Assembly: GCA_034440135.1 (NCBI GenBank) | Contig: JAWXBP010000246.1 | Location: 1-64,000, forward strand | Direction: 5' to 3' | Source: Planctomycetia bacterium | GTDB lineage: Bacteria; Planctomycetota; Planctomycetia; Pirellulales; JALHLM01 | Length of the DNA stretch: 64,000 bases | Part shown: one piece after another, positions 1 through 64,000 of the stretch | Layout: every line of letters starts with the position of its first letter | How positions within the stretch are numbered: the stretch's first letter is position 1 | Made by a program: the position numbers and the translations under genes | The notes under the pieces: model-generated | What the model was told of the DNA's origin: nothing | The model's input: the letters and a program-made list of their open reading frames with translations, nothing else | Database searches by the model: none

Positions 1-1347
1 ATCAAGGATCGCGAGCGGCCGAAAATCTCGCGCCGGGCGCTGCTCTGCAGCGGCGCGGTCGGGCTATTCTGGTCGCAGTGGTTGCGCGCGGCCGAGATCG
101 CGGCGCCGGCCCCTGGTCGCAAGGCCAAGAACGTTATCCTGATCTTCAACTGCGGCGCCCCGAGCCACGTCGATCTTTGGGATATGAAGCCCGGGGCCCC
201 GGACAATATCCGCGGGCCGTTTCAGCCGATCGCCACGCGGACGCCCGGCATCGAGATCTCCGAACTGATGCCGCATGTCGTGGAGCATTCGGACAAGCTC
301 GCCATCGTGCGCAGCGTGCATCACGAGCAAAGTCAACACAACTCCGCCATGTACTGGTCGATTGTCGGCCGGCCGTATCCGATCGACAGCACGCTGATCA
401 ATCCCAGTCGCAGCGACTACCCGTGCTTCGGCACACTGGTCGGCTGGCTCGCGCAGCGCGACGGCTATAGCGGCCGATTACCGCCCTATGTGATCACGCC
501 GCAGCCGCATTGCGACAGTTTGCAGTACGTCACGCCGGGGCAATTTGGCTCATGCCTGGGCTCCAAGTTCGATCCCCTGGTGTTGAACAGCGATCCCAAC
601 GCCAAGGACTTCGGTGTGCGCGGATTGAAACGTCTGGAGCACGTCGGCGTCGAACGACTGCGCGATCGACAAGGTTTGCTCGCCGAGTTGGGCGCGCGCG
701 GAACGCCGATCATCGACGAACGCGCCCGCGACTTGGACGTGAATCAATCGAAGGCGCTCTCGCTGATCGCCTCGGCCGACGCCGCCGACGCCTTCGATTT
801 GTCGAAGGAACCGGACAAAGTCCGTGAGCGTTACGGGCGGCACACTTGGGGACAATCCCATTTGCTGGCGCGACGTCTGGTCGAAGCCGGCGTCAAGTTT
901 GTCACCACCGTGAACGGCCCGAGCATCACTTGGGATACGCACAAGGACAACTTCAAGCTGTTGAAGAATCGGTTGGTGCCGCCGATGGAGCAGGCCTACG
1001 GAGCGTTGCTGGGAGATTTGGCGGAACGCGGCTTGCTGGATGAGACGCTCGTCATTTGGATGGGAGACTTTGGACGCACGCCGATCATCAACAAAGACGC
1101 CGGGCGCGACCATTGGCCGCAGTGCTACACGACCGTCCTCGCCGGCGGCGGCATCCGCGGCGGGCAATACGTGGGCGAATCCGACGCCCACGGCGCCGTG
1201 CCGCGCAGCCGACCGGTCACGCCCGCCGACATCCACGCCACGGTCTTCACAGCCCTCGGATACGATCCGCACGCCATCACCTACCAGACCGCCGACGGCC
1301 GCCCGATCCCAGTCTCCGAGGGACAGGCGATCCGCGAACTGCTGTGA
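1..1347 (+). CDS. DUF1501 family protein, 5' end outside window
   Basis: The frame is open from base 1. It begins with residues that read as a twin-arginine leader (SRRALLCSGAVGLFWSQ followed by LRAAE), so the real start lies upstream and the protein is probably exported by Tat. The body has features of the planctomycete DUF1501 family, which has an alkaline-phosphatase-like fold: 'FNCGAPSHVDLWDMKPGAP' near the start, 'GVKFVTTV' in the middle, and 'LVIWMGDFGRTP' followed by 'GRDHWP' towards the C-terminus. In planctomycetes these genes usually follow a DUF1549/DUF1553 gene. That partner would lie left of this window. The substrate is not known. The stop is TGA at 1345. Confidence 0.9.
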   Translation: MKDRERPKISRRALLCSGAVGLFWSQWLRAAEIAAPAPGRKAKNVILIFNCGAPSHVDLWDMKPGAPDNIRGPFQPIATRTPGIEISELMPHVVEHSDKLAIVRSVHHEQSQHNSAMYWSIVGRPYPIDSTLINPSRSDYPCFGTLVGWLAQRDGYSGRLPPYVITPQPHCDSLQYVTPGQFGSCLGSKFDPLVLNSDPNAKDFGVRGLKRLEHVGVERLRDRQGLLAELGARGTPIIDERARDLDVNQSKALSLIASADAADAFDLSKEPDKVRERYGRHTWGQSHLLARRLVEAGVKFVTTVNGPSITWDTHKDNFKLLKNRLVPPMEQAYGALLGDLAERGLLDETLVIWMGDFGRTPIINKDAGRDHWPQCYTTVLAGGGIRGGQYVGESDAHGAVPRSRPVTPADIHATVFTALGYDPHAITYQTADGRPIPVSEGQAIRELL

Positions 1348-1359
1348 ACCGAGGCGGAT

Positions 1360-1475
1360 GAATGACGAATGACGAAATCTGAATGTCGAATCAAATCCGA
1401 ATGACGAAGTGTCGGGCGTTCATGCGGAGTTTGAGTCCGATCGATTCGACATTCAGATTTAGAAATTCGTCATTC
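1360..1475. repeat. Inverted repeat, family A ('gaatgacgaa' type), copy 1
   Basis: Two 33-base arms, 1360-1392 and 1443-1475, are reverse complements at 29 of 33 positions. The loop is about 50 bases. The element lies directly after the DUF1501 stop codon and fills much of the gap before the PQQ gene. The same words (gaatgacgaa, gaatgtcgaa, tctaaatc) recur at 6003-6251. In RNA it would form a long hairpin, but no T-run follows, so it is not a classical terminator. Confidence 0.85.
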
Positions 1476-1633
1476 CCCCGCCCATTGTCTTTTTGGCGCT
1501 GATTAAAACTCCCCTCGCGCCCCCACCAATAGGGACCCCGCCACCGCTTGTCCGTGCGCTCCGGTCGGCGTATCCTACAAGGGCATAGAAAACCTCGCCT
1601 GACCCGCGATTTTTGCCCACCTGCGAGTCGATC

Positions 1634-4149
1634 ATGTTGAATCCTGGCACGGCGATTCCGCCGTTTGTTCGCAGCGTTGCTCTGGCCTGTGTGGTGATGC
1701 TCGGGACGGGATACTCGGCCAACGCCGCCGACCCGCTCGATTGGCCTTCGTGGCGCGGGCCGGAGCAGAACGGCATTTCGCGCGAGTCGAACATCCCCGA
1801 CAAATGGGATGATTCGACGCAGGTCTGGGAAAATAAGTCCGCGCCGACGCGATCCACGCCGCTCGTCATGAACGGCAAGGTCTACGTGCTGGCGATTCAA
1901 GACCCGCTTACCGAAAAGCAGCGCGAAAAGGTGATCTGCCTCGACGCGGTGACGGGCGAGACGAAGTGGGAAAACATCTTCAACGTCTTCCTGTGCGACG
2001 TGCCGGATACGCGCGTTAGTTGGTCGTACTGCGTCGGCGATCCGGCGACCGGCCATGTTTATGCCCTCGGCGTGCAGGGGATGTTTCAATGCATCGACGG
2101 CGAGACCGGGAAGACGATCTGGTCGCGCTCGCTAGGCGAAGAATTCGGCATGGTCAACGTCTACGGCGGACGGACCAACGTGCCCGTCGTGTTCGACGAT
2201 CTGGCGATCATCAGCGCGGTGACGACCGGGTGGGGAGATCAAGCCCGGCCGACGCATCGCTTCCTGGCGTTCGACAAAGCGACCGGCGAACTGCGCTGGA
2301 TCAACGGCACTCGGCCGCAACCGGAAGACACGACCTACAGCGTGCCGCAACTGGCCGTGATTCAAGGCCAGGCGCAAATGATCTTCGGCTCGTCCGACGG
2401 CGGCGTCTGGTCGTTCCAACCGCGCACCGGCAAACCGCTCTGGAATTACACCCTCTCGCCGCGCGGGTTGAATTGCTCGCCGATGGTCGTGGGCGAGACC
2501 GTTTACATGGGCAATAGCGAAGAGAATCGTGACGATAGTTCGATGGGCGCCGTGTGCGCGATCAACGCCACGCTTTCTGGCGACATCACGCAATCGGGCG
2601 AGCTCTGGCGCACGAAGGACGTTGCCGTGGGGCGTAGCTCGCCGGTGCTGATCGACGGCAAGTTGTATTTCTGCGAAGACACCGGTTCGATGCGCGTCGT
2701 CGATGCGAAGACCGGCGAAAGCCTGTCCAAGACAAAGCTCATCGGCACGATGATGCGGGCCAGCTTGCTCTACGCTGATGGCCGCATCTATGCCGGCACC
2801 ACGAGCGCCTGGCATGTGCTGGAGCCGAACGGCGACAAGGTGAAAATCCTGCAGCGCAAGCGGTTGGAAGGCGAAGAGATTTACGGGTCGCCGGTGGTCT
2901 CGCACGGCCGGCTGTATATCCCGACCACGTCGCGCGTCGTGTGCCTCATGAACCCAGGCGCGGGCGAGCCGCAAGCCAGTGCAGCGCCGGCGCCTGCTGT
3001 CGAAGCCGACGTGGCCGCGGATACCAAGCCAGCGCAGATTCAAGTCGTACCGGGGGACTCGCTGGTCAAGCCGGGAGAGACCGTTTCGTTCAAGACGCGC
3101 CTGTTCAACGCCAAGGGGCAATTGCTGAAGGAAGAACAGGCGACGTACACCGTGGACGCCGCGGGCAAAATCGAGGCTTCCGGCGTTTACACCGCTGACG
3201 CGCTGCCCGCGCATCGCGCTTCGCTCGTGACCGCCAAGGTCGGCGAGTTGACGGGAACCGCCCGGGTGCGCGTGGTGCCGGAATTGCCGTGGAAGTTCGA
3301 TTTCAGCGACGGCGTGGTACCCGTCACTTGGGTCGGCATTCGTTTCCGTCATGTCGGCCTCGACGTCGATCTCTACGACAAGCTCAAGGCGCAAGATCCG
3401 CAGGCGGCGCGGTTGTATGTCTATTTGCTCGGTGAATTCGCCGGTCCGCCGCAGCCCTCGGTAAAGGTCGACGATTCCACGCCGCAAAAGAAATGGACGA
3501 CGATCGTTCGCAAGCTGGAGTTGATCGACAAAACACGCAGCCCGAGCAGTTCAAGGCGGCGATGGACCCGAGTCTCAAATTGTTGGTGGACGAAAAGGTG
3601 CTCGCCAAGTGGACGTGGGGCATGTCATTGCTGGGCGGCCCGCAATTGGAAGTGCAGCGAGGCCCGCGCAAAGTGGATGGCAACGGCGCGATGGTCAGGG
3701 CGACGACCGTTCCCAAAGGGACGCGCAGCCAAGGCTGGTTCGGCTCGCCCGCGCTGTCGAACTACACGATTCAGGCCGATTTGCGCGGCGCCGAAGTCAA
3801 CGACAAGGTTCCCGACATGGGCGTGATCGCCCAGCGTTACAAGCTATTCTTGATGGGGGCCAGCCAGCAGTTGACGTTGCATACGTGGACGCCGCAACCG
3901 CAACAAAGCTGGAGCGTACCGTTCACCTGGCAGCCCGACGTCTGGTACACGGTGAAATTCCAGACCAAGAACGTCGACGGCAAGGCAGTGTTGAAAGGCA
4001 AGGTCTGGCCGCGCGATGAACAAGAGCCGGAAGCCTGGACGATCGAGGCCGAAGACAACATCCCCAACACCATCGGCAGCCCCGGACTCTACGGCGACGC
4101 AACCAACGCGGAGTTGTTTGTGGACAATGTGAGAGTAGGAGTGGAGTAG
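1634..4149 (+). CDS. Exported PQQ-like beta-propeller protein, interrupted by a frameshift
   Basis: ATG 1634 gives a signal peptide (RSVALACVVMLGTGYSANAA) and then 'DWPSWRGPEQNGIS', the usual opening of planctomycete PQQ/BamB-like propellers. Propeller blades follow to about residue 440 ('LYVLAIQDPLT', 'GHVYALGVQGMFQC', 'RIYAGTTSAWHVLEP'). Next comes an Ala/Pro linker, an Ig-like segment ('GDSLVKPGETVSFKTRLFNAKG') and a C-terminal beta-sandwich resembling DUF1080 (3-keto-disaccharide hydrolase) domains. The frame breaks near 3531. Upstream it reads LELIDKTRS and would stop at 3826. The frame holding 'NTQPEQFKAAMDPSL' runs on to the stop at 4149. One extra A in the run at 3531-3534 would restore the frame, so this is either a sequencing error or a recent mutation. 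Exact function is unknown; probably periplasmic. Confidence 0.75.
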
Positions 4150-4251
4150 ACGGGAGGAGAAGAGGAGTAAAGGAGACGTTTCTCCTCGCTACTTTTCTCC
4201 CGTGCTCCTTTGCTCCACTGCAACTGCTTTTTCTCTCTCTGGATTTACCGC

Positions 4252-6000
4252 ATGAAACGCCCCTGGTTTATTTTGACGCTGGCCTTCATGGCTGGCTGCG
4301 TGGTCGCGGCGGCGACGAATTTGCTCGCCCAACAGAACGCCCGCCAACCTTCGCCCGCCAAGAAGGTCATTCGCACGGCCGCTGCGCCGACCAAACCGAC
4401 GACGCCGGCGCACGAAGCCGCGCTCGCTCGTCCTGGCGATTGGAATCAGTGGGGCGGAACGCCCGCGCGAAATAACACGCCGGAAGGCACGAACATTCCG
4501 TCGGCATGGAATATCGGTGAGTTCGACAAAAAGACCGGCGAGTGGGATCGGGAATCAAGCGAGAACATCAAGTGGGTCGCCCGGCTCGGCTCGCAGAGCT
4601 ATGGTAATCCCGTGGTGGCGAACGGCAAGGTGTTTGTCGGTACGAACAATGGCGCCGGCTACCTGAAGCGCTATCCCGCGGCCGTCGACTTGGGCTGCTT
4701 GGTCGCGCTCAACGACGCGGACGGCAGCTTCCTGTGGCAGGACAGCAGTGAAAAACTCCCCACGGGCTTCGTCAACGATTGGCCGTTGATGGGCATTTGT
4801 TGCGCACCGTACGTCGAAGGCAATCGCGCCTGGTTCGTCACCAGCCGCGGCGAAGTGATTTGCCTCGACACCGAGGGCTTTCTCGACGGCGAGAACGACG
4901 GTCCCTACAACGCCGAGCCGAGCAACAACAAGGACGAATCCGATCGCATCTGGGTGCTCGACATGATGCGGGACCTGGGCGTGTTCCAGCACAACATGTG
5001 CAGTTGCTCGATCACCGCGACTGGAGACATCCTGTGGATCTGCACGTCGAATGGCGTCGACAATAGTCATGTGAATCTGCCGGCGCCGAAGGCCCCGAGC
5101 TTCATCGCCGTCGACAAGAACTCCGGCAAGGTGCTCTGGACCGATGACTCGCCCGGTCTCAACATCCTGCACGGCCAATGGTCGTCGCCAGCGTACGCCG
5201 AGATTGACGGCGTGCCGCAAGTGATCTTCGCCGGCGGCGACGCCTGGATTTACAGCTTCAAAGCCGACGCCGGGCAGAACGGCAAACCGGAATTGCTCTG
5301 GAAGTTCGACGCCAATCCGAAGGAATCGAAGTACATCCTCGGTGGCGCCGGCACGCGAAACGAGATCATCGCCACGCCCGTGGTGCACAACGGCCTCGTG
5401 TTCCTCGCAGTTGGCCAGGATCCGGAACACGGCGACGGCATCGGGCATCTCTGGTGCATCGATCCCAAGAAGCGCGGCGATATCAGCGGCGAGCTGGCGT
5501 TCAAAGTCGATGATTTGAAGACGCCGATCGCTCCCAAGCGCTTGCAGGCCGTCAACGGCGAAGATGGGGAAGTCGCCCGGCCGAATCCGAATTCCGGCGT
5601 GGTCTGGCACTACGACAAGTTCGATCTTGATGGCGACGGCGAATTCGCCTTCGAGGAGACCATGCACCGCACGTGCGGCACGGCCACCATTAAGGACGAC
5701 ATCCTCTATCTGCCCGACTTCTCCGGTCTGTTTCATTGCGTCGACGCCAAGACCGGCAAGCCGTACTACACGCACGACCTGTTCGCGGCCAGTTGGGGCA
5801 CAGCCCTCGTGGTCGACGGCAAAGTTTTCGTCGGCGACGAAGAAGGCAAGCTGACCATCTTCAAGACCGGCCCGGAAAAAGAGATCCTCGCCGAAATCGA
5901 CATGGGCAACTCGGTCTACAGCACGCCGCTGGTGGCCAACAACGTCCTGTACGTGATGAACAAGACGCACTTGTTCGCGATCACGGAAGGCGGAAAATGA
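4252..6000 (+). CDS. Exported PQQ-binding-like beta-propeller protein
   Basis: ATG 4252 is chosen over the upstream in-frame codon because it starts a clean signal peptide (MKRPWFILTLAFMAGCVVAAATNLLAQ). After a Pro/Ala-rich linker the protein reads 'DWNQWGGTPARNNTPEG', the same opening as the preceding gene. Repeated blades follow, such as 'GNPVVANGKVFVGTNN', 'GEVICLDTEG', 'TPVVHNGLVFLAVGQD' and 'STPLVANNVLYVMNKTHLF'. A short acidic 'FDLDGDGEFAFEE' at about residue 460 resembles an EF-hand-like calcium loop. It is 582 residues long and intact, unlike its upstream neighbour 100 bases away. The spacer at 4150-4245 contains purine-rich and pyrimidine-rich arms (ggagaagaggag / ctcctcgctacttttctccc) that can form a weak hairpin. 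Ligand and role are not known. Confidence 0.85.
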   Translation: MKRPWFILTLAFMAGCVVAAATNLLAQQNARQPSPAKKVIRTAAAPTKPTTPAHEAALARPGDWNQWGGTPARNNTPEGTNIPSAWNIGEFDKKTGEWDRESSENIKWVARLGSQSYGNPVVANGKVFVGTNNGAGYLKRYPAAVDLGCLVALNDADGSFLWQDSSEKLPTGFVNDWPLMGICCAPYVEGNRAWFVTSRGEVICLDTEGFLDGENDGPYNAEPSNNKDESDRIWVLDMMRDLGVFQHNMCSCSITATGDILWICTSNGVDNSHVNLPAPKAPSFIAVDKNSGKVLWTDDSPGLNILHGQWSSPAYAEIDGVPQVIFAGGDAWIYSFKADAGQNGKPELLWKFDANPKESKYILGGAGTRNEIIATPVVHNGLVFLAVGQDPEHGDGIGHLWCIDPKKRGDISGELAFKVDDLKTPIAPKRLQAVNGEDGEVARPNPNSGVVWHYDKFDLDGDGEFAFEETMHRTCGTATIKDDILYLPDFSGLFHCVDAKTGKPYYTHDLFAASWGTALVVDGKVFVGDEEGKLTIFKTGPEKEILAEIDMGNSVYSTPLVANNVLYVMNKTHLFAITEGGK

Positions 6001-6002
6001 GG

Positions 6003-6251
6003 GAATGTCGAAGTCCTAAATCGGAATGACGAATCAAATCCGAATGACGAATGTCGAATGCTTGAATGACGATGCGGGTTGTGGCACGGTCTCCCGTCCG
6101 TGACACGTTGCGGGTTTGCGATGCATGGAGACCTTCGGTCGGGGCGGTGTCATGGTCGGGAGACCGTGCCACTACGCGAGTCGCGCTACCAATCATTCGA
6201 CATTCGTCATTCGGATTTGATTCGACATACCGATTTAGAAATTCGTCATTC
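6003..6251. repeat. Compound inverted repeat: family A arms around a family B element
   Basis: The outer arms 6003-6059 and 6195-6251 are 57 bases each and complementary at all but about six positions. They have the same words as the repeat at 1360-1475. Between them lies a complete family B palindrome (6081-6172). This fills most of the gap between the PQQ gene and the pseudo-receiver gene. It looks like one palindromic element inserted into the loop of another. Confidence 0.85.
6081..6172. repeat. Palindromic repeat, family B, copy 1
   Basis: The arms 6081-6106 and 6147-6172 (gtggcacggtctcccg... / ...cgggagaccgtgccac) match at 24 of 26 positions. The loop contains 'tggagaccttcggtc', which is also present in the loop of the second copy at 6721-6812. 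The loop is therefore conserved as well as the arms, which points to a dispersed element and not a chance hairpin. Confidence 0.85.
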
Positions 6252-6288
6252 ATCCCAACGACTCGTTTCCTCGAATAGAATTCTTTTC

Positions 6289-6663
6289 ATGTCCAGGCGT
6301 GTTCTCGACGTCGGCCAGTGCGTGCCGGATCATACTTCGATTCGCACCATGCTCGAAGCCAACTTCGACGTGGAGATCGTCCGCGCGCATTTGCCGGCCG
6401 ATACGCTGTCGCAACTGCGCGCCGGCAAATTCGATCTGGTGCTAATCAATCGCAAATTGGATGAAGACTACACCGACGGCCTCGAGATTCTGAAGGAGAT
6501 CAAGGCCGATCCCAAGATCGCGGCGACACCGGTGATGGTGGTCACGAACTACGCGGACCACCAAGCCGCAGCCGTAGCAGCCGGAGCGGAATACGGCTTC
6601 GGCAAATTGGAGCTGGCGCAGGCGGAGACGCTCGCGCGGTTGGGGAAGTTTTTGGGGAAGTAA
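6289..6663 (+). CDS. Stand-alone receiver-like protein lacking the phospho-acceptor Asp
   Basis: This 124-residue protein has the length and alternating pattern of a CheY-like receiver domain: beta1 'VLDVGQC', 'FDLVLINRKLDEDYTDGLEIL' (beta3 and following loop; key residues N54, D58, D60), 'TPVMVVTNYAD' (beta4, with the conserved Thr) and 'EYGFGKLEL' (beta5, with the conserved Lys). The position normally held by the phosphorylated Asp at the end of beta3 is Asn54, and the N-terminal acidic pair is reduced to a single Asp7. It is therefore probably a pseudo-receiver that is not switched by phosphorylation, or one that uses a nearby residue. ATG 6289 was chosen because the upstream extension is translated repeat DNA. 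No kinase gene is adjacent. Confidence 0.75.
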   Translation: MSRRVLDVGQCVPDHTSIRTMLEANFDVEIVRAHLPADTLSQLRAGKFDLVLINRKLDEDYTDGLEILKEIKADPKIAATPVMVVTNYADHQAAAVAAGAEYGFGKLELAQAETLARLGKFLGK

Positions 6664-6720
6664 AGGAGTAGCGGAGTGAGAAGAGCAGTCGAAAGGCCTT
6701 GAACTGATCTCATCTTTGTT

Positions 6721-6812
6721 GTGACACGGTCTCCCGACCGTGACACGGCGCTGGATTGCGGCGCGTGGAGACCTTCGGTCAACCCGGTGTCACGGTCGGG
6801 AGACCGTGCCAC
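6721..6812. repeat. Palindromic repeat, family B, copy 2
   Basis: The arms 6721-6746 and 6787-6812 are complementary at 25 of 26 positions, and the pairing extends outward with gttg/caac. The loop has the same 'tggagaccttcggtc' as copy 1. It sits between the pseudo-receiver gene and the membrane-protein gene. Purine-rich sequence (6661-6690) and its pyrimidine-rich counterpart (6825-6870) flank it, so this copy also appears to lie within a larger imperfect palindrome. Confidence 0.85.
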
Positions 6813-6869
6813 AACCTGTTCACTCTTTTAATCCTCAGCCCCTTTACTCCTCCATTCTCCTCTCTCCCC

Positions 6870-7634
6870 GTGCTCGTTCTCCTCCAGTTCCTCTACCGCC
6901 TTAGTCTCGGCCTCGCCTTCGCTATGGCGATCACTTCGCCGAAGCAAGTCACGAGCGGGTTCTTTCGGAATCACCTCTACGTGCTGCTGGGGTTGAACGT
7001 GCTGGCGGCCGCCGTGGCCTGGACCGATGAAGCGGGGCGATTCACGGCCTGGATTCCCACGACGGCGGCCATTGTTTCGTATGTCGGCGCCGTGCTGTGG
7101 CTGTACGAACTGCCGCATGTCGGACGGCCGGCAATTGGCGTTGTCGGGCTGCTGGGGCTGCTCGGAGCCTGGCAAGAGACCGTGCTCCCGTCGCCGCCGA
7201 CGTTCGGCGACCAACTGTTGTTCCGCCTGGACCCGGTCGCCGGCGGCCTGACGCTCGGTATGACCATCGGCGCCATGCTGCTGGGGCATTGGTACTTGAA
7301 CGCCCCGGGAATGAAACTGGCGCCATTGCGCCAATTGGTGCTCGGAATGGCCGCTGCGATCGTACTACGGGCGGTCGTGAGCGGCGTCGGTCTAGGGTTC
7401 ACCGTGGCGAGCGATAGCGGCGCCTTGGAGACTGGCGTTTTTCAGGCGATGCTCGCCTTGCGGTGGCTGGCCGGAATTGTCGGCAGCCTGGTGGTGGCCG
7501 GCATGACCTGGCAAACGCTCAAGATTCCGAACACCCAGAGCGCCACGGGCATTTTATATGTGGGCGTGATCACGACTTTTCTGGGGGAGTTGACCGCCCA
7601 GCTCCTCTCCCAGCGGACGCCGTTTCCCTTATGA
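6870..7634 (+). CDS. Multi-pass membrane protein of unknown function
   Basis: The frame is open further upstream, but that part translates repeat DNA. GTG 6870 is the likeliest start and leads straight into a hydrophobic segment (LVLLQFLYRLSLGLAFAMAI). About seven hydrophobic stretches can be seen over 254 residues, including 'LYVLLGLNVLAAAVAW', 'AAIVSYVGAVLWLYEL', 'AIGVVGLLGLLGAW', 'GMTIGAMLLGHWYLN', 'VLGMAAAIVLRAVVSGVGLGF', 'WLAGIVGSLVVAGM' and 'ILYVGVITTFLGELTAQLL'. This is consistent with an inner-membrane protein. No catalytic motif or named family was recognised. It lies 7 bases before the next gene on the same strand, so the two are probably co-transcribed. The start is uncertain because no good ribosome binding site is visible. 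Confidence 0.7.
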   Translation: MLVLLQFLYRLSLGLAFAMAITSPKQVTSGFFRNHLYVLLGLNVLAAAVAWTDEAGRFTAWIPTTAAIVSYVGAVLWLYELPHVGRPAIGVVGLLGLLGAWQETVLPSPPTFGDQLLFRLDPVAGGLTLGMTIGAMLLGHWYLNAPGMKLAPLRQLVLGMAAAIVLRAVVSGVGLGFTVASDSGALETGVFQAMLALRWLAGIVGSLVVAGMTWQTLKIPNTQSATGILYVGVITTFLGELTAQLLSQRTPFPL

Positions 7635-7641
7635 TGGAACG

Positions 7642-8115
7642 ATGCAAATCACGTTTCCGTGCCCGAGTTGCGAGCAGGCCGCGCAGACCGAATGGTCGCC
7701 GGGCCAGGAGCGATTGCCCTGCGCGCAATGCGGCCTGCAACTCGAGGTGCCGGCCGATGCCTGGGACGATGGGCTGTTGCGGCGCTGCCTGGCCTGTCCC
7801 AGCCACGACCTGTTCGTGCGCAAGGATTTTCCCCAGCGGCTCGGCGTGGCGATTGTCGTGACGGGGTTCGCGCTCAGCTCCGTGGCCTGGTACTACTATC
7901 AGCCGCTGTGGGCGTTCGCGTTCTTGTTCGCCACGGCCCTGATCGACGTCGTGCTGTACCTGGTCATGGGCGACGCCATCTGTTGTTACCGTTGCGGCGC
8001 ACTGTACCGTGGCCTGCCGGACATCGAACGATATCAATCCTTCAATTTGGAAACCCACGAACGCTATCGGCAAGAGAAAATCCGGCTCGCGGAGAGCGCC
8101 CACACCAGCCCGTAG
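7642..8115 (+). CDS. Zinc-ribbon membrane protein of unknown function
   Basis: The 157-residue protein begins with a zinc-ribbon-like knuckle pair ('CPSCEQAAQTEWSPGQERLPCAQC', cysteines in two CxxC pairs). A second Cys pair follows (RRCLACPSHDL), then two adjacent membrane segments (VAIVVTGFALSSVAWYYY and WAFAFLFATALIDVVLYLV), then a third Cys pair (CCYRCGALYRGL). The pattern suggests a small membrane protein with cytoplasmic metal-binding knuckles. It follows the membrane-protein gene by 7 bases. The TAG stop at 8113-8115 and the last codons lie inside an intergenic repeat (see 8104-8251), so the native C-terminus may have been altered by the repeat. Function unknown. Confidence 0.8.
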   Translation: MQITFPCPSCEQAAQTEWSPGQERLPCAQCGLQLEVPADAWDDGLLRRCLACPSHDLFVRKDFPQRLGVAIVVTGFALSSVAWYYYQPLWAFAFLFATALIDVVLYLVMGDAICCYRCGALYRGLPDIERYQSFNLETHERYRQEKIRLAESAHTSP

Positions 8116-8251
8116 CGCCAGCGAGGGAGAGTTGACGCCGCTTGCTGACAACGGACCAAACTCTAGGTTGCTTCTACGCGATCCAACTGAGATTTCGATC
8201 TCTAACTGCAATCGATCTCAATTCTCCCTCGCTGGCGCTACGGGCTAGTGT
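8104..8251. repeat. Inverted repeat, family C ('cccgtagcgccagcgaggga')
   Basis: The left arm 8104-8133 (accagcccgtagcgccagcg...) and the right arm ending at 8251 (...cgctggcgctacgggctagtg) are nearly perfect reverse complements over about 30 bases. The left arm overlaps the end of the zinc-ribbon gene and supplies its stop codon. Related sequence recurs at 11579-11735, 15440-15535 and 51733-51806, always near a gene end. Confidence 0.85.
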
Positions 8252-8314
8252 AGAGATTGCCGGCGCAAATACTGAAAACTGAAAACTGAACACTGAAAAC
8301 TCCCCGCTCCCTCC

Positions 8315-11290
8315 ATGGACGATTCCCGCCAGCGCATCCAGGACGATCTTCGCGGATTGATCGCCGGGGATGTTCGTTGCGATGACGTGTTCGTCCAGAT
8401 GTACGCCAGCGACGCCAGTATTCATCAACTGCGGCCGCTCGGCGTGGTGCGTCCGCGCCGCACGGCCGACGTCGTCGCCACCGTGCAGTATGCGGCCGCC
8501 AATAAGATCTCGCTGCACGCCCGGGGCGCCGGTACGGGACTGGCCGGCGAATCGCTAGGCGAGGGGCTGATTGTCGATTTTTCGCGCTACATGCGGCGGA
8601 TGATTCAGGTCGATGACGCAACTGTGCGCGTGCAGCCGGGGTTGCCGCTCGGTCGCCTCAACGCATCGTTACGTCCGCTCGGTCGGATGTTCGGTCCCGA
8701 TCCGGTGACCCAGGCGGTGACCACGCTCGGCGGCGTGATCGGCGTCGATTCCGGTGGCAGCCATTGGCTGCGCTACGGTTCGGCGCGCGGCCGCGTGCGC
8801 GAATTGGAAATCGTGATGGCCGACGGCCGAGTCTTGCGCGTCGGCGACGAACCGCTCACCGTGGGCCGCAGCCAGGATCCGCAAGAAGAAAAACGCGAGG
8901 TGGTGAATCGCGTCGCCGATCTCGTCGCGCGTAATCGTGAGCTAATCGAACAGCACCGTCCGCGCAGCCTGGTGAATCGCTCGGGCTATCACCTCTGGGA
9001 CGTGTTCACGGCGGAGCATCTTAACCTGGCGCGATTGCTCGTCGGCAGCGAAGGCACGCTGGCGTTTGTCACCGAAGCTACGCTGGCGACCGATCCGATC
9101 CCGGCCCATCGCGGCGTCGTCCTGCTGTTGTTCGATCGACTGGAAAACGCCACGCGGGCCGTACAGGAAGTCCTCACGCTCAGCCCCGCGGCCTGCGACT
9201 TGATGGATCGGCGGCACTTGAGCTTGGCGCGCGAGACCGACGTGCGGTTCGATTTGCTCGTGCCGCCAGCGGCCGAAGCCGTGCTGCTCGTCGAGCATGA
9301 CGGCGACAACCCGGCCGAAGTGCTAGATCGATTGCGGCAAGTCGTCGATCGCGTCTGCCGGCAATGGAAACTGGCGTTCGGCTTTCGGCAGACGGTCGAA
9401 CCGGATGAGAGCGAAGTCTATTGGAAGTTGGCGCGGAACGTGATTCCCACGTTGTATCGCGTTAAAGGGGCGACGCGGCCGGTGCCGTATGTCGAAGACT
9501 TCGCCGTCCCCGTCGGCGTGTTGCCGAGCTTCATGGTCACGATGCAGAACGTGCTCAAAAGGCACCAGGTCACCGCGTCGCTGTTCGCTCACGCGGGGCA
9601 CGGGCAGATTCACCTTCGCCCGTTTATGGATCTGACCAATCCCGCACAAGTCGCGACGCTTCAACATCTCGCCAGCGATTTGTACGAGGCAGTCTTCGAA
9701 GTCGGCGGCACGATCAGCGGCGAGCACGGCGACGGGCTGAGCCGCACGCCGTTTCTGCGCAAGCAATACGGGCCGCTCTGCGACGTGTTTCGCGAGTTGA
9801 AGGCGATCTTCGATCCGGATCGGTTACTCAATCCGAACAAAGTCACGACCGATTTTCCGTTGGAACTGAGCGAAATCCTGCGGCCGTCCGGCACGCCGCA
9901 ACCGGCGCTCGTCACGACGGAAGCCGCGCCCGACGGTGAAACCACGCCGCGCGAAGTCGTCGCCATCCAGCTCAATTGGAGTCGGGCCGATTTCGCGGAC
10001 GCGGCGCGCAATTGCAATGGCTGCGGCGCCTGCCGATCGCAAGAGGCGGAATTGCGGATGTGTCCGATTTTTCGCGCCGTACCGGGCGAAGAAGCTTCGC
10101 CCCGCGCGAAGGCGAATCTGATTCGCGGCGTACTGGCGGGCGAACTTCCCGCGGACGCATTACTCAAGGAAGACGTGAAGGCCGTCGTCGATCTGTGCGT
10201 GCATTGTCACATGTGCCGGCTGGAATGCGCTGCGGGAGTCGATATTCCCAAATTGATGCTTGAAGCGCGCGGCGCCTTCGTCGTCAATAACGGGCTGAAC
10301 GTCTCCGACTGGTTGTTCAGCCGGATCGATCAGGTGAGCTCGCTGGCATCGTCGTTCAGCACCGTCGCGAATTGGGCGATCGGCAATAACATCGCGCGCT
10401 GGTTGATGGAGAAGACGTTCGGCGTCGCCCGCGGCCGCAAGCTGCCGCGCTGGGCGACGCGCAACTTCATGCGGCGGGCCTCCCGGCGAAGGCTGACCCG
10501 GCCGACGCGGCGCACGGATCGCAAGGTGCTGTACTTCGTCGATACCTATGCGAACTATCACGACCCGCAGTTGGCGGAAGCTCTGGTCGCTGTGTTAGAG
10601 CATAACGGGATTGCCGTCTATGTTCCGCCGGGGCAATGGGCCTCCGGCATGCCGCTGATCGCGAGCGGCGCGATTGACGAGGCCCGCAAAGTGGCCACGC
10701 ACAACGTGGCGATCCTCGCCGAGGCGGTGCGGCAAGGGTATCACATCGTCTCCACGGAGCCAGCCGCGGCATTGTGCCTGGGACATGAGTACGCCCAACT
10801 CGTCACCGATGAAGATGTTTCCCTTGTCGCGGCGAATTCCAGCGACGCCTGCGCCTATTTGTGGAAGCTCCATGTCGAAGGACAACTCCGGCTTGATCTC
10901 AAACCGCTCAACCTGGAAGTCGGCTATCATCAGCCGTGCCATCAACGGGCGCTGCAGATCGGCGCGCCGGGCGAAGGGTTGCTGCGCTTGATTCCGGGCA
11001 TGACGGTCCACCGCTTGGATCACGGCTGTTCCGGGATGGCCGGCATCTACGGGATGAAGCGGGCCAATTACCGCAACAGCCTGCGCGCCGGCTGGAAACT
11101 TATTTCCGCGGTCCGCGGCGGGCGCTGGCAAGTGGGCGCCACGGAATGCTGCACGTGTAAGATGCAGATGGAACAGGGCTCCACGAAACCGACGATCCAT
11201 CCGCTCAAGCTGTTGGCGCTGGCCTATGGCGTGATGCCGGAGGTTTCCAAACTGGTGAGTGCCCGGGCTAGGGATCTGGTCACCAGTTGA
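8315..11290 (+). CDS. FAD-linked oxidase fused to 4Fe-4S/CCG domains (D-2-hydroxyacid dehydrogenase type)
   Basis: This is a 991-residue fusion of a GlcD-like FAD subunit with a GlcF-like iron-sulfur subunit, the architecture of YdiJ-type D-2-hydroxyacid (D-lactate or glycolate) dehydrogenases. Residues about 1-270 form the FAD-binding PCMH domain ('LHARGAGTGLAGESLGEGL', 'GSEGTLAFVTEATL'). Residues about 270-530 form the FAD-oxidase C-terminal domain, ending 'GEHGDGLSRTPFLRKQYG'. Two 4Fe-4S motifs follow ('CNGCGACRSQ' and 'CVHCHMCRLECAAG'). The C-terminal region has CCG-type redox motifs ('GYHQPCHQRA', 'DHGCSGMAG', 'ECCTCKMQM'). It would pass electrons from a hydroxyacid to the respiratory chain. 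It lies 21 bases before moaD, which suggests co-transcription, though the pathways are not obviously linked. Substrate cannot be decided from sequence. Confidence 0.88.
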   Translation: MDDSRQRIQDDLRGLIAGDVRCDDVFVQMYASDASIHQLRPLGVVRPRRTADVVATVQYAAANKISLHARGAGTGLAGESLGEGLIVDFSRYMRRMIQVDDATVRVQPGLPLGRLNASLRPLGRMFGPDPVTQAVTTLGGVIGVDSGGSHWLRYGSARGRVRELEIVMADGRVLRVGDEPLTVGRSQDPQEEKREVVNRVADLVARNRELIEQHRPRSLVNRSGYHLWDVFTAEHLNLARLLVGSEGTLAFVTEATLATDPIPAHRGVVLLLFDRLENATRAVQEVLTLSPAACDLMDRRHLSLARETDVRFDLLVPPAAEAVLLVEHDGDNPAEVLDRLRQVVDRVCRQWKLAFGFRQTVEPDESEVYWKLARNVIPTLYRVKGATRPVPYVEDFAVPVGVLPSFMVTMQNVLKRHQVTASLFAHAGHGQIHLRPFMDLTNPAQVATLQHLASDLYEAVFEVGGTISGEHGDGLSRTPFLRKQYGPLCDVFRELKAIFDPDRLLNPNKVTTDFPLELSEILRPSGTPQPALVTTEAAPDGETTPREVVAIQLNWSRADFADAARNCNGCGACRSQEAELRMCPIFRAVPGEEASPRAKANLIRGVLAGELPADALLKEDVKAVVDLCVHCHMCRLECAAGVDIPKLMLEARGAFVVNNGLNVSDWLFSRIDQVSSLASSFSTVANWAIGNNIARWLMEKTFGVARGRKLPRWATRNFMRRASRRRLTRPTRRTDRKVLYFVDTYANYHDPQLAEALVAVLEHNGIAVYVPPGQWASGMPLIASGAIDEARKVATHNVAILAEAVRQGYHIVSTEPAAALCLGHEYAQLVTDEDVSLVAANSSDACAYLWKLHVEGQLRLDLKPLNLEVGYHQPCHQRALQIGAPGEGLLRLIPGMTVHRLDHGCSGMAGIYGMKRANYRNSLRAGWKLISAVRGGRWQVGATECCTCKMQMEQGSTKPTIHPLKLLALAYGVMPEVSKLVSARARDLVTS

Positions 11291-11311
11291 TGAGCAGCGC
11301 GAGATGAAACT

Positions 11312-11563
11312 ATGAGTCAAACTATCCGCGTCAAGTTGTTCGCCGTGGCCAAGCAAATCGCCGGCGCTGAATCCGTTGAGCTGGCATTGCCGGAGCGCGG
11401 GACTGTGGCCGATGTGCGCCGAATGCTGCTGGAACGCTATCCGTCGCTATCGAACCTGGCGACGTTACTGCTCTTCGCCGTGAACGGCGAATATGCCGCC
11501 GACGCGACGGTGATTCCAAGAGACGCGGAAGTGGCCTGCATCCCGCCGGTGAGCGGCGGGTAA
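11312..11563 (+). CDS. moaD: Molybdopterin synthase small subunit MoaD
   Basis: This 83-residue ubiquitin-like protein ends in 'IPPVSGG'. The C-terminal Gly-Gly is the site that is adenylated and converted to the thiocarboxylate used to build molybdopterin. 'VKLFAVAKQIAGAESVEL' and 'LLFAVNGEYAADATVIPRDAEVACIPPVSGG' (split here as the beta-grasp core and the tail) match the family order, and the length is normal for MoaD. It acts in the cytoplasm with MoaE, whose gene follows after a repeat-filled gap of about 180 bases. The adenylyltransferase MoeB is not in the window. Confidence 0.92.
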   Translation: MSQTIRVKLFAVAKQIAGAESVELALPERGTVADVRRMLLERYPSLSNLATLLLFAVNGEYAADATVIPRDAEVACIPPVSGG

Positions 11564-11578
11564 GATCACACACAAGTC

Positions 11579-11735
11579 CGTAGCGCCTGCGCGGGGCGGG
11601 GCGCCGGTGTCAAACAAACCGATTACGCCAAGCAAACCGACCACCGGCGACGCACTAGTCAAGCAAGTTGCCTCGGCGTTCGCGGCAACACATCACCGGC
11701 GTCCTCTTCCCCTCGATGGCGCTACGGGCTAGTGT
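11579..11735. repeat. Degenerate inverted repeat, family C, between moaD and moaE
   Basis: The left end reads 'gtccgtagcgcctgcgcgggg' and the right end 'ccctcgatggcgctacgggctagtg'. The right end shares 'ggcgctacgggctagtg' with the family C copy at 8104-8251. The arms pair only imperfectly here. The element separates two genes that usually lie close together. Confidence 0.65.
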
Positions 11736-11741
11736 AATTCG

Positions 11742-12161
11742 ATGAACGCCCTGACTCACGAGCCGATTGACGTAGCGGTGCTCCTGCAGAAAGTGACTAC
11801 GCCCCTGGCAGGCGCGGTCGTTCTGTTTCTCGGCACGGTGCGGGAAATGACAGGCGAGCGGCGCACGTTGGCGCTGAACTACGAGTGCTACCCGGAAATG
11901 GCGGAACGGAAACTCGCGGAATTGGAAACCGAAGCGCGGCGTCGGTGGCCGCTCGTGGAATGCGCCATCGTCCATCGGCTCGGCCGCCTGGAACTAACGG
12001 AAGCCAGCGTCGCCGTGGCAGTCAGTTCGGCCCATCGCGGCGACGCCTTCGAGGCCGGCAAATGGCTGATCGATACTCTCAAGGTCACCGTCCCGATCTG
12101 GAAGCAAGAACTCTGGGCCGATGGGTCGACCGAATGGGTTCATCCCGGGGCGACGAGCTGA
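11742..12161 (+). CDS. moaE: Molybdopterin synthase large subunit MoaE
   Basis: This 139-residue protein has the MoaE signature 'GAVVLFLGTVREMTGERRT', then 'LNYECYPEMAERKLAELETEA', 'HRLGRLELTEASVAVAVSSAHR', and the active-site region 'LKVTVPIWKQELWADGSTEWV' (split: the KxxxPIWKxE core holds the catalytic lysines). With MoaD it inserts the dithiolene sulfurs into cyclic pyranopterin monophosphate to give molybdopterin. Its position after moaD supports the call. The other cofactor genes (moaA, moaC, moeA) are absent from this window. Confidence 0.93.
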   Translation: MNALTHEPIDVAVLLQKVTTPLAGAVVLFLGTVREMTGERRTLALNYECYPEMAERKLAELETEARRRWPLVECAIVHRLGRLELTEASVAVAVSSAHRGDAFEAGKWLIDTLKVTVPIWKQELWADGSTEWVHPGATS

Positions 12162-12527
12162 CTTTTTACAGGATCAGCGCGATCCTTCCCCCACGATTGA
12201 GTCGGCGGCCACCCGCGGGCCGGCCAGCGCCGCGCTTTTTTTCTTGCGGATTTCCAACGCATCTGGCTAGGATGGATTGATTGAGGATTCCCTGAAAAAG
12301 TCCTACCGGCGCTCCCGATGGCTGGGCAGCGCCACGCAGGTCAACATTTCCGCAACGGATGGCAGCACGCTGGGGGGGAACCGAGGAACTTCGGCGCCCG
12401 ATTTAGCGTCCAAAGTCGGTTTATCGCCGTAACTTGCGCTATGCGATACCCTTCTCCTGGCACGCTCGTCCGACGGACTTGGGAATACTCACTTTTTAGC
12501 GTCACACAACACGCTCGGAACAGCACG
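12162..12527. other. Gap between moaE and the DUF4214 gene
   Basis: At 12203-12242 a GC-rich imperfect hairpin is followed by a run of seven T, a plausible terminator for moaE (listed separately). The remainder is open in the frame of the downstream gene back to 12318 but has no suitable start, signal peptide or coding character. I see no gene or strong repeat in it. Confidence 0.5.
12203..12242 (+). terminator. Possible rho-independent terminator after moaE
   Basis: Outer pairing cggcg (12203-12207) with cgccg (12228-12232), with further GC pairing inside, is followed by a T-run at 12236-12242. The stem is imperfect, so this is only moderately supported. Confidence 0.45.
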
Positions 12528-15281
12528 ATGTCGTCAGCTTTCAATCGCCTCGCCCGCACTCTTGGTTGGCAATCCAGCACCCGCTCGCGACGGAAGCCGG
12601 CTCGCCGTTCTCCTTTGCGCGACGCGCTGCAGCTTGAGTCGCTCGAACATCGCCACCTGATGAGCGTGGTTCCGGTCGGGCTCGAAACCCGGGCTCATCC
12701 GCTGATTACGACTCCGCAGGTGACGTGGCAAAACTCGCCGCAATCCGTCGACATGAACGCGAACGGCGCCGCGGTGATCGTGTTTTCCAGTCCCAACACT
12801 GATGCCCCCGCCGACAACGGCGGTACCCAGACCGGCGTTTGGTTTCGGCGGGTTCCCGCCAATGGAAACATCGCCATTACCTCTCCGGTGGAGGTGAACA
12901 TCACCAAACCGGGCCAGCAGGCATTCGGATCGGTGGCTGTGGCTCCTGACGGAAGCTTCGTGGTCGTCTGGAACGGCAATGGCACTAATACCGGCGGTCG
13001 CCCGACCGACCTTCCGGCGCAGAACCAGGTCGACGGGACCGGCATTTGGATGCGACGCTTCGACGCGGCGGGAAACCCGCGTGACGCAGGCGAGCGATTG
13101 GTTAACACCACGGTGCCGACGGGCGTTGGGCAAGATCCCACTCAGCAGTTCCCGTCGGTGGCCATCGACAAAGACGGAAACTATGTCGTCGTCTGGACGG
13201 TCGATGAAGTCAGCGGTTCGCTCAACTCGCAGCGCAACGTATTCATGCGGCGCTTCACGGCCGGCGGCGTTCCGATTGACGTCACGGAAGTGCAAGTCAA
13301 CACGTCGACGACGCAAGTCGAGCGTCTCGCGACCGCGGCGATGAACGCGAACGGCGACTTTGTCGTGATTTGGTCGGCTGCCAACGACATCAACGGCGAC
13401 TACGAATCCTTCGGCCGGTTTTTCCGTAAATCGGACGGGCAATTTGGTCCCGTATTCACGGCCGCCACAGGCATTCTGAACGACCTGTATAACTCGGTCG
13501 ATATCGCCGACTCCGGCGACTTCGTCGTCACCTATACCTTGACCACTCAGCTCAACGAAGATCCCCTGATTCTGACCGGAGACACCGAGGTCTTCTACCG
13601 GCGCTTTAACGCTCCGCTGGGTGTCGCCGCGCCCCCGGTCGCCAAGGACGTCGGCGATCGTTTCATGTTGGCCACCAATACGGCCATTGCCGGCGCGCAG
13701 CGGTTCTCGCGCGTCAGCGTCGTGCCCGAGACAGGCGATTTCACGATTGTCTGGGACGGCGTTGGACCGGCCACGGTCGACTTCAACGGCGACGCCGTTC
13801 CCGGGGAAACCGATCTCACCGGCGGCGGCGTTTTCGGTCAGCGTTTCTTGGCCAACGGTACGCAGGTCGGCAATCTGTTCCGCGTGAATACGTCACTCGC
13901 CGGCCCGCAACGCCTTTCCGGCGTGGCCGTCCGCGCGGACGAAGGCAACGCTCCCGAAAACCACAGCATTTTTGTCGCCTGGAGCGGCAACGGCACGCAG
14001 AACCTGACGGCCCAGCAGGACAGCCAGGGCGTGTTCTTCCAACGTTACCAAAAGCAAACTCCGGACATCAACATCTCCTTGCCAGGGCCGAATCCGGTCC
14101 GGTACTCGGTGCGCAACCCGATTCAAATGATCCTCGATCCGCAAGCCACGGTTACCGCGCCGGTGGGCATCTCCTACGCGGGATTGCGTTTCACCGTGGT
14201 GCTCTCCACCGCGGGGACCGGTGCGAACGCCATTAACGGTGCGCAGGAGACGTTGGGCATCTTTGACGACGGGCCAGGCGTTGACTCGATTGACGTGAAC
14301 GGCGGCGCCATTCTCTTCAACAACGTCCAGATCGGCGCCTTCGGCTTCGCACCCGATCCGAACGACTTGCTGAGGTGGCAACTGGTCGTCACGTTCAATG
14401 CCCAGGCCACCACGGCGGCGGTGCAGGCTGTGATGCAGAACGTGTACTATCAGCACACCATTCCGCCGCAAAATCCGCTCTTGACCGATCGCCAGACGAC
14501 CTGGTTCTTAACCGATGCTCAGAATCTCACGACCGACGTGTTGGTGAAGAACCTCATTTTCACGGACGGCACCGGCGGGGGCGGCGGCGGCACGCGGTTC
14601 CGTAATCGCGGCTTCTGCAACGGCTGCGGCATTCCGGCCGAACGCTACGCCACGACGCTCTACCGCGTGGTGCTGGAACGCGAGGGCAGTTCCGGCGAAT
14701 TGACCACGCTGTCGAAGGTGTTGCTCAACGGCTACCCGCCAGGCAATGTTGTGGCCGGCTTCCTGAATTCGGTCGAATATCGCCGCTGGCTGATCGCCGA
14801 TCCGGTGAACGGGTTCTATCCTCGGTTCTTGGGACGTCAGGCCGATGAAGGCGGCATTCAGTTCTGGTTGAATGCGATGGCTCACGGCGTCACGGAGCCG
14901 CAGGTCTTGGCGGGCATCGTGGGCTCCGGCGAGTTCTACGCCACGCAGGGCGGCGGCACCAACGCCGGCTACGTCAACGCACTCTACGACAAGCTCTTGA
15001 ATCGCACGGCGGGCGCGTCGGAAGTCAACTTCCACGTGGGCCGCTTGAACGCCGGTACGGGCCGCGCGGATATCGCCTACGGCTTCATCCACAGCACGGA
15101 ATACCGGCTCATCCTGATCAATGAGTGGTACGACCACTACCTCAGCATCAACCCTGTCGACAACTTGAAGTCGTCCCAGGCGTTGGCCAAGTTCGGCCCG
15201 AATGGTTCTTGGCAGAACGTGCAGATCTTTATCCTCACCAGCCGGGAAGCCATTCCCCGCCCGTTGATCCTGGGGAGCTAA
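12528..15281 (+). CDS. Secreted/surface protein with planctomycete LEPR-type leader and C-terminal DUF4214 domains
   Basis: ATG 12528 was chosen because it places 'LESLEHRHLMSV' about 40 residues in, after an Arg-rich stretch. This is the leader motif found at the N-terminus of many large exported planctomycete proteins. Residues about 70-560 contain repeated propeller-like units such as 'VAPDGSFVVVWNGNG', 'IDKDGNYVVVWTVDE' and 'MNANGDFVVIWSAAND'. A cadherin-like region follows, then a Gly-rich linker (GGGGG). The last 230 residues hold DUF4214 repeats, seen as 'YATTLYRVVLEREG', 'FLNSVEYRRWL', 'FLGRQADEGGIQFWLNAM', 'IVGSGEFYA' and 'FIHSTEYR'. DUF4214 is common in bacterial surface and type I-secreted proteins. 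The protein is 917 residues. Its function is not known; it is probably cell-surface or matrix. Confidence 0.85.
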   Translation: MSSAFNRLARTLGWQSSTRSRRKPARRSPLRDALQLESLEHRHLMSVVPVGLETRAHPLITTPQVTWQNSPQSVDMNANGAAVIVFSSPNTDAPADNGGTQTGVWFRRVPANGNIAITSPVEVNITKPGQQAFGSVAVAPDGSFVVVWNGNGTNTGGRPTDLPAQNQVDGTGIWMRRFDAAGNPRDAGERLVNTTVPTGVGQDPTQQFPSVAIDKDGNYVVVWTVDEVSGSLNSQRNVFMRRFTAGGVPIDVTEVQVNTSTTQVERLATAAMNANGDFVVIWSAANDINGDYESFGRFFRKSDGQFGPVFTAATGILNDLYNSVDIADSGDFVVTYTLTTQLNEDPLILTGDTEVFYRRFNAPLGVAAPPVAKDVGDRFMLATNTAIAGAQRFSRVSVVPETGDFTIVWDGVGPATVDFNGDAVPGETDLTGGGVFGQRFLANGTQVGNLFRVNTSLAGPQRLSGVAVRADEGNAPENHSIFVAWSGNGTQNLTAQQDSQGVFFQRYQKQTPDINISLPGPNPVRYSVRNPIQMILDPQATVTAPVGISYAGLRFTVVLSTAGTGANAINGAQETLGIFDDGPGVDSIDVNGGAILFNNVQIGAFGFAPDPNDLLRWQLVVTFNAQATTAAVQAVMQNVYYQHTIPPQNPLLTDRQTTWFLTDAQNLTTDVLVKNLIFTDGTGGGGGGTRFRNRGFCNGCGIPAERYATTLYRVVLEREGSSGELTTLSKVLLNGYPPGNVVAGFLNSVEYRRWLIADPVNGFYPRFLGRQADEGGIQFWLNAMAHGVTEPQVLAGIVGSGEFYATQGGGTNAGYVNALYDKLLNRTAGASEVNFHVGRLNAGTGRADIAYGFIHSTEYRLILINEWYDHYLSINPVDNLKSSQALAKFGPNGSWQNVQIFILTSREAIPRPLILGS

Positions 15282-15314
15282 GTCGCCTCTCCCAACACCG
15301 ACATAGCCGTTCGG

Positions 15315-15391
15315 GTGGCTGGGGTCGAATGTACTCATTCGACCCCAGTGGAACGGCCTGGGGGCGGATGAGTACGCTCGACCCCAGCCAC
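15315..15391. repeat. Palindromic repeat, family D ('gtggctggggtcgaatgtac'), copy 1
   Basis: The arms 15315-15347 and 15359-15391 are reverse complements at 29 of 33 positions. Each arm is itself partly palindromic (tcgaatgtactcattcga). A second copy lies at 26885-26963. This copy follows the DUF4214 gene stop codon by about 35 bases. Confidence 0.88.
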
Positions 15392-15439
15392 TCAACTCTC
15401 TTACTCCACCCGAATTTCGACGTGTGATGGACCACGTGC

Positions 15440-15535
15440 CCGACGCGCAAGCGAGGGAGAGTTAACGTTTAATTGTGTGCGACGTTGGCGATCGATCGAC
15501 GCCAACCCCCGCTCGCTTGCGCTACGCTCTGTTGT
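15440..15535. repeat. Inverted repeat, family C variant
   Basis: The left side 'cgcgcaagcgagggagagttaacg' and the right side '...ccgctcgcttgcgctacgc' can pair over the GCGCAAGCGAG core, and an inner pair (gttggcg/cgccaac) closes the loop. The arrangement matches family C with the core word changed from gccagcgag to gcaagcgag. Together with the elements at 15315-15391 and 15565-15592 it accounts for most of the gap from 15282 to 15640. Confidence 0.6.
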
Positions 15536-15564
15536 GCTTCGACCCGCAAATGCGCTAAACAAAT

Positions 15565-15592
15565 GGCCCGCCGGTTCAATTCCGGCGGGCCT
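15565..15592. terminator. Strong GC hairpin between convergent genes
   Basis: A perfect stem of at least ten pairs, ggcccgccgg / ccggcgggcc, has a short loop. It lies between the DUF4214 gene (plus strand) and the oxidoreductase gene (minus strand) that converge here. T-rich sequence follows on the plus side (ttgttg), and on the minus side the complement reads ATTTGTTT. It probably terminates transcription from both sides. Confidence 0.7.
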
Positions 15593-15640
15593 TGTTGCGA
15601 TCTCAAGTTTGAACGCGGTACTGCGATATCGAAGCGGCGA

Positions 15641-17086
15641 CTAAGTCGCCGGGTCGACGTCGTTCGTCCACGGTCCGCCGAGCTCCTGGTAGGCCTTCGG
15701 ATAGAGCTGGCTGCCGCGTTCGCCGGCGTTCCAGCCCGGGATGTGGACCGGCTTGGAGCGATCGTGTGACATCTTTTCCCAGCGGTCGGCCCAGGAGCTG
15801 TTGCCGTCGCTGATGGTCATCGTGTCGCGATCGAAGTGGAAGACTTTGCCTTGGCGATAGCTCATCGCGCCGAGTTTGACGACCGTCATTGCCGCCGCGC
15901 CGAGTTCCGGCGAGCAGTTCACTTTCTGAGGATCGCCGGCGCGGGCCGCTTCCACGAAGTTGTCGAAGTGGGTCAGCGACGAATCCTCGAGCGTGCCGAT
16001 TTCAATGCGCTCCGACTGGAACGAGCGATCGTGCGTGGCTTGCGGACGTTCGGCGACCAGATCGTAGCCTGTAGAGTCTTCGCCATTGCCGGTGATGATC
16101 GAACCGCCGTGGCCGCGAATCGTGTGCTTGAGCGGCTGCTCCTGACTGCACATCGTGGCCGTGACGAGGCCCTGCACGCCTTCCGGAAAATCAGCGACGA
16201 CCGTGGCCACGTCCGGCACGTCGCGGCCGTCGTATTCGAGATAAATGCCGCCGCCGCCGACCACGCGGCCCGGGAAGCGCAAGCCCGTGGCGAGCAACAT
16301 GGCCGTCGTGCGATGGACAAAGAGGTCGGTGTAGAGGCCAGAACCAAACGGCCAGTAGCAGCGCCATTGGCCGAACACGGCGCGGTCGAACGGCATCTCC
16401 GGGGCGAGCCCGAATTCCGTGCCGAGGAACATCTTCCAATCGACGTTCTTGGGGTTCATGTCCTTGGCCAGCTCGTAGTACCGCCACTGGCCGACGTCGG
16501 AGTTGCGGTAGTACTCGGTCTGGTATTGCAGAACCTTGCCGATATCGCCTTTTTGCAGCCGCTCGCGGATCGCCGGGAAGATGGGCTGCGAAGTCGATTG
16601 CACGCCGACCTGCATCACTTTGCCGGAGGACTTCCACGCCTGATAAACGGCGAGGGCCTCTTCGACGGTGTGCGTCATCGGCTTTTCGCAATAGACGTTT
16701 TTGCCGGCGGCGAGGGCGTCGAGCGTTTGCTTGGCGTGCCAGTGGTCGGGCGTGGCGATCACCACGGCGTCGATGGTCGGATCGGCGAGGATTTCGCGGT
16801 AGTCGCCAGTGGCCGTGGGTTCCTGGCCGACGCCCGCTTTGACCTTGGCTTTGACTTCATCGCGATAGCGATTGAAGACGTCGCAGATCGAGACGATTTC
16901 GACCGATTGATTCTTGGTCTGCAGATGAATGGCGGAATCGAGATGCTGCTGCGCGCGGCCGCCGACGCCGATGAAGCCGAGGCGCAGCCGCTCGTTGGGA
17001 CTTTTTGCCGCGCGAGCGGTCTTGGACATCGCGGCCAGCGCGGCGGTGGCGGCCGATGCGGCCAGGAAATTACGGCGAGTGGTCAT
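15641..17086 (-). CDS. Tat-exported Gfo/Idh/MocA family oxidoreductase
   Basis: ATG at 17086 gives 'MTTRRNFLAASAATAALAAM', a twin-arginine leader, so the enzyme is probably exported already folded with its NAD(P) bound. The Rossmann motif 'LGFIGVGGRAQQH' follows at about residue 40, then 'ICDVFNRYRDE', 'VVIATPDHWHA' and 'GKNVYCEKPMTHTVEEA' with the family's EKP motif. The C-terminal half has the usual beta-sheet domain ('PFGSGLYTDLFVHRT', 'GNGEDSTGYD'). Planctomycetes carry many such exported sugar-dehydrogenase-like proteins. Substrate unknown. The frame extends 62 codons further upstream without a plausible leader. The 288-base gap to the divergent glcE-like gene holds no recognisable repeat. 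Confidence 0.9.
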   Translation of the reverse strand: MTTRRNFLAASAATAALAAMSKTARAAKSPNERLRLGFIGVGGRAQQHLDSAIHLQTKNQSVEIVSICDVFNRYRDEVKAKVKAGVGQEPTATGDYREILADPTIDAVVIATPDHWHAKQTLDALAAGKNVYCEKPMTHTVEEALAVYQAWKSSGKVMQVGVQSTSQPIFPAIRERLQKGDIGKVLQYQTEYYRNSDVGQWRYYELAKDMNPKNVDWKMFLGTEFGLAPEMPFDRAVFGQWRCYWPFGSGLYTDLFVHRTTAMLLATGLRFPGRVVGGGGIYLEYDGRDVPDVATVVADFPEGVQGLVTATMCSQEQPLKHTIRGHGGSIITGNGEDSTGYDLVAERPQATHDRSFQSERIEIGTLEDSSLTHFDNFVEAARAGDPQKVNCSPELGAAAMTVVKLGAMSYRQGKVFHFDRDTMTISDGNSSWADRWEKMSHDRSKPVHIPGWNAGERGSQLYPKAYQELGGPWTNDVDPAT

Positions 17087-17374
17087 GGATGGAGCCCTAT
17101 TCGGATTGGAGTAGGAAGATGAGTGGGAAGAGCGCAGGACGGCGCCGACGTTCGAGATACCAAGAGTTTCGCCTGCCGGGAAAGGCGACGCAACTAGCGC
17201 TGAGGCGCCGTTGTGCGGGCATCGCCGCGATTTCATCGAGAGCGTCTCGGCGTCTGGATCGCTTTTTCGCAACGCTTGATTGTTGGTTGGGCGACTCCCT
17301 CCCTTCGGATTCAGCGGTTCCTACACTAACATCAAGAAACCTCGAAACCGCCGCCGCGCCCCTGCTTGCCCCTC

Positions 17375-18589
17375 ATGCCTGACGCTTCGCCGTTGCCGAT
17401 TCAGCGTAAAGCCGCGCCGCCGGATCAGGCGGCGCTGGCCGCCGAGGTGCGGGCCGCGTTTGCCGCGAAGACGCCGATTTATCCCGTCGGAGGCGGGACG
17501 GCCTTGGCGTACGGATTGCCGGCCAAGGAGCCGGGGATTGGGCTTTCGACCTCGCAACTCACCCAGATTGTCGACTATCCTGCCCGGGATATGACCATCA
17601 CGGTCGAAGCCGGCGTGACGATGGCGACGTTGGCCGCGACGCTGGCGGCCGAGGGGCAGCAGTTGCCGATTGACGTGCCGTTCCCGGAACAAGCCACCAT
17701 CGGCGGGGTGATCGCCACGAATTGGAGCGGGCCGCGCCGGTTCGGGCATGGGACGATCCGCGACTACGTCATCGGCATCAGCGCCGTCGACGGCCGCGGC
17801 GTCCCGTTCAAGGCTGGCGGCCGCGTGGTAAAAAACGTAGCCGGCTATGATTTCTGCAAACTCCTCACGGGGTCGCTCGGCACCTTGGCGGTGATCACGC
17901 AGGTCACGCTGAAGGTGAAGCCGATTCCGGAGGCGACAGCGTGGGTCGTATGCGACCTGAATGGTGTCGCGTGCGCGGAAGGCTTTTGCGAGGCATTGTC
18001 ACAGTCGCAGGCCACGCCTGTAGCAATCGAGCTTAACGGCGGCCCGTTTTGGCAAGACAACGTGCAAATGGCAATTGGCGTCGAAGGAACCGCGGCCGAA
18101 GTCGCTTGGATACTAGAACGGTTGGCCGCGGAACGGCAGGAGAAAGGCTTCGGTGAGCTTTCAGTGCATGACATCACTGCAACTGCGGACGTTGGCGCAA
18201 AACGTCAGACGCTCACCGACTTCGCCGCGACGGTTGAGGCGCCACTCGTTGTGCGCATGAATGTGTTGCCGAGCCGTTTGGGAACCGTGTTGACGCAACT
18301 GGAGCGGAACGCCGGCAAGAGTTCCTTTCAGTCCCAAGCCGGCAATGGAATCGTCAATCTCGCCTTTCATGATGTTGCGCCAGCGGATGTTTCGCGGTTG
18401 ATTCTCAAAGATTTGCAGCCCATGGCCGTCAAAGCGGGCGGCAATGTTATCGTCCTGAGTTGCCCCGGACAGGAGTTGACTCGACAATTGACCTGGGGGA
18501 ACGGGCGCGGTGATCGTGCGGTGATGCTGGCGGTGAAACAGCAATTCGACCCGGCGGGGATTCTGAATCCTGGGCGGTTTGTTTATTAG
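17375..18589 (+). CDS. glcE: FAD-binding oxidoreductase, glycolate oxidase subunit GlcE-like
   Basis: This 404-residue protein has the PCMH FAD-binding fold: 'TPIYPVGGGTALAYGLPA' near residue 35, 'MTITVEAGVTMATLAATLA', 'ATIGGVIATNWSGPRRFGHG' and 'GGRVVKNVAGYDFCKLLTGS', followed by 'GSLGTLAVITQVTLKVKP'. The ending 'AVKQQFDPAGILNPGRFVY' is typical of the GlcD/GlcE family. It lies just before a GlcF-like gene, so the two probably form an oxidase complex. A separate GlcD is not in the window, but the fusion protein at 8315-11290 contains a GlcD-like half. ATG 17375 is preferred to a TTG three codons upstream; no clear Shine-Dalgarno is seen. Specificity for glycolate is inferred only from the gene pair. 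Confidence 0.82.
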   Translation: MPDASPLPIQRKAAPPDQAALAAEVRAAFAAKTPIYPVGGGTALAYGLPAKEPGIGLSTSQLTQIVDYPARDMTITVEAGVTMATLAATLAAEGQQLPIDVPFPEQATIGGVIATNWSGPRRFGHGTIRDYVIGISAVDGRGVPFKAGGRVVKNVAGYDFCKLLTGSLGTLAVITQVTLKVKPIPEATAWVVCDLNGVACAEGFCEALSQSQATPVAIELNGGPFWQDNVQMAIGVEGTAAEVAWILERLAAERQEKGFGELSVHDITATADVGAKRQTLTDFAATVEAPLVVRMNVLPSRLGTVLTQLERNAGKSSFQSQAGNGIVNLAFHDVAPADVSRLILKDLQPMAVKAGGNVIVLSCPGQELTRQLTWGNGRGDRAVMLAVKQQFDPAGILNPGRFVY

Positions 18590-18620
18590 CCCGCGAAACA
18601 CGCGAAACACGCGAAAGGCG
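18590..18620. repeat. Short tandem repeat 'cgcgaaacacgcgaaacacg'
   Basis: Directly after the glcE-like stop, the sequence cccgcgaaacacgcgaaac continues as a nine-base near-tandem repeat. The reverse complement of the same stretch, including its 'ttatt.gcccgc' flank, is found at 46251-46286 after kdpC. Confidence 0.7.
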
Positions 18621-18682
18621 AGAGACGATACGGTGCTCGGCTGGGGTTGTTTTGGCTTCTTCTTACTTATGGCTTGTGATCT

Positions 18683-20017
18683 GTGACTCACGCGACTGAT
18701 GACAATCCGCTGCCGATTCTTTCCCACGGGTCGCGCAATCCGGGGGCGGGGATTGATTACGAGTTGTTTCTCGATTGCGTGCATTGCGGATTGTGTACCG
18801 CGGCTTGTCCGACGTACGTCGAATTGGGGAATGAGAACGACAGCCCGCGCGGGCGCATCTACTTGATGCGCGCCGTGACCGACGGGCGGTTGCCGCTCAA
18901 CCATGAGGTGCGCCGGCATTTGGAGTTGTGTCTCGACTGCCGGGCGTGCGAGACGGCTTGCCCTTCCGGCGTGCAATATGGGAAACTGATTGAGCCCTTT
19001 CGGATCGCGATGGATGCTGCGGGCGATGAGCCGGCGAAATCGCGTGATTGGTTTCATCGCTGGATTTTGTTTGGACTCTTTCCTTACCCCCAGCGCATGC
19101 GACCCTTGCTGTGGCCGGCAAGGGTCGCGCAGCGCCTGGGGGTGTTTTCATTGTTGGAAGCCAGCGGCGCAATGAATCTCGTGCCGCAGCGGTTGCGCCA
19201 ACTCATGCGCACACTGCCGCCGCCGCGCAAGGCGGAACCGGCGTTGCCCGAGTTCCTGCCGGCGATCGGCCCGCGCCGCGCGCGGGTGGCGCTGTTCACC
19301 GGCTGCGTGGCGGACGTGATGTTCCGCCACACGCATTGGGCCACCGCCCGGGTGCTGCAGCAAAACGGCTGCGACGTCGTCGTGCCGCGCTCGCAGGTCT
19401 GTTGCGGGGCGATTCATTTTCACGCCGGCGCGAGCGAGCCGGCCCGTGAGTTGTCCAACACGAACATGGCCGCGTTCGATACGCAGGATGTCGACGCGAT
19501 TATCGTCAACGTGGCTGGCTGCGGGGCGATGTTGAAGGATTACCCACACCACTGGCACGACGGCCGCGAGGGAGATCGCGAGCGATTCGCGGCGAAGATC
19601 AAGGTCGTGCATGACTTCCTGGAAACGCTCGGCTTGATCCCGCCGAAGGGCGCCATCAATCGCCGCGCCACCTACCACGACGCCTGCCATCTGGGCCACG
19701 CCCAGAAAATCCGCGAGGCCCCGCGCCGCCTGTTAGCGCAAGTGCCAGGCCTGGAACTGGTCGACTTGCCGGAAACCGAAATCTGCTGCGGCGCGGCCGG
19801 GACTTACAACTTGACCGAGCCGGAAATGTCGGCCCGCCTCAGCAAGCGCAAGATGCAAAACATCCTCAGTACCGGCGCCGACCTGATCCTGACCGCGAAC
19901 GCTGGCTGCCTGTTGCAAGTGATGCGCGAAGCGCAGGTGCAGCGGCAGAAACTGTGGATCGCGCACCCGATGGATTTGCTGGATTTGAGTTACCGGGGCG
20001 CGCAGCCGGGGGAATGA
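18683..20017 (+). CDS. glcF: Glycolate oxidase iron-sulfur subunit GlcF-like
   Basis: The 444-residue protein has two 4Fe-4S motifs in its first 100 residues ('CVHCGLCTAACPTY' and 'CLDCRACETACPSG'). Two CCG (cysteine-rich) domains follow, seen as 'LFTGCVADVMF', 'VCCGAIHFHAG', 'TYHDACHLGHAQKIRE' and 'EICCGAAGTYNL'. This is the standard GlcF order. It transfers electrons from the FAD subunits to quinone at the membrane. The start is GTG 18683, with no ATG alternative upstream. The 93 bases separating it from the glcE-like gene contain the short tandem repeat. Confidence 0.88.
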   Translation: MTHATDDNPLPILSHGSRNPGAGIDYELFLDCVHCGLCTAACPTYVELGNENDSPRGRIYLMRAVTDGRLPLNHEVRRHLELCLDCRACETACPSGVQYGKLIEPFRIAMDAAGDEPAKSRDWFHRWILFGLFPYPQRMRPLLWPARVAQRLGVFSLLEASGAMNLVPQRLRQLMRTLPPPRKAEPALPEFLPAIGPRRARVALFTGCVADVMFRHTHWATARVLQQNGCDVVVPRSQVCCGAIHFHAGASEPARELSNTNMAAFDTQDVDAIIVNVAGCGAMLKDYPHHWHDGREGDRERFAAKIKVVHDFLETLGLIPPKGAINRRATYHDACHLGHAQKIREAPRRLLAQVPGLELVDLPETEICCGAAGTYNLTEPEMSARLSKRKMQNILSTGADLILTANAGCLLQVMREAQVQRQKLWIAHPMDLLDLSYRGAQPGE

Positions 20018-20076
20018 CGGCCATGGGCGATTGCGCCAAGTCTCGATAGAATGCTGAGCAGGAGGATGATAATACG

Positions 20077-21273
20077 ATGTTAAGCGACGCTGATTTAGGC
20101 TTGCTCATGCAGGATCTGGAATCAGATCGAGTAGAGCGCAAGGCCTCCTTCTCCGATTCCGACCGTGCGCGCGAGGCGGTATGCGCGTTCGCCAATGACT
20201 TGCCAAACCACAATCAAGCTGGCGTACTGTTTTTTGGCGTAAGCGACGACGGTCGTTGCACGAATCTGTCGATCACGGACGACTTATTGCTGCGCCTCTC
20301 CGATATGCGGTCGGACGGAAACATTCTTCCATTTCCGACGCTGGTCGTGCAAAAGAGAATCGTAAACGGTTGCGAAACTGCAGTCGTCATGGTCGCGCCG
20401 GCCGACGCGCCGCCTGTGCGTTTTAAGGGGCGTGTCTGCATCCGTGTGGGGCCGCGGAGAGCGTACGCCAGCGCCGAGGAAGAACGTAGGCTCAGCGAAA
20501 AGCGCCGATCGCGCGATTTGCCGTTTGACTTGCGCGCTATTTCGGCGGCGAGTTTGACGGACTTGGATCTTGACCGCTTCACTCGAGAATACCTCCCAGT
20601 GTCGGTTGCCAGGGACGTATTGGACGCCAACCAACGTACGATCGATCAGCAGCTTGCTTCACTACGATTCATCGCAGTTGAGCCGCCGCATCATCCGACT
20701 GTGACTGGAATCTTGGTTGTCGGGAAATCGCCCCAGGACTTACTGCCCGGCGCGTACATTCAGTTCCTGCGAATTGCGGGCGACCAACTCGCAGACCCCA
20801 TTGCGGCACGCCACGAGATTTTTGGTCCGGTGTTGGACCTCCTGCGTCGTATTGACGAAGTGATGCTGGCGAATATCGACATCGCGACGGACATCCAGGG
20901 AGGGCCATTGGAGGTGCAGCGACCAGACTATCCGCTCGGCGCGCTCCAGCAGCTGGTTCGAAATGCCGTAATGCATCGGGATTACCAGTCGAGCAACGCA
21001 CCGATTCGCGTGACATGGTTCAATGACCGGATCGAGATCCAAAACCCTGGCGGACCATTTGGACAAGTTACGGTGGAAAACTTTGGAACGCCAGGTATCA
21101 CCGACTATCGCAATCCCCATCTCGCGGAGTCGCTACGGAATCTAGGATTTGTGCAACGATTCGGCGTGGGAATCGCGATCGCGCGGAAGCAACTCGCAGA
21201 CAACGGCAGCCCTCCTTTGGAATTCGAGAGGCAGCCAAATCATGTGCTTGCCACCATCAGGAGGCGCACATGA
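20077..21273 (+). CDS. AlbA_2 (Schlafen-like) domain protein with C-terminal HATPase domain
   Basis: ATG 20077 has a good Shine-Dalgarno (aggagg, about 9 bases upstream). The N-terminal 130 residues read as an AlbA_2/Schlafen-type nucleic-acid-binding domain ('ESDRVERKASFSDSDRARE', 'CAFANDLPNHNQAGVLFFGV', 'RVCIRVGPRRAYASAEEERR'). The C-terminal part is the HATPase_c_4 module common in RecG-like 'ATP-binding proteins': 'LQQLVRNAVMHRDY' (N-box), 'DRIEIQNPGGPFG' (G1) and 'FVQRFGVGIAIARKQL' (G2). All key ATP-binding residues appear present. The last four bases overlap the next gene (ATGA), so translation is coupled to the ParA-like ATPase. Base composition looks visibly less GC-rich than neighbouring genes, which suggests transfer. 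Such proteins act in defence or regulation, but the role here is unknown. Confidence 0.85.
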   Translation: MLSDADLGLLMQDLESDRVERKASFSDSDRAREAVCAFANDLPNHNQAGVLFFGVSDDGRCTNLSITDDLLLRLSDMRSDGNILPFPTLVVQKRIVNGCETAVVMVAPADAPPVRFKGRVCIRVGPRRAYASAEEERRLSEKRRSRDLPFDLRAISAASLTDLDLDRFTREYLPVSVARDVLDANQRTIDQQLASLRFIAVEPPHHPTVTGILVVGKSPQDLLPGAYIQFLRIAGDQLADPIAARHEIFGPVLDLLRRIDEVMLANIDIATDIQGGPLEVQRPDYPLGALQQLVRNAVMHRDYQSSNAPIRVTWFNDRIEIQNPGGPFGQVTVENFGTPGITDYRNPHLAESLRNLGFVQRFGVGIAIARKQLADNGSPPLEFERQPNHVLATIRRRT

Positions 21274-22271
21274 GCGTGCCGGTGATCGCGTTTTTCAACA
21301 ACAAAGGGGGGGTCGGTAAGACCTCGCTTGTCTACCACGTTTCGTGGATGCTCGCCGAATTGGGATTTCGCGTGGTGGCAGCAGACTTGGACCCTCAGAG
21401 CAATCTTACGGGCGTGTTTCTTGAGGATGACAAACTAGAGTTGCTTTGGCCCGAAGAAGAGGAACGTCTGACAATCTACGGCGCTGTCCGGCCCATTAAG
21501 GTCGGGCTAGGTGACATTTCAGCCCCCGGACTCGAACCGATCGCATCTAGGCTGGTACTTATTCCGGGAGATATCGCATTGTCCGAGTTTGAGGACGATC
21601 TATCCGCGGCTTGGCCGAAATGCTTAGATCAAGATGAGCGTGCGTTTCGAGTCATGTCGGCTTTTTGGCGCGTGGTACAGAAGGGAGCCGCCGAACATGA
21701 GGCGGATATCGTCCTCGTCGATCTTGGGCCGAATCTCGGCGCAATTAATCGCGCGGCCCTGATCGCAGCGGATTTTGTCGTGATTCCGCTCGGCCCCGAC
21801 CTTTACTCTTTGCAAGGTATGCAAAACCTCGGACCACGACTGCGTGAATGGAGAAAGGGATGGAATGAACGAATGCAAAAAAAGCCAGCATCAATCGGCG
21901 AATTGCCCTCTGGAAACATGACTCCCTTGGGATACATCGTGATGCAGCATTCGGTACGACTGGATCGACCAACCAAGTCCTATGACCGCTGGATTGCGCG
22001 GATTCCAGGCACGTACCGCAAATATGTGCTTGACCAACGCAATGGCGACTCGAATTCCGTTACAAATGATCCGAACTGCTTGCTGCTGCTAAAGCACTTT
22101 CGGAGTTTGATGCCGATGGCGCAAGAAGCAAGAAAGCCAATGTTCGCTCTGAAGCCAGCGGACGGCGCACTTGGAGCCCATGCAAACGCCGTTCTGGACG
22201 CGTCGGCGTCGTTTCGGAAACTGGCGAACGAAATCACGCGCCGCGCGGGCATCGTGAAATCGTCTGCATAA
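21270..22271 (+). CDS. ParA/Soj-like deviant Walker-A ATPase, coupled to the AlbA_2 protein
   Basis: The 333-residue protein begins 'VIAFFNNKGGVGKTSLVYHV', a deviant Walker A with the signature Lys12 of ParA/MinD ATPases. 'VVAADLDPQSNLTGVFL' (A') and 'ADIVLVDLGPNLGAINRAAL' (Walker B region) follow. From about residue 190 the sequence differs from chromosomal ParA: 'LREWRKGWNERMQKK', then 'TPLGYIVMQHSVRLDRP'. The gene starts within the stop codon of the AlbA_2 gene. No parB or parS-like sites are seen, so ordinary plasmid or chromosome partition is unlikely. Like its partner it looks less GC-rich than the window. A two-protein ATP-dependent system acting on nucleic acid is inferred. Confidence 0.85.
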   Translation: MSVPVIAFFNNKGGVGKTSLVYHVSWMLAELGFRVVAADLDPQSNLTGVFLEDDKLELLWPEEEERLTIYGAVRPIKVGLGDISAPGLEPIASRLVLIPGDIALSEFEDDLSAAWPKCLDQDERAFRVMSAFWRVVQKGAAEHEADIVLVDLGPNLGAINRAALIAADFVVIPLGPDLYSLQGMQNLGPRLREWRKGWNERMQKKPASIGELPSGNMTPLGYIVMQHSVRLDRPTKSYDRWIARIPGTYRKYVLDQRNGDSNSVTNDPNCLLLLKHFRSLMPMAQEARKPMFALKPADGALGAHANAVLDASASFRKLANEITRRAGIVKSSA

Positions 22272-22303
22272 CTGGTCAAGAGAATACGTCACAGCGTACG
22301 CCG

Positions 22304-23470
22304 TCAATCCAGCCAGTCCCGCTCCGCCAATCGTTCCGGCGTGTAGACTTCCGTCACGTAGCTGACGTCCTTGCTGATCAGTGATTCGACTTCCAGCTTG
22401 AAGCCGTTCTGCAGCATTTTCTCGATTTCCTTTTGCCAGGCTTTCTTGGCCGCGAACCAGGGGTATTCCGCGATTTGTCGGGCGCGCTTGATGTCCACGG
22501 CGTTCAGATTGATCTTCACGCTAGGCGACAACTCGCAGCGTTCGAAGTCGATGGACCGCAATCCCAGAAATTTGGCGTCCGGAATCGCCATCCGCTTCGA
22601 TTCGTACGCGAGGTTGATCGAGCCTTGCTTGATGACGCTGTAGATGTAGTACCCCCACGGATCATTATCGAGCAGACAGTACACGGGCAAATTCAGCTCA
22701 TTGTGAAGGCGATTGAGCAACCGGCGCACGCCGCGCGGGGGCTGGCCTTTCCCGTGAGTCAACAAGCAGTTGTGCTTTTTCCAGAACTTGTCCTCATTGA
22801 AGCGCTGCCAGACCGTGCCTTTTTCGACGTGGAGAATGAACTTGGCAGTGCACTTCTTGATCTGAATCGTCTCTGGCTCCACGATCGACGGGATTCCGTA
22901 CCCGCCGGAGCCCATCCGCGCGCAATCGATTTCGTCGCCGCGATCGACAAGCACGATATCCCCGACCAGGTCTCCCCATTTCTCGGCGAACAGGTGCAAT
23001 TCCTCGCGCAGGCTGTCGAGCATGACCTCGACATCCTCGATAATTGGGTCGCATTCATCCTGGTCGTTGAATGTCTCCTCGTTCGTGCCTCTGATGGTCC
23101 CCTTGAGCATGTAGAAGAGACCGCGGATGGAGCTGTTTTTCCCTTCCGCGATCAGACGATTGCAGCCTTTGGCGACCAGCAAAGTCTGCATATAGGCCTT
23201 GGCCTGGGAGACATTGAAGAGCTGGCGCCGATTGGTGTTCGACCCCATCTCGATAAAACGCTTGGACTTGTTGTACTTGACGTTCGACAGGGATCGCGCC
23301 GGAATCTCGAGTTGTGGATCACGACGTTTTTCTACGACGGTTACGACGTCGTTCGCCAGTTTCATAATGCTGTTGAACGTCTTCTGATCCCTGTCCGACA
23401 AACGACGCTGCGCGCCCGCTGCCGTCGTGTTGGAGGACGTTGATGCCTTCTTCGGTGTCCGTTTCGCCAT
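22304..23470 (-). CDS. top6A: DNA topoisomerase VI subunit A (Spo11-like)
   Basis: The 388-residue protein has the winged-helix motif 'SSIRGLFYM', whose final Tyr (about residue 120) aligns with the DNA-cleaving Tyr of Spo11/Top6A. The usual acidic residue after Arg is replaced by Gly. The Toprim domain is intact: 'FILHVEKGTVWQRF' supplies the catalytic Glu and 'PVYCLLDNDPWGYYIYSV' the DxD metal site. ATG 23470, with GGAAGGG just upstream, is preferred to a TTG 24 bases earlier. It lies 20 bases downstream of top6B in one operon. Topoisomerase VI passes DNA duplexes through double-strand breaks using ATP. It is typical of archaea and plants and patchy in bacteria. Confidence 0.92.
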   Translation of the reverse strand: MAKRTPKKASTSSNTTAAGAQRRLSDRDQKTFNSIMKLANDVVTVVEKRRDPQLEIPARSLSNVKYNKSKRFIEMGSNTNRRQLFNVSQAKAYMQTLLVAKGCNRLIAEGKNSSIRGLFYMLKGTIRGTNEETFNDQDECDPIIEDVEVMLDSLREELHLFAEKWGDLVGDIVLVDRGDEIDCARMGSGGYGIPSIVEPETIQIKKCTAKFILHVEKGTVWQRFNEDKFWKKHNCLLTHGKGQPPRGVRRLLNRLHNELNLPVYCLLDNDPWGYYIYSVIKQGSINLAYESKRMAIPDAKFLGLRSIDFERCELSPSVKINLNAVDIKRARQIAEYPWFAAKKAWQKEIEKMLQNGFKLEVESLISKDVSYVTEVYTPERLAERDWLD

Positions 23471-23490
23471 GGTGACCCTTCCGTTTTCGA

Positions 23491-25488
23491 TCAAGTGTCC
23501 TGCGGGACGATCAGCACGTTGTCTCCAAAATCTACTTCCGCTTCTTCGATGGCCTTGCCGGACTGATCGAACCTGGTATCTGCCTCGGCAGTTTTCTTTT
23601 TTGCTACCAGCAGAAGTTGTTCGTAGAGCGCTTTTTTATCCGCCCCGTTGATCTCGTGGACCGCCGTGGCGACTTCTCCCAGATAGCGCAAGAAGATATT
23701 GCGGCGCTGCCCCTCCTGCTGCACGCGCTGGCGGCGTTTGAGGTACATGCCGAGTTTTCGGCCCACGCTTTGCAGGGCGAGGCGGAGTTCCTTTTGAATC
23801 TCCGGGTAGCCAGCGACTGCTTCTTTCGATTCGCTCGTGAACGGCACCCAGACGCTCGCCATGTGGACCATGATGCTCACGGGGCCGCCCGGCAGCCCGC
23901 CGCGGGATTGCGTCAGTCCGTAGGAGCGCCAATTCGTGGCCATCACTGCTTGCGTAATGGCGCAACCTGCTTGCTGAAACTGCAACGGCACGCGGTTGGC
24001 GAACCGCATCACGGACATCGTTTGTCCGTCATCCAGGTTGACGTTGTGCATCGCCTCGAAGAGCGTGTCGACTTCCTTCTTCGCCAGTTTCGCCGGCGAT
24101 ACCCGCACGCCCACTTTGGCGGCGTCGAGAATCTTGTCCGCCGCGTCACTGCCCAGGCCATGGAACGTATTCACCAGGAACTGCCGCAACGTGCGAGCGT
24201 CGCTCTCGGAGAGCAACTCGTCGAGCGCGTCGCGCGTGACCTTCTTAGTCGGCGAACTGCCGCCGTAAGCCAGCGCCGCTTCGATCAGAAACGGATTCCC
24301 GCGATACACCGCCGGCGGCCGCGTGCTGGCAACGTAAAACTCGCCGGGCACGACGTGATGCAGCCCCTTGAGCAACGTCTGCTCGCCGATCGGCGAGATG
24401 CAATCGGTGGCCGGCGCCGGAATGCGTGTTTGTTGGATGGCCTGAAAGAGCGCGTCGGCCTCTTGCTGGCCGATTCTGCGTGGGTTGGCGCGCGTGGAGA
24501 GTTTCGCCGTTTTGCAGAGCCCTTGCGCGGTGCTCGGGCTGACGCGGGAAAAACTCTGCGTGAGGAATTGCGACAGCGATCCGCCCGGCGAATCCTTGAG
24601 CAGCGCGACCAGCCGACCCAACTCGACGCCGTAGGGATGCGGCTTGATCTCTTTCGGCTCGACGGGGAGTTCGTCCGTGCTGCGCGTGTAGTCGCGCTGT
24701 TCGTTGTCCGGATCGAGGTAATGGAACGTCGCGTGCGGGTTGGCGATCGCGGTTTGTTCCAGGTACTCGTCGACGCTGCCGCGGCCGCGCTGGTGTTTGC
24801 CTTCCAGCTCGATCGTGACGCGCGTGCCGTGGTCCTGATCGACCCATTCGATGCCGTGCTTGGCGATGTATTCCGCGCCGGCTTCGCCCGGCGGGATGTC
24901 GACGCCTTCGCCTTTGCCGTTCAGAATCTCCGGTTTGTTTTTCTTGGTGTCGATCTGGATCTCGAAATAGTGCGACGGCTTTTTCTTATGCGTCTTGGAG
25001 ATGATTTTGACTGGTTTGCCGGTCGTTAGCACGCCATACATTCCGGCGGCGCTGATGCCGATGCCTTGTTGGCCGCGGCTCATTCGCAGGCGATGAAACT
25101 TCGAGCCGTACAGCAGCTTGCCGAAGATCAGCGCGATCTGCTTTTTCAGAATGCCGGGCCCGTTGTCCTGGACGCCGATTTTGAAGCGATTGGCGGAGGT
25201 TTGCTGGATGTGGACCCAGATTTCCGGTAGGATGCCGGCCTCTTCACAGGCGTCGAGCGAATTGTCGACGGCTTCCTTGACCGTGGTCAGCAGCGCCTTG
25301 CGGGGGTTGTCGAAACCGAGCAGGTGGCGGTTCTTGGCGAAGAACTCGCTGACGGAGATATCACGCTGGCTGGCGGCCATGCTTTCGGCCGTCGCGCGGC
25401 GACGCCCGTTCTTGGACGCCTTGCCGTTCGTCGCGGGAGACTCTTCCGATTCGGTTGAGGTTTCGTCCGTGGTGACCTCGTCGATCAT
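23491..25488 (-). CDS. top6B: DNA topoisomerase VI subunit B (GHKL ATPase)
   Basis: This is the ATPase subunit that dimerises on ATP and drives strand passage by Top6A. An acidic, low-complexity N-terminus of about 40 residues precedes 'SVSEFFAKNRHLLGFDNPRK'. The GHKL motifs follow: 'TVKEAVDNSLDACEEAG' (N-box), 'VQDNGPGILKKQI' (G1) and 'RGQQGIGISAAGMYG' (G2). A helix-two-turn-helix region is visible around 'LSESDARTLRQFLVNTFHGLGSDAA' (two parts: LSESDARTLRQFL and VNTFHGLGSDAA). The transducer domain follows ('FANRVPLQFQQAGCAIT', 'HMASVWVPFTSESKEAV'). The start is taken at ATG 25488 with a gagaggg box; an in-frame GTG at 25518 lacks one. Length (665) is somewhat above the archaeal norm. Confidence 0.92.
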   Translation of the reverse strand: MIDEVTTDETSTESEESPATNGKASKNGRRRATAESMAASQRDISVSEFFAKNRHLLGFDNPRKALLTTVKEAVDNSLDACEEAGILPEIWVHIQQTSANRFKIGVQDNGPGILKKQIALIFGKLLYGSKFHRLRMSRGQQGIGISAAGMYGVLTTGKPVKIISKTHKKKPSHYFEIQIDTKKNKPEILNGKGEGVDIPPGEAGAEYIAKHGIEWVDQDHGTRVTIELEGKHQRGRGSVDEYLEQTAIANPHATFHYLDPDNEQRDYTRSTDELPVEPKEIKPHPYGVELGRLVALLKDSPGGSLSQFLTQSFSRVSPSTAQGLCKTAKLSTRANPRRIGQQEADALFQAIQQTRIPAPATDCISPIGEQTLLKGLHHVVPGEFYVASTRPPAVYRGNPFLIEAALAYGGSSPTKKVTRDALDELLSESDARTLRQFLVNTFHGLGSDAADKILDAAKVGVRVSPAKLAKKEVDTLFEAMHNVNLDDGQTMSVMRFANRVPLQFQQAGCAITQAVMATNWRSYGLTQSRGGLPGGPVSIMVHMASVWVPFTSESKEAVAGYPEIQKELRLALQSVGRKLGMYLKRRQRVQQEGQRRNIFLRYLGEVATAVHEINGADKKALYEQLLLVAKKKTAEADTRFDQSGKAIEEAEVDFGDNVLIVPQDT

Positions 25489-25731
25489 TTTCCCTCTCGA
25501 TTTGCGGGGCGCGGGCACGGTCAGATGCGGCTTATTCCGGTGGGGCCGATTGTAGCGTTTATAGGGCGATTTTCCCAGCCGACTTGGCGGCGCAAGTCCC
25601 TACAGGGCGTTAGTTTGTTACATCCGGCAGACAAAGATTTACCCGCGCCGCCGGACCCGGCCGAAAGGGAAAGCTGACAGCGAGCGAAGTCGCTCGTCAC
25701 ACGGCTCCCGGGAGAACTGTAGATCGACGTT

Positions 25732-25946
25732 TGTGGGAAGCGACTCCGACGCCGCCGGCAAGAAAGCGCCATGGTCGCGTCTGTTTGAATGCCGAGTTTG
25801 GGGTGCCACTGGCGGCTTGTCCGCTAGTGCTAGCAGCGCTCATTCACTGGCGGACAAGCCGCCAGTGGCACCCCCAGCGTGCAGTCAAACAAGACGCGGC
25901 AATGAGCAAAGTACGGCGCAGTCGGCGACGGAGTCGCCTCCCACAG
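25732..25946. repeat. Large compound palindrome (family E outside, 30-base arms inside)
   Basis: The outer arms 'tgtgggaagcgactccgacg' (from 25732) and '...gacggagtcgcctcccac' (to about 25943) are near reverse complements. Inside, 25800-25829 and 25845-25874 pair at 29 of 30 positions around a 15-base loop. Intermediate stretches (gcgtctgtttga / tcaaacaagacgc) also pair. The whole 215-base unit folds on itself and occupies the gap between top6B and the first small secreted-protein gene (25489-26028). I see no gene in this gap. Confidence 0.85.
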
Positions 25947-26028
25947 AATAGTCCGATTTGCAGCGGAACGTGCGACGAACGGCAATCGGCTCGCCAACCG
26001 CAACTCTATCCCGTGGGGGGAAACCAAC

Positions 26029-26379
26029 ATGAACGCGAAAAAGATTCGCGCGCTCGTGGCCGGCTCGGCGATGTTCGCCGCCGCCGGACTGGCATCATCG
26101 GAAGCGCGCGCTCAAGGCCCTGGCACATTGGGAACTTACGGCTGCATTCGGCCGAATTCCCGCGCCGATCTGTTCTACAACTACTACGCCCAGCCCTGCG
26201 GCGACGGCGTGGGGGCGCAACTTTACGTTTCGCCGCAACCGGTGCCGCCCTTCGTGGGGCACACCTACATCACCTACCAACCGTTGATGCCGCACGAGTT
26301 CCTCTACAAGCATCACCGGACGTACTTCCGCTATCACCCCGGCTCCGGCGTCACCAAGACCCACGTGCATTGGTGGTAA
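26029..26379 (+). CDS. Small secreted protein, unknown function
   Basis: The 116-residue product has a clear signal peptide (KIRALVAGSAMFAAAGLASS, cleavage probably after EARA). The mature part is rich in Tyr, Pro and His ('DLFYNYYAQPCGDG', 'HTYITYQPLMPHEFLYKHH', 'TYFRYHPGSG', 'HVHWW') and has two Cys. It starts at ATG 26029 after a purine-rich ribosome binding region (ggggggaaacc). It lies 28 bases before a second small secreted protein with similar Tyr/His/Trp-rich composition, so the two are probably co-expressed. No family was recognised. Metal binding through the His-rich tail is possible but unproven. Confidence 0.75.
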   Translation: MNAKKIRALVAGSAMFAAAGLASSEARAQGPGTLGTYGCIRPNSRADLFYNYYAQPCGDGVGAQLYVSPQPVPPFVGHTYITYQPLMPHEFLYKHHRTYFRYHPGSGVTKTHVHWW

Positions 26380-26407
26380 ATCACAACGCCAGAAAGGATG
26401 CAAGACG

Positions 26408-26776
26408 ATGAGGATCGGATTCCTCGTGTGGACAATCTGGGTCACGCTGGCCGCGGGCATGCTCGATTCGCGAGCCGACGCCGGCTGGGCTCATTGGGAT
26501 CGCACGGCGCGTCGTCGCGCTTCGACGTTGTCCTGGCATGATCGTTACTACAACGCTCAGTACGGCACGCCAGTCGCGCTCGTCGTCCCGCCGACGGCCG
26601 CGTACCAGACCGACTGGTCCTGGGGCGTCTCCGGAACGCGGATCACGCCGACCTGGCACCAGTTTGGCCGCACGTACCCGGGGCCCGGCGGCGGCGGTGG
26701 TAGTTTCATGCCCACCCCGCTCTGGCCGAGCGACACGGACCAATTCGGCGTGCATCACGTCCGCGGCCCGTGGTAG
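26408..26776 (+). CDS. Small secreted protein, Trp/Pro/Gly-rich, unknown function
   Basis: The 122-residue product has a signal-like N-terminus (IGFLVWTIWVTLAAGMLDS, cleavage likely near RADA). The mature region contains 'GWAHWDRTARRRASTLSWHD', then 'YNAQYGTPVALVVPPTAAY', 'WSWGVSGTRITPTWHQFGRT', a Gly-run, and 'FGVHHVRGPW'. It follows the previous small secreted protein by 28 bases. Both end in aromatic/His-rich sequence and may act together outside the cytoplasm. Function not recognised. Confidence 0.72.
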   Translation: MRIGFLVWTIWVTLAAGMLDSRADAGWAHWDRTARRRASTLSWHDRYYNAQYGTPVALVVPPTAAYQTDWSWGVSGTRITPTWHQFGRTYPGPGGGGGSFMPTPLWPSDTDQFGVHHVRGPW

Positions 26777-26811
26777 TGAGTGCATAAGAAATACAGGGGC
26801 ATTCCCCCAGT

Positions 26812-26858
26812 GGCCCGGTGCGGCGCAGCCAAGCGTCGCGCCGGGCCGCGTTTGTTTT
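26812..26858 (+). terminator. Probable rho-independent terminator after the small secreted proteins
   Basis: The stem ggcccgg (26812-26818) / ccgggcc (26841-26847), with extra GC pairing inside, is followed by the T-rich tail tttgtttt. It lies about 35 bases after the stop codon of the second small gene. Confidence 0.6.
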
Positions 26859-26884
26859 GCGCTTATGCCACAATTTTGTGCCGG

Positions 26885-26963
26885 ATGGCTGGGGTCGAAT
26901 GTACTCATTCGTCCCCAGCATTATTCGACCTGGGGGCGAATGAGTACATTCGACCCCAGCCAC
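26885..26963. repeat. Palindromic repeat, family D, copy 2
   Basis: The arms 26885-26917 and 26931-26963 are near-perfect reverse complements and carry the same words as copy 1 at 15315-15391 (ggctggggtcgaatgtactc, gaatgagtac, cgaccccagcca). Only the loop differs (cattattcgacc against gtggaacggcc). It lies between the small secreted-protein genes and the pseudouridine synthase gene. Confidence 0.88.
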
Positions 26964-27067
26964 CCACCTCAAGTCGCATTCGCCGGACCGCACTATGGCG
27001 ACGCAAATGCCGTACAATGCAATGCTCAAAGTAATGCTGAAGTCATTGACCTGCGATCTTGCCCCTC

Positions 27068-28048
27068 ATGCCTACCGGACTTTCCCACGAGCCTGTTGAA
27101 CTTGTTGTGCCGCCGGAACACGCCGGCAGCCGGCTCGATGTGTTCTTGGCGCAGCACTTTACCGATCACAGCCGGGTGCAATTGCGCCGCGTGATCACGG
27201 CCGGCGGCGTGCGGATTGGCGATCAAGGGGGCAAGCCGAGCTACCGGCTGCTGGCCGGGCAAACGATCCAAATCGTGTTGCCGCCGATGCCGGCTGCCGG
27301 ACCGAATCCAGAAGCGATTCCGATCGACATCCTGTATGAGGACGATTGGCTGGCCTTGGTCAACAAGCCGCCAGGCATGGTGGTGCATCCGGCGCGCGGT
27401 CATTGGAGCGGCACGTTGACCAGCGCGCTCGCGTATCACTTTTCATCGCTGAGCGGCGCCGGCGGCGTGACGCGTCCCGGAATCGTACATAGGCTCGATC
27501 GCGACACGAGCGGCGTGATTCTGATCGCCAAGAACGACACGGCGCATCATCGCCTCGCCGCGCAATTCGCCGACCGCGAGATCGAAAAACAATACCTGGC
27601 GTTCGTCGTCGGCGTGCCGGATCGGGATCGAGATCTGATCGATCGGCCGATCGGCATGCATCCGCATCAGCGCGACAAGATGGCCATCCGACCGCTCGAC
27701 CCGGATAGTCGCACCGCCCAGAGTTTCTACGAAGTGCGCGAGCGGTTCAAGCACTTCGCGCTCGTGGCGATTCAACCCAAGACCGGCCGCACGCATCAGA
27801 TTCGCGTGCATCTGGCCAGCATCGGTCATCCGGTCCTATGCGACGCCCAGTACGGCGGCCGCGACATGATCTCACGCGGCGAACTACTCGGTGGGAAACC
27901 GGACGAGGACATGGTGCTCAACCGCCAGGCATTGCACGCGGAGCGACTCTCCTTCACGCATCCGGAAGACGGCCGACGCGTGACGATCGAAGCGCCGCTC
28001 CCGGCAGATATGCTCACGGTGCTGGAAATTCTTCGCGGTGCGAAGTAG
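27068..28048 (+). CDS. rluD: RluA/RluD family ribosomal RNA pseudouridine synthase
   Basis: The 326-residue enzyme starts with an S4-like RNA-binding domain ('AGSRLDVFLAQHFTDHSRVQ', then 'LRRVITAGGVRIGDQGGKPS'). The catalytic domain has 'ILYEDDWLALVNKPPGMVVH' and the active-site motif 'GIVHRLDRDTSGVILIAK', where the Asp after Arg is the nucleophile. 'KTGRTHQIRVHLASIGHPVL' near residue 240 is a further family motif. These enzymes isomerise specific uridines in 23S rRNA; RluD makes those of helix 69. The assignment to RluD and not another RluA member is by architecture. ATG 27068 is preferred to the TTG three codons upstream. Confidence 0.92.
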   Translation: MPTGLSHEPVELVVPPEHAGSRLDVFLAQHFTDHSRVQLRRVITAGGVRIGDQGGKPSYRLLAGQTIQIVLPPMPAAGPNPEAIPIDILYEDDWLALVNKPPGMVVHPARGHWSGTLTSALAYHFSSLSGAGGVTRPGIVHRLDRDTSGVILIAKNDTAHHRLAAQFADREIEKQYLAFVVGVPDRDRDLIDRPIGMHPHQRDKMAIRPLDPDSRTAQSFYEVRERFKHFALVAIQPKTGRTHQIRVHLASIGHPVLCDAQYGGRDMISRGELLGGKPDEDMVLNRQALHAERLSFTHPEDGRRVTIEAPLPADMLTVLEILRGAK

Positions 28049-28058
28049 GCGAGCCATG

Positions 28059-28109
28059 GTCTCCTTTCGCTCCGCGAAAGGCCCAACCTTTCGCGGAGCG
28101 AAAGGAGAC
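28059..28109. terminator. Perfect 23-base-pair hairpin between convergent genes
   Basis: The arms 28059-28081 and 28087-28109 (gtctcctttcgctccgcg... / ...cgcggagcgaaaggagac) are exact reverse complements with a five-base loop. The hairpin lies in the 73-base gap between rluD (plus) and the lipase-like gene (minus), which converge. It could block transcription from both sides. It lacks a T-run, and its length suggests it may also be a repeat-family member. Confidence 0.75.
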
Positions 28110-28121
28110 TATGGTCGGAGA

Positions 28122-30143
28122 CTATTGGTGATGGCCGGCGTCGACAGGCGGAGCTGGCGGCGGCGCGAAGTTTCTCTGCCCCGGCGCTTGAGCGAAGTGA
28201 AACGGCGACGGCGGGCCGACTGGCGCGGTTTGCGCGTGCTCCAGCAGAATGCGGCGCACTTCCAACACCGCCAGCGGGTGTTGATGTACGCGCGAGTGAT
28301 CGGCGTTGATTACGACTTCAGAATCGACGCCATCCAGGTGCGCGCTCTCGTACGACACGATGCCGTCGGTGCCGGCGGCGAATTTGCCGACGATGCCGCC
28401 TTCCGGCAGCACGCCGATTACGTTGTGAAAATGCACGCCAGGCGCCGGCCGCGAGGAAACCAACACCGGCAATAGCGGCGAGTCGGGCGCGAGGCTATCG
28501 AGGCTCGTCTTCGCTTCTTGAAATGACGCGTCGCGGAACAAATCCGGGTTATCGCGTCGCAATTCGTCGGAGCCGGTCATCAGCATCGCCGGTAGGGTGA
28601 TCAACTTGCGTCCCAAGTACCGCGTCGTGTTATTGGCGAACTTGCTGCCACGATGCGGCGTGCCGATCGTGACCACGCGCTTCACGGAAGGACTCGCATG
28701 GAAATAGAACGTGCCGCCGAGCACCTCGCGCGTCTCGGGGCTGGCCTTCACCAGATGGAACGGCTTGGTGGCCACGGCGTCCCAGAATTGATTGCCGCTT
28801 TCCACGACTTGCAGCTTGGAAATCAAGCCGCCCATGCTGTGCCCAACCAGCACCATCTGATCCAAGCTGCCTTCGCGCTGCGCGGGATCGACGGCGGTGC
28901 GGACCTTGGCGAGGTCTTGCCGCAATTGCGCCGCGCTGTACCAGAACGGCTGTCCCGTGGGATACAGATAGAACCAGAACTGATAGCGCGAGCGGATGTT
29001 CGGATCGCTCCGCAGATCGTTAAACATTTCCATCCACGTGAGCGGACTCGACCATAGCCCATGCACCATCAGCACGGGAATCTTGCCCGGCTGGTACGGC
29101 TCCAACATGTACAGCCCTGAGACCGCCGCGGTTTTGTCGGGACGTAGCAGGCCTGCCGTGCTGAGTTTGTTGAGCTGCGGATTGTTGAGGAAATGCGCGA
29201 GCGGCGTGCTCAGGTCGCATTCCAATGGCACGCGCCGCGCGCCGACCCAATTGTCGGTCGACGACAACGGATCGCAAAGTTCCAACACCGCGCGATGACG
29301 CTTGCCGGCGCCGGTTCCGGTTTCGTCCGGCAATAATCGCAGAAACGCCGTCACTGGGAAACTAAGACCCGGCGGGTAGAATTTCTCCGTGGCGTTTTCG
29401 CCGGGATGACTCTTGCGTACGGCGATCATCGGCACGCCGAGACCGTAACCGTGGTACTGGTTCGTCAGCCCGCCTACTTCATAGTCGGAGCAAAACTCCA
29501 ATTTCTCGAAGTCATCGTCGTGCCAGGCGGTCCCGCAAGAAACCACACGCAAATCCCAAGTGTCGGTCGCCGAGGTGATCTCGCAATCGCAACCGGGCGC
29601 GAGATTGCCTTGCTTCTGCATCAACCGCATCGCGCCTTCGAGCGCGCCGTTGTAGAGATCGCAGGCGCCGCGAAAGTGCGGATCGTAAGGATTTCGCCAT
29701 TCCGCGTGCTGATCGTCGAACAGGTAGATATAGGCGTAGGCGACGCTCGCGCCATAAAAATCGAGCGCCTGCTTGGCGTCGTGCTTTTCCGCCCGCTTCG
29801 CAGCGAGGTAACTCAGCTCCGCGTAGGCGTGCAACTTCTCCGCGCTCGGTTCGCGCTCAATGCACTGCTGGAACTTCGCTAGCAGTTCCTTCGAATCGAG
29901 GTCGAGTTGATCGTCCAGATCGTACTTGCGCAACACGAGCATCGTGCGCTCGCTCGGCTGCGGCCCGTACCAGCTCGCGAGCTGCAATGTCTCGGTGAGC
30001 GGGTTTTTCGGGCTCGTCCGAATCTTGACATACTGCGATGCGGAACAGGCCGGCAATACGGCGATGCACAGCAATAGCAGCCACGCCCGCGCGGCGCGCG
30101 GCATGACACTGCTCGGTTCGACCGTCGTCTTCACTCTCGCCAT
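28122..30143 (-). CDS. Lipoprotein with alpha/beta-hydrolase (lipase/esterase) domain
   Basis: The first 40 residues contain a lipoprotein signal, 'WLLLLCIAVLPACSAS', with Cys in the lipobox position. If translation starts at the inner ATG (30114) the leader has normal length; ATG 30143 gives a longer one. A helical N-terminal part of about 100 residues ('LHAYAELSYLAAKRAEKHDA') is followed by the hydrolase. The oxyanion-hole region is 'IPVLMVHGLWSSPLTWMEMF' and the nucleophile elbow is 'MVLVGHSMGGLISKLQVV'. 'VVTIGTPHRGSKFANNTTRY' is typical of triacylglycerol-lipase-like proteins, and a C-terminal 'GIVSYESAHLDG' and 'ADHSRVHQHP' probably give the acid and His. Outer-membrane or periplasmic location is inferred. 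Substrate unknown. Confidence 0.85.
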   Translation of the reverse strand: MARVKTTVEPSSVMPRAARAWLLLLCIAVLPACSASQYVKIRTSPKNPLTETLQLASWYGPQPSERTMLVLRKYDLDDQLDLDSKELLAKFQQCIEREPSAEKLHAYAELSYLAAKRAEKHDAKQALDFYGASVAYAYIYLFDDQHAEWRNPYDPHFRGACDLYNGALEGAMRLMQKQGNLAPGCDCEITSATDTWDLRVVSCGTAWHDDDFEKLEFCSDYEVGGLTNQYHGYGLGVPMIAVRKSHPGENATEKFYPPGLSFPVTAFLRLLPDETGTGAGKRHRAVLELCDPLSSTDNWVGARRVPLECDLSTPLAHFLNNPQLNKLSTAGLLRPDKTAAVSGLYMLEPYQPGKIPVLMVHGLWSSPLTWMEMFNDLRSDPNIRSRYQFWFYLYPTGQPFWYSAAQLRQDLAKVRTAVDPAQREGSLDQMVLVGHSMGGLISKLQVVESGNQFWDAVATKPFHLVKASPETREVLGGTFYFHASPSVKRVVTIGTPHRGSKFANNTTRYLGRKLITLPAMLMTGSDELRRDNPDLFRDASFQEAKTSLDSLAPDSPLLPVLVSSRPAPGVHFHNVIGVLPEGGIVGKFAAGTDGIVSYESAHLDGVDSEVVINADHSRVHQHPLAVLEVRRILLEHAQTAPVGPPSPFHFAQAPGQRNFAPPPAPPVDAGHHQ

Positions 30144-30211
30144 AGGCGGAGAAGTAGGACATCGCCGCGGCAACGTCAATGCCGGCTGAGAGTTGCCACG
30201 CGGCGCAGAGA

Positions 30212-30319
30212 GCTGTGGGAGGCGTCTCCGACGCCGATGGAGTGGACGACGTGTGAAGGGAGCACGTCGTCCCGTCAAACAGCGTCAATTTCATCGGCGT
30301 CGGAGACGCCTCCCACAGC
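30212..30319. repeat. Inverted repeat with perfect 28-base arms (family E relative)
   Basis: The arms 30212-30239 and 30292-30319 match exactly as reverse complements (gctgtgggaggcgtctccga... ). An inner hairpin acgacgtg/cacgtcgt (30247-30254 / 30263-30270) sits in the loop. The word gtgggaggcg.ctccgacgcc is shared with the outer arms at 25732-25946. It lies between the divergent lipase-like gene and the secretin gene (30144-30539). The rest of that gap shows no gene. Confidence 0.88.
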
Positions 30320-30539
30320 GGTATAGAGATCGCCGGTATGAAAAAACTACGCGCCGTTTGTGAAAATCTTCAAAACTGCCCTTGACCGGTCTTGCCGCCT
30401 CAGTTAATTACCCGCCCGCATTTCTGTCGAAACTCAACCACCCGTGGACAGCGTCCGCGCGCCGAGGCCTTGCGCCCCCGCACGCGACATGTCGCACGGA
30501 GACGATCGCGGTTCGCACACGTTGCAAAAGGAGAACGCG

Positions 30540-33500
30540 TTGAATACGACGGCACGCATCCTGTTAGTCGGACTGGGCATGGCTTGGGCCTGCCTTCCGT
30601 CCTCCGCGGCGGCCGCGCCGTGGAGCATTCCTCGAACCTGGCTCTCGGCGCCCATGGTGCGCCAAGCCGACGGCGACGAGGAGCGGGACCTTCATGCCGA
30701 AGCCCGCGATCTATTGGATCGCGCCCGGCAGGCGATGAAGGACGGCGATCTCGACGTCGCGGACAAGCTCGTCCGCGAAGCCGAGAAGCTTGACGTGAGC
30801 TACAACCCGCTCCATCTGGGCGATACGCCCAAGAAGGCGCGGCGCGACGTGGAACGCCTGAAGAAGCGGAAGTCCGGCCAAAAGGAAACTTTGGCCGACC
30901 GCTTCAAGTTCTTCGGCAAGGACGAAGAAGAAGCGAGCGAAGAAGTCGAAGACCCGTTCGCCACGGCCGTGCCGCAAGACGAACAGGCCGAGGAGCCAAC
31001 CGCGTCGCCCCGAGCGGCCGCGCCGAAATCGCAGCCGGCCCCGGCTCTCGACGAACCGTTTAGCAGTGCGCCGGCGGATCAACGCCTGCCGCGCACCGCG
31101 GCGACCAGCCCGGAACAAACTCGTGCCAAGAAATTGCTGTTCGACGCCCGTCGGGCTATGGCCTACGGTGACATGAATCGCGCCAAGGCGCTGACCGAGC
31201 AAGCGGCGGCGATGAAGCTCACCTATGAACTGACCGACGATTCGCCGGCCAAGTTGCAATCGACTTGGACGCGGTTGAGTGAATTGCAGGAACGCGATCC
31301 CAACTCGAGGAACACTGAGGCCTATCGCCGCGAGTATTCGACGTTGCTGCTGGAACAGGCCGAAGCCATGTTGCAGTGGCGCGATCTGGAAGAAGCGGAA
31401 CGTCTCTGCAATGTCGCCAGTCAACAGCAAGTCAACTACGGGCCGTTCGACGTCAAGCCGGATACGCTCATGCAGCGGATCACGTCCGCTCGCACGGGCA
31501 AGGAAGCGCCCGGCGGTTTGGTCGGCGTGACGGGCGAACCGCCGAAGTTGCAGCCGATCGGCGCGGGCACGCCCCTTGCCGGGGAACAACCGAACAAGCA
31601 ACAGGTCGCCGAGCTGATGCGACAATCACGCGTTGCACTCCAGGCAAACGACTTGGAAGCTGCGGAGCGCCTGGCCGTGCAGGCCGAAGGCGTGCGACTG
31701 CCGGAAAACACCTTCGCGCAAGGCGAAGATCAGCCGTGGATGTTGCGATTGGATATCCAGAAAGCGCGCATGGAAAAGGCCCGCGGCAATGCCGCTCCGG
31801 CCGTGTATGACTCGACATTGGATGGCACGCGCAACGTGGCCGTTCAGGCCACGAGCCCGTTTGACGAAACTTCGCCGACGTTGGCCCCGGATGCATTGCC
31901 GGACACCGAGCCGTCCGGTACCAGCCTGCCGACGCCGCCAGGCGAAGGCCCGGGCTTCGCGTTGTTCCAACAAGGCGAGGAAGCTCTGCGTGCCCGCGAT
32001 GTACCGCGTGCCGCGCAGTTGTTCCGGCAAGCCGCCGGCTACAAGGATGAATTCGATCCGCTCACTTGGCAGCGTTTGCAGGACCACTTGCAATTGCTGT
32101 CACCTTCCGCGACGGGTGTCGCCGGCCCGGGCAACCCGGCGCAAGACGCCGCCGCACGGCAGCAACTCGCCGCCCGGCAAGTGGCCGCTGAACTCGCCAG
32201 ATTGGAAGCGGAGTCGGGCCGATTGATGGAAAGCGATCCGCGCCGTGCCCGTGAAATGCTGGTGACGGCCGGACAGATGGTCGAGAACTCCGGCGTCGAG
32301 CCGGCGATTCGCGAACAACTCTTGCGTCGCGTGCAACGCACGTTAACGCAAGCCGATCTGTATATCACCAACAATCAAGGCCGGATCGAACTGCTGGACA
32401 GCAACCGCGACGTGAAGGGCCAGATCGATCGCGAGGCCAAGGTCAAGGTCGAAGTCGAGCAGAAGCTCGCCATGTTGGTCGACGACTTCAATCGAAAGAT
32501 GGACGAAGGCCGCTTCCCGGAAGCCGAGTTGATCGCCAAGCAGGCGAAGGAATTGGCGCCGGACGAACAGGTGGTGATGCAGATCAACACGCAAGTCCGG
32601 CAGATGCGCCGCCTGCGCAACGAGATGGATCTGGCGGATCTCGAGGAACGAGGCGTCGTGGACAGTTTGACGAATGCGAAAATTTCCTCGCAGCCGTTCG
32701 ATGACAACAAGCCGTTCCAGTTCGGCGACGCCAAGGAATGGGAACTACTGACGGCCCGCCGCAGGTCGCTCGATCCGCGGACGAAGATGCGGAGCGAGAA
32801 GGACTTGGAAATCGAAAAGAAGCTCAAGACTCCTGTCTCGCTGAGTTTCCAGGCGAAGCCCTTGGCCGAAGTGATCGACTATCTCGGCAAGGTTGCTCAA
32901 GTCAACGTCTACCTCAATCCCCAAGGTCTGTCCGACGCCGGCGCCACGTCCGATACGCCGGTTACGATCGACCTCAAGAGTGAGATCTCGCTGAAGAGTG
33001 CGCTCAACCTGATCTTGGAGCCGCTCGACCTGACGTATGTCATCAAGAACGATGTGCTGAACATCACCAGCCACGACCAGAAAGACGGGAGCTTCTACCC
33101 TGTCGTTTACAGCGTGGCCGATCTGGTGATCGGCATCCCGAACTTCGTCCCGAATAGCCGGATGGGGATGTCCGGCGCGTTGCACGACGCGTACGGCTCG
33201 CTCGGCTACGGGGGCGCTGGCGGAGGGTTCGCCTCGCACAGCCCGATCTCGGTCGTGGCGAGCCGCGACGGCGCGAACGCCAACGCCACCATCAACCCAG
33301 CGATCCTGGCCTCGATGGGCGCTTCGGAAAGCGTGCATACGGGGGCGACGCAGTCTCCGATCGGCGACGGTCCGGGCGGGATCGGCGGCGGGGTGCAGCC
33401 GGACTTCGACAGCTTGATCGAATTGATTACGTCGACGATTCAACCCACGACGTGGACGGACGTGGGCGGCACCGGCGCCATTCAAGAGTACGCCAACAAC

Positions 33501-34616
33501 CTGACCCTGGTCATCAGCCAGACGCAGGACGTCCACGAGGAGATCGCCGATCTGTTGGAACAGTTGCGCCGCTTGCAGGACTTGCAGGTCACGATTGAAG
33601 TGCGGTTCATCACGCTCAGCGATCAGTTCTTCGAGCGGATCGGCGTCGACTTCGACTTCGATCTCGACGACGACAGCGATCGGCCGTTCCAGACCTTCGG
33701 CATCTCCAACGACGATTCTGACGGCACGGGCGGCAATCCGACGCGCGACACGCAGGACCGCGACCATGGTCCGTCGACCACGGTCGGTCTCGATCCGACC
33801 GGGAACTTCACCTCCGACCTGGACGTGCCGTTCACGCAGGGGCACTTCCCCTTGGCGGTGCCGCAGTTCGGCGGTTACGCTCCGGGCGCGGGGGCCACGT
33901 TGGGCTTCGCGATCTTGAGCGACATCGAAGCCCGCTTCCTGATGGAAGCGGCGCAAGGTGATCGTCGCAGCAACATCATGCAAGCTCCGAAGGTGACGCT
34001 GTTCAACGGGCAGCAGGCGATCGTGAGCGATACCTCGCAGAGCCCGTTCGTGATCAGCGTGATCCCGGTGGTCGGCGACTTCGCCGCCGCCCAGCAACCG
34101 GTGATCGTCGTGCTGAACGAAGGAACGCACATGAGTGTGCAGGCCGTGGTGTCGAGCGATCGACGCTTTGTCCGCATGACCGTCGTGCCGTTCTTCAGCC
34201 AGATCGGCGACGTGGACACCTTCACCTTCACGGGTGAATCGAGCACCACGGAAGACAGCGCGTCGGAAGGTCCGGACGACGACACGTCCAGCCGCAACAA
34301 CACGCGGACGACGACGTCGGCTGGCACCACGGTGCAGTTGCCGACCTTCAGCTTCACCACGGTCACCACCACGGTCAGCGTGCCGGACGGCGGTACGGTG
34401 CTCTTGGGCGGCATCAAACGCATGAACGAAGGACGCAACGAGTTCGGCGTCCCGCTCTTGAGCAAAGTGCCGTATGTGAACCGATTGTTCAAGAACGTCG
34501 GCATCGGCCACGAGACGCAAAGCCTGATGATGATGGTCACGCCACGCATCATCATTCAGGAAGAAGAGGAAGCTCTCCTCGGCGTCCCGCAAACCGGCGC
34601 CGCGGCTCAGCCGTAG
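30540..34616 (+). CDS. Secretin (GspD/PilQ family) with a long N-terminal helical-repeat region
   Basis: TTG 30540 is chosen because it has a strong ribosome binding site (aaaggaga) and starts a signal peptide (ILLVGLGMAWACLPSSAAAA). Residues about 45-540 contain five related helical units, recognisable by 'A..AM.DGDLDVADKLVREAE', 'ARRAMAYGDMNRAKALTEQA', 'AEAMLQWRDLEEAERLCNVA', 'SRVALQANDLEAAERLAVQA' and 'GEEALRARDVPRAAQLFRQA'. An STN-type domain follows near residue 770 ('KPLAEVIDYLGKVAQVNVYL'). The C-terminal secretin domain has 'GDRRSNIMQAPKVTLFNGQQ', 'VSVPDGGTVLLGGIKRMNEG' and 'VPLLSKVPYVNRLFKN'. It should form an outer-membrane pore. No other type II or type IV pilus gene is nearby. At 1,358 residues it is about twice the usual secretin length. 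Confidence 0.9.
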   Translation: MNTTARILLVGLGMAWACLPSSAAAAPWSIPRTWLSAPMVRQADGDEERDLHAEARDLLDRARQAMKDGDLDVADKLVREAEKLDVSYNPLHLGDTPKKARRDVERLKKRKSGQKETLADRFKFFGKDEEEASEEVEDPFATAVPQDEQAEEPTASPRAAAPKSQPAPALDEPFSSAPADQRLPRTAATSPEQTRAKKLLFDARRAMAYGDMNRAKALTEQAAAMKLTYELTDDSPAKLQSTWTRLSELQERDPNSRNTEAYRREYSTLLLEQAEAMLQWRDLEEAERLCNVASQQQVNYGPFDVKPDTLMQRITSARTGKEAPGGLVGVTGEPPKLQPIGAGTPLAGEQPNKQQVAELMRQSRVALQANDLEAAERLAVQAEGVRLPENTFAQGEDQPWMLRLDIQKARMEKARGNAAPAVYDSTLDGTRNVAVQATSPFDETSPTLAPDALPDTEPSGTSLPTPPGEGPGFALFQQGEEALRARDVPRAAQLFRQAAGYKDEFDPLTWQRLQDHLQLLSPSATGVAGPGNPAQDAAARQQLAARQVAAELARLEAESGRLMESDPRRAREMLVTAGQMVENSGVEPAIREQLLRRVQRTLTQADLYITNNQGRIELLDSNRDVKGQIDREAKVKVEVEQKLAMLVDDFNRKMDEGRFPEAELIAKQAKELAPDEQVVMQINTQVRQMRRLRNEMDLADLEERGVVDSLTNAKISSQPFDDNKPFQFGDAKEWELLTARRRSLDPRTKMRSEKDLEIEKKLKTPVSLSFQAKPLAEVIDYLGKVAQVNVYLNPQGLSDAGATSDTPVTIDLKSEISLKSALNLILEPLDLTYVIKNDVLNITSHDQKDGSFYPVVYSVADLVIGIPNFVPNSRMGMSGALHDAYGSLGYGGAGGGFASHSPISVVASRDGANANATINPAILASMGASESVHTGATQSPIGDGPGGIGGGVQPDFDSLIELITSTIQPTTWTDVGGTGAIQEYANNLTLVISQTQDVHEEIADLLEQLRRLQDLQVTIEVRFITLSDQFFERIGVDFDFDLDDDSDRPFQTFGISNDDSDGTGGNPTRDTQDRDHGPSTTVGLDPTGNFTSDLDVPFTQGHFPLAVPQFGGYAPGAGATLGFAILSDIEARFLMEAAQGDRRSNIMQAPKVTLFNGQQAIVSDTSQSPFVISVIPVVGDFAAAQQPVIVVLNEGTHMSVQAVVSSDRRFVRMTVVPFFSQIGDVDTFTFTGESSTTEDSASEGPDDDTSSRNNTRTTTSAGTTVQLPTFSFTTVTTTVSVPDGGTVLLGGIKRMNEGRNEFGVPLLSKVPYVNRLFKNVGIGHETQSLMMMVTPRIIIQEEEEALLGVPQTGAAAQP

Positions 34617-34653
34617 TGGCGACGTTCGTAGTCTGAATGCAATTTCAACGCCC

Positions 34654-34681
34654 AGCCGCCGTGGCACAAACCACGGCGGCT
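34654..34681 (+). terminator. Rho-independent terminator after the secretin gene
   Basis: A perfect 11-pair stem, agccgccgtgg / ccacggcggct, with a six-base loop (cacaaa) is followed by gtcttgttg. It lies about 40 bases after the stop codon and just before the IS630-like element. Confidence 0.8.
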
Positions 34682-34718
34682 GTCTTGTTGCGCGCCAGAA
34701 CCGCCGTCCAGCAATGCC

Positions 34719-35719
34719 GATCCTTAAATGTCATGCTGTCGAATCGAGGCTGTGGAGTTGGATGCTGGCATTTGCGGTGGTGAATCGCCGGCGGGCGCCT
34801 TGTTTGCTTGCGTTGCGGGCGCGTTGCCAGCGGCGCATGGCGTCTGCCATTTGCGCGGCGCTGTCGAAGCGGCGGCCGAAGCACTGCCGTGTGAGCACGC
34901 TCAATTCCATTTCCGCTATGTTGAGCCAGCTGCCGTTGCGCGGCGTGTGTTCGAGCCGCAGTCGGCGCGCGAGGCAATGCGCCGTCTCGGCGTCGAAGGC
35001 CGCGTACAGGCTCGCAATGTCGTGCGTGTTTAAGTGGTCGCAGACCAGCGTGACGCGTTTGGCGCGCGGGTAGTCCTTGTCCAGCAGATGTTGCACCTGC
35101 AGCGCCCAATCGATTCGCGTGCGGCTCTCGCAACTCGCCACGCGCCGCCAACCGCGGAGCGGATCGAAGCACATGAACACCGCGCGCACTTCTTTGCGCT
35201 GGTAGTGATGATCTTCGCGACGCGGCTGGCCCGGCGCCATCGGCAGCGCCGGTTCCACGTCGCTGGTGATCTGCTTCGCGGCCTCGTCCAGGCAGATCAA
35301 CGGGTGTTCGTCGTCGTACGTTTCGCAGTAGACGTCAGGGATCTTTTCGAGGTGCGCGACGAATCGCGCGCGGTCGTGCCCGGCCGCGAACGCGGCTTGC
35401 GCTCCAATGCCGGCACGTCGCCGCCACGCGCAAACTCTTGACGCACGCGCACCGCCTGCCGCTGGCAAAGTCCGATCGCGTGATCCGGCTGCGCGCCGCC
35501 CGACTGGTTCGCGTCGGCCATCAACAGAATTCGCGCCTTGCGGACCTTCGTCGCCGGCGCGCTGCCTTGCCGGCACAACGCCTCCAAGTTGCGCCGCACC
35601 GCCGCCTTCAAATACACCCGCAACTTCTCATTCGATCGCGGCATCCGTGCCTCCCGAAAAAAACTGGCCTTGATTAAATCACGAACGGCCAGCCGATTTG
35701 CGCATGACAGTTAAGGATA
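34719..35719 (-). mobile_element. Decayed IS630-type insertion sequence
   Basis: The ends are imperfect terminal inverted repeats: left 'atccttaaatgtcatgc' (from 34720) and right 'gcatgacagttaaggat' (to 35718), matching at all but one position over about 17 bases. The length of about 1.0 kb and an IS630-like transposase reading frame fill it. TA dinucleotides near the right end fit the TA target preference of the IS630/Tc1 group. It lies between the secretin terminator and the ABC ATPase gene. The transposase is broken, so the element is probably immobile on its own. Confidence 0.8.
34731..35644 (-). pseudogene. IS630 family transposase, frameshifted and internally deleted
   Basis: The N-terminal frame starts at ATG 35644 ('MPRSNEKLRVYLKAAVRRNL') and holds the helix-turn-helix half ('KVRKARILLMADANQSGGAQ', 'VRVRQEFARGG', 'ALERKPRSRPG'). 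The catalytic half is in another frame, from about 35390 down to 34731: 'ARFVAHLEKIPDVYCETYDD' and 'LICLDEAAKQI' (first Asp), 'VTLVCDHLNTHD' (second Asp) and 'EHTPRNGSWLNIAEMELSVL' (Glu region). The DDE residues therefore survive. Compared with intact family members, about 70-80 residues that normally join the two halves are missing, and the frames do not connect. Confidence 0.8.
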
Positions 35720-35737
35720 GCCGGGCTAGTGCTTTTT

Positions 35738-36490
35738 TCACCCCAGCACTTGGCTTAAGAACTGCCTTGTGCGATCTGTCTGAGGGCGGTCAAGGACTTC
35801 GCTCGGCGGGCCGCGTTCGATGATTTTGCCGTCGGCAAGGATCATCACTTGATCCGCCGCGCGGCGGGCGAAGCCGATTTCGTGGGTGACCATCAATAGC
35901 GTGAGGCCGGTGTTTTGCAGGTGTTCCAGCGTTTCCAGCACCTCGATTTTGAGTTCGGGGTCGAGCGCGCTGGTGATCTCGTCGCAGAGGAGCACCTGGG
36001 GTTCCATGGCCAACGCGCGGGCGATCGCTACGCGCTGCTTTTGGCCGCCGGAGAGTTGCCGCGGGTAGAAGTCCGCGCGGTCGGCCAGGCCGACGCGTTC
36101 CAGCAACGCCAGGCCGCGCTCGCGCGCCGCGGTCTTGGGCGATTTCAGCACATGCACCGGCGCTTCCATGACGTTGCCGAGCGCCGTGAGATGCGGGAAG
36201 AGTTGGAAATCCTGGAAGATCATTCCCGCCAACCGATGCACGGCGCCGCGCGTCGCCCGGGAATTTCCTTCGCCGTTGGGAAGCAACGTGTGCTCCCCGA
36301 CGCGAATCCGACCGGCGTCGAATCGATTGAGACCGTTGATGCACCGCAACAGCGACGACTTGCCGCCGCCGGACGGGCCCAAGAGCGCCACCGTCTGCCC
36401 GGCAATCACCGACGCGCTCACGCCGTCCAGAATGCATCGCGCCCCATAACTCAGGCGCACGGCGTCAACGTCAATCAAGGTGTCAGACAT
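35738..36490 (-). CDS. Polar amino-acid type ABC transporter ATP-binding protein, orphan
   Basis: The 250-residue ATPase has Walker A 'LGPSGGGKSSLLRC', Q-loop 'FQDFQLFPHL', signature 'LSGGQKQRVAIARALAM', Walker B 'VLLCDEITSALDPE' and the switch His 'LLMVTHEIGFARRAADQVM'. The overall pattern is that of the GlnQ/HisP class. No permease or binding-protein gene is adjacent on either side, so it must work with subunits encoded elsewhere or be a leftover of a larger operon. The residue after the Walker B Glu is Ile where this class usually has Pro. The left flank is the IS630 remnant, which may have removed its partners. Confidence 0.88.
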   Translation of the reverse strand: MSDTLIDVDAVRLSYGARCILDGVSASVIAGQTVALLGPSGGGKSSLLRCINGLNRFDAGRIRVGEHTLLPNGEGNSRATRGAVHRLAGMIFQDFQLFPHLTALGNVMEAPVHVLKSPKTAARERGLALLERVGLADRADFYPRQLSGGQKQRVAIARALAMEPQVLLCDEITSALDPELKIEVLETLEHLQNTGLTLLMVTHEIGFARRAADQVMILADGKIIERGPPSEVLDRPQTDRTRQFLSQVLG

Positions 36491-36612
36491 CGCAACTCAA
36501 TCGGCAAACAACCGCAAACGCGAAACAGCCCCTGATTGTAGAACTCCCGCCAAAAACATCCACAACAAAACTTGCTCTCCGACAACCCACTTCTCCCTTT
36601 CCCCTCCGGGTC

Positions 36613-38706
36613 TCAGCGCCTCCGCGGTTTCCCCGCGCCGCGCCCGCTCCGCGGCTTGCGTGGCTCCGTGGCGGCCTCTCCTCCTCCGGAGCGATCGACG
36701 CGAGTTTCCACTTGCATGGTTTCTCCCTTGTCGCCGAATTCCTCGGTAATGCGAGCCAACGCCATCCGCGCTTGAGGGCTGTCCGCTTTGCCTTGCATCT
36801 CGAACAGAAAGCGGCTCGGGATGGTCGGCCGGGGTTTGCCCCATTTCATCCGCGAGAGGGCGAGTGAAATGGTCAATCGATCTCGCGCGCGCGTCACGCC
36901 GACGTAGCAAAGCCGGCGCTCTTCGTCGATCGCGGAGCCTTCTTCCTTGATCGAGCGAATGTGCGGCAAGAAGCCTTCTTCCATGCCCACCAGAAACACC
37001 TGCGGAAACTCCAGTCCCTTGGCGGAGTGAAGCGTCATCAGCGCCACGGCGTTGCGCTCCAGCTTCGTTTCCTTGTCTTCTTCTTCCTCGCGATCGGCGA
37101 GTAGGATCTCTTCCAAAAACTGCGACAACTTGCCGGACTTGTTGCGCTGCTGGAATTCCGCCAACGAGTTGACCACTTCCTGCACCGCATTCCAACGCGT
37201 GATCGCTTCGTTGGGATCTTTATACACGCGCGCCAGTTCGTCTTCGTAGCGAATCTCGCGCACCAAATCGGTGACGACCTCCGCTAGCGGCTCGCCGGGC
37301 AGGCGCTGGCGATAGCGCGCGATCAGTTGCCCGAAGCGTTCCATGGCCGTGGCCGCCGGCCCGGAGACGCCGGCGATCTCGCGGGCGGTGGCGAGTAATT
37401 CTCCCGACGATTTGCGCCCGCTCGTCGCGGCGGCGGTGAGTTTCTCCACGGTGCTTTGCGTGATCCCGCGCGGCGGCAGGTTGATGATGCGTCGCAGCGA
37501 GACGTCGTCGCTCGGGTGCGCGAGCAGCTTCAAATAAGCCAACACGTCGCGGACTTCCTTGCGATCGTAGAACGACCGGCTACCCATCAACACGTAAGGT
37601 ATTTTTTCGCGGCGTAGTTCCTGCTCGAAGAGACGCGGCTGCTGGTTGGTGCGAAACAGGATGGCAATGTCGCGCGGCTGCGCTTCGCGCTGAAAAACCT
37701 GACGTCGAATCTCCTCGACCACGGCATGGGCTTCGGCTTCCGCGGTTTCGCACTGCCAGAGCTTCGGCTTTCCGCCGTCGCTCCGCGACGCGCGCAAGAC
37801 CTTATCGTGTCGTTCCTTGTTGAACACGATCAACCGATTCGCCAGCGCGATGATTTCGGCCGTGGATCGGTAGTTGTCTTCCAGCCGCACCACTTTGGCT
37901 TCCGGCCAGTCCCGGCGAAAGCGCAGGATGTGCGCCACCTCGGCGCCGCGCCAGCCATAGATCGATTGATCGTCATCGCCCACGACGCACAGATTGCGAT
38001 GCGCCGACGCCAAGGCCTTGATGATGCGGTATTGCGAGCCGTTCGTATCCTGGTATTCGTCGACCAACAGATGGCGAAATCGCGCCCGCTCCTCGGCCAA
38101 TGCCTCGGCGTGTTTTTCGAAGAGCTCCTCGGTGCAAAGCAGCAGGTCGTCGAAGTCGAGTGAGCCAGACGCCTTGAGCGCGTTCTGATAACGCCGATAC
38201 GCGGCCGCCGCGAGGTGTTCCTTGTCAGTCCGCGCGACCGCCGAGGCCTGGGCTGGGCGGACCGACGCCGACTTCCAGCGGCTGATCTGATTCACCAAAT
38301 CGCCGGGCTTGAGCGTTTCTTGCGCAACGTCGATTTCCTGCAGCGCCGTCCGCGCGACGCTTTCTTGATCGCCCCGATCGCAGATGGAAAACTCCGCCGG
38401 ATAGCCCAGCCGGGTGATCTGCCGGCGCAGAATGCGCACGCAGAGCGAGTGGAAGGTGGAAATCTCGGGCTTGGTGGGGCGTCGCTTCCCCAAGAGCGCG
38501 CCGGCCCGTTCCTGCATCTCGCCGGCGGCTTTGTTGGTGAACGTGACGGCCAGAATCCGCTCCGGGGCGACGCCGTGGCGGATCAAATTGGCAATCCGGT
38601 ACGTCACCACCCGCGTTTTGCCGGTTCCGGCCCCGGCCAGCACCAAGAGCGGCCCGCTGAGCGTTTCCACCGCCTCTTGCTGCGCCGCGTTCAGTCCTTG
38701 AGCCAT
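36613..38706 (-). CDS. pcrA: UvrD/PcrA-type superfamily 1 DNA helicase
   Basis: The 697-residue protein has the SF1A helicase motifs in order: 'LNAAQQEAVETLSGPLLVLA' (Q motif), 'GAGTGKTRVVTYRI' (motif I), 'VTFTNKAAGEMQER' (Ia), 'LLVDEYQDTNGSQY' (II), 'VVGDDDQSIYGWRGA' (III), 'VRLEDNYRSTAEII' (IV), 'LMTLHSAKGLEFPQVFLVGM' (V) and 'EERRLCYVGVTRARDRLTIS' (VI). It unwinds DNA 3' to 5' in repair and replication restart. Its C-terminal tail is Arg/Gly-rich ('EPRKPRSGRGAGKPRRR') and Trp-poor. It is transcribed away from the metalloprotease gene across a 306-base gap. Confidence 0.92.
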   Translation of the reverse strand: MAQGLNAAQQEAVETLSGPLLVLAGAGTGKTRVVTYRIANLIRHGVAPERILAVTFTNKAAGEMQERAGALLGKRRPTKPEISTFHSLCVRILRRQITRLGYPAEFSICDRGDQESVARTALQEIDVAQETLKPGDLVNQISRWKSASVRPAQASAVARTDKEHLAAAAYRRYQNALKASGSLDFDDLLLCTEELFEKHAEALAEERARFRHLLVDEYQDTNGSQYRIIKALASAHRNLCVVGDDDQSIYGWRGAEVAHILRFRRDWPEAKVVRLEDNYRSTAEIIALANRLIVFNKERHDKVLRASRSDGGKPKLWQCETAEAEAHAVVEEIRRQVFQREAQPRDIAILFRTNQQPRLFEQELRREKIPYVLMGSRSFYDRKEVRDVLAYLKLLAHPSDDVSLRRIINLPPRGITQSTVEKLTAAATSGRKSSGELLATAREIAGVSGPAATAMERFGQLIARYRQRLPGEPLAEVVTDLVREIRYEDELARVYKDPNEAITRWNAVQEVVNSLAEFQQRNKSGKLSQFLEEILLADREEEEDKETKLERNAVALMTLHSAKGLEFPQVFLVGMEEGFLPHIRSIKEEGSAIDEERRLCYVGVTRARDRLTISLALSRMKWGKPRPTIPSRFLFEMQGKADSPQARMALARITEEFGDKGETMQVETRVDRSGGGEAATEPRKPRSGRGAGKPRRR

Positions 38707-39012
38707 GGGCGGATGGTAGCTGTCGGCAAGTTGCGTGGAAAGGTGGCGCCGTCGCGGGAGCGAGCCATCCGCCCACTACGTCTCTCCCCCCGGTCGGATG
38801 TTGCGTTGGAAAAAGATTGACTTTTGCCCGAGCGACCGCAAGAATGCGCGACAGTTCTGATGCGCCGGTTCTCGGCCATTCAACGTGTTGGGCAAGTCGT
38901 CGTTTACTAGTTCAGACTTGTGTCCTCCGTGAACGATTCAAATCGTTCCACTTCGATTCCCTGCGTGCGTTGTTAGTGTTTGGCTCTCTCATTTCTTGAA
39001 AGGAGCGATTCC
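38707..39012. other. Gap between the divergent helicase and metalloprotease genes
   Basis: This stretch separates two genes that point away from each other, so it should hold both promoters. I could not fix convincing -35/-10 pairs. A good ribosome binding site (aaaggag) lies just before ATG 39013. No repeat or gene is seen. Confidence 0.5.
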
Positions 39013-40098
39013 ATGTCTATTGGTTGTCGAATCAAGCGGTGGTCGTGCGCCATCCCGCTGCTGTGCGCCGCGGTCGCACTGAGCGCGACGACGCCTGTTG
39101 TTGGGCAGGATGAATGGCTAATCGACGATCTTCCGGATCACATCACGGCGTCGATGGAAGCTCGCGAACGATTGCTGGCGGGCCTGCCGCAAGGTGATAC
39201 GCCGGGCTTTGAGTTCTTTGTCAGCGATTTGCAGAAGTGGCTGACGGGTTCCACGGTGACCGTGGCTTTTCTCGGCGGGGACGACGCTCTGCATCGCGAC
39301 ATTGCCGAGGCCACTAAGCAAATCACCGACGCGGGCAATATCACACTCGACTTCGGATTGAACCCAGCCACGGGCAAGTACCGCACTTGGTCGAGCTCGG
39401 ACGCGGTCCACAAGGCCGACATCCGCGTTTCCTTCGATCAAGGCGGTAACTTTTCCTTAGTGGGGCGGGACAGCAACAATCCCTCGATCGGGAATCCCTT
39501 GCAAGCGATAGGCGGCCGCGCGCATCAACGCAGCTTAAATCTGGGCGGTTATGATCAGTTCCGACCAGCGAGTTGGAAGCGAACGACGCGACACGAATTC
39601 CTGCATGCGCTGGCGTTCAATCACGAGCACCAGAGCCCCATCGGCGGCTGCGATGCGCAGTTCCGCTGGGAGAACGACCCTGGTTATGTACCGACAAAGG
39701 ATGGCAACCAACAATACGTCAACGACTCGATGGGCCGCCGTCCTGGGATTTACACGTTCCTTTCTGGCGCTCCCAACTTTTGGCCGAAGGCCAAGGTCGA
39801 TCACAATCTTCGACAGGAGCCAGCGGGCAGCGGGTCCGCCGGAACCTTTGATCGGGCTTCGATTATGCTCTATCGCTTTCCGAAGCTGTTTTACGTCTCC
39901 GATCCTAACCCATGCGCGCCGATTTCAGACAGCGAGGATTTGTCCCTGGGCGACATCGCAGGTTTGAAGGAACTTTACCCAAACGCGATGCAGGAAATTC
40001 TCGTGCAGAACGAGCGTGAGCAGCGATTGATGAAGGCGATCACCGAATCGCCTCGCATCAACGAGAACGTGAAGGCGTCGCTGATTGCGCCGCAGTAG
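39013..40098 (+). CDS. Secreted metzincin-type zinc metalloprotease
   Basis: A signal peptide (WSCAIPLLCAAVALSATTPV) precedes a catalytic domain like that of astacin/M12A peptidases. The zinc motif 'RHEFLHALAFNHEHQSP' starts at His194. It has the HExxHxxxxxH spacing, but the usual Gly at the seventh position after the first His is Ala201. Glu205 follows the third His, as in astacins. 'SIMLYRFPKLFY' about 90 residues later is a plausible Met-turn (S-x-M-x-Y). Length is 361 residues. ATG 39013 is supported by aaaggag. It stands alone, with a sialidase-like gene pointing towards it. The natural substrate is unknown; extracellular protein degradation is inferred. Confidence 0.85.
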   Translation: MSIGCRIKRWSCAIPLLCAAVALSATTPVVGQDEWLIDDLPDHITASMEARERLLAGLPQGDTPGFEFFVSDLQKWLTGSTVTVAFLGGDDALHRDIAEATKQITDAGNITLDFGLNPATGKYRTWSSSDAVHKADIRVSFDQGGNFSLVGRDSNNPSIGNPLQAIGGRAHQRSLNLGGYDQFRPASWKRTTRHEFLHALAFNHEHQSPIGGCDAQFRWENDPGYVPTKDGNQQYVNDSMGRRPGIYTFLSGAPNFWPKAKVDHNLRQEPAGSGSAGTFDRASIMLYRFPKLFYVSDPNPCAPISDSEDLSLGDIAGLKELYPNAMQEILVQNEREQRLMKAITESPRINENVKASLIAPQ

Positions 40099-40164
40099 TC
40101 AAAGTGCGCATGCACTATTGCTGCGTCGGCGCCGCTGAACCACGGTTTAGCGGCGTCCGGCGAG

Positions 40165-41229
40165 CTATTTCGACTTCAACACCGCCGCCTCGTCAAACAC
40201 GGCGTGGTTTACCACGGTTCGCTCGTCGGAAGTGTAGACTAGGTGGATCTTGTCGTCGCGAGATTGGATCGCGTAGGGATATCCAAAATCCCCGGCGCCG
40301 AAGACGATGTCGCGGCTCGCGGCATAGGTCTTGTCGCTGTCGACGGAAATCGCGGCCGTGAGCGGCGTGCGGTCCGACATGCTGTTGTTGTAGGTCAGCA
40401 GCAAGTGGCCGTTGCGCAGCTTAAGAAAATCAATCGCAGCATTGGGATTGGGAAATTCGGAATCGACGCCTTCGGTCCAGGTCTGGCCATTGTCGTGAGA
40501 TTCGCTGCGGACGATGTAGCCTTTAGTAGTAGGCAGATAGTCGCCGGCGCGGCGGCAATAAGCGACGAGATGGCCCGGCTCCAACTCGGCGACGCCCGGT
40601 TGCAGGTTGCCTTTCGGCGAGCGAATTCGACCGGTCTCCGTCCATCTTTTGGTCTTCGGATCGCAACGCAAGAACAGCGACGTCGAATCTGCGCCGGTTT
40701 TCTCCGGGTCCTCGCCGGTCTCGTGATAGATTGGCAACAGGTACTCGCCGTTGCTGAGCGCGATCGGACGGTTGCGCACCATCGTGCCCGGTTCGAGCGT
40801 GAGTAGCATCGAGTCCGACCAAGTCTCCGAGCCATCGCGCGAGACTTTGGCTTTGATCCGCGAAGTGGACCAGGTTTCGCCAAAGCGGCAGACGTAGAAC
40901 AACCAGACGAGGCCATCCGGCGCTTGCCACACCACCGCGTTGCCGTCGCCGGTGAAGGGCGTGTCGGCGATCACCTTGGGCGCGGGCCACGATTTATCCC
41001 CGGGGCGCTTCCGCGAGCCGAAGACCGCCGTATCCCCTTGATACTCTCCCTCGCCGCCGTAGTAGACGAGCAAGAGATCGCCATTGGCAAGCTCCTCAAT
41101 CGCGGCCGGATGCTTATAACGCCCCGGCACCTCGGGCCCGAAGACCCGTTCGAAGGTGATGTCGTCCGCGACGGCGACGGCGCCCATCGCCAGCAACAAG
41201 AGGATCGCGCGCGGCAGGTGAAACATCAT
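40165..41229 (-). CDS. Exported sialidase-like BNR-repeat protein
   Basis: ATG 41229 begins a signal peptide (LPRAILLLLAMGAVAVA). The mature protein is a six-bladed-propeller-type sequence with Asp-box motifs (S/T-x-D-x-G-x-x-W): 'SRDGSETWSD' and 'SHDNGQTWTEG', plus degenerate ones. 'NRPIALSNGEYLLPIYHETG' and 'NNSMSDRTPLTAAISVD' match the exo-alpha-sialidase/neuraminidase family common in planctomycetes that degrade sulfated or sialylated glycans. The canonical catalytic Arg triad and Tyr could not be placed with confidence, so hydrolase activity is inferred. Length is 354 residues. The upstream extension of the frame (to 41331) has no leader and was rejected. Confidence 0.85.
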   Translation of the reverse strand: MMFHLPRAILLLLAMGAVAVADDITFERVFGPEVPGRYKHPAAIEELANGDLLLVYYGGEGEYQGDTAVFGSRKRPGDKSWPAPKVIADTPFTGDGNAVVWQAPDGLVWLFYVCRFGETWSTSRIKAKVSRDGSETWSDSMLLTLEPGTMVRNRPIALSNGEYLLPIYHETGEDPEKTGADSTSLFLRCDPKTKRWTETGRIRSPKGNLQPGVAELEPGHLVAYCRRAGDYLPTTKGYIVRSESHDNGQTWTEGVDSEFPNPNAAIDFLKLRNGHLLLTYNNSMSDRTPLTAAISVDSDKTYAASRDIVFGAGDFGYPYAIQSRDDKIHLVYTSDERTVVNHAVFDEAAVLKSK

Positions 41230-41445
41230 GGCGGGGCTTCCGTCGCAGTGCAGTGGACAATCGATGCTGGACCTACCGTAGTCGCCGCCAGGGGACAGGG
41301 CAAGCCGGTCCCGAGGGCGGGAATCCTCCACAAGGCGGCCGTCTTAATGCAATCTTGATGCGCCCGACCCCGGTTTTGACGTCAACTTTGTGTCGCCGCC
41401 GCTAGGATTTCTTCGAAGAGACAGAAATCCAACCCCGAGGGAGCC

Positions 41446-41529
41446 ATGGAACTCACGGTGTTCTTGACGTTGGGCGTGTTATCGGCGGCGACGGCCGGAC
41501 TGGTCTGGTTGTGCGAACGACTGCGGTGA
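41446..41529 (+). CDS. 27-residue hydrophobic peptide ahead of kdpF
   Basis: ATG 41446 with a gaggga box 5 bases upstream encodes 'MELTVFLTLGVLSAATAGLV' and ends WLCERLR. It is one membrane-spanning helix with a positively charged C-terminal end. It lies 35 bases before kdpF, on the same strand and in the same apparent transcript. KdpF is also a single helix of similar size, so this could be an additional small Kdp subunit or a translated leader. It is too short to assign by homology. Confidence 0.6.
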   Translation: MELTVFLTLGVLSAATAGLVWLCERLR

Positions 41530-41564
41530 TCTCCGCCAACGCCTTCCGTGAAAGCAGGGAAAAC

Positions 41565-41657
41565 ATGTCACTCATTTACTCGATCGGCGCACTCGTTTCG
41601 GTGGGCTTGATGATTTACCTGGCCGTCGCCTTGTTGAAGCCGGAGTGGTACTCATGA
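41565..41657 (+). CDS. kdpF: Potassium-transporting ATPase small subunit KdpF
   Basis: This 30-residue peptide ('MSLIYSIGALVSVGLMIYLA', then VALLKPEWYS) is a single transmembrane helix with the 'Y.AL..PE' ending typical of KdpF. The gene has a weak gcaggga box and overlaps the kdpA start by four bases (ATGA), so translation is coupled. KdpF stabilises the KdpABC complex in the membrane. The size, position and ending make the call secure despite the short length. Confidence 0.9.
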   Translation: MSLIYSIGALVSVGLMIYLAVALLKPEWYS

Positions 41658-43426
41658 CCGCGAACGCCTGGATGCAATTTGCGTTGTTCTTCATGGTGCT
41701 GTTGCTGGCGGTGAAACCGCTGGGGCTGTACATGGCGCGCGTCTATCAAGGGCGCGTGTTCGGGCCGGGATCGAAACTCGGCAAGTGCGAGGCGTGGCTT
41801 TATCGCCTGGCGGGCGTGAACCCGAGCGAGGAAGTCGACTGGAAACGCTATGCGGTGGATGTGTTGTTGTTCAATCTCGTCGGGCTCCTAGTGATTTACG
41901 CGCTGCAGCGATTTCAAGGCGCGTTGCCGCTGAACCCGCAGGGTCTGCCCGGCGTGGGACCGGATTCGTCGTTCAACACCGCGGTCAGTTTCGCGTCGAA
42001 CACGAACTGGCAGGGCTACGGCGGCGAGTCGACGATGAGCTATCTGACCCAGATGCTCGGTCTCGGCGTGCAGAACTTCGTCTCCGCCGCGACCGGCATG
42101 GCGGTGCTCGTGGCGTTCGTGCGCGGGCTGTCGCGCAAATCGGCGGCGACGATCGGCAACTTTTGGGTCGATCTGACGCGCTCGGCGGTTTATATCCTGT
42201 TGCCGATGTCGACGGTGTTGGCCCTCGCGCTGGTCTCGCAAGGCGTCGTGCAGACGTTTGATCCATACAAAGTGGTCTCGGTGGTCGATCCGATCGCGAA
42301 CGCCGACGGTTTGAGCGTCACGGAACAAACCTTGCCCTTGGGACCGGCGGCATCGCAGATCGCGATTAAGCAACTCGGCACGAATGGCGGCGGGTTCTTC
42401 AATGTCAACTCCGCACATCCCTTCGAGAACCCCACGCCGCTGAGCAATTTCCTGCAAGTGCTGGCGATTTTGCTGATTCCCGCGGCGCTTTGCTTCACGT
42501 TCGGAGAACTGATTGGCGACCGAAGGCAAGGCTGGGCGATTCTGGCGGCGATGCTGGTCATCTTCGTACCGCTGTTGTTCGCCTGCCAACTCTGCGAACA
42601 GGCCGGCAATCCCAAACTCGCGGCACTCGGCGTCAATCAATCGGCCAGCGCCACGCAGTCTGGCGGCAATCTGGAAGGCAAGGAAACCCGCAACGGCATC
42701 GTCAATTCCACGCTCTGGGCGACGGCCACGACCGCAGCCTCGAACGGCAGCGTGAACTCGATGCATGATTCGTTCACACCGCTCGGCGGGCTCGTGCCGC
42801 TGTGGCTGATGCAGTTGGGCGAAGTCGTGTTCGGCGGCGTCGGCAGCGGGCTGTACGGCATGTTGGCCTTTGCGATCATCGCCGTATTCATCTCCGGCCT
42901 GATGGTGGGCCGCACGCCGGAATATCTCGGCAAGAAGATCGAAGCCTATGAGATGAAAATGGCCTCGCTGGTGGTGCTGATCCCGTGCTTCGTCGTACTG
43001 ACGGGAACTGCGATCGCCGTGCTCGGGCCGGGCCTGGAATACCACGCCGCGGATACCGGCGAGTTGAAGGGAAACCTCAACAATTCCGGCGCGCATGGTT
43101 TTTCGGAGGTATTGTATGCCTTCACGTCGGCCGGCAACAACAACGGCAGCGCGTTCGCCGGCCTGAGCGCGAACGTGCCGTTCTACAACCTGGCATTGGG
43201 CACGGCGATGCTGATCGCCCGGTACTGGCTGATCGTTCCGACGCTCGCCATCGCCGGATCGCTGGCCGCAAAGAAAATCGCGCCGGTCGGGCTCGGCACG
43301 TTGCCGACGCACACGCCGCTGTTCGTGGCGATGCTCGTCGGCGTCGTGGTCATCGTCGGCGCCCTCACGTACGTCCCGGCGCTCGCCCTCGGCCCGATCG
43401 TGGAACAATTAATGATGACGCAGTGA
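41654..43426 (+). CDS. kdpA: Potassium-transporting ATPase, K+-channel subunit KdpA
   Basis: This 590-residue membrane protein is the K+ channel-like subunit of the Kdp pump. The family hallmarks are visible: 'FNTAVSFASNTNWQGYGGES' (first selectivity-filter region), 'KQLGTNGGGFFNVNSAHPFE' (second), 'ATTAASNGSVNSMHDSFTPL' (third) and 'YAFTSAGNNNGSAFAGLS' (fourth). There are about ten hydrophobic segments. ATG 41654 overlaps the kdpF stop. The in-frame GTG upstream (41645) is within kdpF and was not chosen. It works with KdpB, KdpC and KdpF. Confidence 0.95.
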   Translation: MTANAWMQFALFFMVLLLAVKPLGLYMARVYQGRVFGPGSKLGKCEAWLYRLAGVNPSEEVDWKRYAVDVLLFNLVGLLVIYALQRFQGALPLNPQGLPGVGPDSSFNTAVSFASNTNWQGYGGESTMSYLTQMLGLGVQNFVSAATGMAVLVAFVRGLSRKSAATIGNFWVDLTRSAVYILLPMSTVLALALVSQGVVQTFDPYKVVSVVDPIANADGLSVTEQTLPLGPAASQIAIKQLGTNGGGFFNVNSAHPFENPTPLSNFLQVLAILLIPAALCFTFGELIGDRRQGWAILAAMLVIFVPLLFACQLCEQAGNPKLAALGVNQSASATQSGGNLEGKETRNGIVNSTLWATATTAASNGSVNSMHDSFTPLGGLVPLWLMQLGEVVFGGVGSGLYGMLAFAIIAVFISGLMVGRTPEYLGKKIEAYEMKMASLVVLIPCFVVLTGTAIAVLGPGLEYHAADTGELKGNLNNSGAHGFSEVLYAFTSAGNNNGSAFAGLSANVPFYNLALGTAMLIARYWLIVPTLAIAGSLAAKKIAPVGLGTLPTHTPLFVAMLVGVVVIVGALTYVPALALGPIVEQLMMTQ

Positions 43427-43431
43427 CAGGA

Positions 43432-43487
43432 AGTGATGAGTGCGGAGTGATGAGTTTCAGACAAGTTCCAACTCATCACTCATCACT
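43432..43487. repeat. Hairpin repeat between kdpA and kdpB ('agtgatgagt')
   Basis: gagtgatgagtt (43445-43456) and aactcatcactc (43470-43481) are exact complements. The words repeat outside them (agtgatgag at 43432, atcact to 43487), so a longer slipped stem is possible. It lies in a 109-base gap inside the operon and may lower or stabilise the message between kdpA and kdpB. Confidence 0.75.
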
Positions 43488-43535
43488 CGAAACCACAATC
43501 GACTCAGCTACTACCAACCACCAGCGCATACTCCC

Positions 43536-45608
<2,073 letters not shown>

Positions 45609-45650
45609 AGACTATACGAGTCGCTCATCTTTTTCACAAAGTCCATTCCC

Positions 45651-46226
45651 ATGTTTCGCTCAGTACGTACCGCCGTCATCGTCTATTCCGTCCTCACGCT
45701 CATCACCGGCGTAGTGTATCCGCTTGTCATCACCGGCGTTTCCCAAGTGCTGTTTCACGATCAAGCGAACGGCAGCGTCCTGCTGCGCGGCGAGACGGCC
45801 GTAGGCTCATCGTTGATCGGCCAAGCGTTCGATGACCCGCGTTACTTTTGGGGCCGACCATCGGCCACGAGTCCAGCGTACAACGGCGCCGCATCGTCCG
45901 GCAGTAACTTGGGCCCGACCAACCCGGCGCTGCTCGACGCCGTCGCGGAACGCGTCAGCACCCTTCGCGCCGCACATCCCACCCAGACCGGCGCGATTCC
46001 TGGCGATTTGGTCACCGCCTCGGCTAGCGGACTCGATCCGCACATCAGCCCGGCCGCGGCGCAATTTCAGATCGATCGCGTCGCTACGGCCCGAGGTCTT
46101 CCCGTCGATCAAATCACGGCCCTTGTCGCCGCTCACACCCAATCGCGCACGTTCGGAATGCTCGGCGAGCCACGCGTCAACGTCCTGGAATTGAATCTGG
46201 CCCTGGACACCGTGCATCGACCATAG
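45651..46226 (+). CDS. kdpC: Potassium-transporting ATPase subunit KdpC
   Basis: The 191-residue protein has one N-terminal membrane helix ('AVIVYSVLTLITGVVYPLVI') and then a periplasmic domain with the family motifs 'GSSLIGQAFDDPRYFWGRPS', 'SGSNLGPTNPAL', 'ASASGLDPHISPAAA' and 'LGEPRVNVLELNLAL'. KdpC caps the KdpA/KdpB complex and affects affinity. It follows kdpB by 42 bases. ATG 45651 is the only reasonable start. Confidence 0.94.
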   Translation: MFRSVRTAVIVYSVLTLITGVVYPLVITGVSQVLFHDQANGSVLLRGETAVGSSLIGQAFDDPRYFWGRPSATSPAYNGAASSGSNLGPTNPALLDAVAERVSTLRAAHPTQTGAIPGDLVTASASGLDPHISPAAAQFQIDRVATARGLPVDQITALVAAHTQSRTFGMLGEPRVNVLELNLALDTVHRP

Positions 46227-46250
46227 TTCTCGCATCTCCTTTCGACCTCC

Positions 46251-46322
46251 TTTTTCTGCGTGTTTCGCGTGTTTCGCGGGCAATAACGCTGTCTCTCCGA
46301 GGTCACAGACCTCGGCTACAGC
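46251..46322. repeat. Short repeats after kdpC: 'gcgtgtttcgcgtgtttcgc' and a 'ccgaggtcacagacctcgg' hairpin
   Basis: The first part (46251-46286) is the reverse complement of the tandem repeat at 18590-18620, including its ttatt flank. The second part (46298-46322) is a small hairpin, ccgaggt/acctcgg, followed by ctacag. The same 22 bases occur again at 58745-58766. Both sit between kdpC and kdpD, so the kdpDE unit may have its own transcript. Confidence 0.7.
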
Positions 46323-46346
46323 AGCAAGAGACGCTAAGCTTTACTT

Positions 46347-49067
46347 ATGGACGATGCTCGGCCGAATCCTGATGCATTGCTGGAGCAAGTCGCCGCGGCG
46401 GAGTCGGCGGCGCGGCGGGGCAAGCTGAAAATCTTCTTCGGCTACGCCGCGGGCGTCGGCAAGACCTTTGCCATGTTGCAAGCCGCTCAGCGGGAGCGTG
46501 CCGCGGGCGTTGAGGTCGTCGTCGGGTACGTCGAGCCGCACGGCCGCGCCGAAACCGAAGCCTTGCTGACGGGCCTCGACATGTTACCGCCGTTGCGCAT
46601 TCCCTATCGCGGCGTGGAACTGCTGGAATTCAATCTCGATGCGGCCCTGGCGCGCCGGCCCAAGCTGATTCTGGTGGATGAGCTGGCCCACTCGAACGCC
46701 GAGGGCTGCCGGCATTCCAAGCGCTGGCAAGATGTGCAGGAATTGCTCGGCGCCGGCATCGACGTTTACAGCACGCTCAATGTGCAGCACATCGAGAGCA
46801 TCAACGACGTCATCGCCAAGATCAGCGGAGTCGTCGTGCATGAACGCCTGCCCGATTCGGTTGTGGAACAAGCCGACGACTTGGAATTGGTCGACATTAC
46901 GCCTGAGGGGTTGATCGAACGTCTTAAGGCGGGCAAGGTGTATCTGCCGCAGCAGGCCGAGCGCGCGATCCAGAACTTTTTTCAGAAGGCAAATCTCGTC
47001 GCGCTGCGCGAACTCTCCTTTCGCCAAGCGGCGGCGCGATTACATCGCGAAGTGGATTGGCAGCGAGCGCTGCGCAAGGACCAAGCGCCCTGGGCCACGA
47101 GTGACCGTGTACTGGTATGTATCGGGCCCAGCCCAACGACGGCGCGGGTGGTGCGCACCGCCAAGCGATTGGCCACGGCGCTCGATGCCGAATGGGCAGG
47201 CGTGTCCGTCGATACTGGCCGAGTGGAAGCGGAGTCGCCGGACGTGCGCGAACGCATCGCCAAGCATTTGCGCCTGGTGGAACAACTCGGGGGCGAGACC
47301 CACACGCTGGTCGGCGCGGACGTGGCGGCCACGATCTTGAGTTGGGCGCGCGATCAGAATGTCACCAAGATCGTCGTCGGCAAGACGGCCGAAAGTTGGT
47401 GGCGGCGCATCCGGCAAGGTTCCGTCGTGCAGCGACTCCTGCGCGATTGCGGCGACATCGACGTGTATGTCATCCACGGCGAACGAGAACCGCTCACGCC
47501 AAGAAAGGCCGCGACAACGGTGCGTTCGGTATGGCGGTGGGATGGCTACTTGCGCGCCGCGTTGATCGTCGCTGTTTGTACGCTCGTCGGCTGGTTGTTT
47601 CACGCATGGGGCCTCGCCGAGGCCAATATCGTAATGCAGTACCTGCTCGGCGTGGCGCTCGTGGCGGTGCGCTACGGGCGCGGGCCGGCGCTGGCGGCCA
47701 CGGTGGCGAGCGTTATGTTGTTCGACATCGTGTTCGTCCCGCCCTATTACACGATCGCCGTCAGCGATTCGGAATACTTGCTGACGTTCATCGTGATGCT
47801 GATCATTTGCATTTTGATCAGCACGCTGACCGCGCGGCTGCAGGCGCAGGTCAAGGCCGCGAGTATTCGTGAACGGCGCACGGCGGCGCTCTACCATCTG
47901 ACGCGTAGCCTGTCGCAGATTTCTGGGACGGACTTCCTGTTGCAACTTGCGGGCAAGCAACTCGCCGAGATCTTTCGCGGCGAAGTGGCCATCTACCTAC
48001 GCGAGCCGACTGGCGCTGTGACGCCGCGGTTCGGCGCCGCATCGGAAATTGCTAGGCACCCTGTCAACCCACTCGTTGCGCATTGGGTGGCGAACCACGC
48101 GCAAGTCGCCGGCGCGGGTACAGATACGCTGCCAAACGGGTCGGCACTGTTTGTGCCCCTCGAAGGTTCGCAGCGCGTGATCGGAGCGCTTGGTATCCGT
48201 TGCGACGACTTGATCGTCTACCACGACCCGGAGCAGTTCCGCCTACTGGAAACATGCGCCGGTGTGATCGCCCAAGCGATCGAGCGCGATCAAATCGCGC
48301 TGGAAGCGCATGAAGCCAAGCTGCAAACCGAAGCGGAACGCTTGCGGAACAGCTTGCTCAGCGCCGTATCGCATGACTTGCGTACGCCGCTGGCCGCGAT
48401 CGCCGGGGCGAGCAGCACGCTCATCGCCGAACACGACACGCTCGCCGCGGACACGCGCCGCGAACTCGCGGAATCGATCTACGCCGAAACCGATCGCCTC
48501 AACCGTCTCGTGGCCAATCTTCTCGACATGACGCGCCTCGAAGGGGGTGCAATGACGCTCAACAAGGAGTGGCAATCGCTGGAGGAAATCATCGGCGTCG
48601 TGCTGCGAAGATTGAGCGGTCGCTTGGCGAATCATCCCGTGACGACGCGTTTGCCGCCGGACTTGCCGCTGGTGCCGTGCGACGACGTGCTGATTCAGCA
48701 GGTGTTGATGAACTTGCTGGAGAACGCGGTCAAATACTCGCCGCCCGGCGCCGCGATCGACATCGCTGCTCAGGCGCGCGCCAAGGATATCGTCGTCGAA
48801 GTCGCCGACCGCGGCCGCGGACTCGCCCCGGGCGATGAGCAACGCGTGTTCGATAAATTCTACAGGGCCAGTCCCGGAGGGCTGCCGGGCAGCGTCGGCC
48901 TGGGGTTGACGATCTGCCGCGGTATCCTCGATCTGCACGGCGGGCGCATCTGGGCCGAGAACCGCGCCGGTGGCGGCGCGTGTTTTCGGTTCGCACTTCC
49001 GCTCGGAACGAGTGAGCCGAGCAGCGCACCCATCGCAGCGACGATGCAACCCACCGGCGCCACATGA
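46347..49067 (+). CDS. kdpD: Sensor histidine kinase KdpD
   Basis: The 906-residue kinase has the KdpD N-terminal domain with a Walker-like 'LKIFFGYAAGVGKTFAMLQA' and 'PHGRAETEALLTGLDMLP', then 'LVDELAHSNAEGCRHSKRWQ', followed by a Usp-like domain ('VLVCIGPSPTTARVVRTAKR'). Four close membrane segments (DUF4118) lie at about residues 395-500 ('ALIVAVCTLVGWLFHAWGL', 'TFIVMLIICILISTLTARL'). A GAF-like part and the kinase core follow: 'SAVSHDLRTPLAAIAGASS' (H-box), 'QQVLMNLLENAVKYSPPGA' (N-box), 'VADRGRGLAPGDEQRVFDKF' (G1) and 'GSVGLGLTICRGI' (G2). It senses K+ limitation or turgor and phosphorylates KdpE. The gene overlaps kdpE by four bases. Confidence 0.94.
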   Translation: MDDARPNPDALLEQVAAAESAARRGKLKIFFGYAAGVGKTFAMLQAAQRERAAGVEVVVGYVEPHGRAETEALLTGLDMLPPLRIPYRGVELLEFNLDAALARRPKLILVDELAHSNAEGCRHSKRWQDVQELLGAGIDVYSTLNVQHIESINDVIAKISGVVVHERLPDSVVEQADDLELVDITPEGLIERLKAGKVYLPQQAERAIQNFFQKANLVALRELSFRQAAARLHREVDWQRALRKDQAPWATSDRVLVCIGPSPTTARVVRTAKRLATALDAEWAGVSVDTGRVEAESPDVRERIAKHLRLVEQLGGETHTLVGADVAATILSWARDQNVTKIVVGKTAESWWRRIRQGSVVQRLLRDCGDIDVYVIHGEREPLTPRKAATTVRSVWRWDGYLRAALIVAVCTLVGWLFHAWGLAEANIVMQYLLGVALVAVRYGRGPALAATVASVMLFDIVFVPPYYTIAVSDSEYLLTFIVMLIICILISTLTARLQAQVKAASIRERRTAALYHLTRSLSQISGTDFLLQLAGKQLAEIFRGEVAIYLREPTGAVTPRFGAASEIARHPVNPLVAHWVANHAQVAGAGTDTLPNGSALFVPLEGSQRVIGALGIRCDDLIVYHDPEQFRLLETCAGVIAQAIERDQIALEAHEAKLQTEAERLRNSLLSAVSHDLRTPLAAIAGASSTLIAEHDTLAADTRRELAESIYAETDRLNRLVANLLDMTRLEGGAMTLNKEWQSLEEIIGVVLRRLSGRLANHPVTTRLPPDLPLVPCDDVLIQQVLMNLLENAVKYSPPGAAIDIAAQARAKDIVVEVADRGRGLAPGDEQRVFDKFYRASPGGLPGSVGLGLTICRGILDLHGGRIWAENRAGGGACFRFALPLGTSEPSSAPIAATMQPTGAT

Positions 49068-49759
49068 CCAACCCAGCGCGGATCTTGATCGTCGAGGACG
49101 AACCGGAAATTCTCCGGTTTCTGCGGGTTTCTTTGGAGCACCATGGGTTCCGGTTGACGGAAGTGACCACCGTGCGCGAGGCCATCACGCAAGCGGCGAT
49201 GCAACCGCCCGATTTGATGATTCTCGATCTGGGATTGCCGGACGGCGATGGGCTGGACGTGATCAAGAATGTCCGCGGCTGGTCGCCGCTGCCGATCGTC
49301 GTGCTCTCCGCCCGAGGGCAGGAACAGGACAAAGTCCACGCCCTCGACGCCGGCGCCGACGATTACCTCACTAAGCCTTTTGGCATCGAAGAATTGCTGG
49401 CCCGCGTGCGCGTCGCCCTGAGGCACGCGGCGCGCACCGCGGGAGATGATGCGGCGGCGGTGTTCCAGGTCGGCGACTTGTGCGTCGACCAGGCGGCGCG
49501 TCGCGTGACCGTGCATGGCGGCGAAGTGCATCTGACGCCGACCGAATACAAGCTATTGACGCTGCTCGTACGACACGCCGGCAAAGTGATGACGCATCGC
49601 CAGTTGCTCAAAGAAGTCTGGGGACCCGGCAGTGCGCATGAAACTCAATACCTACGCGTCTTTATGGCGGCGCTACGGCAAAAGCTCGAAGACCAGCCGG
49701 CGCAGCCGCGCTATCTGCTGACAGAACTCGGCGTCGGCTACCGACTGGCTGCGGAATGA
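49064..49759 (+). CDS. kdpE: Response regulator KdpE
   Basis: This 231-residue OmpR/PhoB-type regulator has an intact receiver: acidic pair in 'ILIVEDEPEILRFLRVSL', phospho-Asp in 'PPDLMILDLGLPDGDGLDVI', Thr/Ser in 'LPIVVLSARGQEQDK', and Lys in 'DDYLTKPFGIEELLARVRVA'. The winged-helix DNA-binding domain follows ('VHLTPTEYKLLTLLVRHAGK', 'HETQYLRVFMAALRQKLE'). It starts inside the kdpD stop (ATGA) and would activate kdpFABC. In contrast to the receiver-like protein at 6289, all phosphorylation residues are present. Confidence 0.94.
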   Translation: MTNPARILIVEDEPEILRFLRVSLEHHGFRLTEVTTVREAITQAAMQPPDLMILDLGLPDGDGLDVIKNVRGWSPLPIVVLSARGQEQDKVHALDAGADDYLTKPFGIEELLARVRVALRHAARTAGDDAAAVFQVGDLCVDQAARRVTVHGGEVHLTPTEYKLLTLLVRHAGKVMTHRQLLKEVWGPGSAHETQYLRVFMAALRQKLEDQPAQPRYLLTELGVGYRLAAE

Positions 49760-49781
49760 GAAAGCATGGATCGTGGAAACT

Positions 49782-49847
49782 AAGCCCAGGGAAGGTCATC
49801 CCGAGTCATTGCAATTGGCAAAGTCTTCGAGGACCTTCCCTGGGCTT
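49782..49847 (+). terminator. Perfect 16-bp hairpin after kdpE (family G, copy 1)
   Basis: aagcccagggaaggtc (49782-49797) and gaccttccctgggctt (49832-49847) pair exactly and are followed by ttc, so this probably ends the kdp transcript. The same arm, and part of the inner sequence (aaagtct.cgagg), recur at 62222-62286, which shows it is also a repeat-family member. The DUF983 gene on the other strand ends 24 bases further on. Confidence 0.8.
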
Positions 49848-49870
49848 TTCGGCGTCAGTGCCGAAAGACG

Positions 49871-50200
49871 TTAGCGCGGATCGAACCGCTGATCGAAGTG
49901 CAGCCAGGCCACGCGTGAGTAGCGCAGCAAGAGGGGCGACATCAACGCGAGTTGCGCCATCACCACGCCGAAGATCGCCCAGGGCGAATACTCGTGGTAG
50001 AACATCACCGCGCAGATCGGCAGCGACGCCAGAATGCCGAGGCCGTAGCTGAAGTACATCGCCCCGAGAAAAAAGCCAGGCTCGCGCGCGAACTTCAGCC
50101 CGCACTCGGGACAATGCTCGTGCATCACGAGCAACGACTGAAAGGCCTTGCCCCGCAAGCAACGGGGACAGCGTAAACCGAAGATGGCGCGCCAATGCAT
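49871..50200 (-). CDS. DUF983 family membrane protein
   Basis: The 109-residue protein opens with 'GLRCPRCLRGKAFQS' and 'HEHCPECGLKFAREPGFFLG', two CxxC knuckles typical of DUF983. Two hydrophobic segments follow ('YGLGILASLPICAVMFY' and 'IFGVVMAQLALMSPLLL') and the protein ends 'WLHFDQRFDPR'. DUF983 proteins are small inner-membrane proteins of unknown role, often near heme or respiratory genes. Here it stands alone next to the kdp locus. The family assignment is by motif order. Confidence 0.85.
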   Translation of the reverse strand: MHWRAIFGLRCPRCLRGKAFQSLLVMHEHCPECGLKFAREPGFFLGAMYFSYGLGILASLPICAVMFYHEYSPWAIFGVVMAQLALMSPLLLRYSRVAWLHFDQRFDPR

Positions 50201-50241
50201 CGTGAATCACTGTTTCTTTACGTTGTGTCTTGCGCGCCGGC

Positions 50242-51672
50242 CTAGGCCAGGATTCCGTCCACCACGTTGCCATGCACATCCGTCAAGCGCATGTCGCGCC
50301 CGCCGAAACGGAAGGTGAGGCGCTTGTGGTCGACGCCGAGCAGATGCAGCATCGTGGCGTGGAGATCGTGAATCTCGACGCGATCGCGAATCGCCTTGTA
50401 GCCGAACTCGTCGGTCTCGCCGTACACCGTGCCGCCCCGCACGCCGCCGCCGGCCAGCCAAATGGTGAAGCCGAATGGATCGTGATCGCGCCCGTCCCCT
50501 TGCGCGAACGGCGTGCGGCCAAACTCGCCCGCCCAGACGACGAGCGTCGATTCCAGCAATCCCCGCGCTTGCAAGTCTTCCAAGAGCGCCGCGATCGGTT
50601 GATCGACCGCGAGGGCGTTCATTTCGTGCCCTTGCTTCAATCCCGCGTGCTGGTCCCAGCGATCGTTGCCGTTCGTCTTGGGACAGGTTAGCTCGACGAA
50701 CCGCGCGCCGCGCTCGATCAACCTGCGCGCCAACAGGCATTGCGCGGCGTAGACACGGGTGGGCTCATAACCAGCCTCCATGCCGTAGAGACGTTTCATC
50801 ATCGCGGTCTCGCCGGAGAGATCCATCAACTCCGGCACCGCGGTTTGCATGCGAAACGCGGTCTCGTAGTTTGCGATGGCCGCTTCGATTTCCGGCTGCG
50901 CGCCGTGGCGCGTTTGCGCTTCACCGTCGAGCGCGGCGATCAAGTCGAGTTTCCGGCGCTGTTCCCCGGCCGTTTTTTCCCGCGGAATAATGTTCGCCAC
51001 CGGCGGATCGCCGCTGCGGAAAATCGACGCCTGGTACGCGGCCGGCAAGAATCCGCTGTTGAAATTGTCGATGCCGCCGGGCGGAATCAGCCCGCCATTC
51101 AGCACAATGAACCCGGGCAACTCGGCGTTTTCGCTACCGAGGCCGTAGCTGGTCCAAGCCCCCATGCTCGGGCGACCCTGGATGCCGGTGCCGGTGTGAA
51201 GAAAGTAGTTTGCGCTCGTGTGTTCCGGAAACTGCGCGACCATCGAGCGGACGATCGCCAGCTTGTCGACATGTCGCGCGACGTGCGGGAACAAGTCGCT
51301 CACCCAGGCGCCGCACTGGCCATGTTGCTGGAACTTCCAGGGCGAAGCGGTGATGGCGCCGACATTATCGAACTGCGTGGGCTCGACTTTGAACAACGTA
51401 CTGGGATCGACGCCGTGATGCTTCTCCAGAATCGGCTTGTAATCGAACGTATCGACCTGCGACGGCCCGCCGTCCATGTAGAGGAAAATGACGTTACGGG
51501 CCTTGGCCGCATGATGCAGCGCCGTCAGGTTGGCATTGTGCGGCAACATGTTAGCTGCGCGCGATGCATCCGCCCACAGCGCCGCCAAGGCCATCGCGCC
51601 GAACCCGTTCGCGCAGCGCGCAAGCATTTCGCGGCGCGAGTGCGGCGTCGGGATGTAGTGGCGGCAGTGCAT
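50242..51672 (-). CDS. DUF1501 family protein, exported
   Basis: The 476-residue protein begins 'MHCRHYIPTPHSRREMLARC' and 'ANGFGAMALAALWADASRAA', a Tat-like leader (SRREML then a hydrophobic core). The body has 'VIFLYMDGGPSQVDTFDYKP', 'KLAIVRSMVAQFPEHTSANY', 'LVVWAGEFGRTPFAQGDGRD' and 'HDLHATMLHLLGVDHKRLTF', matching the partial DUF1501 gene at the left end of the window. It lies 139 bases downstream of the DUF1549/DUF1553 gene on the same strand. This pairing is widespread in planctomycetes. The substrate is unknown. Confidence 0.92.
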   Translation of the reverse strand: MHCRHYIPTPHSRREMLARCANGFGAMALAALWADASRAANMLPHNANLTALHHAAKARNVIFLYMDGGPSQVDTFDYKPILEKHHGVDPSTLFKVEPTQFDNVGAITASPWKFQQHGQCGAWVSDLFPHVARHVDKLAIVRSMVAQFPEHTSANYFLHTGTGIQGRPSMGAWTSYGLGSENAELPGFIVLNGGLIPPGGIDNFNSGFLPAAYQASIFRSGDPPVANIIPREKTAGEQRRKLDLIAALDGEAQTRHGAQPEIEAAIANYETAFRMQTAVPELMDLSGETAMMKRLYGMEAGYEPTRVYAAQCLLARRLIERGARFVELTCPKTNGNDRWDQHAGLKQGHEMNALAVDQPIAALLEDLQARGLLESTLVVWAGEFGRTPFAQGDGRDHDPFGFTIWLAGGGVRGGTVYGETDEFGYKAIRDRVEIHDLHATMLHLLGVDHKRLTFRFGGRDMRLTDVHGNVVDGILA

Positions 51673-51732
51673 GATTCAGGTCAATGTTGGATCGATTCTC
51701 GATACCGGTCGGACGCACCAGCCGGGAGGAGA

Positions 51733-51806
51733 CGACGTCGTTGAGAGTGTCAACTTTGCGTTGAAAACGACGTCCGCTCTCCCTCGCTGGCGCTACGGGC
51801 TGGTGT
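51733..51806. repeat. Half family C repeat plus small hairpin
   Basis: gacgtcgtt (51733-51741) pairs with aacgacgtc, and the family C word 'tctccctcgctggcgctacg' followed by ggctggtg runs to 51806. Only one family C arm is seen here, directly after the DUF1553 gene stop codon. Confidence 0.6.
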
Positions 51807-51811
51807 TGGCG

Positions 51812-54800
51812 TTAGTTCACGAAGACGAACTCCTTCACGTTCCAAAGTGCATGCGCCAGGTCCTTCCAGGCGTTCTCGCCAGCCTCGTTCACGAAGGCTT
51901 CGCATTGCGCTCGCTCGGAATCCGTGGGCGAACGTCCGAAGCACTCCTCGTACATGCTACCGATTCGATCCGCGTTTCCCTCGACCTCTGAACAGATTGT
52001 CTGAGCCCAACGGCTGGACAATTCGTGCACCAGCGGGTCGTTGAGCATTACCAGCGATTGCGCCGGCACGTTCGAAACGCTGCGACGCCCGACCGTGGAA
52101 AACGGAATCGGCGTGTCGAACGCCAGCATCATCGGCGAGGGGAAGTTGCGGCGCACCTCGAGGTAAATGCTCCGCCGATTCGCACCATCGAGCGGGCCGC
52201 TGTTCTCCGGTCGTCCGCGGCCTTCCATGAATGAATCCAAGTGCGTCGGAACAGATCGCCCGTATGGTCGGCGATCGAGGCTGCCAGAAATTTGCAACAT
52301 CGCGTCGCGAATGGCCTCTCCTTCCAATCGCCGGACACGGGCGCGGGAAAGCAAGAGATTCTGCGGATCGCTCGGCGGCCCGACCGTTTCGCCTCCGGAC
52401 GCCAGCCGATAAGTGCTCGACAAGGTGAGTTCGCGAATCAACCGCTTGATGGACCAACCGTCGTGAATGAATTTCGTTGATAAATAGTCGAGCAACTCCG
52501 GATGCGTGGGCATGTCGCCCATCACGCCAAAGTTGTCGACCGAGGCCACGATGCCGCGTCCAAACAAGTGATGCCATACGCGGTTGACCATCACGCGCGG
52601 CAGCAACGGATTCGCCTTGGCATCGGTCAACTGTCGCGCCAGTTCTAAACGCCCGCTTCCGGACCCGGTCGCCAGTGGTGCGTCGCCGTACAATGCTTCG
52701 AGCCCGCGACGGGGCGTGGCGACGCCCAGGTTTTTCCAGGAGCCGCGCAGGAACACGTGTTCATCGACGCCGGTGTTGTCCTGCATCGCCATGCAAAGGC
52801 GCGACTCCGTCTTGATCCTCGCCAGCACCTGCGCTCGCCTTGCTTTCCAATCGTCGGCCAGCGCAGCGACCGGCGCAAATGCGGCATCGGGGTCAGGCGT
52901 GAACAGCGATGGATTCGCAAGGGCCCAGTTCGCCAATCGCGCGTCGTGAGCGGCGTGTTCTTCGTCGATCGCTCTCGCATCTTCGAGCCGAGCGAGCAAC
53001 GCCGCAAAGCGATTGCGCAACGCCGCGGCCATCGAGTCCGGCGTGGCGCTGGCGTCGACAGGCACCAGGCCGGCTAATGAATCTTCCAGAGGCGCTGGCG
53101 GAGTCGCTCCCTGCGCCACGGCGCTGACCTCGATCGTTTGCTCTTTGGCAGGCGTGAATTCTAGGTGTGCCGTGCGGCCGACGTATTCGCTCAGGTCGCG
53201 CTCCACCCAACGCCATGCGCCTTCGGTATTGAACCCGCCGACGAGCACGCCATGTAGCGGGCCTGCGATGAGCGCGTGTTGGTCGACGGTCGCATAGACC
53301 TGGCCAACGCCGCGCACGAGCACATAAACTTTACCCTGCACGGTGAAATTCGGCGTGTAGAGCGTCCGCCCTGGCCGCACGACGTTGCCGACCGCGCCCG
53401 GTTCCAATTGATGTTCGGCCGCCAAGGTGCGCACGTCCCAGGCCGGATCGAACACGGCCGCGCCTCGTTCCGCGAACTCGATGCGCGGCGCAGTTGTTCC
53501 GCGCGAGATGGCTACCGATCCCGGCGACCGCGGCGCGAGACCGTAACTCACGTCGTCCGGCAGCCATTTTTCCGGCGCAAGTTGGGAGTAATCAACGATC
53601 ATCTCGATGGAAGGCGGCGTCACTTCATCGCAGCTAGCCGTGGGCGCTTCGGCAACTTGATCCGGCGTGGCAATCGCCTGCGCGTAAGCGTGGAAGAGAT
53701 CGTTGTCGTCGTCCACGGCGTTCGTCAACCGCCGTCCCCAGGCGCGAAGTACCCGCGCGTCCAACCCGCGTTCCGCCGCGATATCATCCACGACCAGAGA
53801 TTCGTCAGCGAACAGATCGCGCACGGCCAACAAGTAGGCGTCGAGCCGTTCCACGGTGGGACGTAGCGCCAGCGCCGCCGCGGCGCGGAGCGGTTGCTGT
53901 GCTGCGCGATCGATCGCGTCCAACTCGACAGCCAATTGGCGATCCTGCTCCAACGTCTCGAACCGCGCCAGTCGCCCGCTGCTGCTTTCCAGGAAGCCGA
54001 ACAGCGCGTAGTAGTCGCGATTGGAGATGGCGTCGAACTTATGGTCATGGCACCGGGCACAGGCCACGGTCAATCCCAGAAAGGTTTTCGACATCACGTC
54101 GATACGATTGTCGAACCGATCCGCCTGGTCCTGCCGCGTATCGACGGGCGAATGCAGTTCCTCACCGAGAAACCAAAATCCGGTGCCGATGAGCGACTCG
54201 TTGAAGCGTTCGGTCGGATGCAATCGCGGTTCCGGCAGTAAGTCTCCCGCCAGGTGTTCGACGACGAACTGATCGTAAGGAACGTCGGCGTTCAAAGCCC
54301 GGATCACATAGTCGCGATATTCCCAGGCGTTGGGGGCCGCATAATCGAACTCGTGCCCTTTCGTCTCCGCGTAGCGCACCAGGTCAAGCCAGTGCCGCGC
54401 CCAACGCTCGCCAAAGTGGGGCGACGCCAGCAGGCGATCGACGACCTTTTCGTGCGCCTCCGGAGACGCATCCGCGACAAACGCGTTGATTTCCTCGATC
54501 GTCGGCGGCAGGCCGATCAGATCGAACGTCACGCGTCGCAACCAAGTGCGGCGATCGGCCTCGCCCACCGGAGCAATGCCGGCGGCCTCCAACTTGGCAA
54601 GGATGAATCGGTCCACATCTCCGCGCGGCCAGGATTTGTTTTTTACTGTCGGCGGCTCGACGGTTTGGATCGGCTGCCACGCCCAATGCGTCTGCTTGCG
54701 AGCTTGCAAGTCAAACGAGGCTTTGGACTCCGTCGTCGGTGTTGGTGCAGCGGCCTCTTCCGGCCAAGGCGCGCCGCGGCGAATCCATTCCCGCAAGTGT

Positions 54801-55138
54801 TCAATCGCCTCGTCCGGCAACTTACCGTCGGGCGGCATTTGCAGGTCGACGTCGTTGTACGAGATCGCTCGCAGCAGGCGGCTTTGATCGAGATCGCCGG
54901 GAACGATCGCCGGCCCGTTTTCGCCGCCGTGCAGCACGCCGTCGCGGGAATCGAGCCTCAACCCGGCGTCCGGTTCGTCCGCCTGGTCGGAATGGCACTC
55001 ATAGCAGCGTTCGACCAGCACCGGTCGGACGTGCTTTTCGAAGAATTCCAAATCCGCCGGGTCAACATCGGCAGCCCAGCCCGACCGGCCAACGCCCAGC
55101 AAGCAGACCAACGCGAAGATCCAACCCAAACGCGACAT
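51812..55138 (-). CDS. Planctomycete cytochrome c (PSCyt1), DUF1549 and DUF1553 domain protein
   Basis: The 1,108-residue protein has a signal peptide (LGWIFALVCLLGVGRSGWAA). A PSCyt1 cytochrome-like domain follows with 'RPVLVERCYECHSDQADEPD', whose CYECH fits a CxxCH heme site. Then comes DUF1549 ('WPRGDVDRFILAKLEAAGI', 'DLIGLPPTIEEINAFVADAS', 'FGERWARHWLDLVRYAETKG'). A second 'GLTVACARCHDHKFD' carries another CxxCH. DUF1553 ends the protein ('NPLLPRVMVNRVWHHLFGRG', 'FGVMGDMPTHPELLDYLSTK', 'RRNFPSPMMLAFDTP'). Its function is unknown; it may be an exported polysaccharide- or sulfatase-related redox protein. It forms a pair with the DUF1501 gene downstream. ATG 55138 begins the leader. Confidence 0.93.
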   Translation of the reverse strand: MSRLGWIFALVCLLGVGRSGWAADVDPADLEFFEKHVRPVLVERCYECHSDQADEPDAGLRLDSRDGVLHGGENGPAIVPGDLDQSRLLRAISYNDVDLQMPPDGKLPDEAIEHLREWIRRGAPWPEEAAAPTPTTESKASFDLQARKQTHWAWQPIQTVEPPTVKNKSWPRGDVDRFILAKLEAAGIAPVGEADRRTWLRRVTFDLIGLPPTIEEINAFVADASPEAHEKVVDRLLASPHFGERWARHWLDLVRYAETKGHEFDYAAPNAWEYRDYVIRALNADVPYDQFVVEHLAGDLLPEPRLHPTERFNESLIGTGFWFLGEELHSPVDTRQDQADRFDNRIDVMSKTFLGLTVACARCHDHKFDAISNRDYYALFGFLESSSGRLARFETLEQDRQLAVELDAIDRAAQQPLRAAAALALRPTVERLDAYLLAVRDLFADESLVVDDIAAERGLDARVLRAWGRRLTNAVDDDNDLFHAYAQAIATPDQVAEAPTASCDEVTPPSIEMIVDYSQLAPEKWLPDDVSYGLAPRSPGSVAISRGTTAPRIEFAERGAAVFDPAWDVRTLAAEHQLEPGAVGNVVRPGRTLYTPNFTVQGKVYVLVRGVGQVYATVDQHALIAGPLHGVLVGGFNTEGAWRWVERDLSEYVGRTAHLEFTPAKEQTIEVSAVAQGATPPAPLEDSLAGLVPVDASATPDSMAAALRNRFAALLARLEDARAIDEEHAAHDARLANWALANPSLFTPDPDAAFAPVAALADDWKARRAQVLARIKTESRLCMAMQDNTGVDEHVFLRGSWKNLGVATPRRGLEALYGDAPLATGSGSGRLELARQLTDAKANPLLPRVMVNRVWHHLFGRGIVASVDNFGVMGDMPTHPELLDYLSTKFIHDGWSIKRLIRELTLSSTYRLASGGETVGPPSDPQNLLLSRARVRRLEGEAIRDAMLQISGSLDRRPYGRSVPTHLDSFMEGRGRPENSGPLDGANRRSIYLEVRRNFPSPMMLAFDTPIPFSTVGRRSVSNVPAQSLVMLNDPLVHELSSRWAQTICSEVEGNADRIGSMYEECFGRSPTDSERAQCEAFVNEAGENAWKDLAHALWNVKEFVFVN

Positions 55139-55283
55139 GCCAACAAACCCGGCCAAGGGAGCGCAACTGCCACTAGCTCTAGAATATCAGGCAGGGGGGA
55201 AGTTTTGGACCCCTGGGGGCGGGTTTTGCCGCATAAGCGTGTTGGCATCGGCGGTGAGAGCTGCGCCAGGCGGCAACGTCGTA

Positions 55284-55691
55284 TCAACCGAATCGTTGAA
55301 CCACTTCAAACCGCACGGGAACAGGCCCATCCTGGGGTATGACTTTCAGAATCGCGTGACCCAATCCGCGTTCATCTCGGGCGAAGAACAAACGCTCTTT
55401 CGTGCGGCCGCCGAGTTCATCCAAGAACAGCCAGTGACCGACGCGAGAGCCTTTGTACCGACATTCGCGCAACTTCGTGCATTGCCAAGTCGTCAATACA
55501 TTCTCAGCGACCAGAAACGAACAGAAGGCAGTGACCGTGTCCGGCAACCTGGTGGCGGGAAGATAATTCTTGCGATAGCGCTCAACGAGTTCACCCACCG
55601 CCCGCTCGGTCGCCAGACCACTTCGGCGGAGAAGTTCGACGAAGCCTTCGAATTCGTCGGGCCATGGATAATCCATTGTGTGACACTGCAT
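55284..55691 (-). CDS. Truncated Ser/Thr-kinase-like protein (N-terminal module and N-lobe only)
   Basis: The 135-residue product has 'FVELLRRSGLATERAVGELV' and 'FLVAENVLTTWQCTKLRECR', then 'YKGSRVGHWLFLDELGGRTK' and 'FFARDERGLGHAILKVIP'. This order resembles the N-terminal region of many planctomycete Hanks-type kinases: an adaptor module ending in a W-x-C-x-K-L-R motif, then the first strands of the kinase N-lobe with the VAIK-type Lys (ILK). It has no glycine-rich loop, HRD or DFG, and stops shortly after. It is either a stand-alone regulator or a remnant. ATG 55691 was chosen; an ATG at 55676 is also possible. It is the last of three small genes after rimK. Confidence 0.65.
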   Translation of the reverse strand: MQCHTMDYPWPDEFEGFVELLRRSGLATERAVGELVERYRKNYLPATRLPDTVTAFCSFLVAENVLTTWQCTKLRECRYKGSRVGHWLFLDELGGRTKERLFFARDERGLGHAILKVIPQDGPVPVRFEVVQRFG

Positions 55692-55718
55692 TTTGAGCAA
55701 TGCCCGCTTCGTTCGTTG

Positions 55719-55946
55719 CTATGCAGCCCCTACAGCCGCATAGACTTTGCCATGCTGCGTCAGCCACGCCAAGTCGCCTTGCTCAGCGTGTTCCTTTACC
55801 TCGCGCAGCAACTCCACGGTTTCAGCCTCGTAGCACGGTTCGCTAGGGTCGTCCGGCGGAATGACCATTTCCACTTCAACGGCTACGACGTATTGATCCG
55901 TTTGGATCAACCGCGTTCGTTTGATTCGTTCGCCAGCAATACGCAT
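55719..55946 (-). CDS. 75-residue protein downstream of a DUF4258 gene
   Basis: The product ('MRIAGERIKRTRLIQTDQYV', 'VAVEVEMVIPPDDPSEPCYE' and an acidic helix ending 'QGDLAWLTQHGKVYAAVGAA') begins basic, continues as beta-like strand and ends as a helix. It starts 3 bases after the DUF4258 gene stop, so the two are translated together. The arrangement (small basic-then-acidic partner right after a DUF4258 protein) is reminiscent of toxin-antitoxin pairs, but the family was not recognised and the role is an inference. Confidence 0.65.
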   Translation of the reverse strand: MRIAGERIKRTRLIQTDQYVVAVEVEMVIPPDDPSEPCYEAETVELLREVKEHAEQGDLAWLTQHGKVYAAVGAA

Positions 55947-55949
55947 TGC

Positions 55950-56237
55950 TCAATCCACATCAAAGAAGTGAACGGTTACCAATTTCGCAAGGTCGCTCCG
56001 TTGCATGTATGCCCATACAGCCTTGAACTCGGTCCCGTCAGGCAGTATTTCGCGAACTTCCACCGTTGGATTGGGCTGCGAATCCTGATTCTCACGCAAG
56101 CATGCGCCGTCTTCGAGCCCTACGACGGCCTGCCATTCCATTATACCGCGAAGTTCCAGCCGTTCGGAAGCATGCTGACCGATAACATAGCGTTCCTCGC
56201 GAACAAGGCGTCGCAAATGCTCGAAAAGGCGGGACAT
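55950..56237 (-). CDS. DUF4258 family protein, possible toxin-like
   Basis: The 95-residue product starts at ATG 56237 ('MSRLFEHLRRLVREERYVIG'). It has the DUF4258 pattern 'YVIGQHASERLELRGIMEWQ' (H-x-x-x-R-x-x-x-R-G), then 'VGLEDGACLRENQDSQPNP' and an ending of paired strands ('FKAVWAYM', 'LVTVHFFDVD'). DUF4258 proteins are small and often occur in toxin-antitoxin-like operons. Ribonuclease-type activity (RelE/BrnT-like fold) has been suggested for related groups but is not shown by this sequence. It lies 34 bases after the rimK-like gene. The longer frame upstream (to 56306) lacks a good start. Confidence 0.7.
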   Translation of the reverse strand: MSRLFEHLRRLVREERYVIGQHASERLELRGIMEWQAVVGLEDGACLRENQDSQPNPTVEVREILPDGTEFKAVWAYMQRSDLAKLVTVHFFDVD

Positions 56238-56271
56238 AGACGATTCCCATTCAACCAATTGTTCGGCCCTG

Positions 56272-57741
56272 TTACGCCCTCGCCAGCCCCGCCTTCCGGC
56301 TTTCAATCCGTTCCAGGAACACCTCCATGATGCGGCGATAGAGTTCTTCGCGGAGGATTGAATCTTCGAAGCCGGAGTCGATGTTGGGGTTGTCGTTCAC
56401 CTCGATGACGTAGCATTCCTTGCCGGATTGCTTGAGGTCGACCCCGTAGAGGCCGTCGCCGATCAGGTTGGCGGCTTTGAGCGCCGTGCGCATGACGTTC
56501 CGAGGCGCGAGCTCGGCCGGCATGGTTTCCACCTTGCCGTACTCATGCTTGCCGGGGCCCTCGCTCTTGCGGATTTGCCAGTGCTTGGGCGCCATGTGGT
56601 ATTTGCAGGCGAACAGCGGGCGCTGGTCGAAGATGGTGATCCGCCAATCGAAATCGGTCGGCAGGAATTCCTGCGCGACGACCAGGTCGGATTTGCCGAG
56701 GAATTCCTCGCATTGCGCGGCCAAGTCCTCCTCGTTCTCGGCCTTGACGACGCCGCGCGAGAACGAGGAATCGGGCTGCTTCAGCACGCACGGAAAGCCC
56801 AACTGGCTGCCGATTTCTTCGATGTTGTCGCGATGGACAATCAGCGTGCGCGGGATCGGCACTTTGTGGCGCGCGAGTAACTCCGCCAGATAGACCTTGT
56901 TCGAGCACTTCATAATCGACTCGGGGTCGTCGACCACGACGAGCCCTTCGATCGCCGCGCGGCGGGCGAAGCGATAGGTGTGGTGGTTGACCTGCGTCGT
57001 CTCGCGAATGAACAGCGCGTCGAACTCGGCGATGCGGCCATAGTCGTCGCGGGTGATCAGTTCCGCGCCGAGCTTCATTGATTCCGCGGCTTTGATGAAC
57101 TTCTGAATCGCCTTGCTGTTCGACGGCGGCAACTCTTCGTCGGGATTGGTGAGGATCGCCAGGTCGTATTTCGGCGCGGTTTTCTTTTTGAACGCCGCGG
57201 TGCGACCGGCGAAATGCTCGTTGGCCGTCTGGAACACGAACGGGCGGTGCTGCATGGGGATATCGCCCACCGGCACCGGCGTGATGTTGCGCAGCGTCCA
57301 TTTGCCGTTGCGCGTGAACTGCGCGCGGAGCATCGGCGCGTGGAACAGATTGAACAACTCGCGCGAGAGTTTGTCGTACCGCTTGGCCAGGTTGCGGCCG
57401 AAGTAGATGCTCAGCGTGAACTTGTCGGACTGGATCGGCGACAGGCTCTGCTGGATCAGTTCGTCCAGGTCATCGGACACCATCCGCACGACCGTCTGCG
57501 ACTTCATGTCCTGCACGGCGGTGATATCCGGCAATGGTCGATGCCCGCGCGCCGTCGCCAGCAGCGTGACGTAATAGCCCGTGCTCTGGTAGCGGTAGGA
57601 ACGGCAGAGGTTCAGGAGTTTGACGCCGCGCATCTCGCCGTATTCCGGCTTGGTGAGATACGAGCGTGCCCCGACCACTTCGGCCCCTTCGACTTTGAAG
57701 GGCCATTCCTTGACGTTATTGACTACGATCAGAATCGGCAT
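56272..57741 (-). CDS. RimK-like ATP-grasp ligase with N-terminal RLAN-type domain
   Basis: The 489-residue protein has an N-terminal part of about 200 residues ('NNVKEWPFKVEGAEVVGARS', 'LNLCRSYRYQSTGYYVTLLA') like the RimK-associated N-terminal domain. A RimK-type ATP-grasp follows: 'EFDALFIRETTQVNHHTYRF', 'NKVYLAELLARHKVPIPRTL', 'QLGFPCVLKQPDSSFSRGVV' (ATP-binding Lys), 'VVAQEFLPTDFDWRITIFDQ' and 'CYVIEVNDNPNIDSGFED' (Mg-binding E-x-N). Such enzymes join an amino acid, often Glu, to a carboxylate on a protein or peptide. It overlaps the C39 peptidase gene by 26 bases. This RimK plus C39 pairing is seen in other bacteria, but its substrate is not established. Confidence 0.88.
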   Translation of the reverse strand: MPILIVVNNVKEWPFKVEGAEVVGARSYLTKPEYGEMRGVKLLNLCRSYRYQSTGYYVTLLATARGHRPLPDITAVQDMKSQTVVRMVSDDLDELIQQSLSPIQSDKFTLSIYFGRNLAKRYDKLSRELFNLFHAPMLRAQFTRNGKWTLRNITPVPVGDIPMQHRPFVFQTANEHFAGRTAAFKKKTAPKYDLAILTNPDEELPPSNSKAIQKFIKAAESMKLGAELITRDDYGRIAEFDALFIRETTQVNHHTYRFARRAAIEGLVVVDDPESIMKCSNKVYLAELLARHKVPIPRTLIVHRDNIEEIGSQLGFPCVLKQPDSSFSRGVVKAENEEDLAAQCEEFLGKSDLVVAQEFLPTDFDWRITIFDQRPLFACKYHMAPKHWQIRKSEGPGKHEYGKVETMPAELAPRNVMRTALKAANLIGDGLYGVDLKQSGKECYVIEVNDNPNIDSGFEDSILREELYRRIMEVFLERIESRKAGLARA

Positions 57742-58471
57742 GTTCCGGGGTCCGACGCTTCGTGCGTGGTTCGATGATCAAGAGGTTCGCGTCGTGGGTG
57801 ACCACGCCCAACAAGATGGCGCCAATCACACGATCGATGCTCACGAGGTACTCGCAGGTTTCCGACAACGGATTCGGGAACAACGGATCGGCGACCAGCA
57901 CTTCGCGGGTCTCACGGTTGTAACCGGCAAGAATGACGAAGTGACCGGCGGGTTGTCCGCGGATGTCATCGTCAATTTGTTCAGGACCGTACTCGCGGCA
58001 CGAGCGATGCAAGTACGTCGAGCTGAGCCCCGTGATGATTGGCCGGCCGGTGTTGAGATACCGGCGGACAAGCGCGGTCGTCAAATCCTCGAAACGCAGC
58101 CGGCCGCCGTGCTCCAAGTATTCGATGTAGGCCTTGCTCGCGAACTGCAGACGGCGCTTTTTCGTCTTGAACGCCATCTGGGCGCGCAGGCGATTCGCCA
58201 ACTCCTCCGCGGATAGTTCCCGTTCGAACCAACTCGGGTCGAACACGGGCAGGTTATAGGTGAAGATTTTCGCCGCGTAGTCGCGCTTCAGGGCGTCGCA
58301 CGCCAGCCAGACCGCCAGTGTGCCGCCATCGTCCAGTTTCGGGATGCCGGCGATCAAGGCGTCGAGCGGCAACTCCAGCCCGTAATACCGATAAATGGCA
58401 TGTAGACAGGTCGGGCCGCACGTTTCATCGTCCGGCTGCCGCAAGATGTCGATGCGCAGCTTGGTCTCCAC
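57716..58471 (-). CDS. C39-type cysteine peptidase paired with the RimK-like ligase
   Basis: The 251-residue protein begins 'DILRQPDDETCGPTCLHAIY', with the catalytic Cys18 in the C39 D-D-x-T-C-G motif. The His is in 'QPAGHFVILAGYNRETREVL' and the Asp in 'VADPLFPNPL', giving the papain-like triad. It lacks the ABC-transporter part found in bacteriocin exporters, so it acts as a free peptidase. The last residues ('LLIIEPRTKRRTPEHADSD') lie in the overlap with the rimK-like gene, so both are made from one message. It may trim or hydrolyse the product of the ligase; this is inference. No precursor-peptide gene was found next to it. Confidence 0.88.
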   Translation of the reverse strand: METKLRIDILRQPDDETCGPTCLHAIYRYYGLELPLDALIAGIPKLDDGGTLAVWLACDALKRDYAAKIFTYNLPVFDPSWFERELSAEELANRLRAQMAFKTKKRRLQFASKAYIEYLEHGGRLRFEDLTTALVRRYLNTGRPIITGLSSTYLHRSCREYGPEQIDDDIRGQPAGHFVILAGYNRETREVLVADPLFPNPLSETCEYLVSIDRVIGAILLGVVTHDANLLIIEPRTKRRTPEHADSDRSQ

Positions 58472-58636
58472 CCGCCCAGACCCCCTCCGTAGTCAGTCCC
58501 TCGACGCTCCGTCTGTGAGGATGGCTCCTCAACCCTGGCATTGTAGTGGTCGGGGGGATCGGCGTGAATGCGGCTTTCGTTGTACCGGAGGCCCGGCGAT
58601 TTGCTCTAAAGCGAGTCGGCGCCGCGAATGTGCCTT

Positions 58637-58766
58637 CTGCAGCCGGGGTCTGTGACCTATAGGGGGGAGGACACGGCGACCCAATAAATCGTCGTCGCGG
58701 ATCCCGGCGCAGGGCGAATGGTGCGTTCGTGGACAGCGCGGCCGAGGTCACAGACCTCGGCTACAG
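58637..58766. repeat. Inverted repeat ('aggtcacagacctcggctac'), 22-base arms
   Basis: The arms 58637-58658 and 58745-58766 are reverse complements at 20 of 22 positions. The right arm is identical to the hairpin sequence after kdpC (46301-46322). The element fills the middle of the 462-base gap (58472-58933) between the C39 gene and infA. The rest of the gap shows no gene. An AT-rich stretch (58830-58850, tataaagtataag) before infA may hold its -10 region. Confidence 0.75.
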
Positions 58767-58933
58767 AAGTCGGAAGTGGGACGGAGAGGATTCAATTGCC
58801 CTTATTGGCCTAGCCGCACCAGTTTACGCAACGTGCTATAAAGTATAAGATACGCGAATCTCGCAATATTTGAGCCAACCGTCGGCGGGCGAGTCGCGGG
58901 GCAAGTTCCGGTCACAGAGGGCGCTGTAAGCCT

Positions 58934-59161
58934 ATGGCAGAAAAGCAAAAAGAAGAAGGTCTCGAAGTCGAAGGCGTCGTGACGCAAGCGTTGGCGAATA
59001 CCCGCTTTCGCGTCACCATCGACGGCGGCCACGTCGTCACCGCTCACGTCGCGGGAAAAATGCGCAAGAATTTCATTCGCATCGTGCCCGGCGATCGGGT
59101 CAAAGTCGAGTTGTCGCCGTACGACCTGACCAAGGGTCGAATCACGTTCCGCGAGCGGTAA
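58934..59161 (+). CDS. infA: Translation initiation factor IF-1
   Basis: The 75-residue OB-fold protein has the IF-1 pattern '[20 protein letters not shown]', '[20 protein letters not shown]' and '[20 protein letters not shown]' ending RER. These are the conserved ribosome-contact residues (G-K-M-R-K-N-x-I-R). IF-1 binds the A site of the 30S subunit during initiation. Length is normal. It is not next to the ribosomal-protein cluster that carries infA in many bacteria, so in this genome it stands alone. ATG 58934 is the only sensible start. Confidence 0.96.
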
Positions 59162-59289
59162 TCGCGCCGCTCGCCAGCCGGTACGCCGGGGCGCCTGCCG
59201 CATGATTCTTAGGACGCCGTTCGGTGTTCCGCGTTCGCTGCGCGTGTTGCATTTTCCGCTTGCTCATCTCGTCGCCAAGGGTTCAAGCC

Positions 59290-60609
59290 ATGCGCTCTAT
59301 CGTGCTCGCTGCGATTTGCTTGCTCGTTGCGAACGCGTCTGTTCATGCGCAGGACGAACGGACCAAGCGTTTGAACGAAGACCGGGCCGCGTTCGAGTCC
59401 TCGGAACAATGGTATTACAACGACCTGGAACGCGGTTTCGCCGAGGCGCGCAAGTCGGGCAAGCCGTTGCTGGTGGTGCTGCGGTGTGTCCCTTGCGAGG
59501 CCTGCAAGGTGTTCGACGAGCAGGTCGCGCACGAAGACCCGCGGATCAAGCCGCTGCTGGAACAATTTGTCTGCGTGCGGGTGATCAAGACGAACGGGCT
59601 CGATCTCAGCCTGTTTCAATCCGACTTCGATCAGAGCTTCGCCGTGTTCATGCTGAATGCGGATCGGACGATCTACGGCCGCTACGGCACGCGCCCGGAA
59701 ACGGAATCGCAGGAAACCGAGATGTCGTTGGAAGGCTTTGCCGACACGTTGCGGCAGGGCCTCGAACTACACCAAGGCTATCCCCGCAATCGCGATCGAC
59801 TGGCCGCTAAGACGCCGGGCAAGCCGCGCTATGCGTTACCGGAGGATCTGCCGGAATTGCAGAAGTACCGCGAGTTCGCCAAGGTCGAAAAACTGGAAAC
59901 GCGGATGTGCATCCATTGCCACCAGATTCGCGAGGCGGAGCGGCTGGAATACCGCAAACGCGGCGCGGCGATTCCGCTGGAAACGCTATTCACCTGGCCG
60001 GCCACCACGGCATTGGGCTTTGCCCTCGATCCGAACACCTCCGCGACGGTGGCCGACGTGACGAAGGGGTCGCCAGCGGAACAAGCCGGGCTGCGGCCGG
60101 ACGACCGGTTAATCGCCGTGGACGGGCAGGCGGTGATTTCGCTGGCGGACGTCAAATGGGCGCTGGACCAAGCCGGCGACAAACTTGAAGTCGCCGTTGA
60201 ATTGGAACGCGACGACATGCCGTTGACGCTGGCCTTGCCGCTGGCCAAGAACTGGCGGGCGAAGTCCGACATTTCCTCGCGCGTGACGACTTGGGACCTG
60301 CGCCGGATGGTTACGGGCGGTTTGGTGTTGGAATCCCTCGATGACGAGACGCGGACCGAGCTGAAATTGAGCCAGGTCGAGTTGGCCCTCCGCGTGAAGT
60401 ATGTCGGACAATACGGCGAGCACGCGGCCGGCAAGCAGGCTGGTTTTCAGGAGGGAGACATCATCGTCGAATTTGACGGCATGATTCGGCGCTGGCGCGA
60501 AACGGACCTGATCGCCTACGGCCTCACGGAGCGCCGGCGCGGCGATTCGGTCGCCGTCACGATTTTGCGCGACGGCCAGCACCTCGAACGCAAGTTGCCG
60601 ATGCAGTAA
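59290..60609 (+). CDS. Exported thioredoxin-like / CxxCH heme-motif / double-PDZ protein
   Basis: A signal peptide (SIVLAAICLLVANASVHA) starts at ATG 59290. The N-terminal part is thioredoxin-like with a cysteine-rich active site, 'LRCVPCEACKVFDEQVAH' (Cys66, Cys69, Cys72). A single 'MCIHCHQIREAERLE' at residues 206-220 has CxxCH, a possible c-type heme site. Two PDZ domains follow: 'TKGSPAEQAGLRPDDRLIAV' with 'DGQAVISLADVKWAL', and 'AAGKQAGFQEGDIIVEFDGM'. The mixture suggests periplasmic redox or protein-quality work. The gene lies 128 bases after infA and 9 bases before the nitrilase gene, so the latter is probably co-transcribed. The upstream frame from 59224 lacks a leader. Confidence 0.85.
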   Translation: MRSIVLAAICLLVANASVHAQDERTKRLNEDRAAFESSEQWYYNDLERGFAEARKSGKPLLVVLRCVPCEACKVFDEQVAHEDPRIKPLLEQFVCVRVIKTNGLDLSLFQSDFDQSFAVFMLNADRTIYGRYGTRPETESQETEMSLEGFADTLRQGLELHQGYPRNRDRLAAKTPGKPRYALPEDLPELQKYREFAKVEKLETRMCIHCHQIREAERLEYRKRGAAIPLETLFTWPATTALGFALDPNTSATVADVTKGSPAEQAGLRPDDRLIAVDGQAVISLADVKWALDQAGDKLEVAVELERDDMPLTLALPLAKNWRAKSDISSRVTTWDLRRMVTGGLVLESLDDETRTELKLSQVELALRVKYVGQYGEHAAGKQAGFQEGDIIVEFDGMIRRWRETDLIAYGLTERRRGDSVAVTILRDGQHLERKLPMQ

Positions 60610-60618
60610 CCTGAGGGC

Positions 60619-61644
60619 ATGCCAAACTGCGATCGCTACTACGCCGCCGCGTGCCAGCTCGACCTGCCGAATCCCCAGTCGCGCGATGAAATCCCGGCGC
60701 GCGTGCAACATCTGCTGGCGATGGTCGATCGCGCGGTGCAAGGTTATGAGCCGTTCTTTCCGGTGCGGTTGATCGTCTTCCCGGAATTCGCCCATGCGGC
60801 GCCAATCTACGCCAGCGTCGCGGAGTTGCGCGACCGGCTGGCCGTCGAGTTGCCTGGCGAACATACGGATGCCTATGTGCGCCGCGCGAAGGAGCTGGGA
60901 GTCTACGTTCAGACCGGCAGCTTCTTGGAAGTCGATCGCGCGTGGCCGGGGCACGTGTTCAATACGACGTGTTTGATCGGTCCCACGGGGTTGCTGGCGA
61001 AGTATCGCAAGGTCCATACTTGGATTCCCTGGGAACTGCACACCAGCCCGCATGATCTGCCGGAATACACGGACGCGATCTATCCCGTCGTGGAAACGGA
61101 AATCGGGCGGCTCGGCGCGGCGATTTGTTACGACTGGCTATTCCCCGAGGCGATTCGCCAACTCGCCTTGGCCGGCGCAGAAGTGTTGATTCGCGTTTCG
61201 GCTTATATGGATCCCTGGGGTACGGCGCAGCCGCTCGATTGGTGGACGCTGGTGAATCGCGTCCGCGCGTTGGAGAATATGGCCTACGTCGTGGCCGCGA
61301 ACCAAGCGGCGCGATTGGAAAACTATCCGCCGTTCAGTTGGCCAGGCGGCAGCATGGTTGTCGACTACGACGGCCGCATCCTCGCGCAAGCGGAACCAGG
61401 CGGCGGCGACCGGATTGTCGTCGGCCCCATCGATCTCGCGGCGCTGCGCGCGGAACGCGAGCGTCGACGCGGGCACCACATGCTTTCACAACTGCGGATG
61501 GAGACGTATCGCACCTACAACGCGTCGATCTATCCGGCCACGACCGCCGCGGAACAACCGCACGACGCTGCCCAAATTGAAGCCAACATTGCCGAGGCAA
61601 AACGACGGTGGAATTCACGCGCCGACGGGCCGCCAGAAGCGTAG
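60619..61644 (+). CDS. Carbon-nitrogen hydrolase (nitrilase superfamily)
   Basis: The 341-residue enzyme has the Glu-Lys-Cys triad of the nitrilase superfamily: Glu56 in 'VRLIVFPEFAHAAPIYA', the Lys in 'LAKYRKVHTWIPWE' and the Cys in 'GAAICYDWLFPEAIRQLALA'. 'AYVVAANQAARLENYPPFSW' followed by 'GGSMVVDYDGRILAQAEPGG' is also typical. Members hydrolyse amides or nitriles; substrates include N-carbamoyl compounds and ureido acids. The exact substrate cannot be told. It lies 9 bases after the thioredoxin/PDZ gene. Its C-terminal tail is basic and acidic in turn ('EANIAEAKRRWNSR'). Confidence 0.9.
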   Translation: MPNCDRYYAAACQLDLPNPQSRDEIPARVQHLLAMVDRAVQGYEPFFPVRLIVFPEFAHAAPIYASVAELRDRLAVELPGEHTDAYVRRAKELGVYVQTGSFLEVDRAWPGHVFNTTCLIGPTGLLAKYRKVHTWIPWELHTSPHDLPEYTDAIYPVVETEIGRLGAAICYDWLFPEAIRQLALAGAEVLIRVSAYMDPWGTAQPLDWWTLVNRVRALENMAYVVAANQAARLENYPPFSWPGGSMVVDYDGRILAQAEPGGGDRIVVGPIDLAALRAERERRRGHHMLSQLRMETYRTYNASIYPATTAAEQPHDAAQIEANIAEAKRRWNSRADGPPEA

Positions 61645-61764
61645 TATTCAGTGGCGAATGGACGTCGGCTTGATTTCCTGCCGGCGAAGTTTGCCCAACG
61701 CCTATGACCCGATCAGGGGAGGGCATATTCCCCCAAGAATTTTGGTGAGAAACCCGGAATCTAA

Positions 61765-61794
61765 TTGACGGAGGGGGAGGCGCTCTGATAACGA
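61765..61794 (+). promoter_or_regulatory. Candidate sigma-70 promoter for an RNA transcript
   Basis: A -35-like TTGACG at 61765-61770 is followed after 18 bases by TAACGA at 61789-61794, with a probable start near 61802. It precedes the structured region described next and lies well after the nitrilase stop. The spacing and -35 are good and the -10 is fair. Confidence 0.5.
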
Positions 61795-61852
61795 TAGAGT
61801 GTGTTGTGCGATACCTGTCGTCCGCATCCTTGAATTCGAAAGGAGGGCTGCC

Positions 61853-61897
61853 GTGCAGAGTCCGCCGGACAGTTTTGTCGGAGGAGCCGAGCCTTAG
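61853..61897 (+). CDS. Possible 14-residue peptide inside the structured RNA
   Basis: GTG 61853 has an ideal Shine-Dalgarno (aggagg, 61841-61846, six bases away). It encodes MQSPPDSFVGGAEP and stops at TAG 61895. The open frame overlaps the left strand of the 10-base stem (61878-61887), so translation and RNA folding would compete. It may be a leader peptide or a small protein. Without comparison to relatives it could also be chance. Confidence 0.35.
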   Translation: MQSPPDSFVGGAEP

Positions 61898-62112
61898 GCC
61901 CACGACGAGCGGCCCCGTACCTGGCAGGCCGATTGCCTGCCGGCACAGCGTGTGACGGCCAGCGCCGCTCACACCCGCTTGCCGCCTTAAAGGTCGGCCG
62001 CTGCGAATGACCTGGTCCCGCTCCTCCGATGTTTGCCAGCGTGAGTTTTTGGTACGAACTATTCCTCCCAACCTCATGTTGTAGTCCACCAACTTTCAAC
62101 GCCTTTTTTCGA

Positions 62113-62144
62113 CCCTCCGAGCCCTCTGGCCCGGAGGGTTTTTT
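62113..62144 (+). terminator. Strong rho-independent terminator
   Basis: ccctccg (62113-62119) pairs with cggaggg (62132-62138), with gcc/ggc pairing inside (a-gcc-ctct-ggc-c), and six T follow at 62139-62144. It ends the candidate RNA and isolates it from the ABC transporter gene 260 bases downstream. Confidence 0.85.
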
Positions 62145-62221
62145 CGTGCGCGGACCGGGAAGCTGCGGAGTGCTGGCGATTTAGCGAGACGAGAGAAGGC
62201 TTCCATCGCATCGCTTATTCC

Positions 62222-62286
62222 AAGCCCAGGGAAGGCCGCCATTGACTATGGTGATAGAAAAGTCTCCGAGGGCCTTCCCTGGGCTT
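62222..62286. repeat. Hairpin repeat, family G, copy 2
   Basis: aagcccagggaaggcc (62222-62237) and ggccttccctgggctt (62271-62286) are exact complements. The outer arms differ from copy 1 (49782-49847) at one base pair, and the inner 'aaagtct.cgagg' is shared. It lies between the RNA terminator and the ABC transporter gene. Confidence 0.8.
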
Positions 62287-62404
62287 AACGGCGAAAATCA
62301 TTGCTTTTCTAAAGTGTCCGGCGAGATTTCCGGCCTTGGTCGCCCCCTGGGCTTCTGTTACAAACTGCCCGGTTTGTCAGATCAGCCAGGGACGGCTTGC
62401 GACG

Positions 62405-64000
62405 ATGGAAAATTTTCTGAGGGCCATTCGACTTGCCCTCCACTATCGATGGACGTTCGCCGCATCGGTGTTTTGTGCACTGATGGTCGGCGTGCTTTGG
62501 GGCGGCAACATCGGCGCCGTGGCCCCGTTCGTGCAGGTGGCGTTCGAGAAACAGTCGCTGCACGATTGGGTCCGCAACGAGATTCGCGAAGACGAGTCGA
62601 AGGCCGCGGAGCAAGCCGCACTGGGGGCGAAACTTGCCGCCGCGCCGGCCGGCGAATCGCCTGAGCAGCGCGAGCAACGCCTGGCGGAGATCGCGCAACA
62701 CGAGGCCGAAGCGGCGGATGCGCGTGCATCGGCCGCTTACTACCAGCGGATCGAGCCCTACGTCCAGCGCTGGCTGCCCGTCGATCCCTTCCGCACGCTC
62801 GTGCTGGTCGTTGCGCTGTTGATGATCGGCACGACGATCAAGAGCGTGTTCCTGGCGCTGCACGCGATTCTAGTCAATCGCCTCGCGCAACTCGCCATCT
62901 TCAATTTGCGCAAGGAATTCTTTCGGCACAGCCTGAAAATGGACCTGTCGCAGTTCTCCGAGGACGGCGCCAGCGACTTGATGAGCCGCTTCACCTACGA
63001 CATGGAAAGTCTTTCCAACGGGCTCGAAAACCTGTTCGGCAAGGCAGTCCGCGAACCGCTCAAGATGATCGTCTGCTTGATCGGCGCTGGCATAGTTTGC
63101 TGGCGACTGCTGCTGTTCTCGCTGATCACCGCGCCCCTCTGCGCGATCCTGGTGCGGCAACTTGCCAAGGCGCTGAAGCGGGCCAACCGCCGCGCGATGG
63201 AGGAGATGTCGCAGATCTACAATCTGCTGACCGAGACTTTCGACGGCATCAAGGTGGTGAAAGCGTTCACGATGGAGCGCTACGAGCGCCGCCGCTTTCA
63301 CGAGAGTTGTAAGAACTATTATCGCAAGGCGGCGAAGATCGCCCGGTACGATTCGCTCACGCACCCGCTGACGGAAATGATCGGCGTGACGATTATCTGC
63401 CTGGCGCTCCTTTCCGGGGCTTACCTGGTGATCAACCGAGCGACGCACCTGTTTGGCATCCGCATGTGCGACGAACCGCTCACGCTGACGAGCCTGGCGT
63501 TGTTTTATGGGTTGCTGGCCGGCGTGAGCGATCCCGCGAGAAAGCTGTCGGAAATCTTCAGCCGGATGCAGCGGGCTTCGGCCGCAGCCGATCGGATTTA
63601 TCAACAGATTGATCGCGCGCCGGCCATTGTCGATACGCCGACGCCGCGCCGTTTGCCGCGGCATCGTCAGACGCTTACTTTCGACCAGGTCGGCTTCGCT
63701 TATGCCGCGGGGAAACGCGTCCTCGACGATATCCAGCTCGAGATCCAGTTCGGCGAGCGGATCGCCATCGTCGGCCCGAACGGGTGCGGCAAGACCACGC
63801 TCGCCAACCTGGTGCCGCGGTTCTACGATCCCTCGGCCGGCTCCGTTCTGCTCGACGGCGTCGATCTGCGGCTGGTCCGCCGCCGCGAGCTAAGACAGCA
63901 AATCGGGCTCGTCACCCAGGAACCGACGCTGTTTGACGACACGGTGTTCAACAACATTCGCTATGGTTCGCCGCAGGCCACGGCCGACGAAGTGCTGGCC
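62405..64000 (+). CDS. ABC transporter, fused membrane and ATPase domains (MsbA-like), cut by window end
   Basis: The frame opens at ATG 62405 and runs without a stop to base 64000, so the gene continues outside the window. The visible 532 residues contain an N-terminal membrane helix ('FAASVFCALMVGVLWGGNIG'), a charged, Ala/Glu-rich insertion of about 70 residues ('REDESKAAEQAALGAKLAAA'), and further membrane segments ('LVLVVALLMIGTTIKSVFLA', 'IGVTIICLALLSGAYLVI'). The ATPase domain starts near residue 430 ('LTFDQVGFAYAAGKRVLDDI') with Walker A 'VGPNGCGKTTLANLVPRF' and Q-loop 'IGLVTQEPTLFDDTVFNNI'. Signature and Walker B would lie to the right. It resembles lipid or multidrug exporters such as MsbA. 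The extra coiled insertion after helix 1 is unusual for the family. Confidence 0.9.
   Translation, partial: MENFLRAIRLALHYRWTFAASVFCALMVGVLWGGNIGAVAPFVQVAFEKQSLHDWVRNEIREDESKAAEQAALGAKLAAAPAGESPEQREQRLAEIAQHEAEAADARASAAYYQRIEPYVQRWLPVDPFRTLVLVVALLMIGTTIKSVFLALHAILVNRLAQLAIFNLRKEFFRHSLKMDLSQFSEDGASDLMSRFTYDMESLSNGLENLFGKAVREPLKMIVCLIGAGIVCWRLLLFSLITAPLCAILVRQLAKALKRANRRAMEEMSQIYNLLTETFDGIKVVKAFTMERYERRRFHESCKNYYRKAAKIARYDSLTHPLTEMIGVTIICLALLSGAYLVINRATHLFGIRMCDEPLTLTSLALFYGLLAGVSDPARKLSEIFSRMQRASAAADRIYQQIDRAPAIVDTPTPRRLPRHRQTLTFDQVGFAYAAGKRVLDDIQLEIQFGERIAIVGPNGCGKTTLANLVPRFYDPSAGSVLLDGVDLRLVRRRELRQQIGLVTQEPTLFDDTVFNNIRYGSPQATADEVLA

Follow-up and report, generated by a model that had tools for sequence, protein, structure and literature searches.

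A Schlafen-type gene overlapping a ParA-family ATPase gene: a predicted anti-phage module whose relatives carry other effectors

In a planctomycete contig, a gene for a Schlafen-type AlbA_2 protein with a C-terminal histidine-kinase-type ATPase domain runs into a gene for a ParA-family ATPase, directly beside a topoisomerase VI operon. What does such a pair do? A sequence-only reading of the 64,000-nucleotide stretch that contains it (the window) had proposed a possible defence or genome-maintenance module acquired by transfer. We compared the pair with its surroundings, followed it through other genomes, modelled both proteins and weighed the competing explanations for its function.

The gene pair in the window

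Coordinates, Pfam domains and sequence all agree on the architecture described in that reading, an AlbA_2/HATPase gene joined to a ParA gene by an ATGA overlap (Table 1). Both open reading frames are intact. The ParA start codon is preceded at 5 nt by an AGGAGG, placed within the last stretch of the Schlafen gene, which makes translational coupling plausible.

Table 1. Features of the pair and the adjoining operon, in window coordinates
Feature	Position	Strand	Basis
Shine-Dalgarno AGGAGG, 5' of Schlafen gene	20060..20065	+	sequence
Schlafen-type gene, 398 aa; predicted RNase effector	20077..21273	+	ORF, Pfam, AlphaFold2, Foldseek
SLFN_AlbA_2 domain, residues 15-127	20119..20457	+	Pfam PF04326, E=9e-13
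HATPase_c_4 (GHKL) domain, C-terminal, residues 308-393	20998..21255	+	Pfam, E=3.5e-17
Shine-Dalgarno AGGAGG for ParA, within 3' end of Schlafen gene	21259..21264	+	sequence
ATGA start/stop overlap of Schlafen and ParA genes	21270..21273	+	sequence
ParA-family ATPase gene, 333 aa	21270..22271	+	ORF; Pfam AAA_31/ParA, residues 5-202, E=3e-27
Deviant Walker A NNKGGVGKT, ParA residues 10-18	21297..21323	+	conservation in alignment A3
Topoisomerase VI A and B genes, adjoining the pair	22307-25518		Pfam

The pair is also less GC-rich than its neighbours, as had been noticed. GC content is 0.571 in the Schlafen gene and 0.547 in the ParA gene, and GC3 is 0.636 and 0.592, respectively, compared with 0.73-0.80 in nine other window genes. 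Additionally, the codon-adaptation scores of the two genes are the lowest among the eleven window genes tested. The codon usage of the pair is foreign.

The surrounding genes are metabolic (GlcF-like upstream) or belong to the topoisomerase VI operon, so that the pair has ordinary neighbours in the window. The GlcF-like and topoisomerase VI genes are core genes: among six relatives examined from the same order, four or five have them, on separate contigs or far apart; the pair itself is rare within the order. An empty insertion site was sought within the same genus in G001, whose assembly is 83% complete and has neither of the genes that flank the window pair. The operon does adjoin the pair, as reported, but this adjacency is not conserved in relatives, and Top6A (found in five of the six) is a core gene that is unlinked to the pair in G021 and other genomes. 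We therefore rejected a functional connection to topoisomerase VI. The 2023 PADLOC models gave no strong full-protein match to the window pair, the best being a partial match to an Ago-related domain (3.9e-16) and one to the P-loop only (3.7e-7).

Conservation of the pairing and of the active sites

To follow the pair, a ParA-family profile was scanned over one genome per species, and the best 80 loci (53-68% identity) were retained. These span planctomycetes, acidobacteria, cyanobacteria, desulfobacteria, myxobacteria, proteobacteria, chloroflexi, actinobacteria, bacteroidetes, methanogens and others, placing the pair in at least 15 phyla. A Schlafen gene lies directly upstream of ParA in all 80 best loci (as a fragment in L037), and a 4-nt NTGA overlap is kept in 77, so the adjacency seen in the window recurs in many phyla. 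This pairing is far beyond chance. Pairwise distances among the Schlafen proteins correlate with those among the ParA proteins, with a Mantel r of 0.65 against a permutation maximum of 0.27. Neighbour clustering of 82 loci found no third conserved gene, the next commonest gene occurring in 5 of 80, and no conserved ParB/CBP-type gene beside ParA.

Mapping 16 phyla on a tree of the concatenated pair takes 25 changes of phylum label, indicating that the module spreads horizontally. In an unbiased sample of the phylum, ParA is found at E<=1e-30 in 22 of 392 planctomycete genomes, and these are scattered. Composition and distribution are thus unlike those of the planctomycete core, and foreign codon usage, patchy distribution and the phylum changes on the tree all favour the acquisition by transfer that had been suggested from the sequence.

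The Schlafen proteins linked to ParA form a subfamily with a shorter frame, set apart from a broader Schlafen/HATPase family (E<1e-80 versus >1e-56) that is common in planctomycetes without ParA. Among 15 intact planctomycete copies of the subfamily gene, 14 have ParA directly downstream and the fifteenth stops at a contig edge. Elsewhere in the planctomycetes, the Schlafen gene is frameshifted, stopped or truncated (loci L220, L230/L237 and L233; genomes G253, G322 and G208), and some of the loci with a broken gene still retain ParA, as expected of a costly, dispensable cassette. The ParA at one locus (L236, 1026-2096) has an altered Walker A (NTIGGVGKT), lacks a Schlafen gene and sits beside a carboxyltransferase-like gene; it is a decaying remnant. 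A single-protein Schlafen query of viral contigs returned no close relatives, but the pair turned up with ParA profile queries (L104 and L105).

An alignment of 51 Schlafen proteins shows no variation at E15 or E20, and position 57 is Asp in 44 and Asn in 6. These residues correspond in motif and spacing, aligned by motif and not by structural superposition, to E205, E210 and D248 of rat SLFN13, a triad at which mutations reduce or abolish the cleavage of tRNA by that enzyme (PMC5862951). The protein has both marks of a Schlafen-type RNase, the AlbA_2 domain and the Glu/Glu/Asp carboxylate site, and it is most likely an endoribonuclease with tRNA or rRNA as its target. The GHKL residues N296, H300, G325, G329, N346 and G365 are likewise invariant, and the ATP-lid residues are retained. 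The catalytic Glu292 of the N-box is replaced by Gln in 38 of the 51 proteins, which suggests ATP binding more than turnover. In ParA, the KGGVG and Thr of the Walker A motif are invariant and its last Lys is present in 49 of 51 sequences (alignment A3); D39, D41 and D151 are also invariant, so that the Walker A' and B Asp residues are retained. By these alignments, ATP sites are kept in both proteins.

AlphaFold2 models of the Schlafen protein (pLDDT 91.7) and of ParA (pLDDT 93.8) were compared with the PDB using Foldseek. The closest match to the Schlafen model is DIP2311 (3lmm), followed by histidine-kinase ATPase domains, human SLFN11, SLFN14 and the SAMD9 tRNase domain. The ParA model, which carries a C-terminal extension of about 100 aa relative to Soj, best matches DIP2308 (3pg5) over its full length and otherwise Soj/ParA structures. 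Both proteins thus find their best structural match in C. diphtheriae, in two proteins with locus tags three apart that are apparently near neighbours in that genome. DIP2308 and DIP2311 come from structural genomics, are uncharacterised and are about 20% identical to the pair, and 3lmm is longer, at 583 aa.

Defence operons and exchangeable partners

Several copies of the pair lie within defence operons. On an IMG/VR contig (L105), the gene order is PglX (E=0), Schlafen, ParA, PglZ (1.9e-281) and BrxL (4.5e-295), which places the pair inside a BREX operon; this location was seen at that one locus and is neither general nor found in the window. In approximately ten loci, the pair is inside or beside systems of the Hma/DUF499 type. 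In L081 and L082, it is flanked by a DUF1156 methylase on one side and an SNF2 helicase on the other. The end of ParA is overlapped by an HmaB-type methylase in L035, and HmaA/HmaB-like genes are nearby in L025, L028, L039, L042, L066, L069 and L087. At L042, a second Schlafen/HATPase protein of 546 aa (3795-5435) is encoded between the HmaA-type helicase and the pair. Hma is a DUF499-centred system related to BREX, and Schlafen-HATPase-wHTH proteins occur in more than 1000 taxa bearing BREX/BR loci (PMC12839542).

At most of the 80 loci, however, the genes that adjoin the pair include none recognised as defensive. In a rough comparison of defence-island enrichment, PADLOC matched 192 families among 105 pair neighbours versus 71 among 105 random genes, a random set in which one locus held a CRISPR type III operon; the result favours the defence-island proposal but is suggestive only. 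Matches to MADS mad3 and mad8 near cyanobacterial pairs were discarded as probably generic, because the nearest Pfam families in the neighbour set include UvrA/ABC ATPases.

Beyond the pair, the ParA family has more distant members that are 25-40% identical over their full length and are found mostly on plasmids and in prophages. These ParA genes overlap downstream genes for SIR2_2, RelA_SpoT-domain or HEPN_RiboL-PSP proteins, all of which retain their catalytic motifs. Examples of SIR2 partners are found on plasmids of Salmonella, Spirosoma and Neorhizobium, and examples of HEPN partners on Burkholderia glumae plasmids, in three planctomycetes and in phage Pf1. Genome G034, from the window's own order, has a toxSAS-like pair (L014, 468-2193) in which ParA precedes a 236-aa protein with a RelA/SpoT domain. 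In the ParA tree, each partner type has its own clade, the RelA/SpoT partnership arose at least twice, and solo ParAs are interspersed. The ParA of the Schlafen pair branches separately from two canonical proteins of the ParA/Soj type that served as the outgroup. Effectors have thus been swapped on a shared ParA scaffold.

Several of these loci have features of their own. In filamentous phage Pf1 (L211), the HEPN-like ORF lies directly downstream of a ParA-like 'putative regulatory protein' (2567-3520) and is unannotated in the record. A three-gene set of DNA methyltransferase, ParA and SIR2 genes, close or overlapping, recurs in L006 (5908-8922), L149 (3851-6907), L150 and L160. In the wider family, numerous ParAs stand alone, so that ParA may also function with no effector. 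Prophages commonly carry such solo copies. Some lie just downstream of the prophage repressor, as in Salmonella phage ST160, where the repressor is c2 (L210, 2989-4062), and in E. coli KE47 (L010, 6989-8065); this is the position of rexAB-type exclusion genes. The segment of repressor and ParA is matched in 206 of 5426 complete E. coli genomes. These solo prophage ParAs may be exclusion factors or decoy antitoxins.

Readings of the pair and their meaning

We judge it probable that the two genes form a compact anti-phage module that spreads horizontally and is of an abortive-infection or toxin-antitoxin-like kind, with the Schlafen protein as effector and the ParA-family protein as an ATP-dependent control subunit. 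Its predicted defence role is well supported by context. Counting against this reading are the ordinary neighbours at most loci, the window's included, the roughness of the PADLOC comparison, the many solo ParAs and the Asn at position 57 in 6 of 51 Schlafen proteins. The two genes might instead be kept mainly by addiction, with ParA as antitoxin and the Schlafen RNase as toxin, stabilising themselves or mobile elements and acting against phage only incidentally. Two small overlapping genes, copies broken in the Schlafen frame, the plasmid and prophage locations of the ParA family, and relatives that carry toxSAS-like RelA/SpoT and HEPN proteins, which are typical toxins of such systems, would all fit. 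However, Schlafen-type pairs are mostly chromosomal and several sit within BREX/Hma operons, which speaks for immunity. We consider maintenance chiefly by addiction unlikely, while noting that addiction and abortive infection are not mutually exclusive.

Genome maintenance, the other half of the sequence-only proposal, found no support. As a DNA-segregation module, ParA would position DNA and the AlbA_2/HATPase protein would be its DNA-binding partner in place of ParB, an idea consistent with the ParA fold and its intact ATP site and with the historical labelling of AlbA_2 and HATPase_c_4 as DNA-binding or RecG-like. Yet there is no conserved third gene such as ParB, and the ParA branch is separate from the two canonical ParAs; on these grounds we rejected plasmid partition. 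The distribution is patchy and chromosomal, and relatives are paired with NADase, RelA/SpoT and HEPN enzymes, so segregation has only a very slim chance of being right. What stood of the proposal is defence, favoured by the BREX and Hma/DUF499 embedding and by the effector-swapping relatives. It is also improbable that the Schlafen/HATPase protein is a stress-response regulator, transcriptional or tRNA-based, that is modulated by ParA and has no role against mobile elements. The broader AlbA_2/HATPase family, with its many planctomycete members that lack ParA, is often annotated as regulatory, but the ParA-linked subfamily is distinct from it, spreads horizontally and patchily with loss and decay, and is inserted in defence operons.

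In the anti-phage module that we favour, the Schlafen-type protein would be the effector, a presumably toxic endoribonuclease acting on tRNA or rRNA, and translational coupling would supply the ParA ATPase in a fixed ratio to it. As a shared ATP-driven component with exchangeable toxic partners, ParA is best read as a sensor that also inhibits or serves as an assembly platform; its partner enzymes (Schlafen, SIR2, RelA/SpoT and HEPN) would then be the effectors, stalling or killing the infected cell. Through direct binding, ParA may hold the Schlafen RNase inactive, or position it or bring it to its target, in response to ATP and to bound nucleic acid or phage protein. Invasion would change the state of the ATPase, the trigger being, for example, phage DNA, a nucleoprotein, or a phage protein that blocks a co-located BREX or restriction system. 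Once activated, the Schlafen protein would cleave tRNA or rRNA and so protect against phage. By analogy with PARIS, the location within BREX suggests a back-up that would fire once restriction is blocked.

None of the components is of a new kind: defence Schlafen RNases, ATPases of the ParA type and modules that join an ATPase to an effector are all known. Like PARIS, the pair combines an ATPase and a predicted RNase in two genes, is associated with BREX and is proposed to act by tRNA-cleaving abortive logic. PARIS, however, consists of AriA, an OLD-type ABC ATPase, and AriB, a TOPRIM tRNase, whereas Pfam and PADLOC assign the window proteins to ParA/AAA_31, with a deviant Walker A, and AlbA_2. 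In HerA-SIR2 and HerA-DUF4297, one ATPase scaffold is likewise combined with exchangeable effectors, but it is a hexameric FtsK/HerA ATPase rather than one of the ParA/MinD type. ParABS systems (Soj/Spo0J, plasmid ParA) share the ParA fold and deviant Walker A; the pair differs in its C-terminal extension, its predicted nuclease partner and the lack of a conserved ParB/CBP-type neighbour. The sister modules with the same ParA family use toxSAS/RelA-SpoT toxins, HEPN toxins and ThsA-like SIR2 NADases in place of Schlafen, and to our knowledge the usual antitoxins or sensors of these effectors are not ParA proteins. Bacterial Schlafens with the AlbA_2 nuclease domain act in defence according to a preprint (10.1101/2025.07.24.666596), as it is cited in PMC12839542. 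The Schlafen-HATPase-wHTH proteins of BREX/BR loci resemble the pair in joining AlbA_2 to a minimal histidine-kinase-type ATPase and in their BREX and DUF499/Hma association; they have a wHTH and are described without mention of ParA (PMC12839542), whereas the pair has a form of about 395 aa tied to a dedicated ParA. Consistent with the initial impression that no characterised system has exactly these two genes, a literature search, with preprints and many subscription journals outside its scope, found no matching system of ParA with SIR2, HEPN, toxSAS or Schlafen proteins.

Quite possibly, the ParA scaffold marks out a wider class that has yet to be described. In its widest form, the extended ParA-family ATPase would be a general immune sensor or regulator scaffold in bacteria and archaea, with toxic effectors that differ from clade to clade and are of at least four unrelated kinds: Schlafen RNase, SIR2 NADase, RelA/SpoT-type enzyme and HEPN RNase. 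Together these would make up a class of modular anti-phage systems, a claim for and against which we find the balance even. The known task of ParA/MinD ATPases is to position DNA and proteins, and they are not known for a role in immunity. If the claim is true, a ParA lineage that carries four kill-or-stall enzymes and is found inside BREX operons adds a new principle of immune control. It would also explain many genes whose annotation goes no further than 'ParA family protein', 'ATP-binding protein' or 'hypothetical', and it offers pairs that are ready for testing, among them that of the window and those of prophages with SIR2, RelA/SpoT or HEPN.
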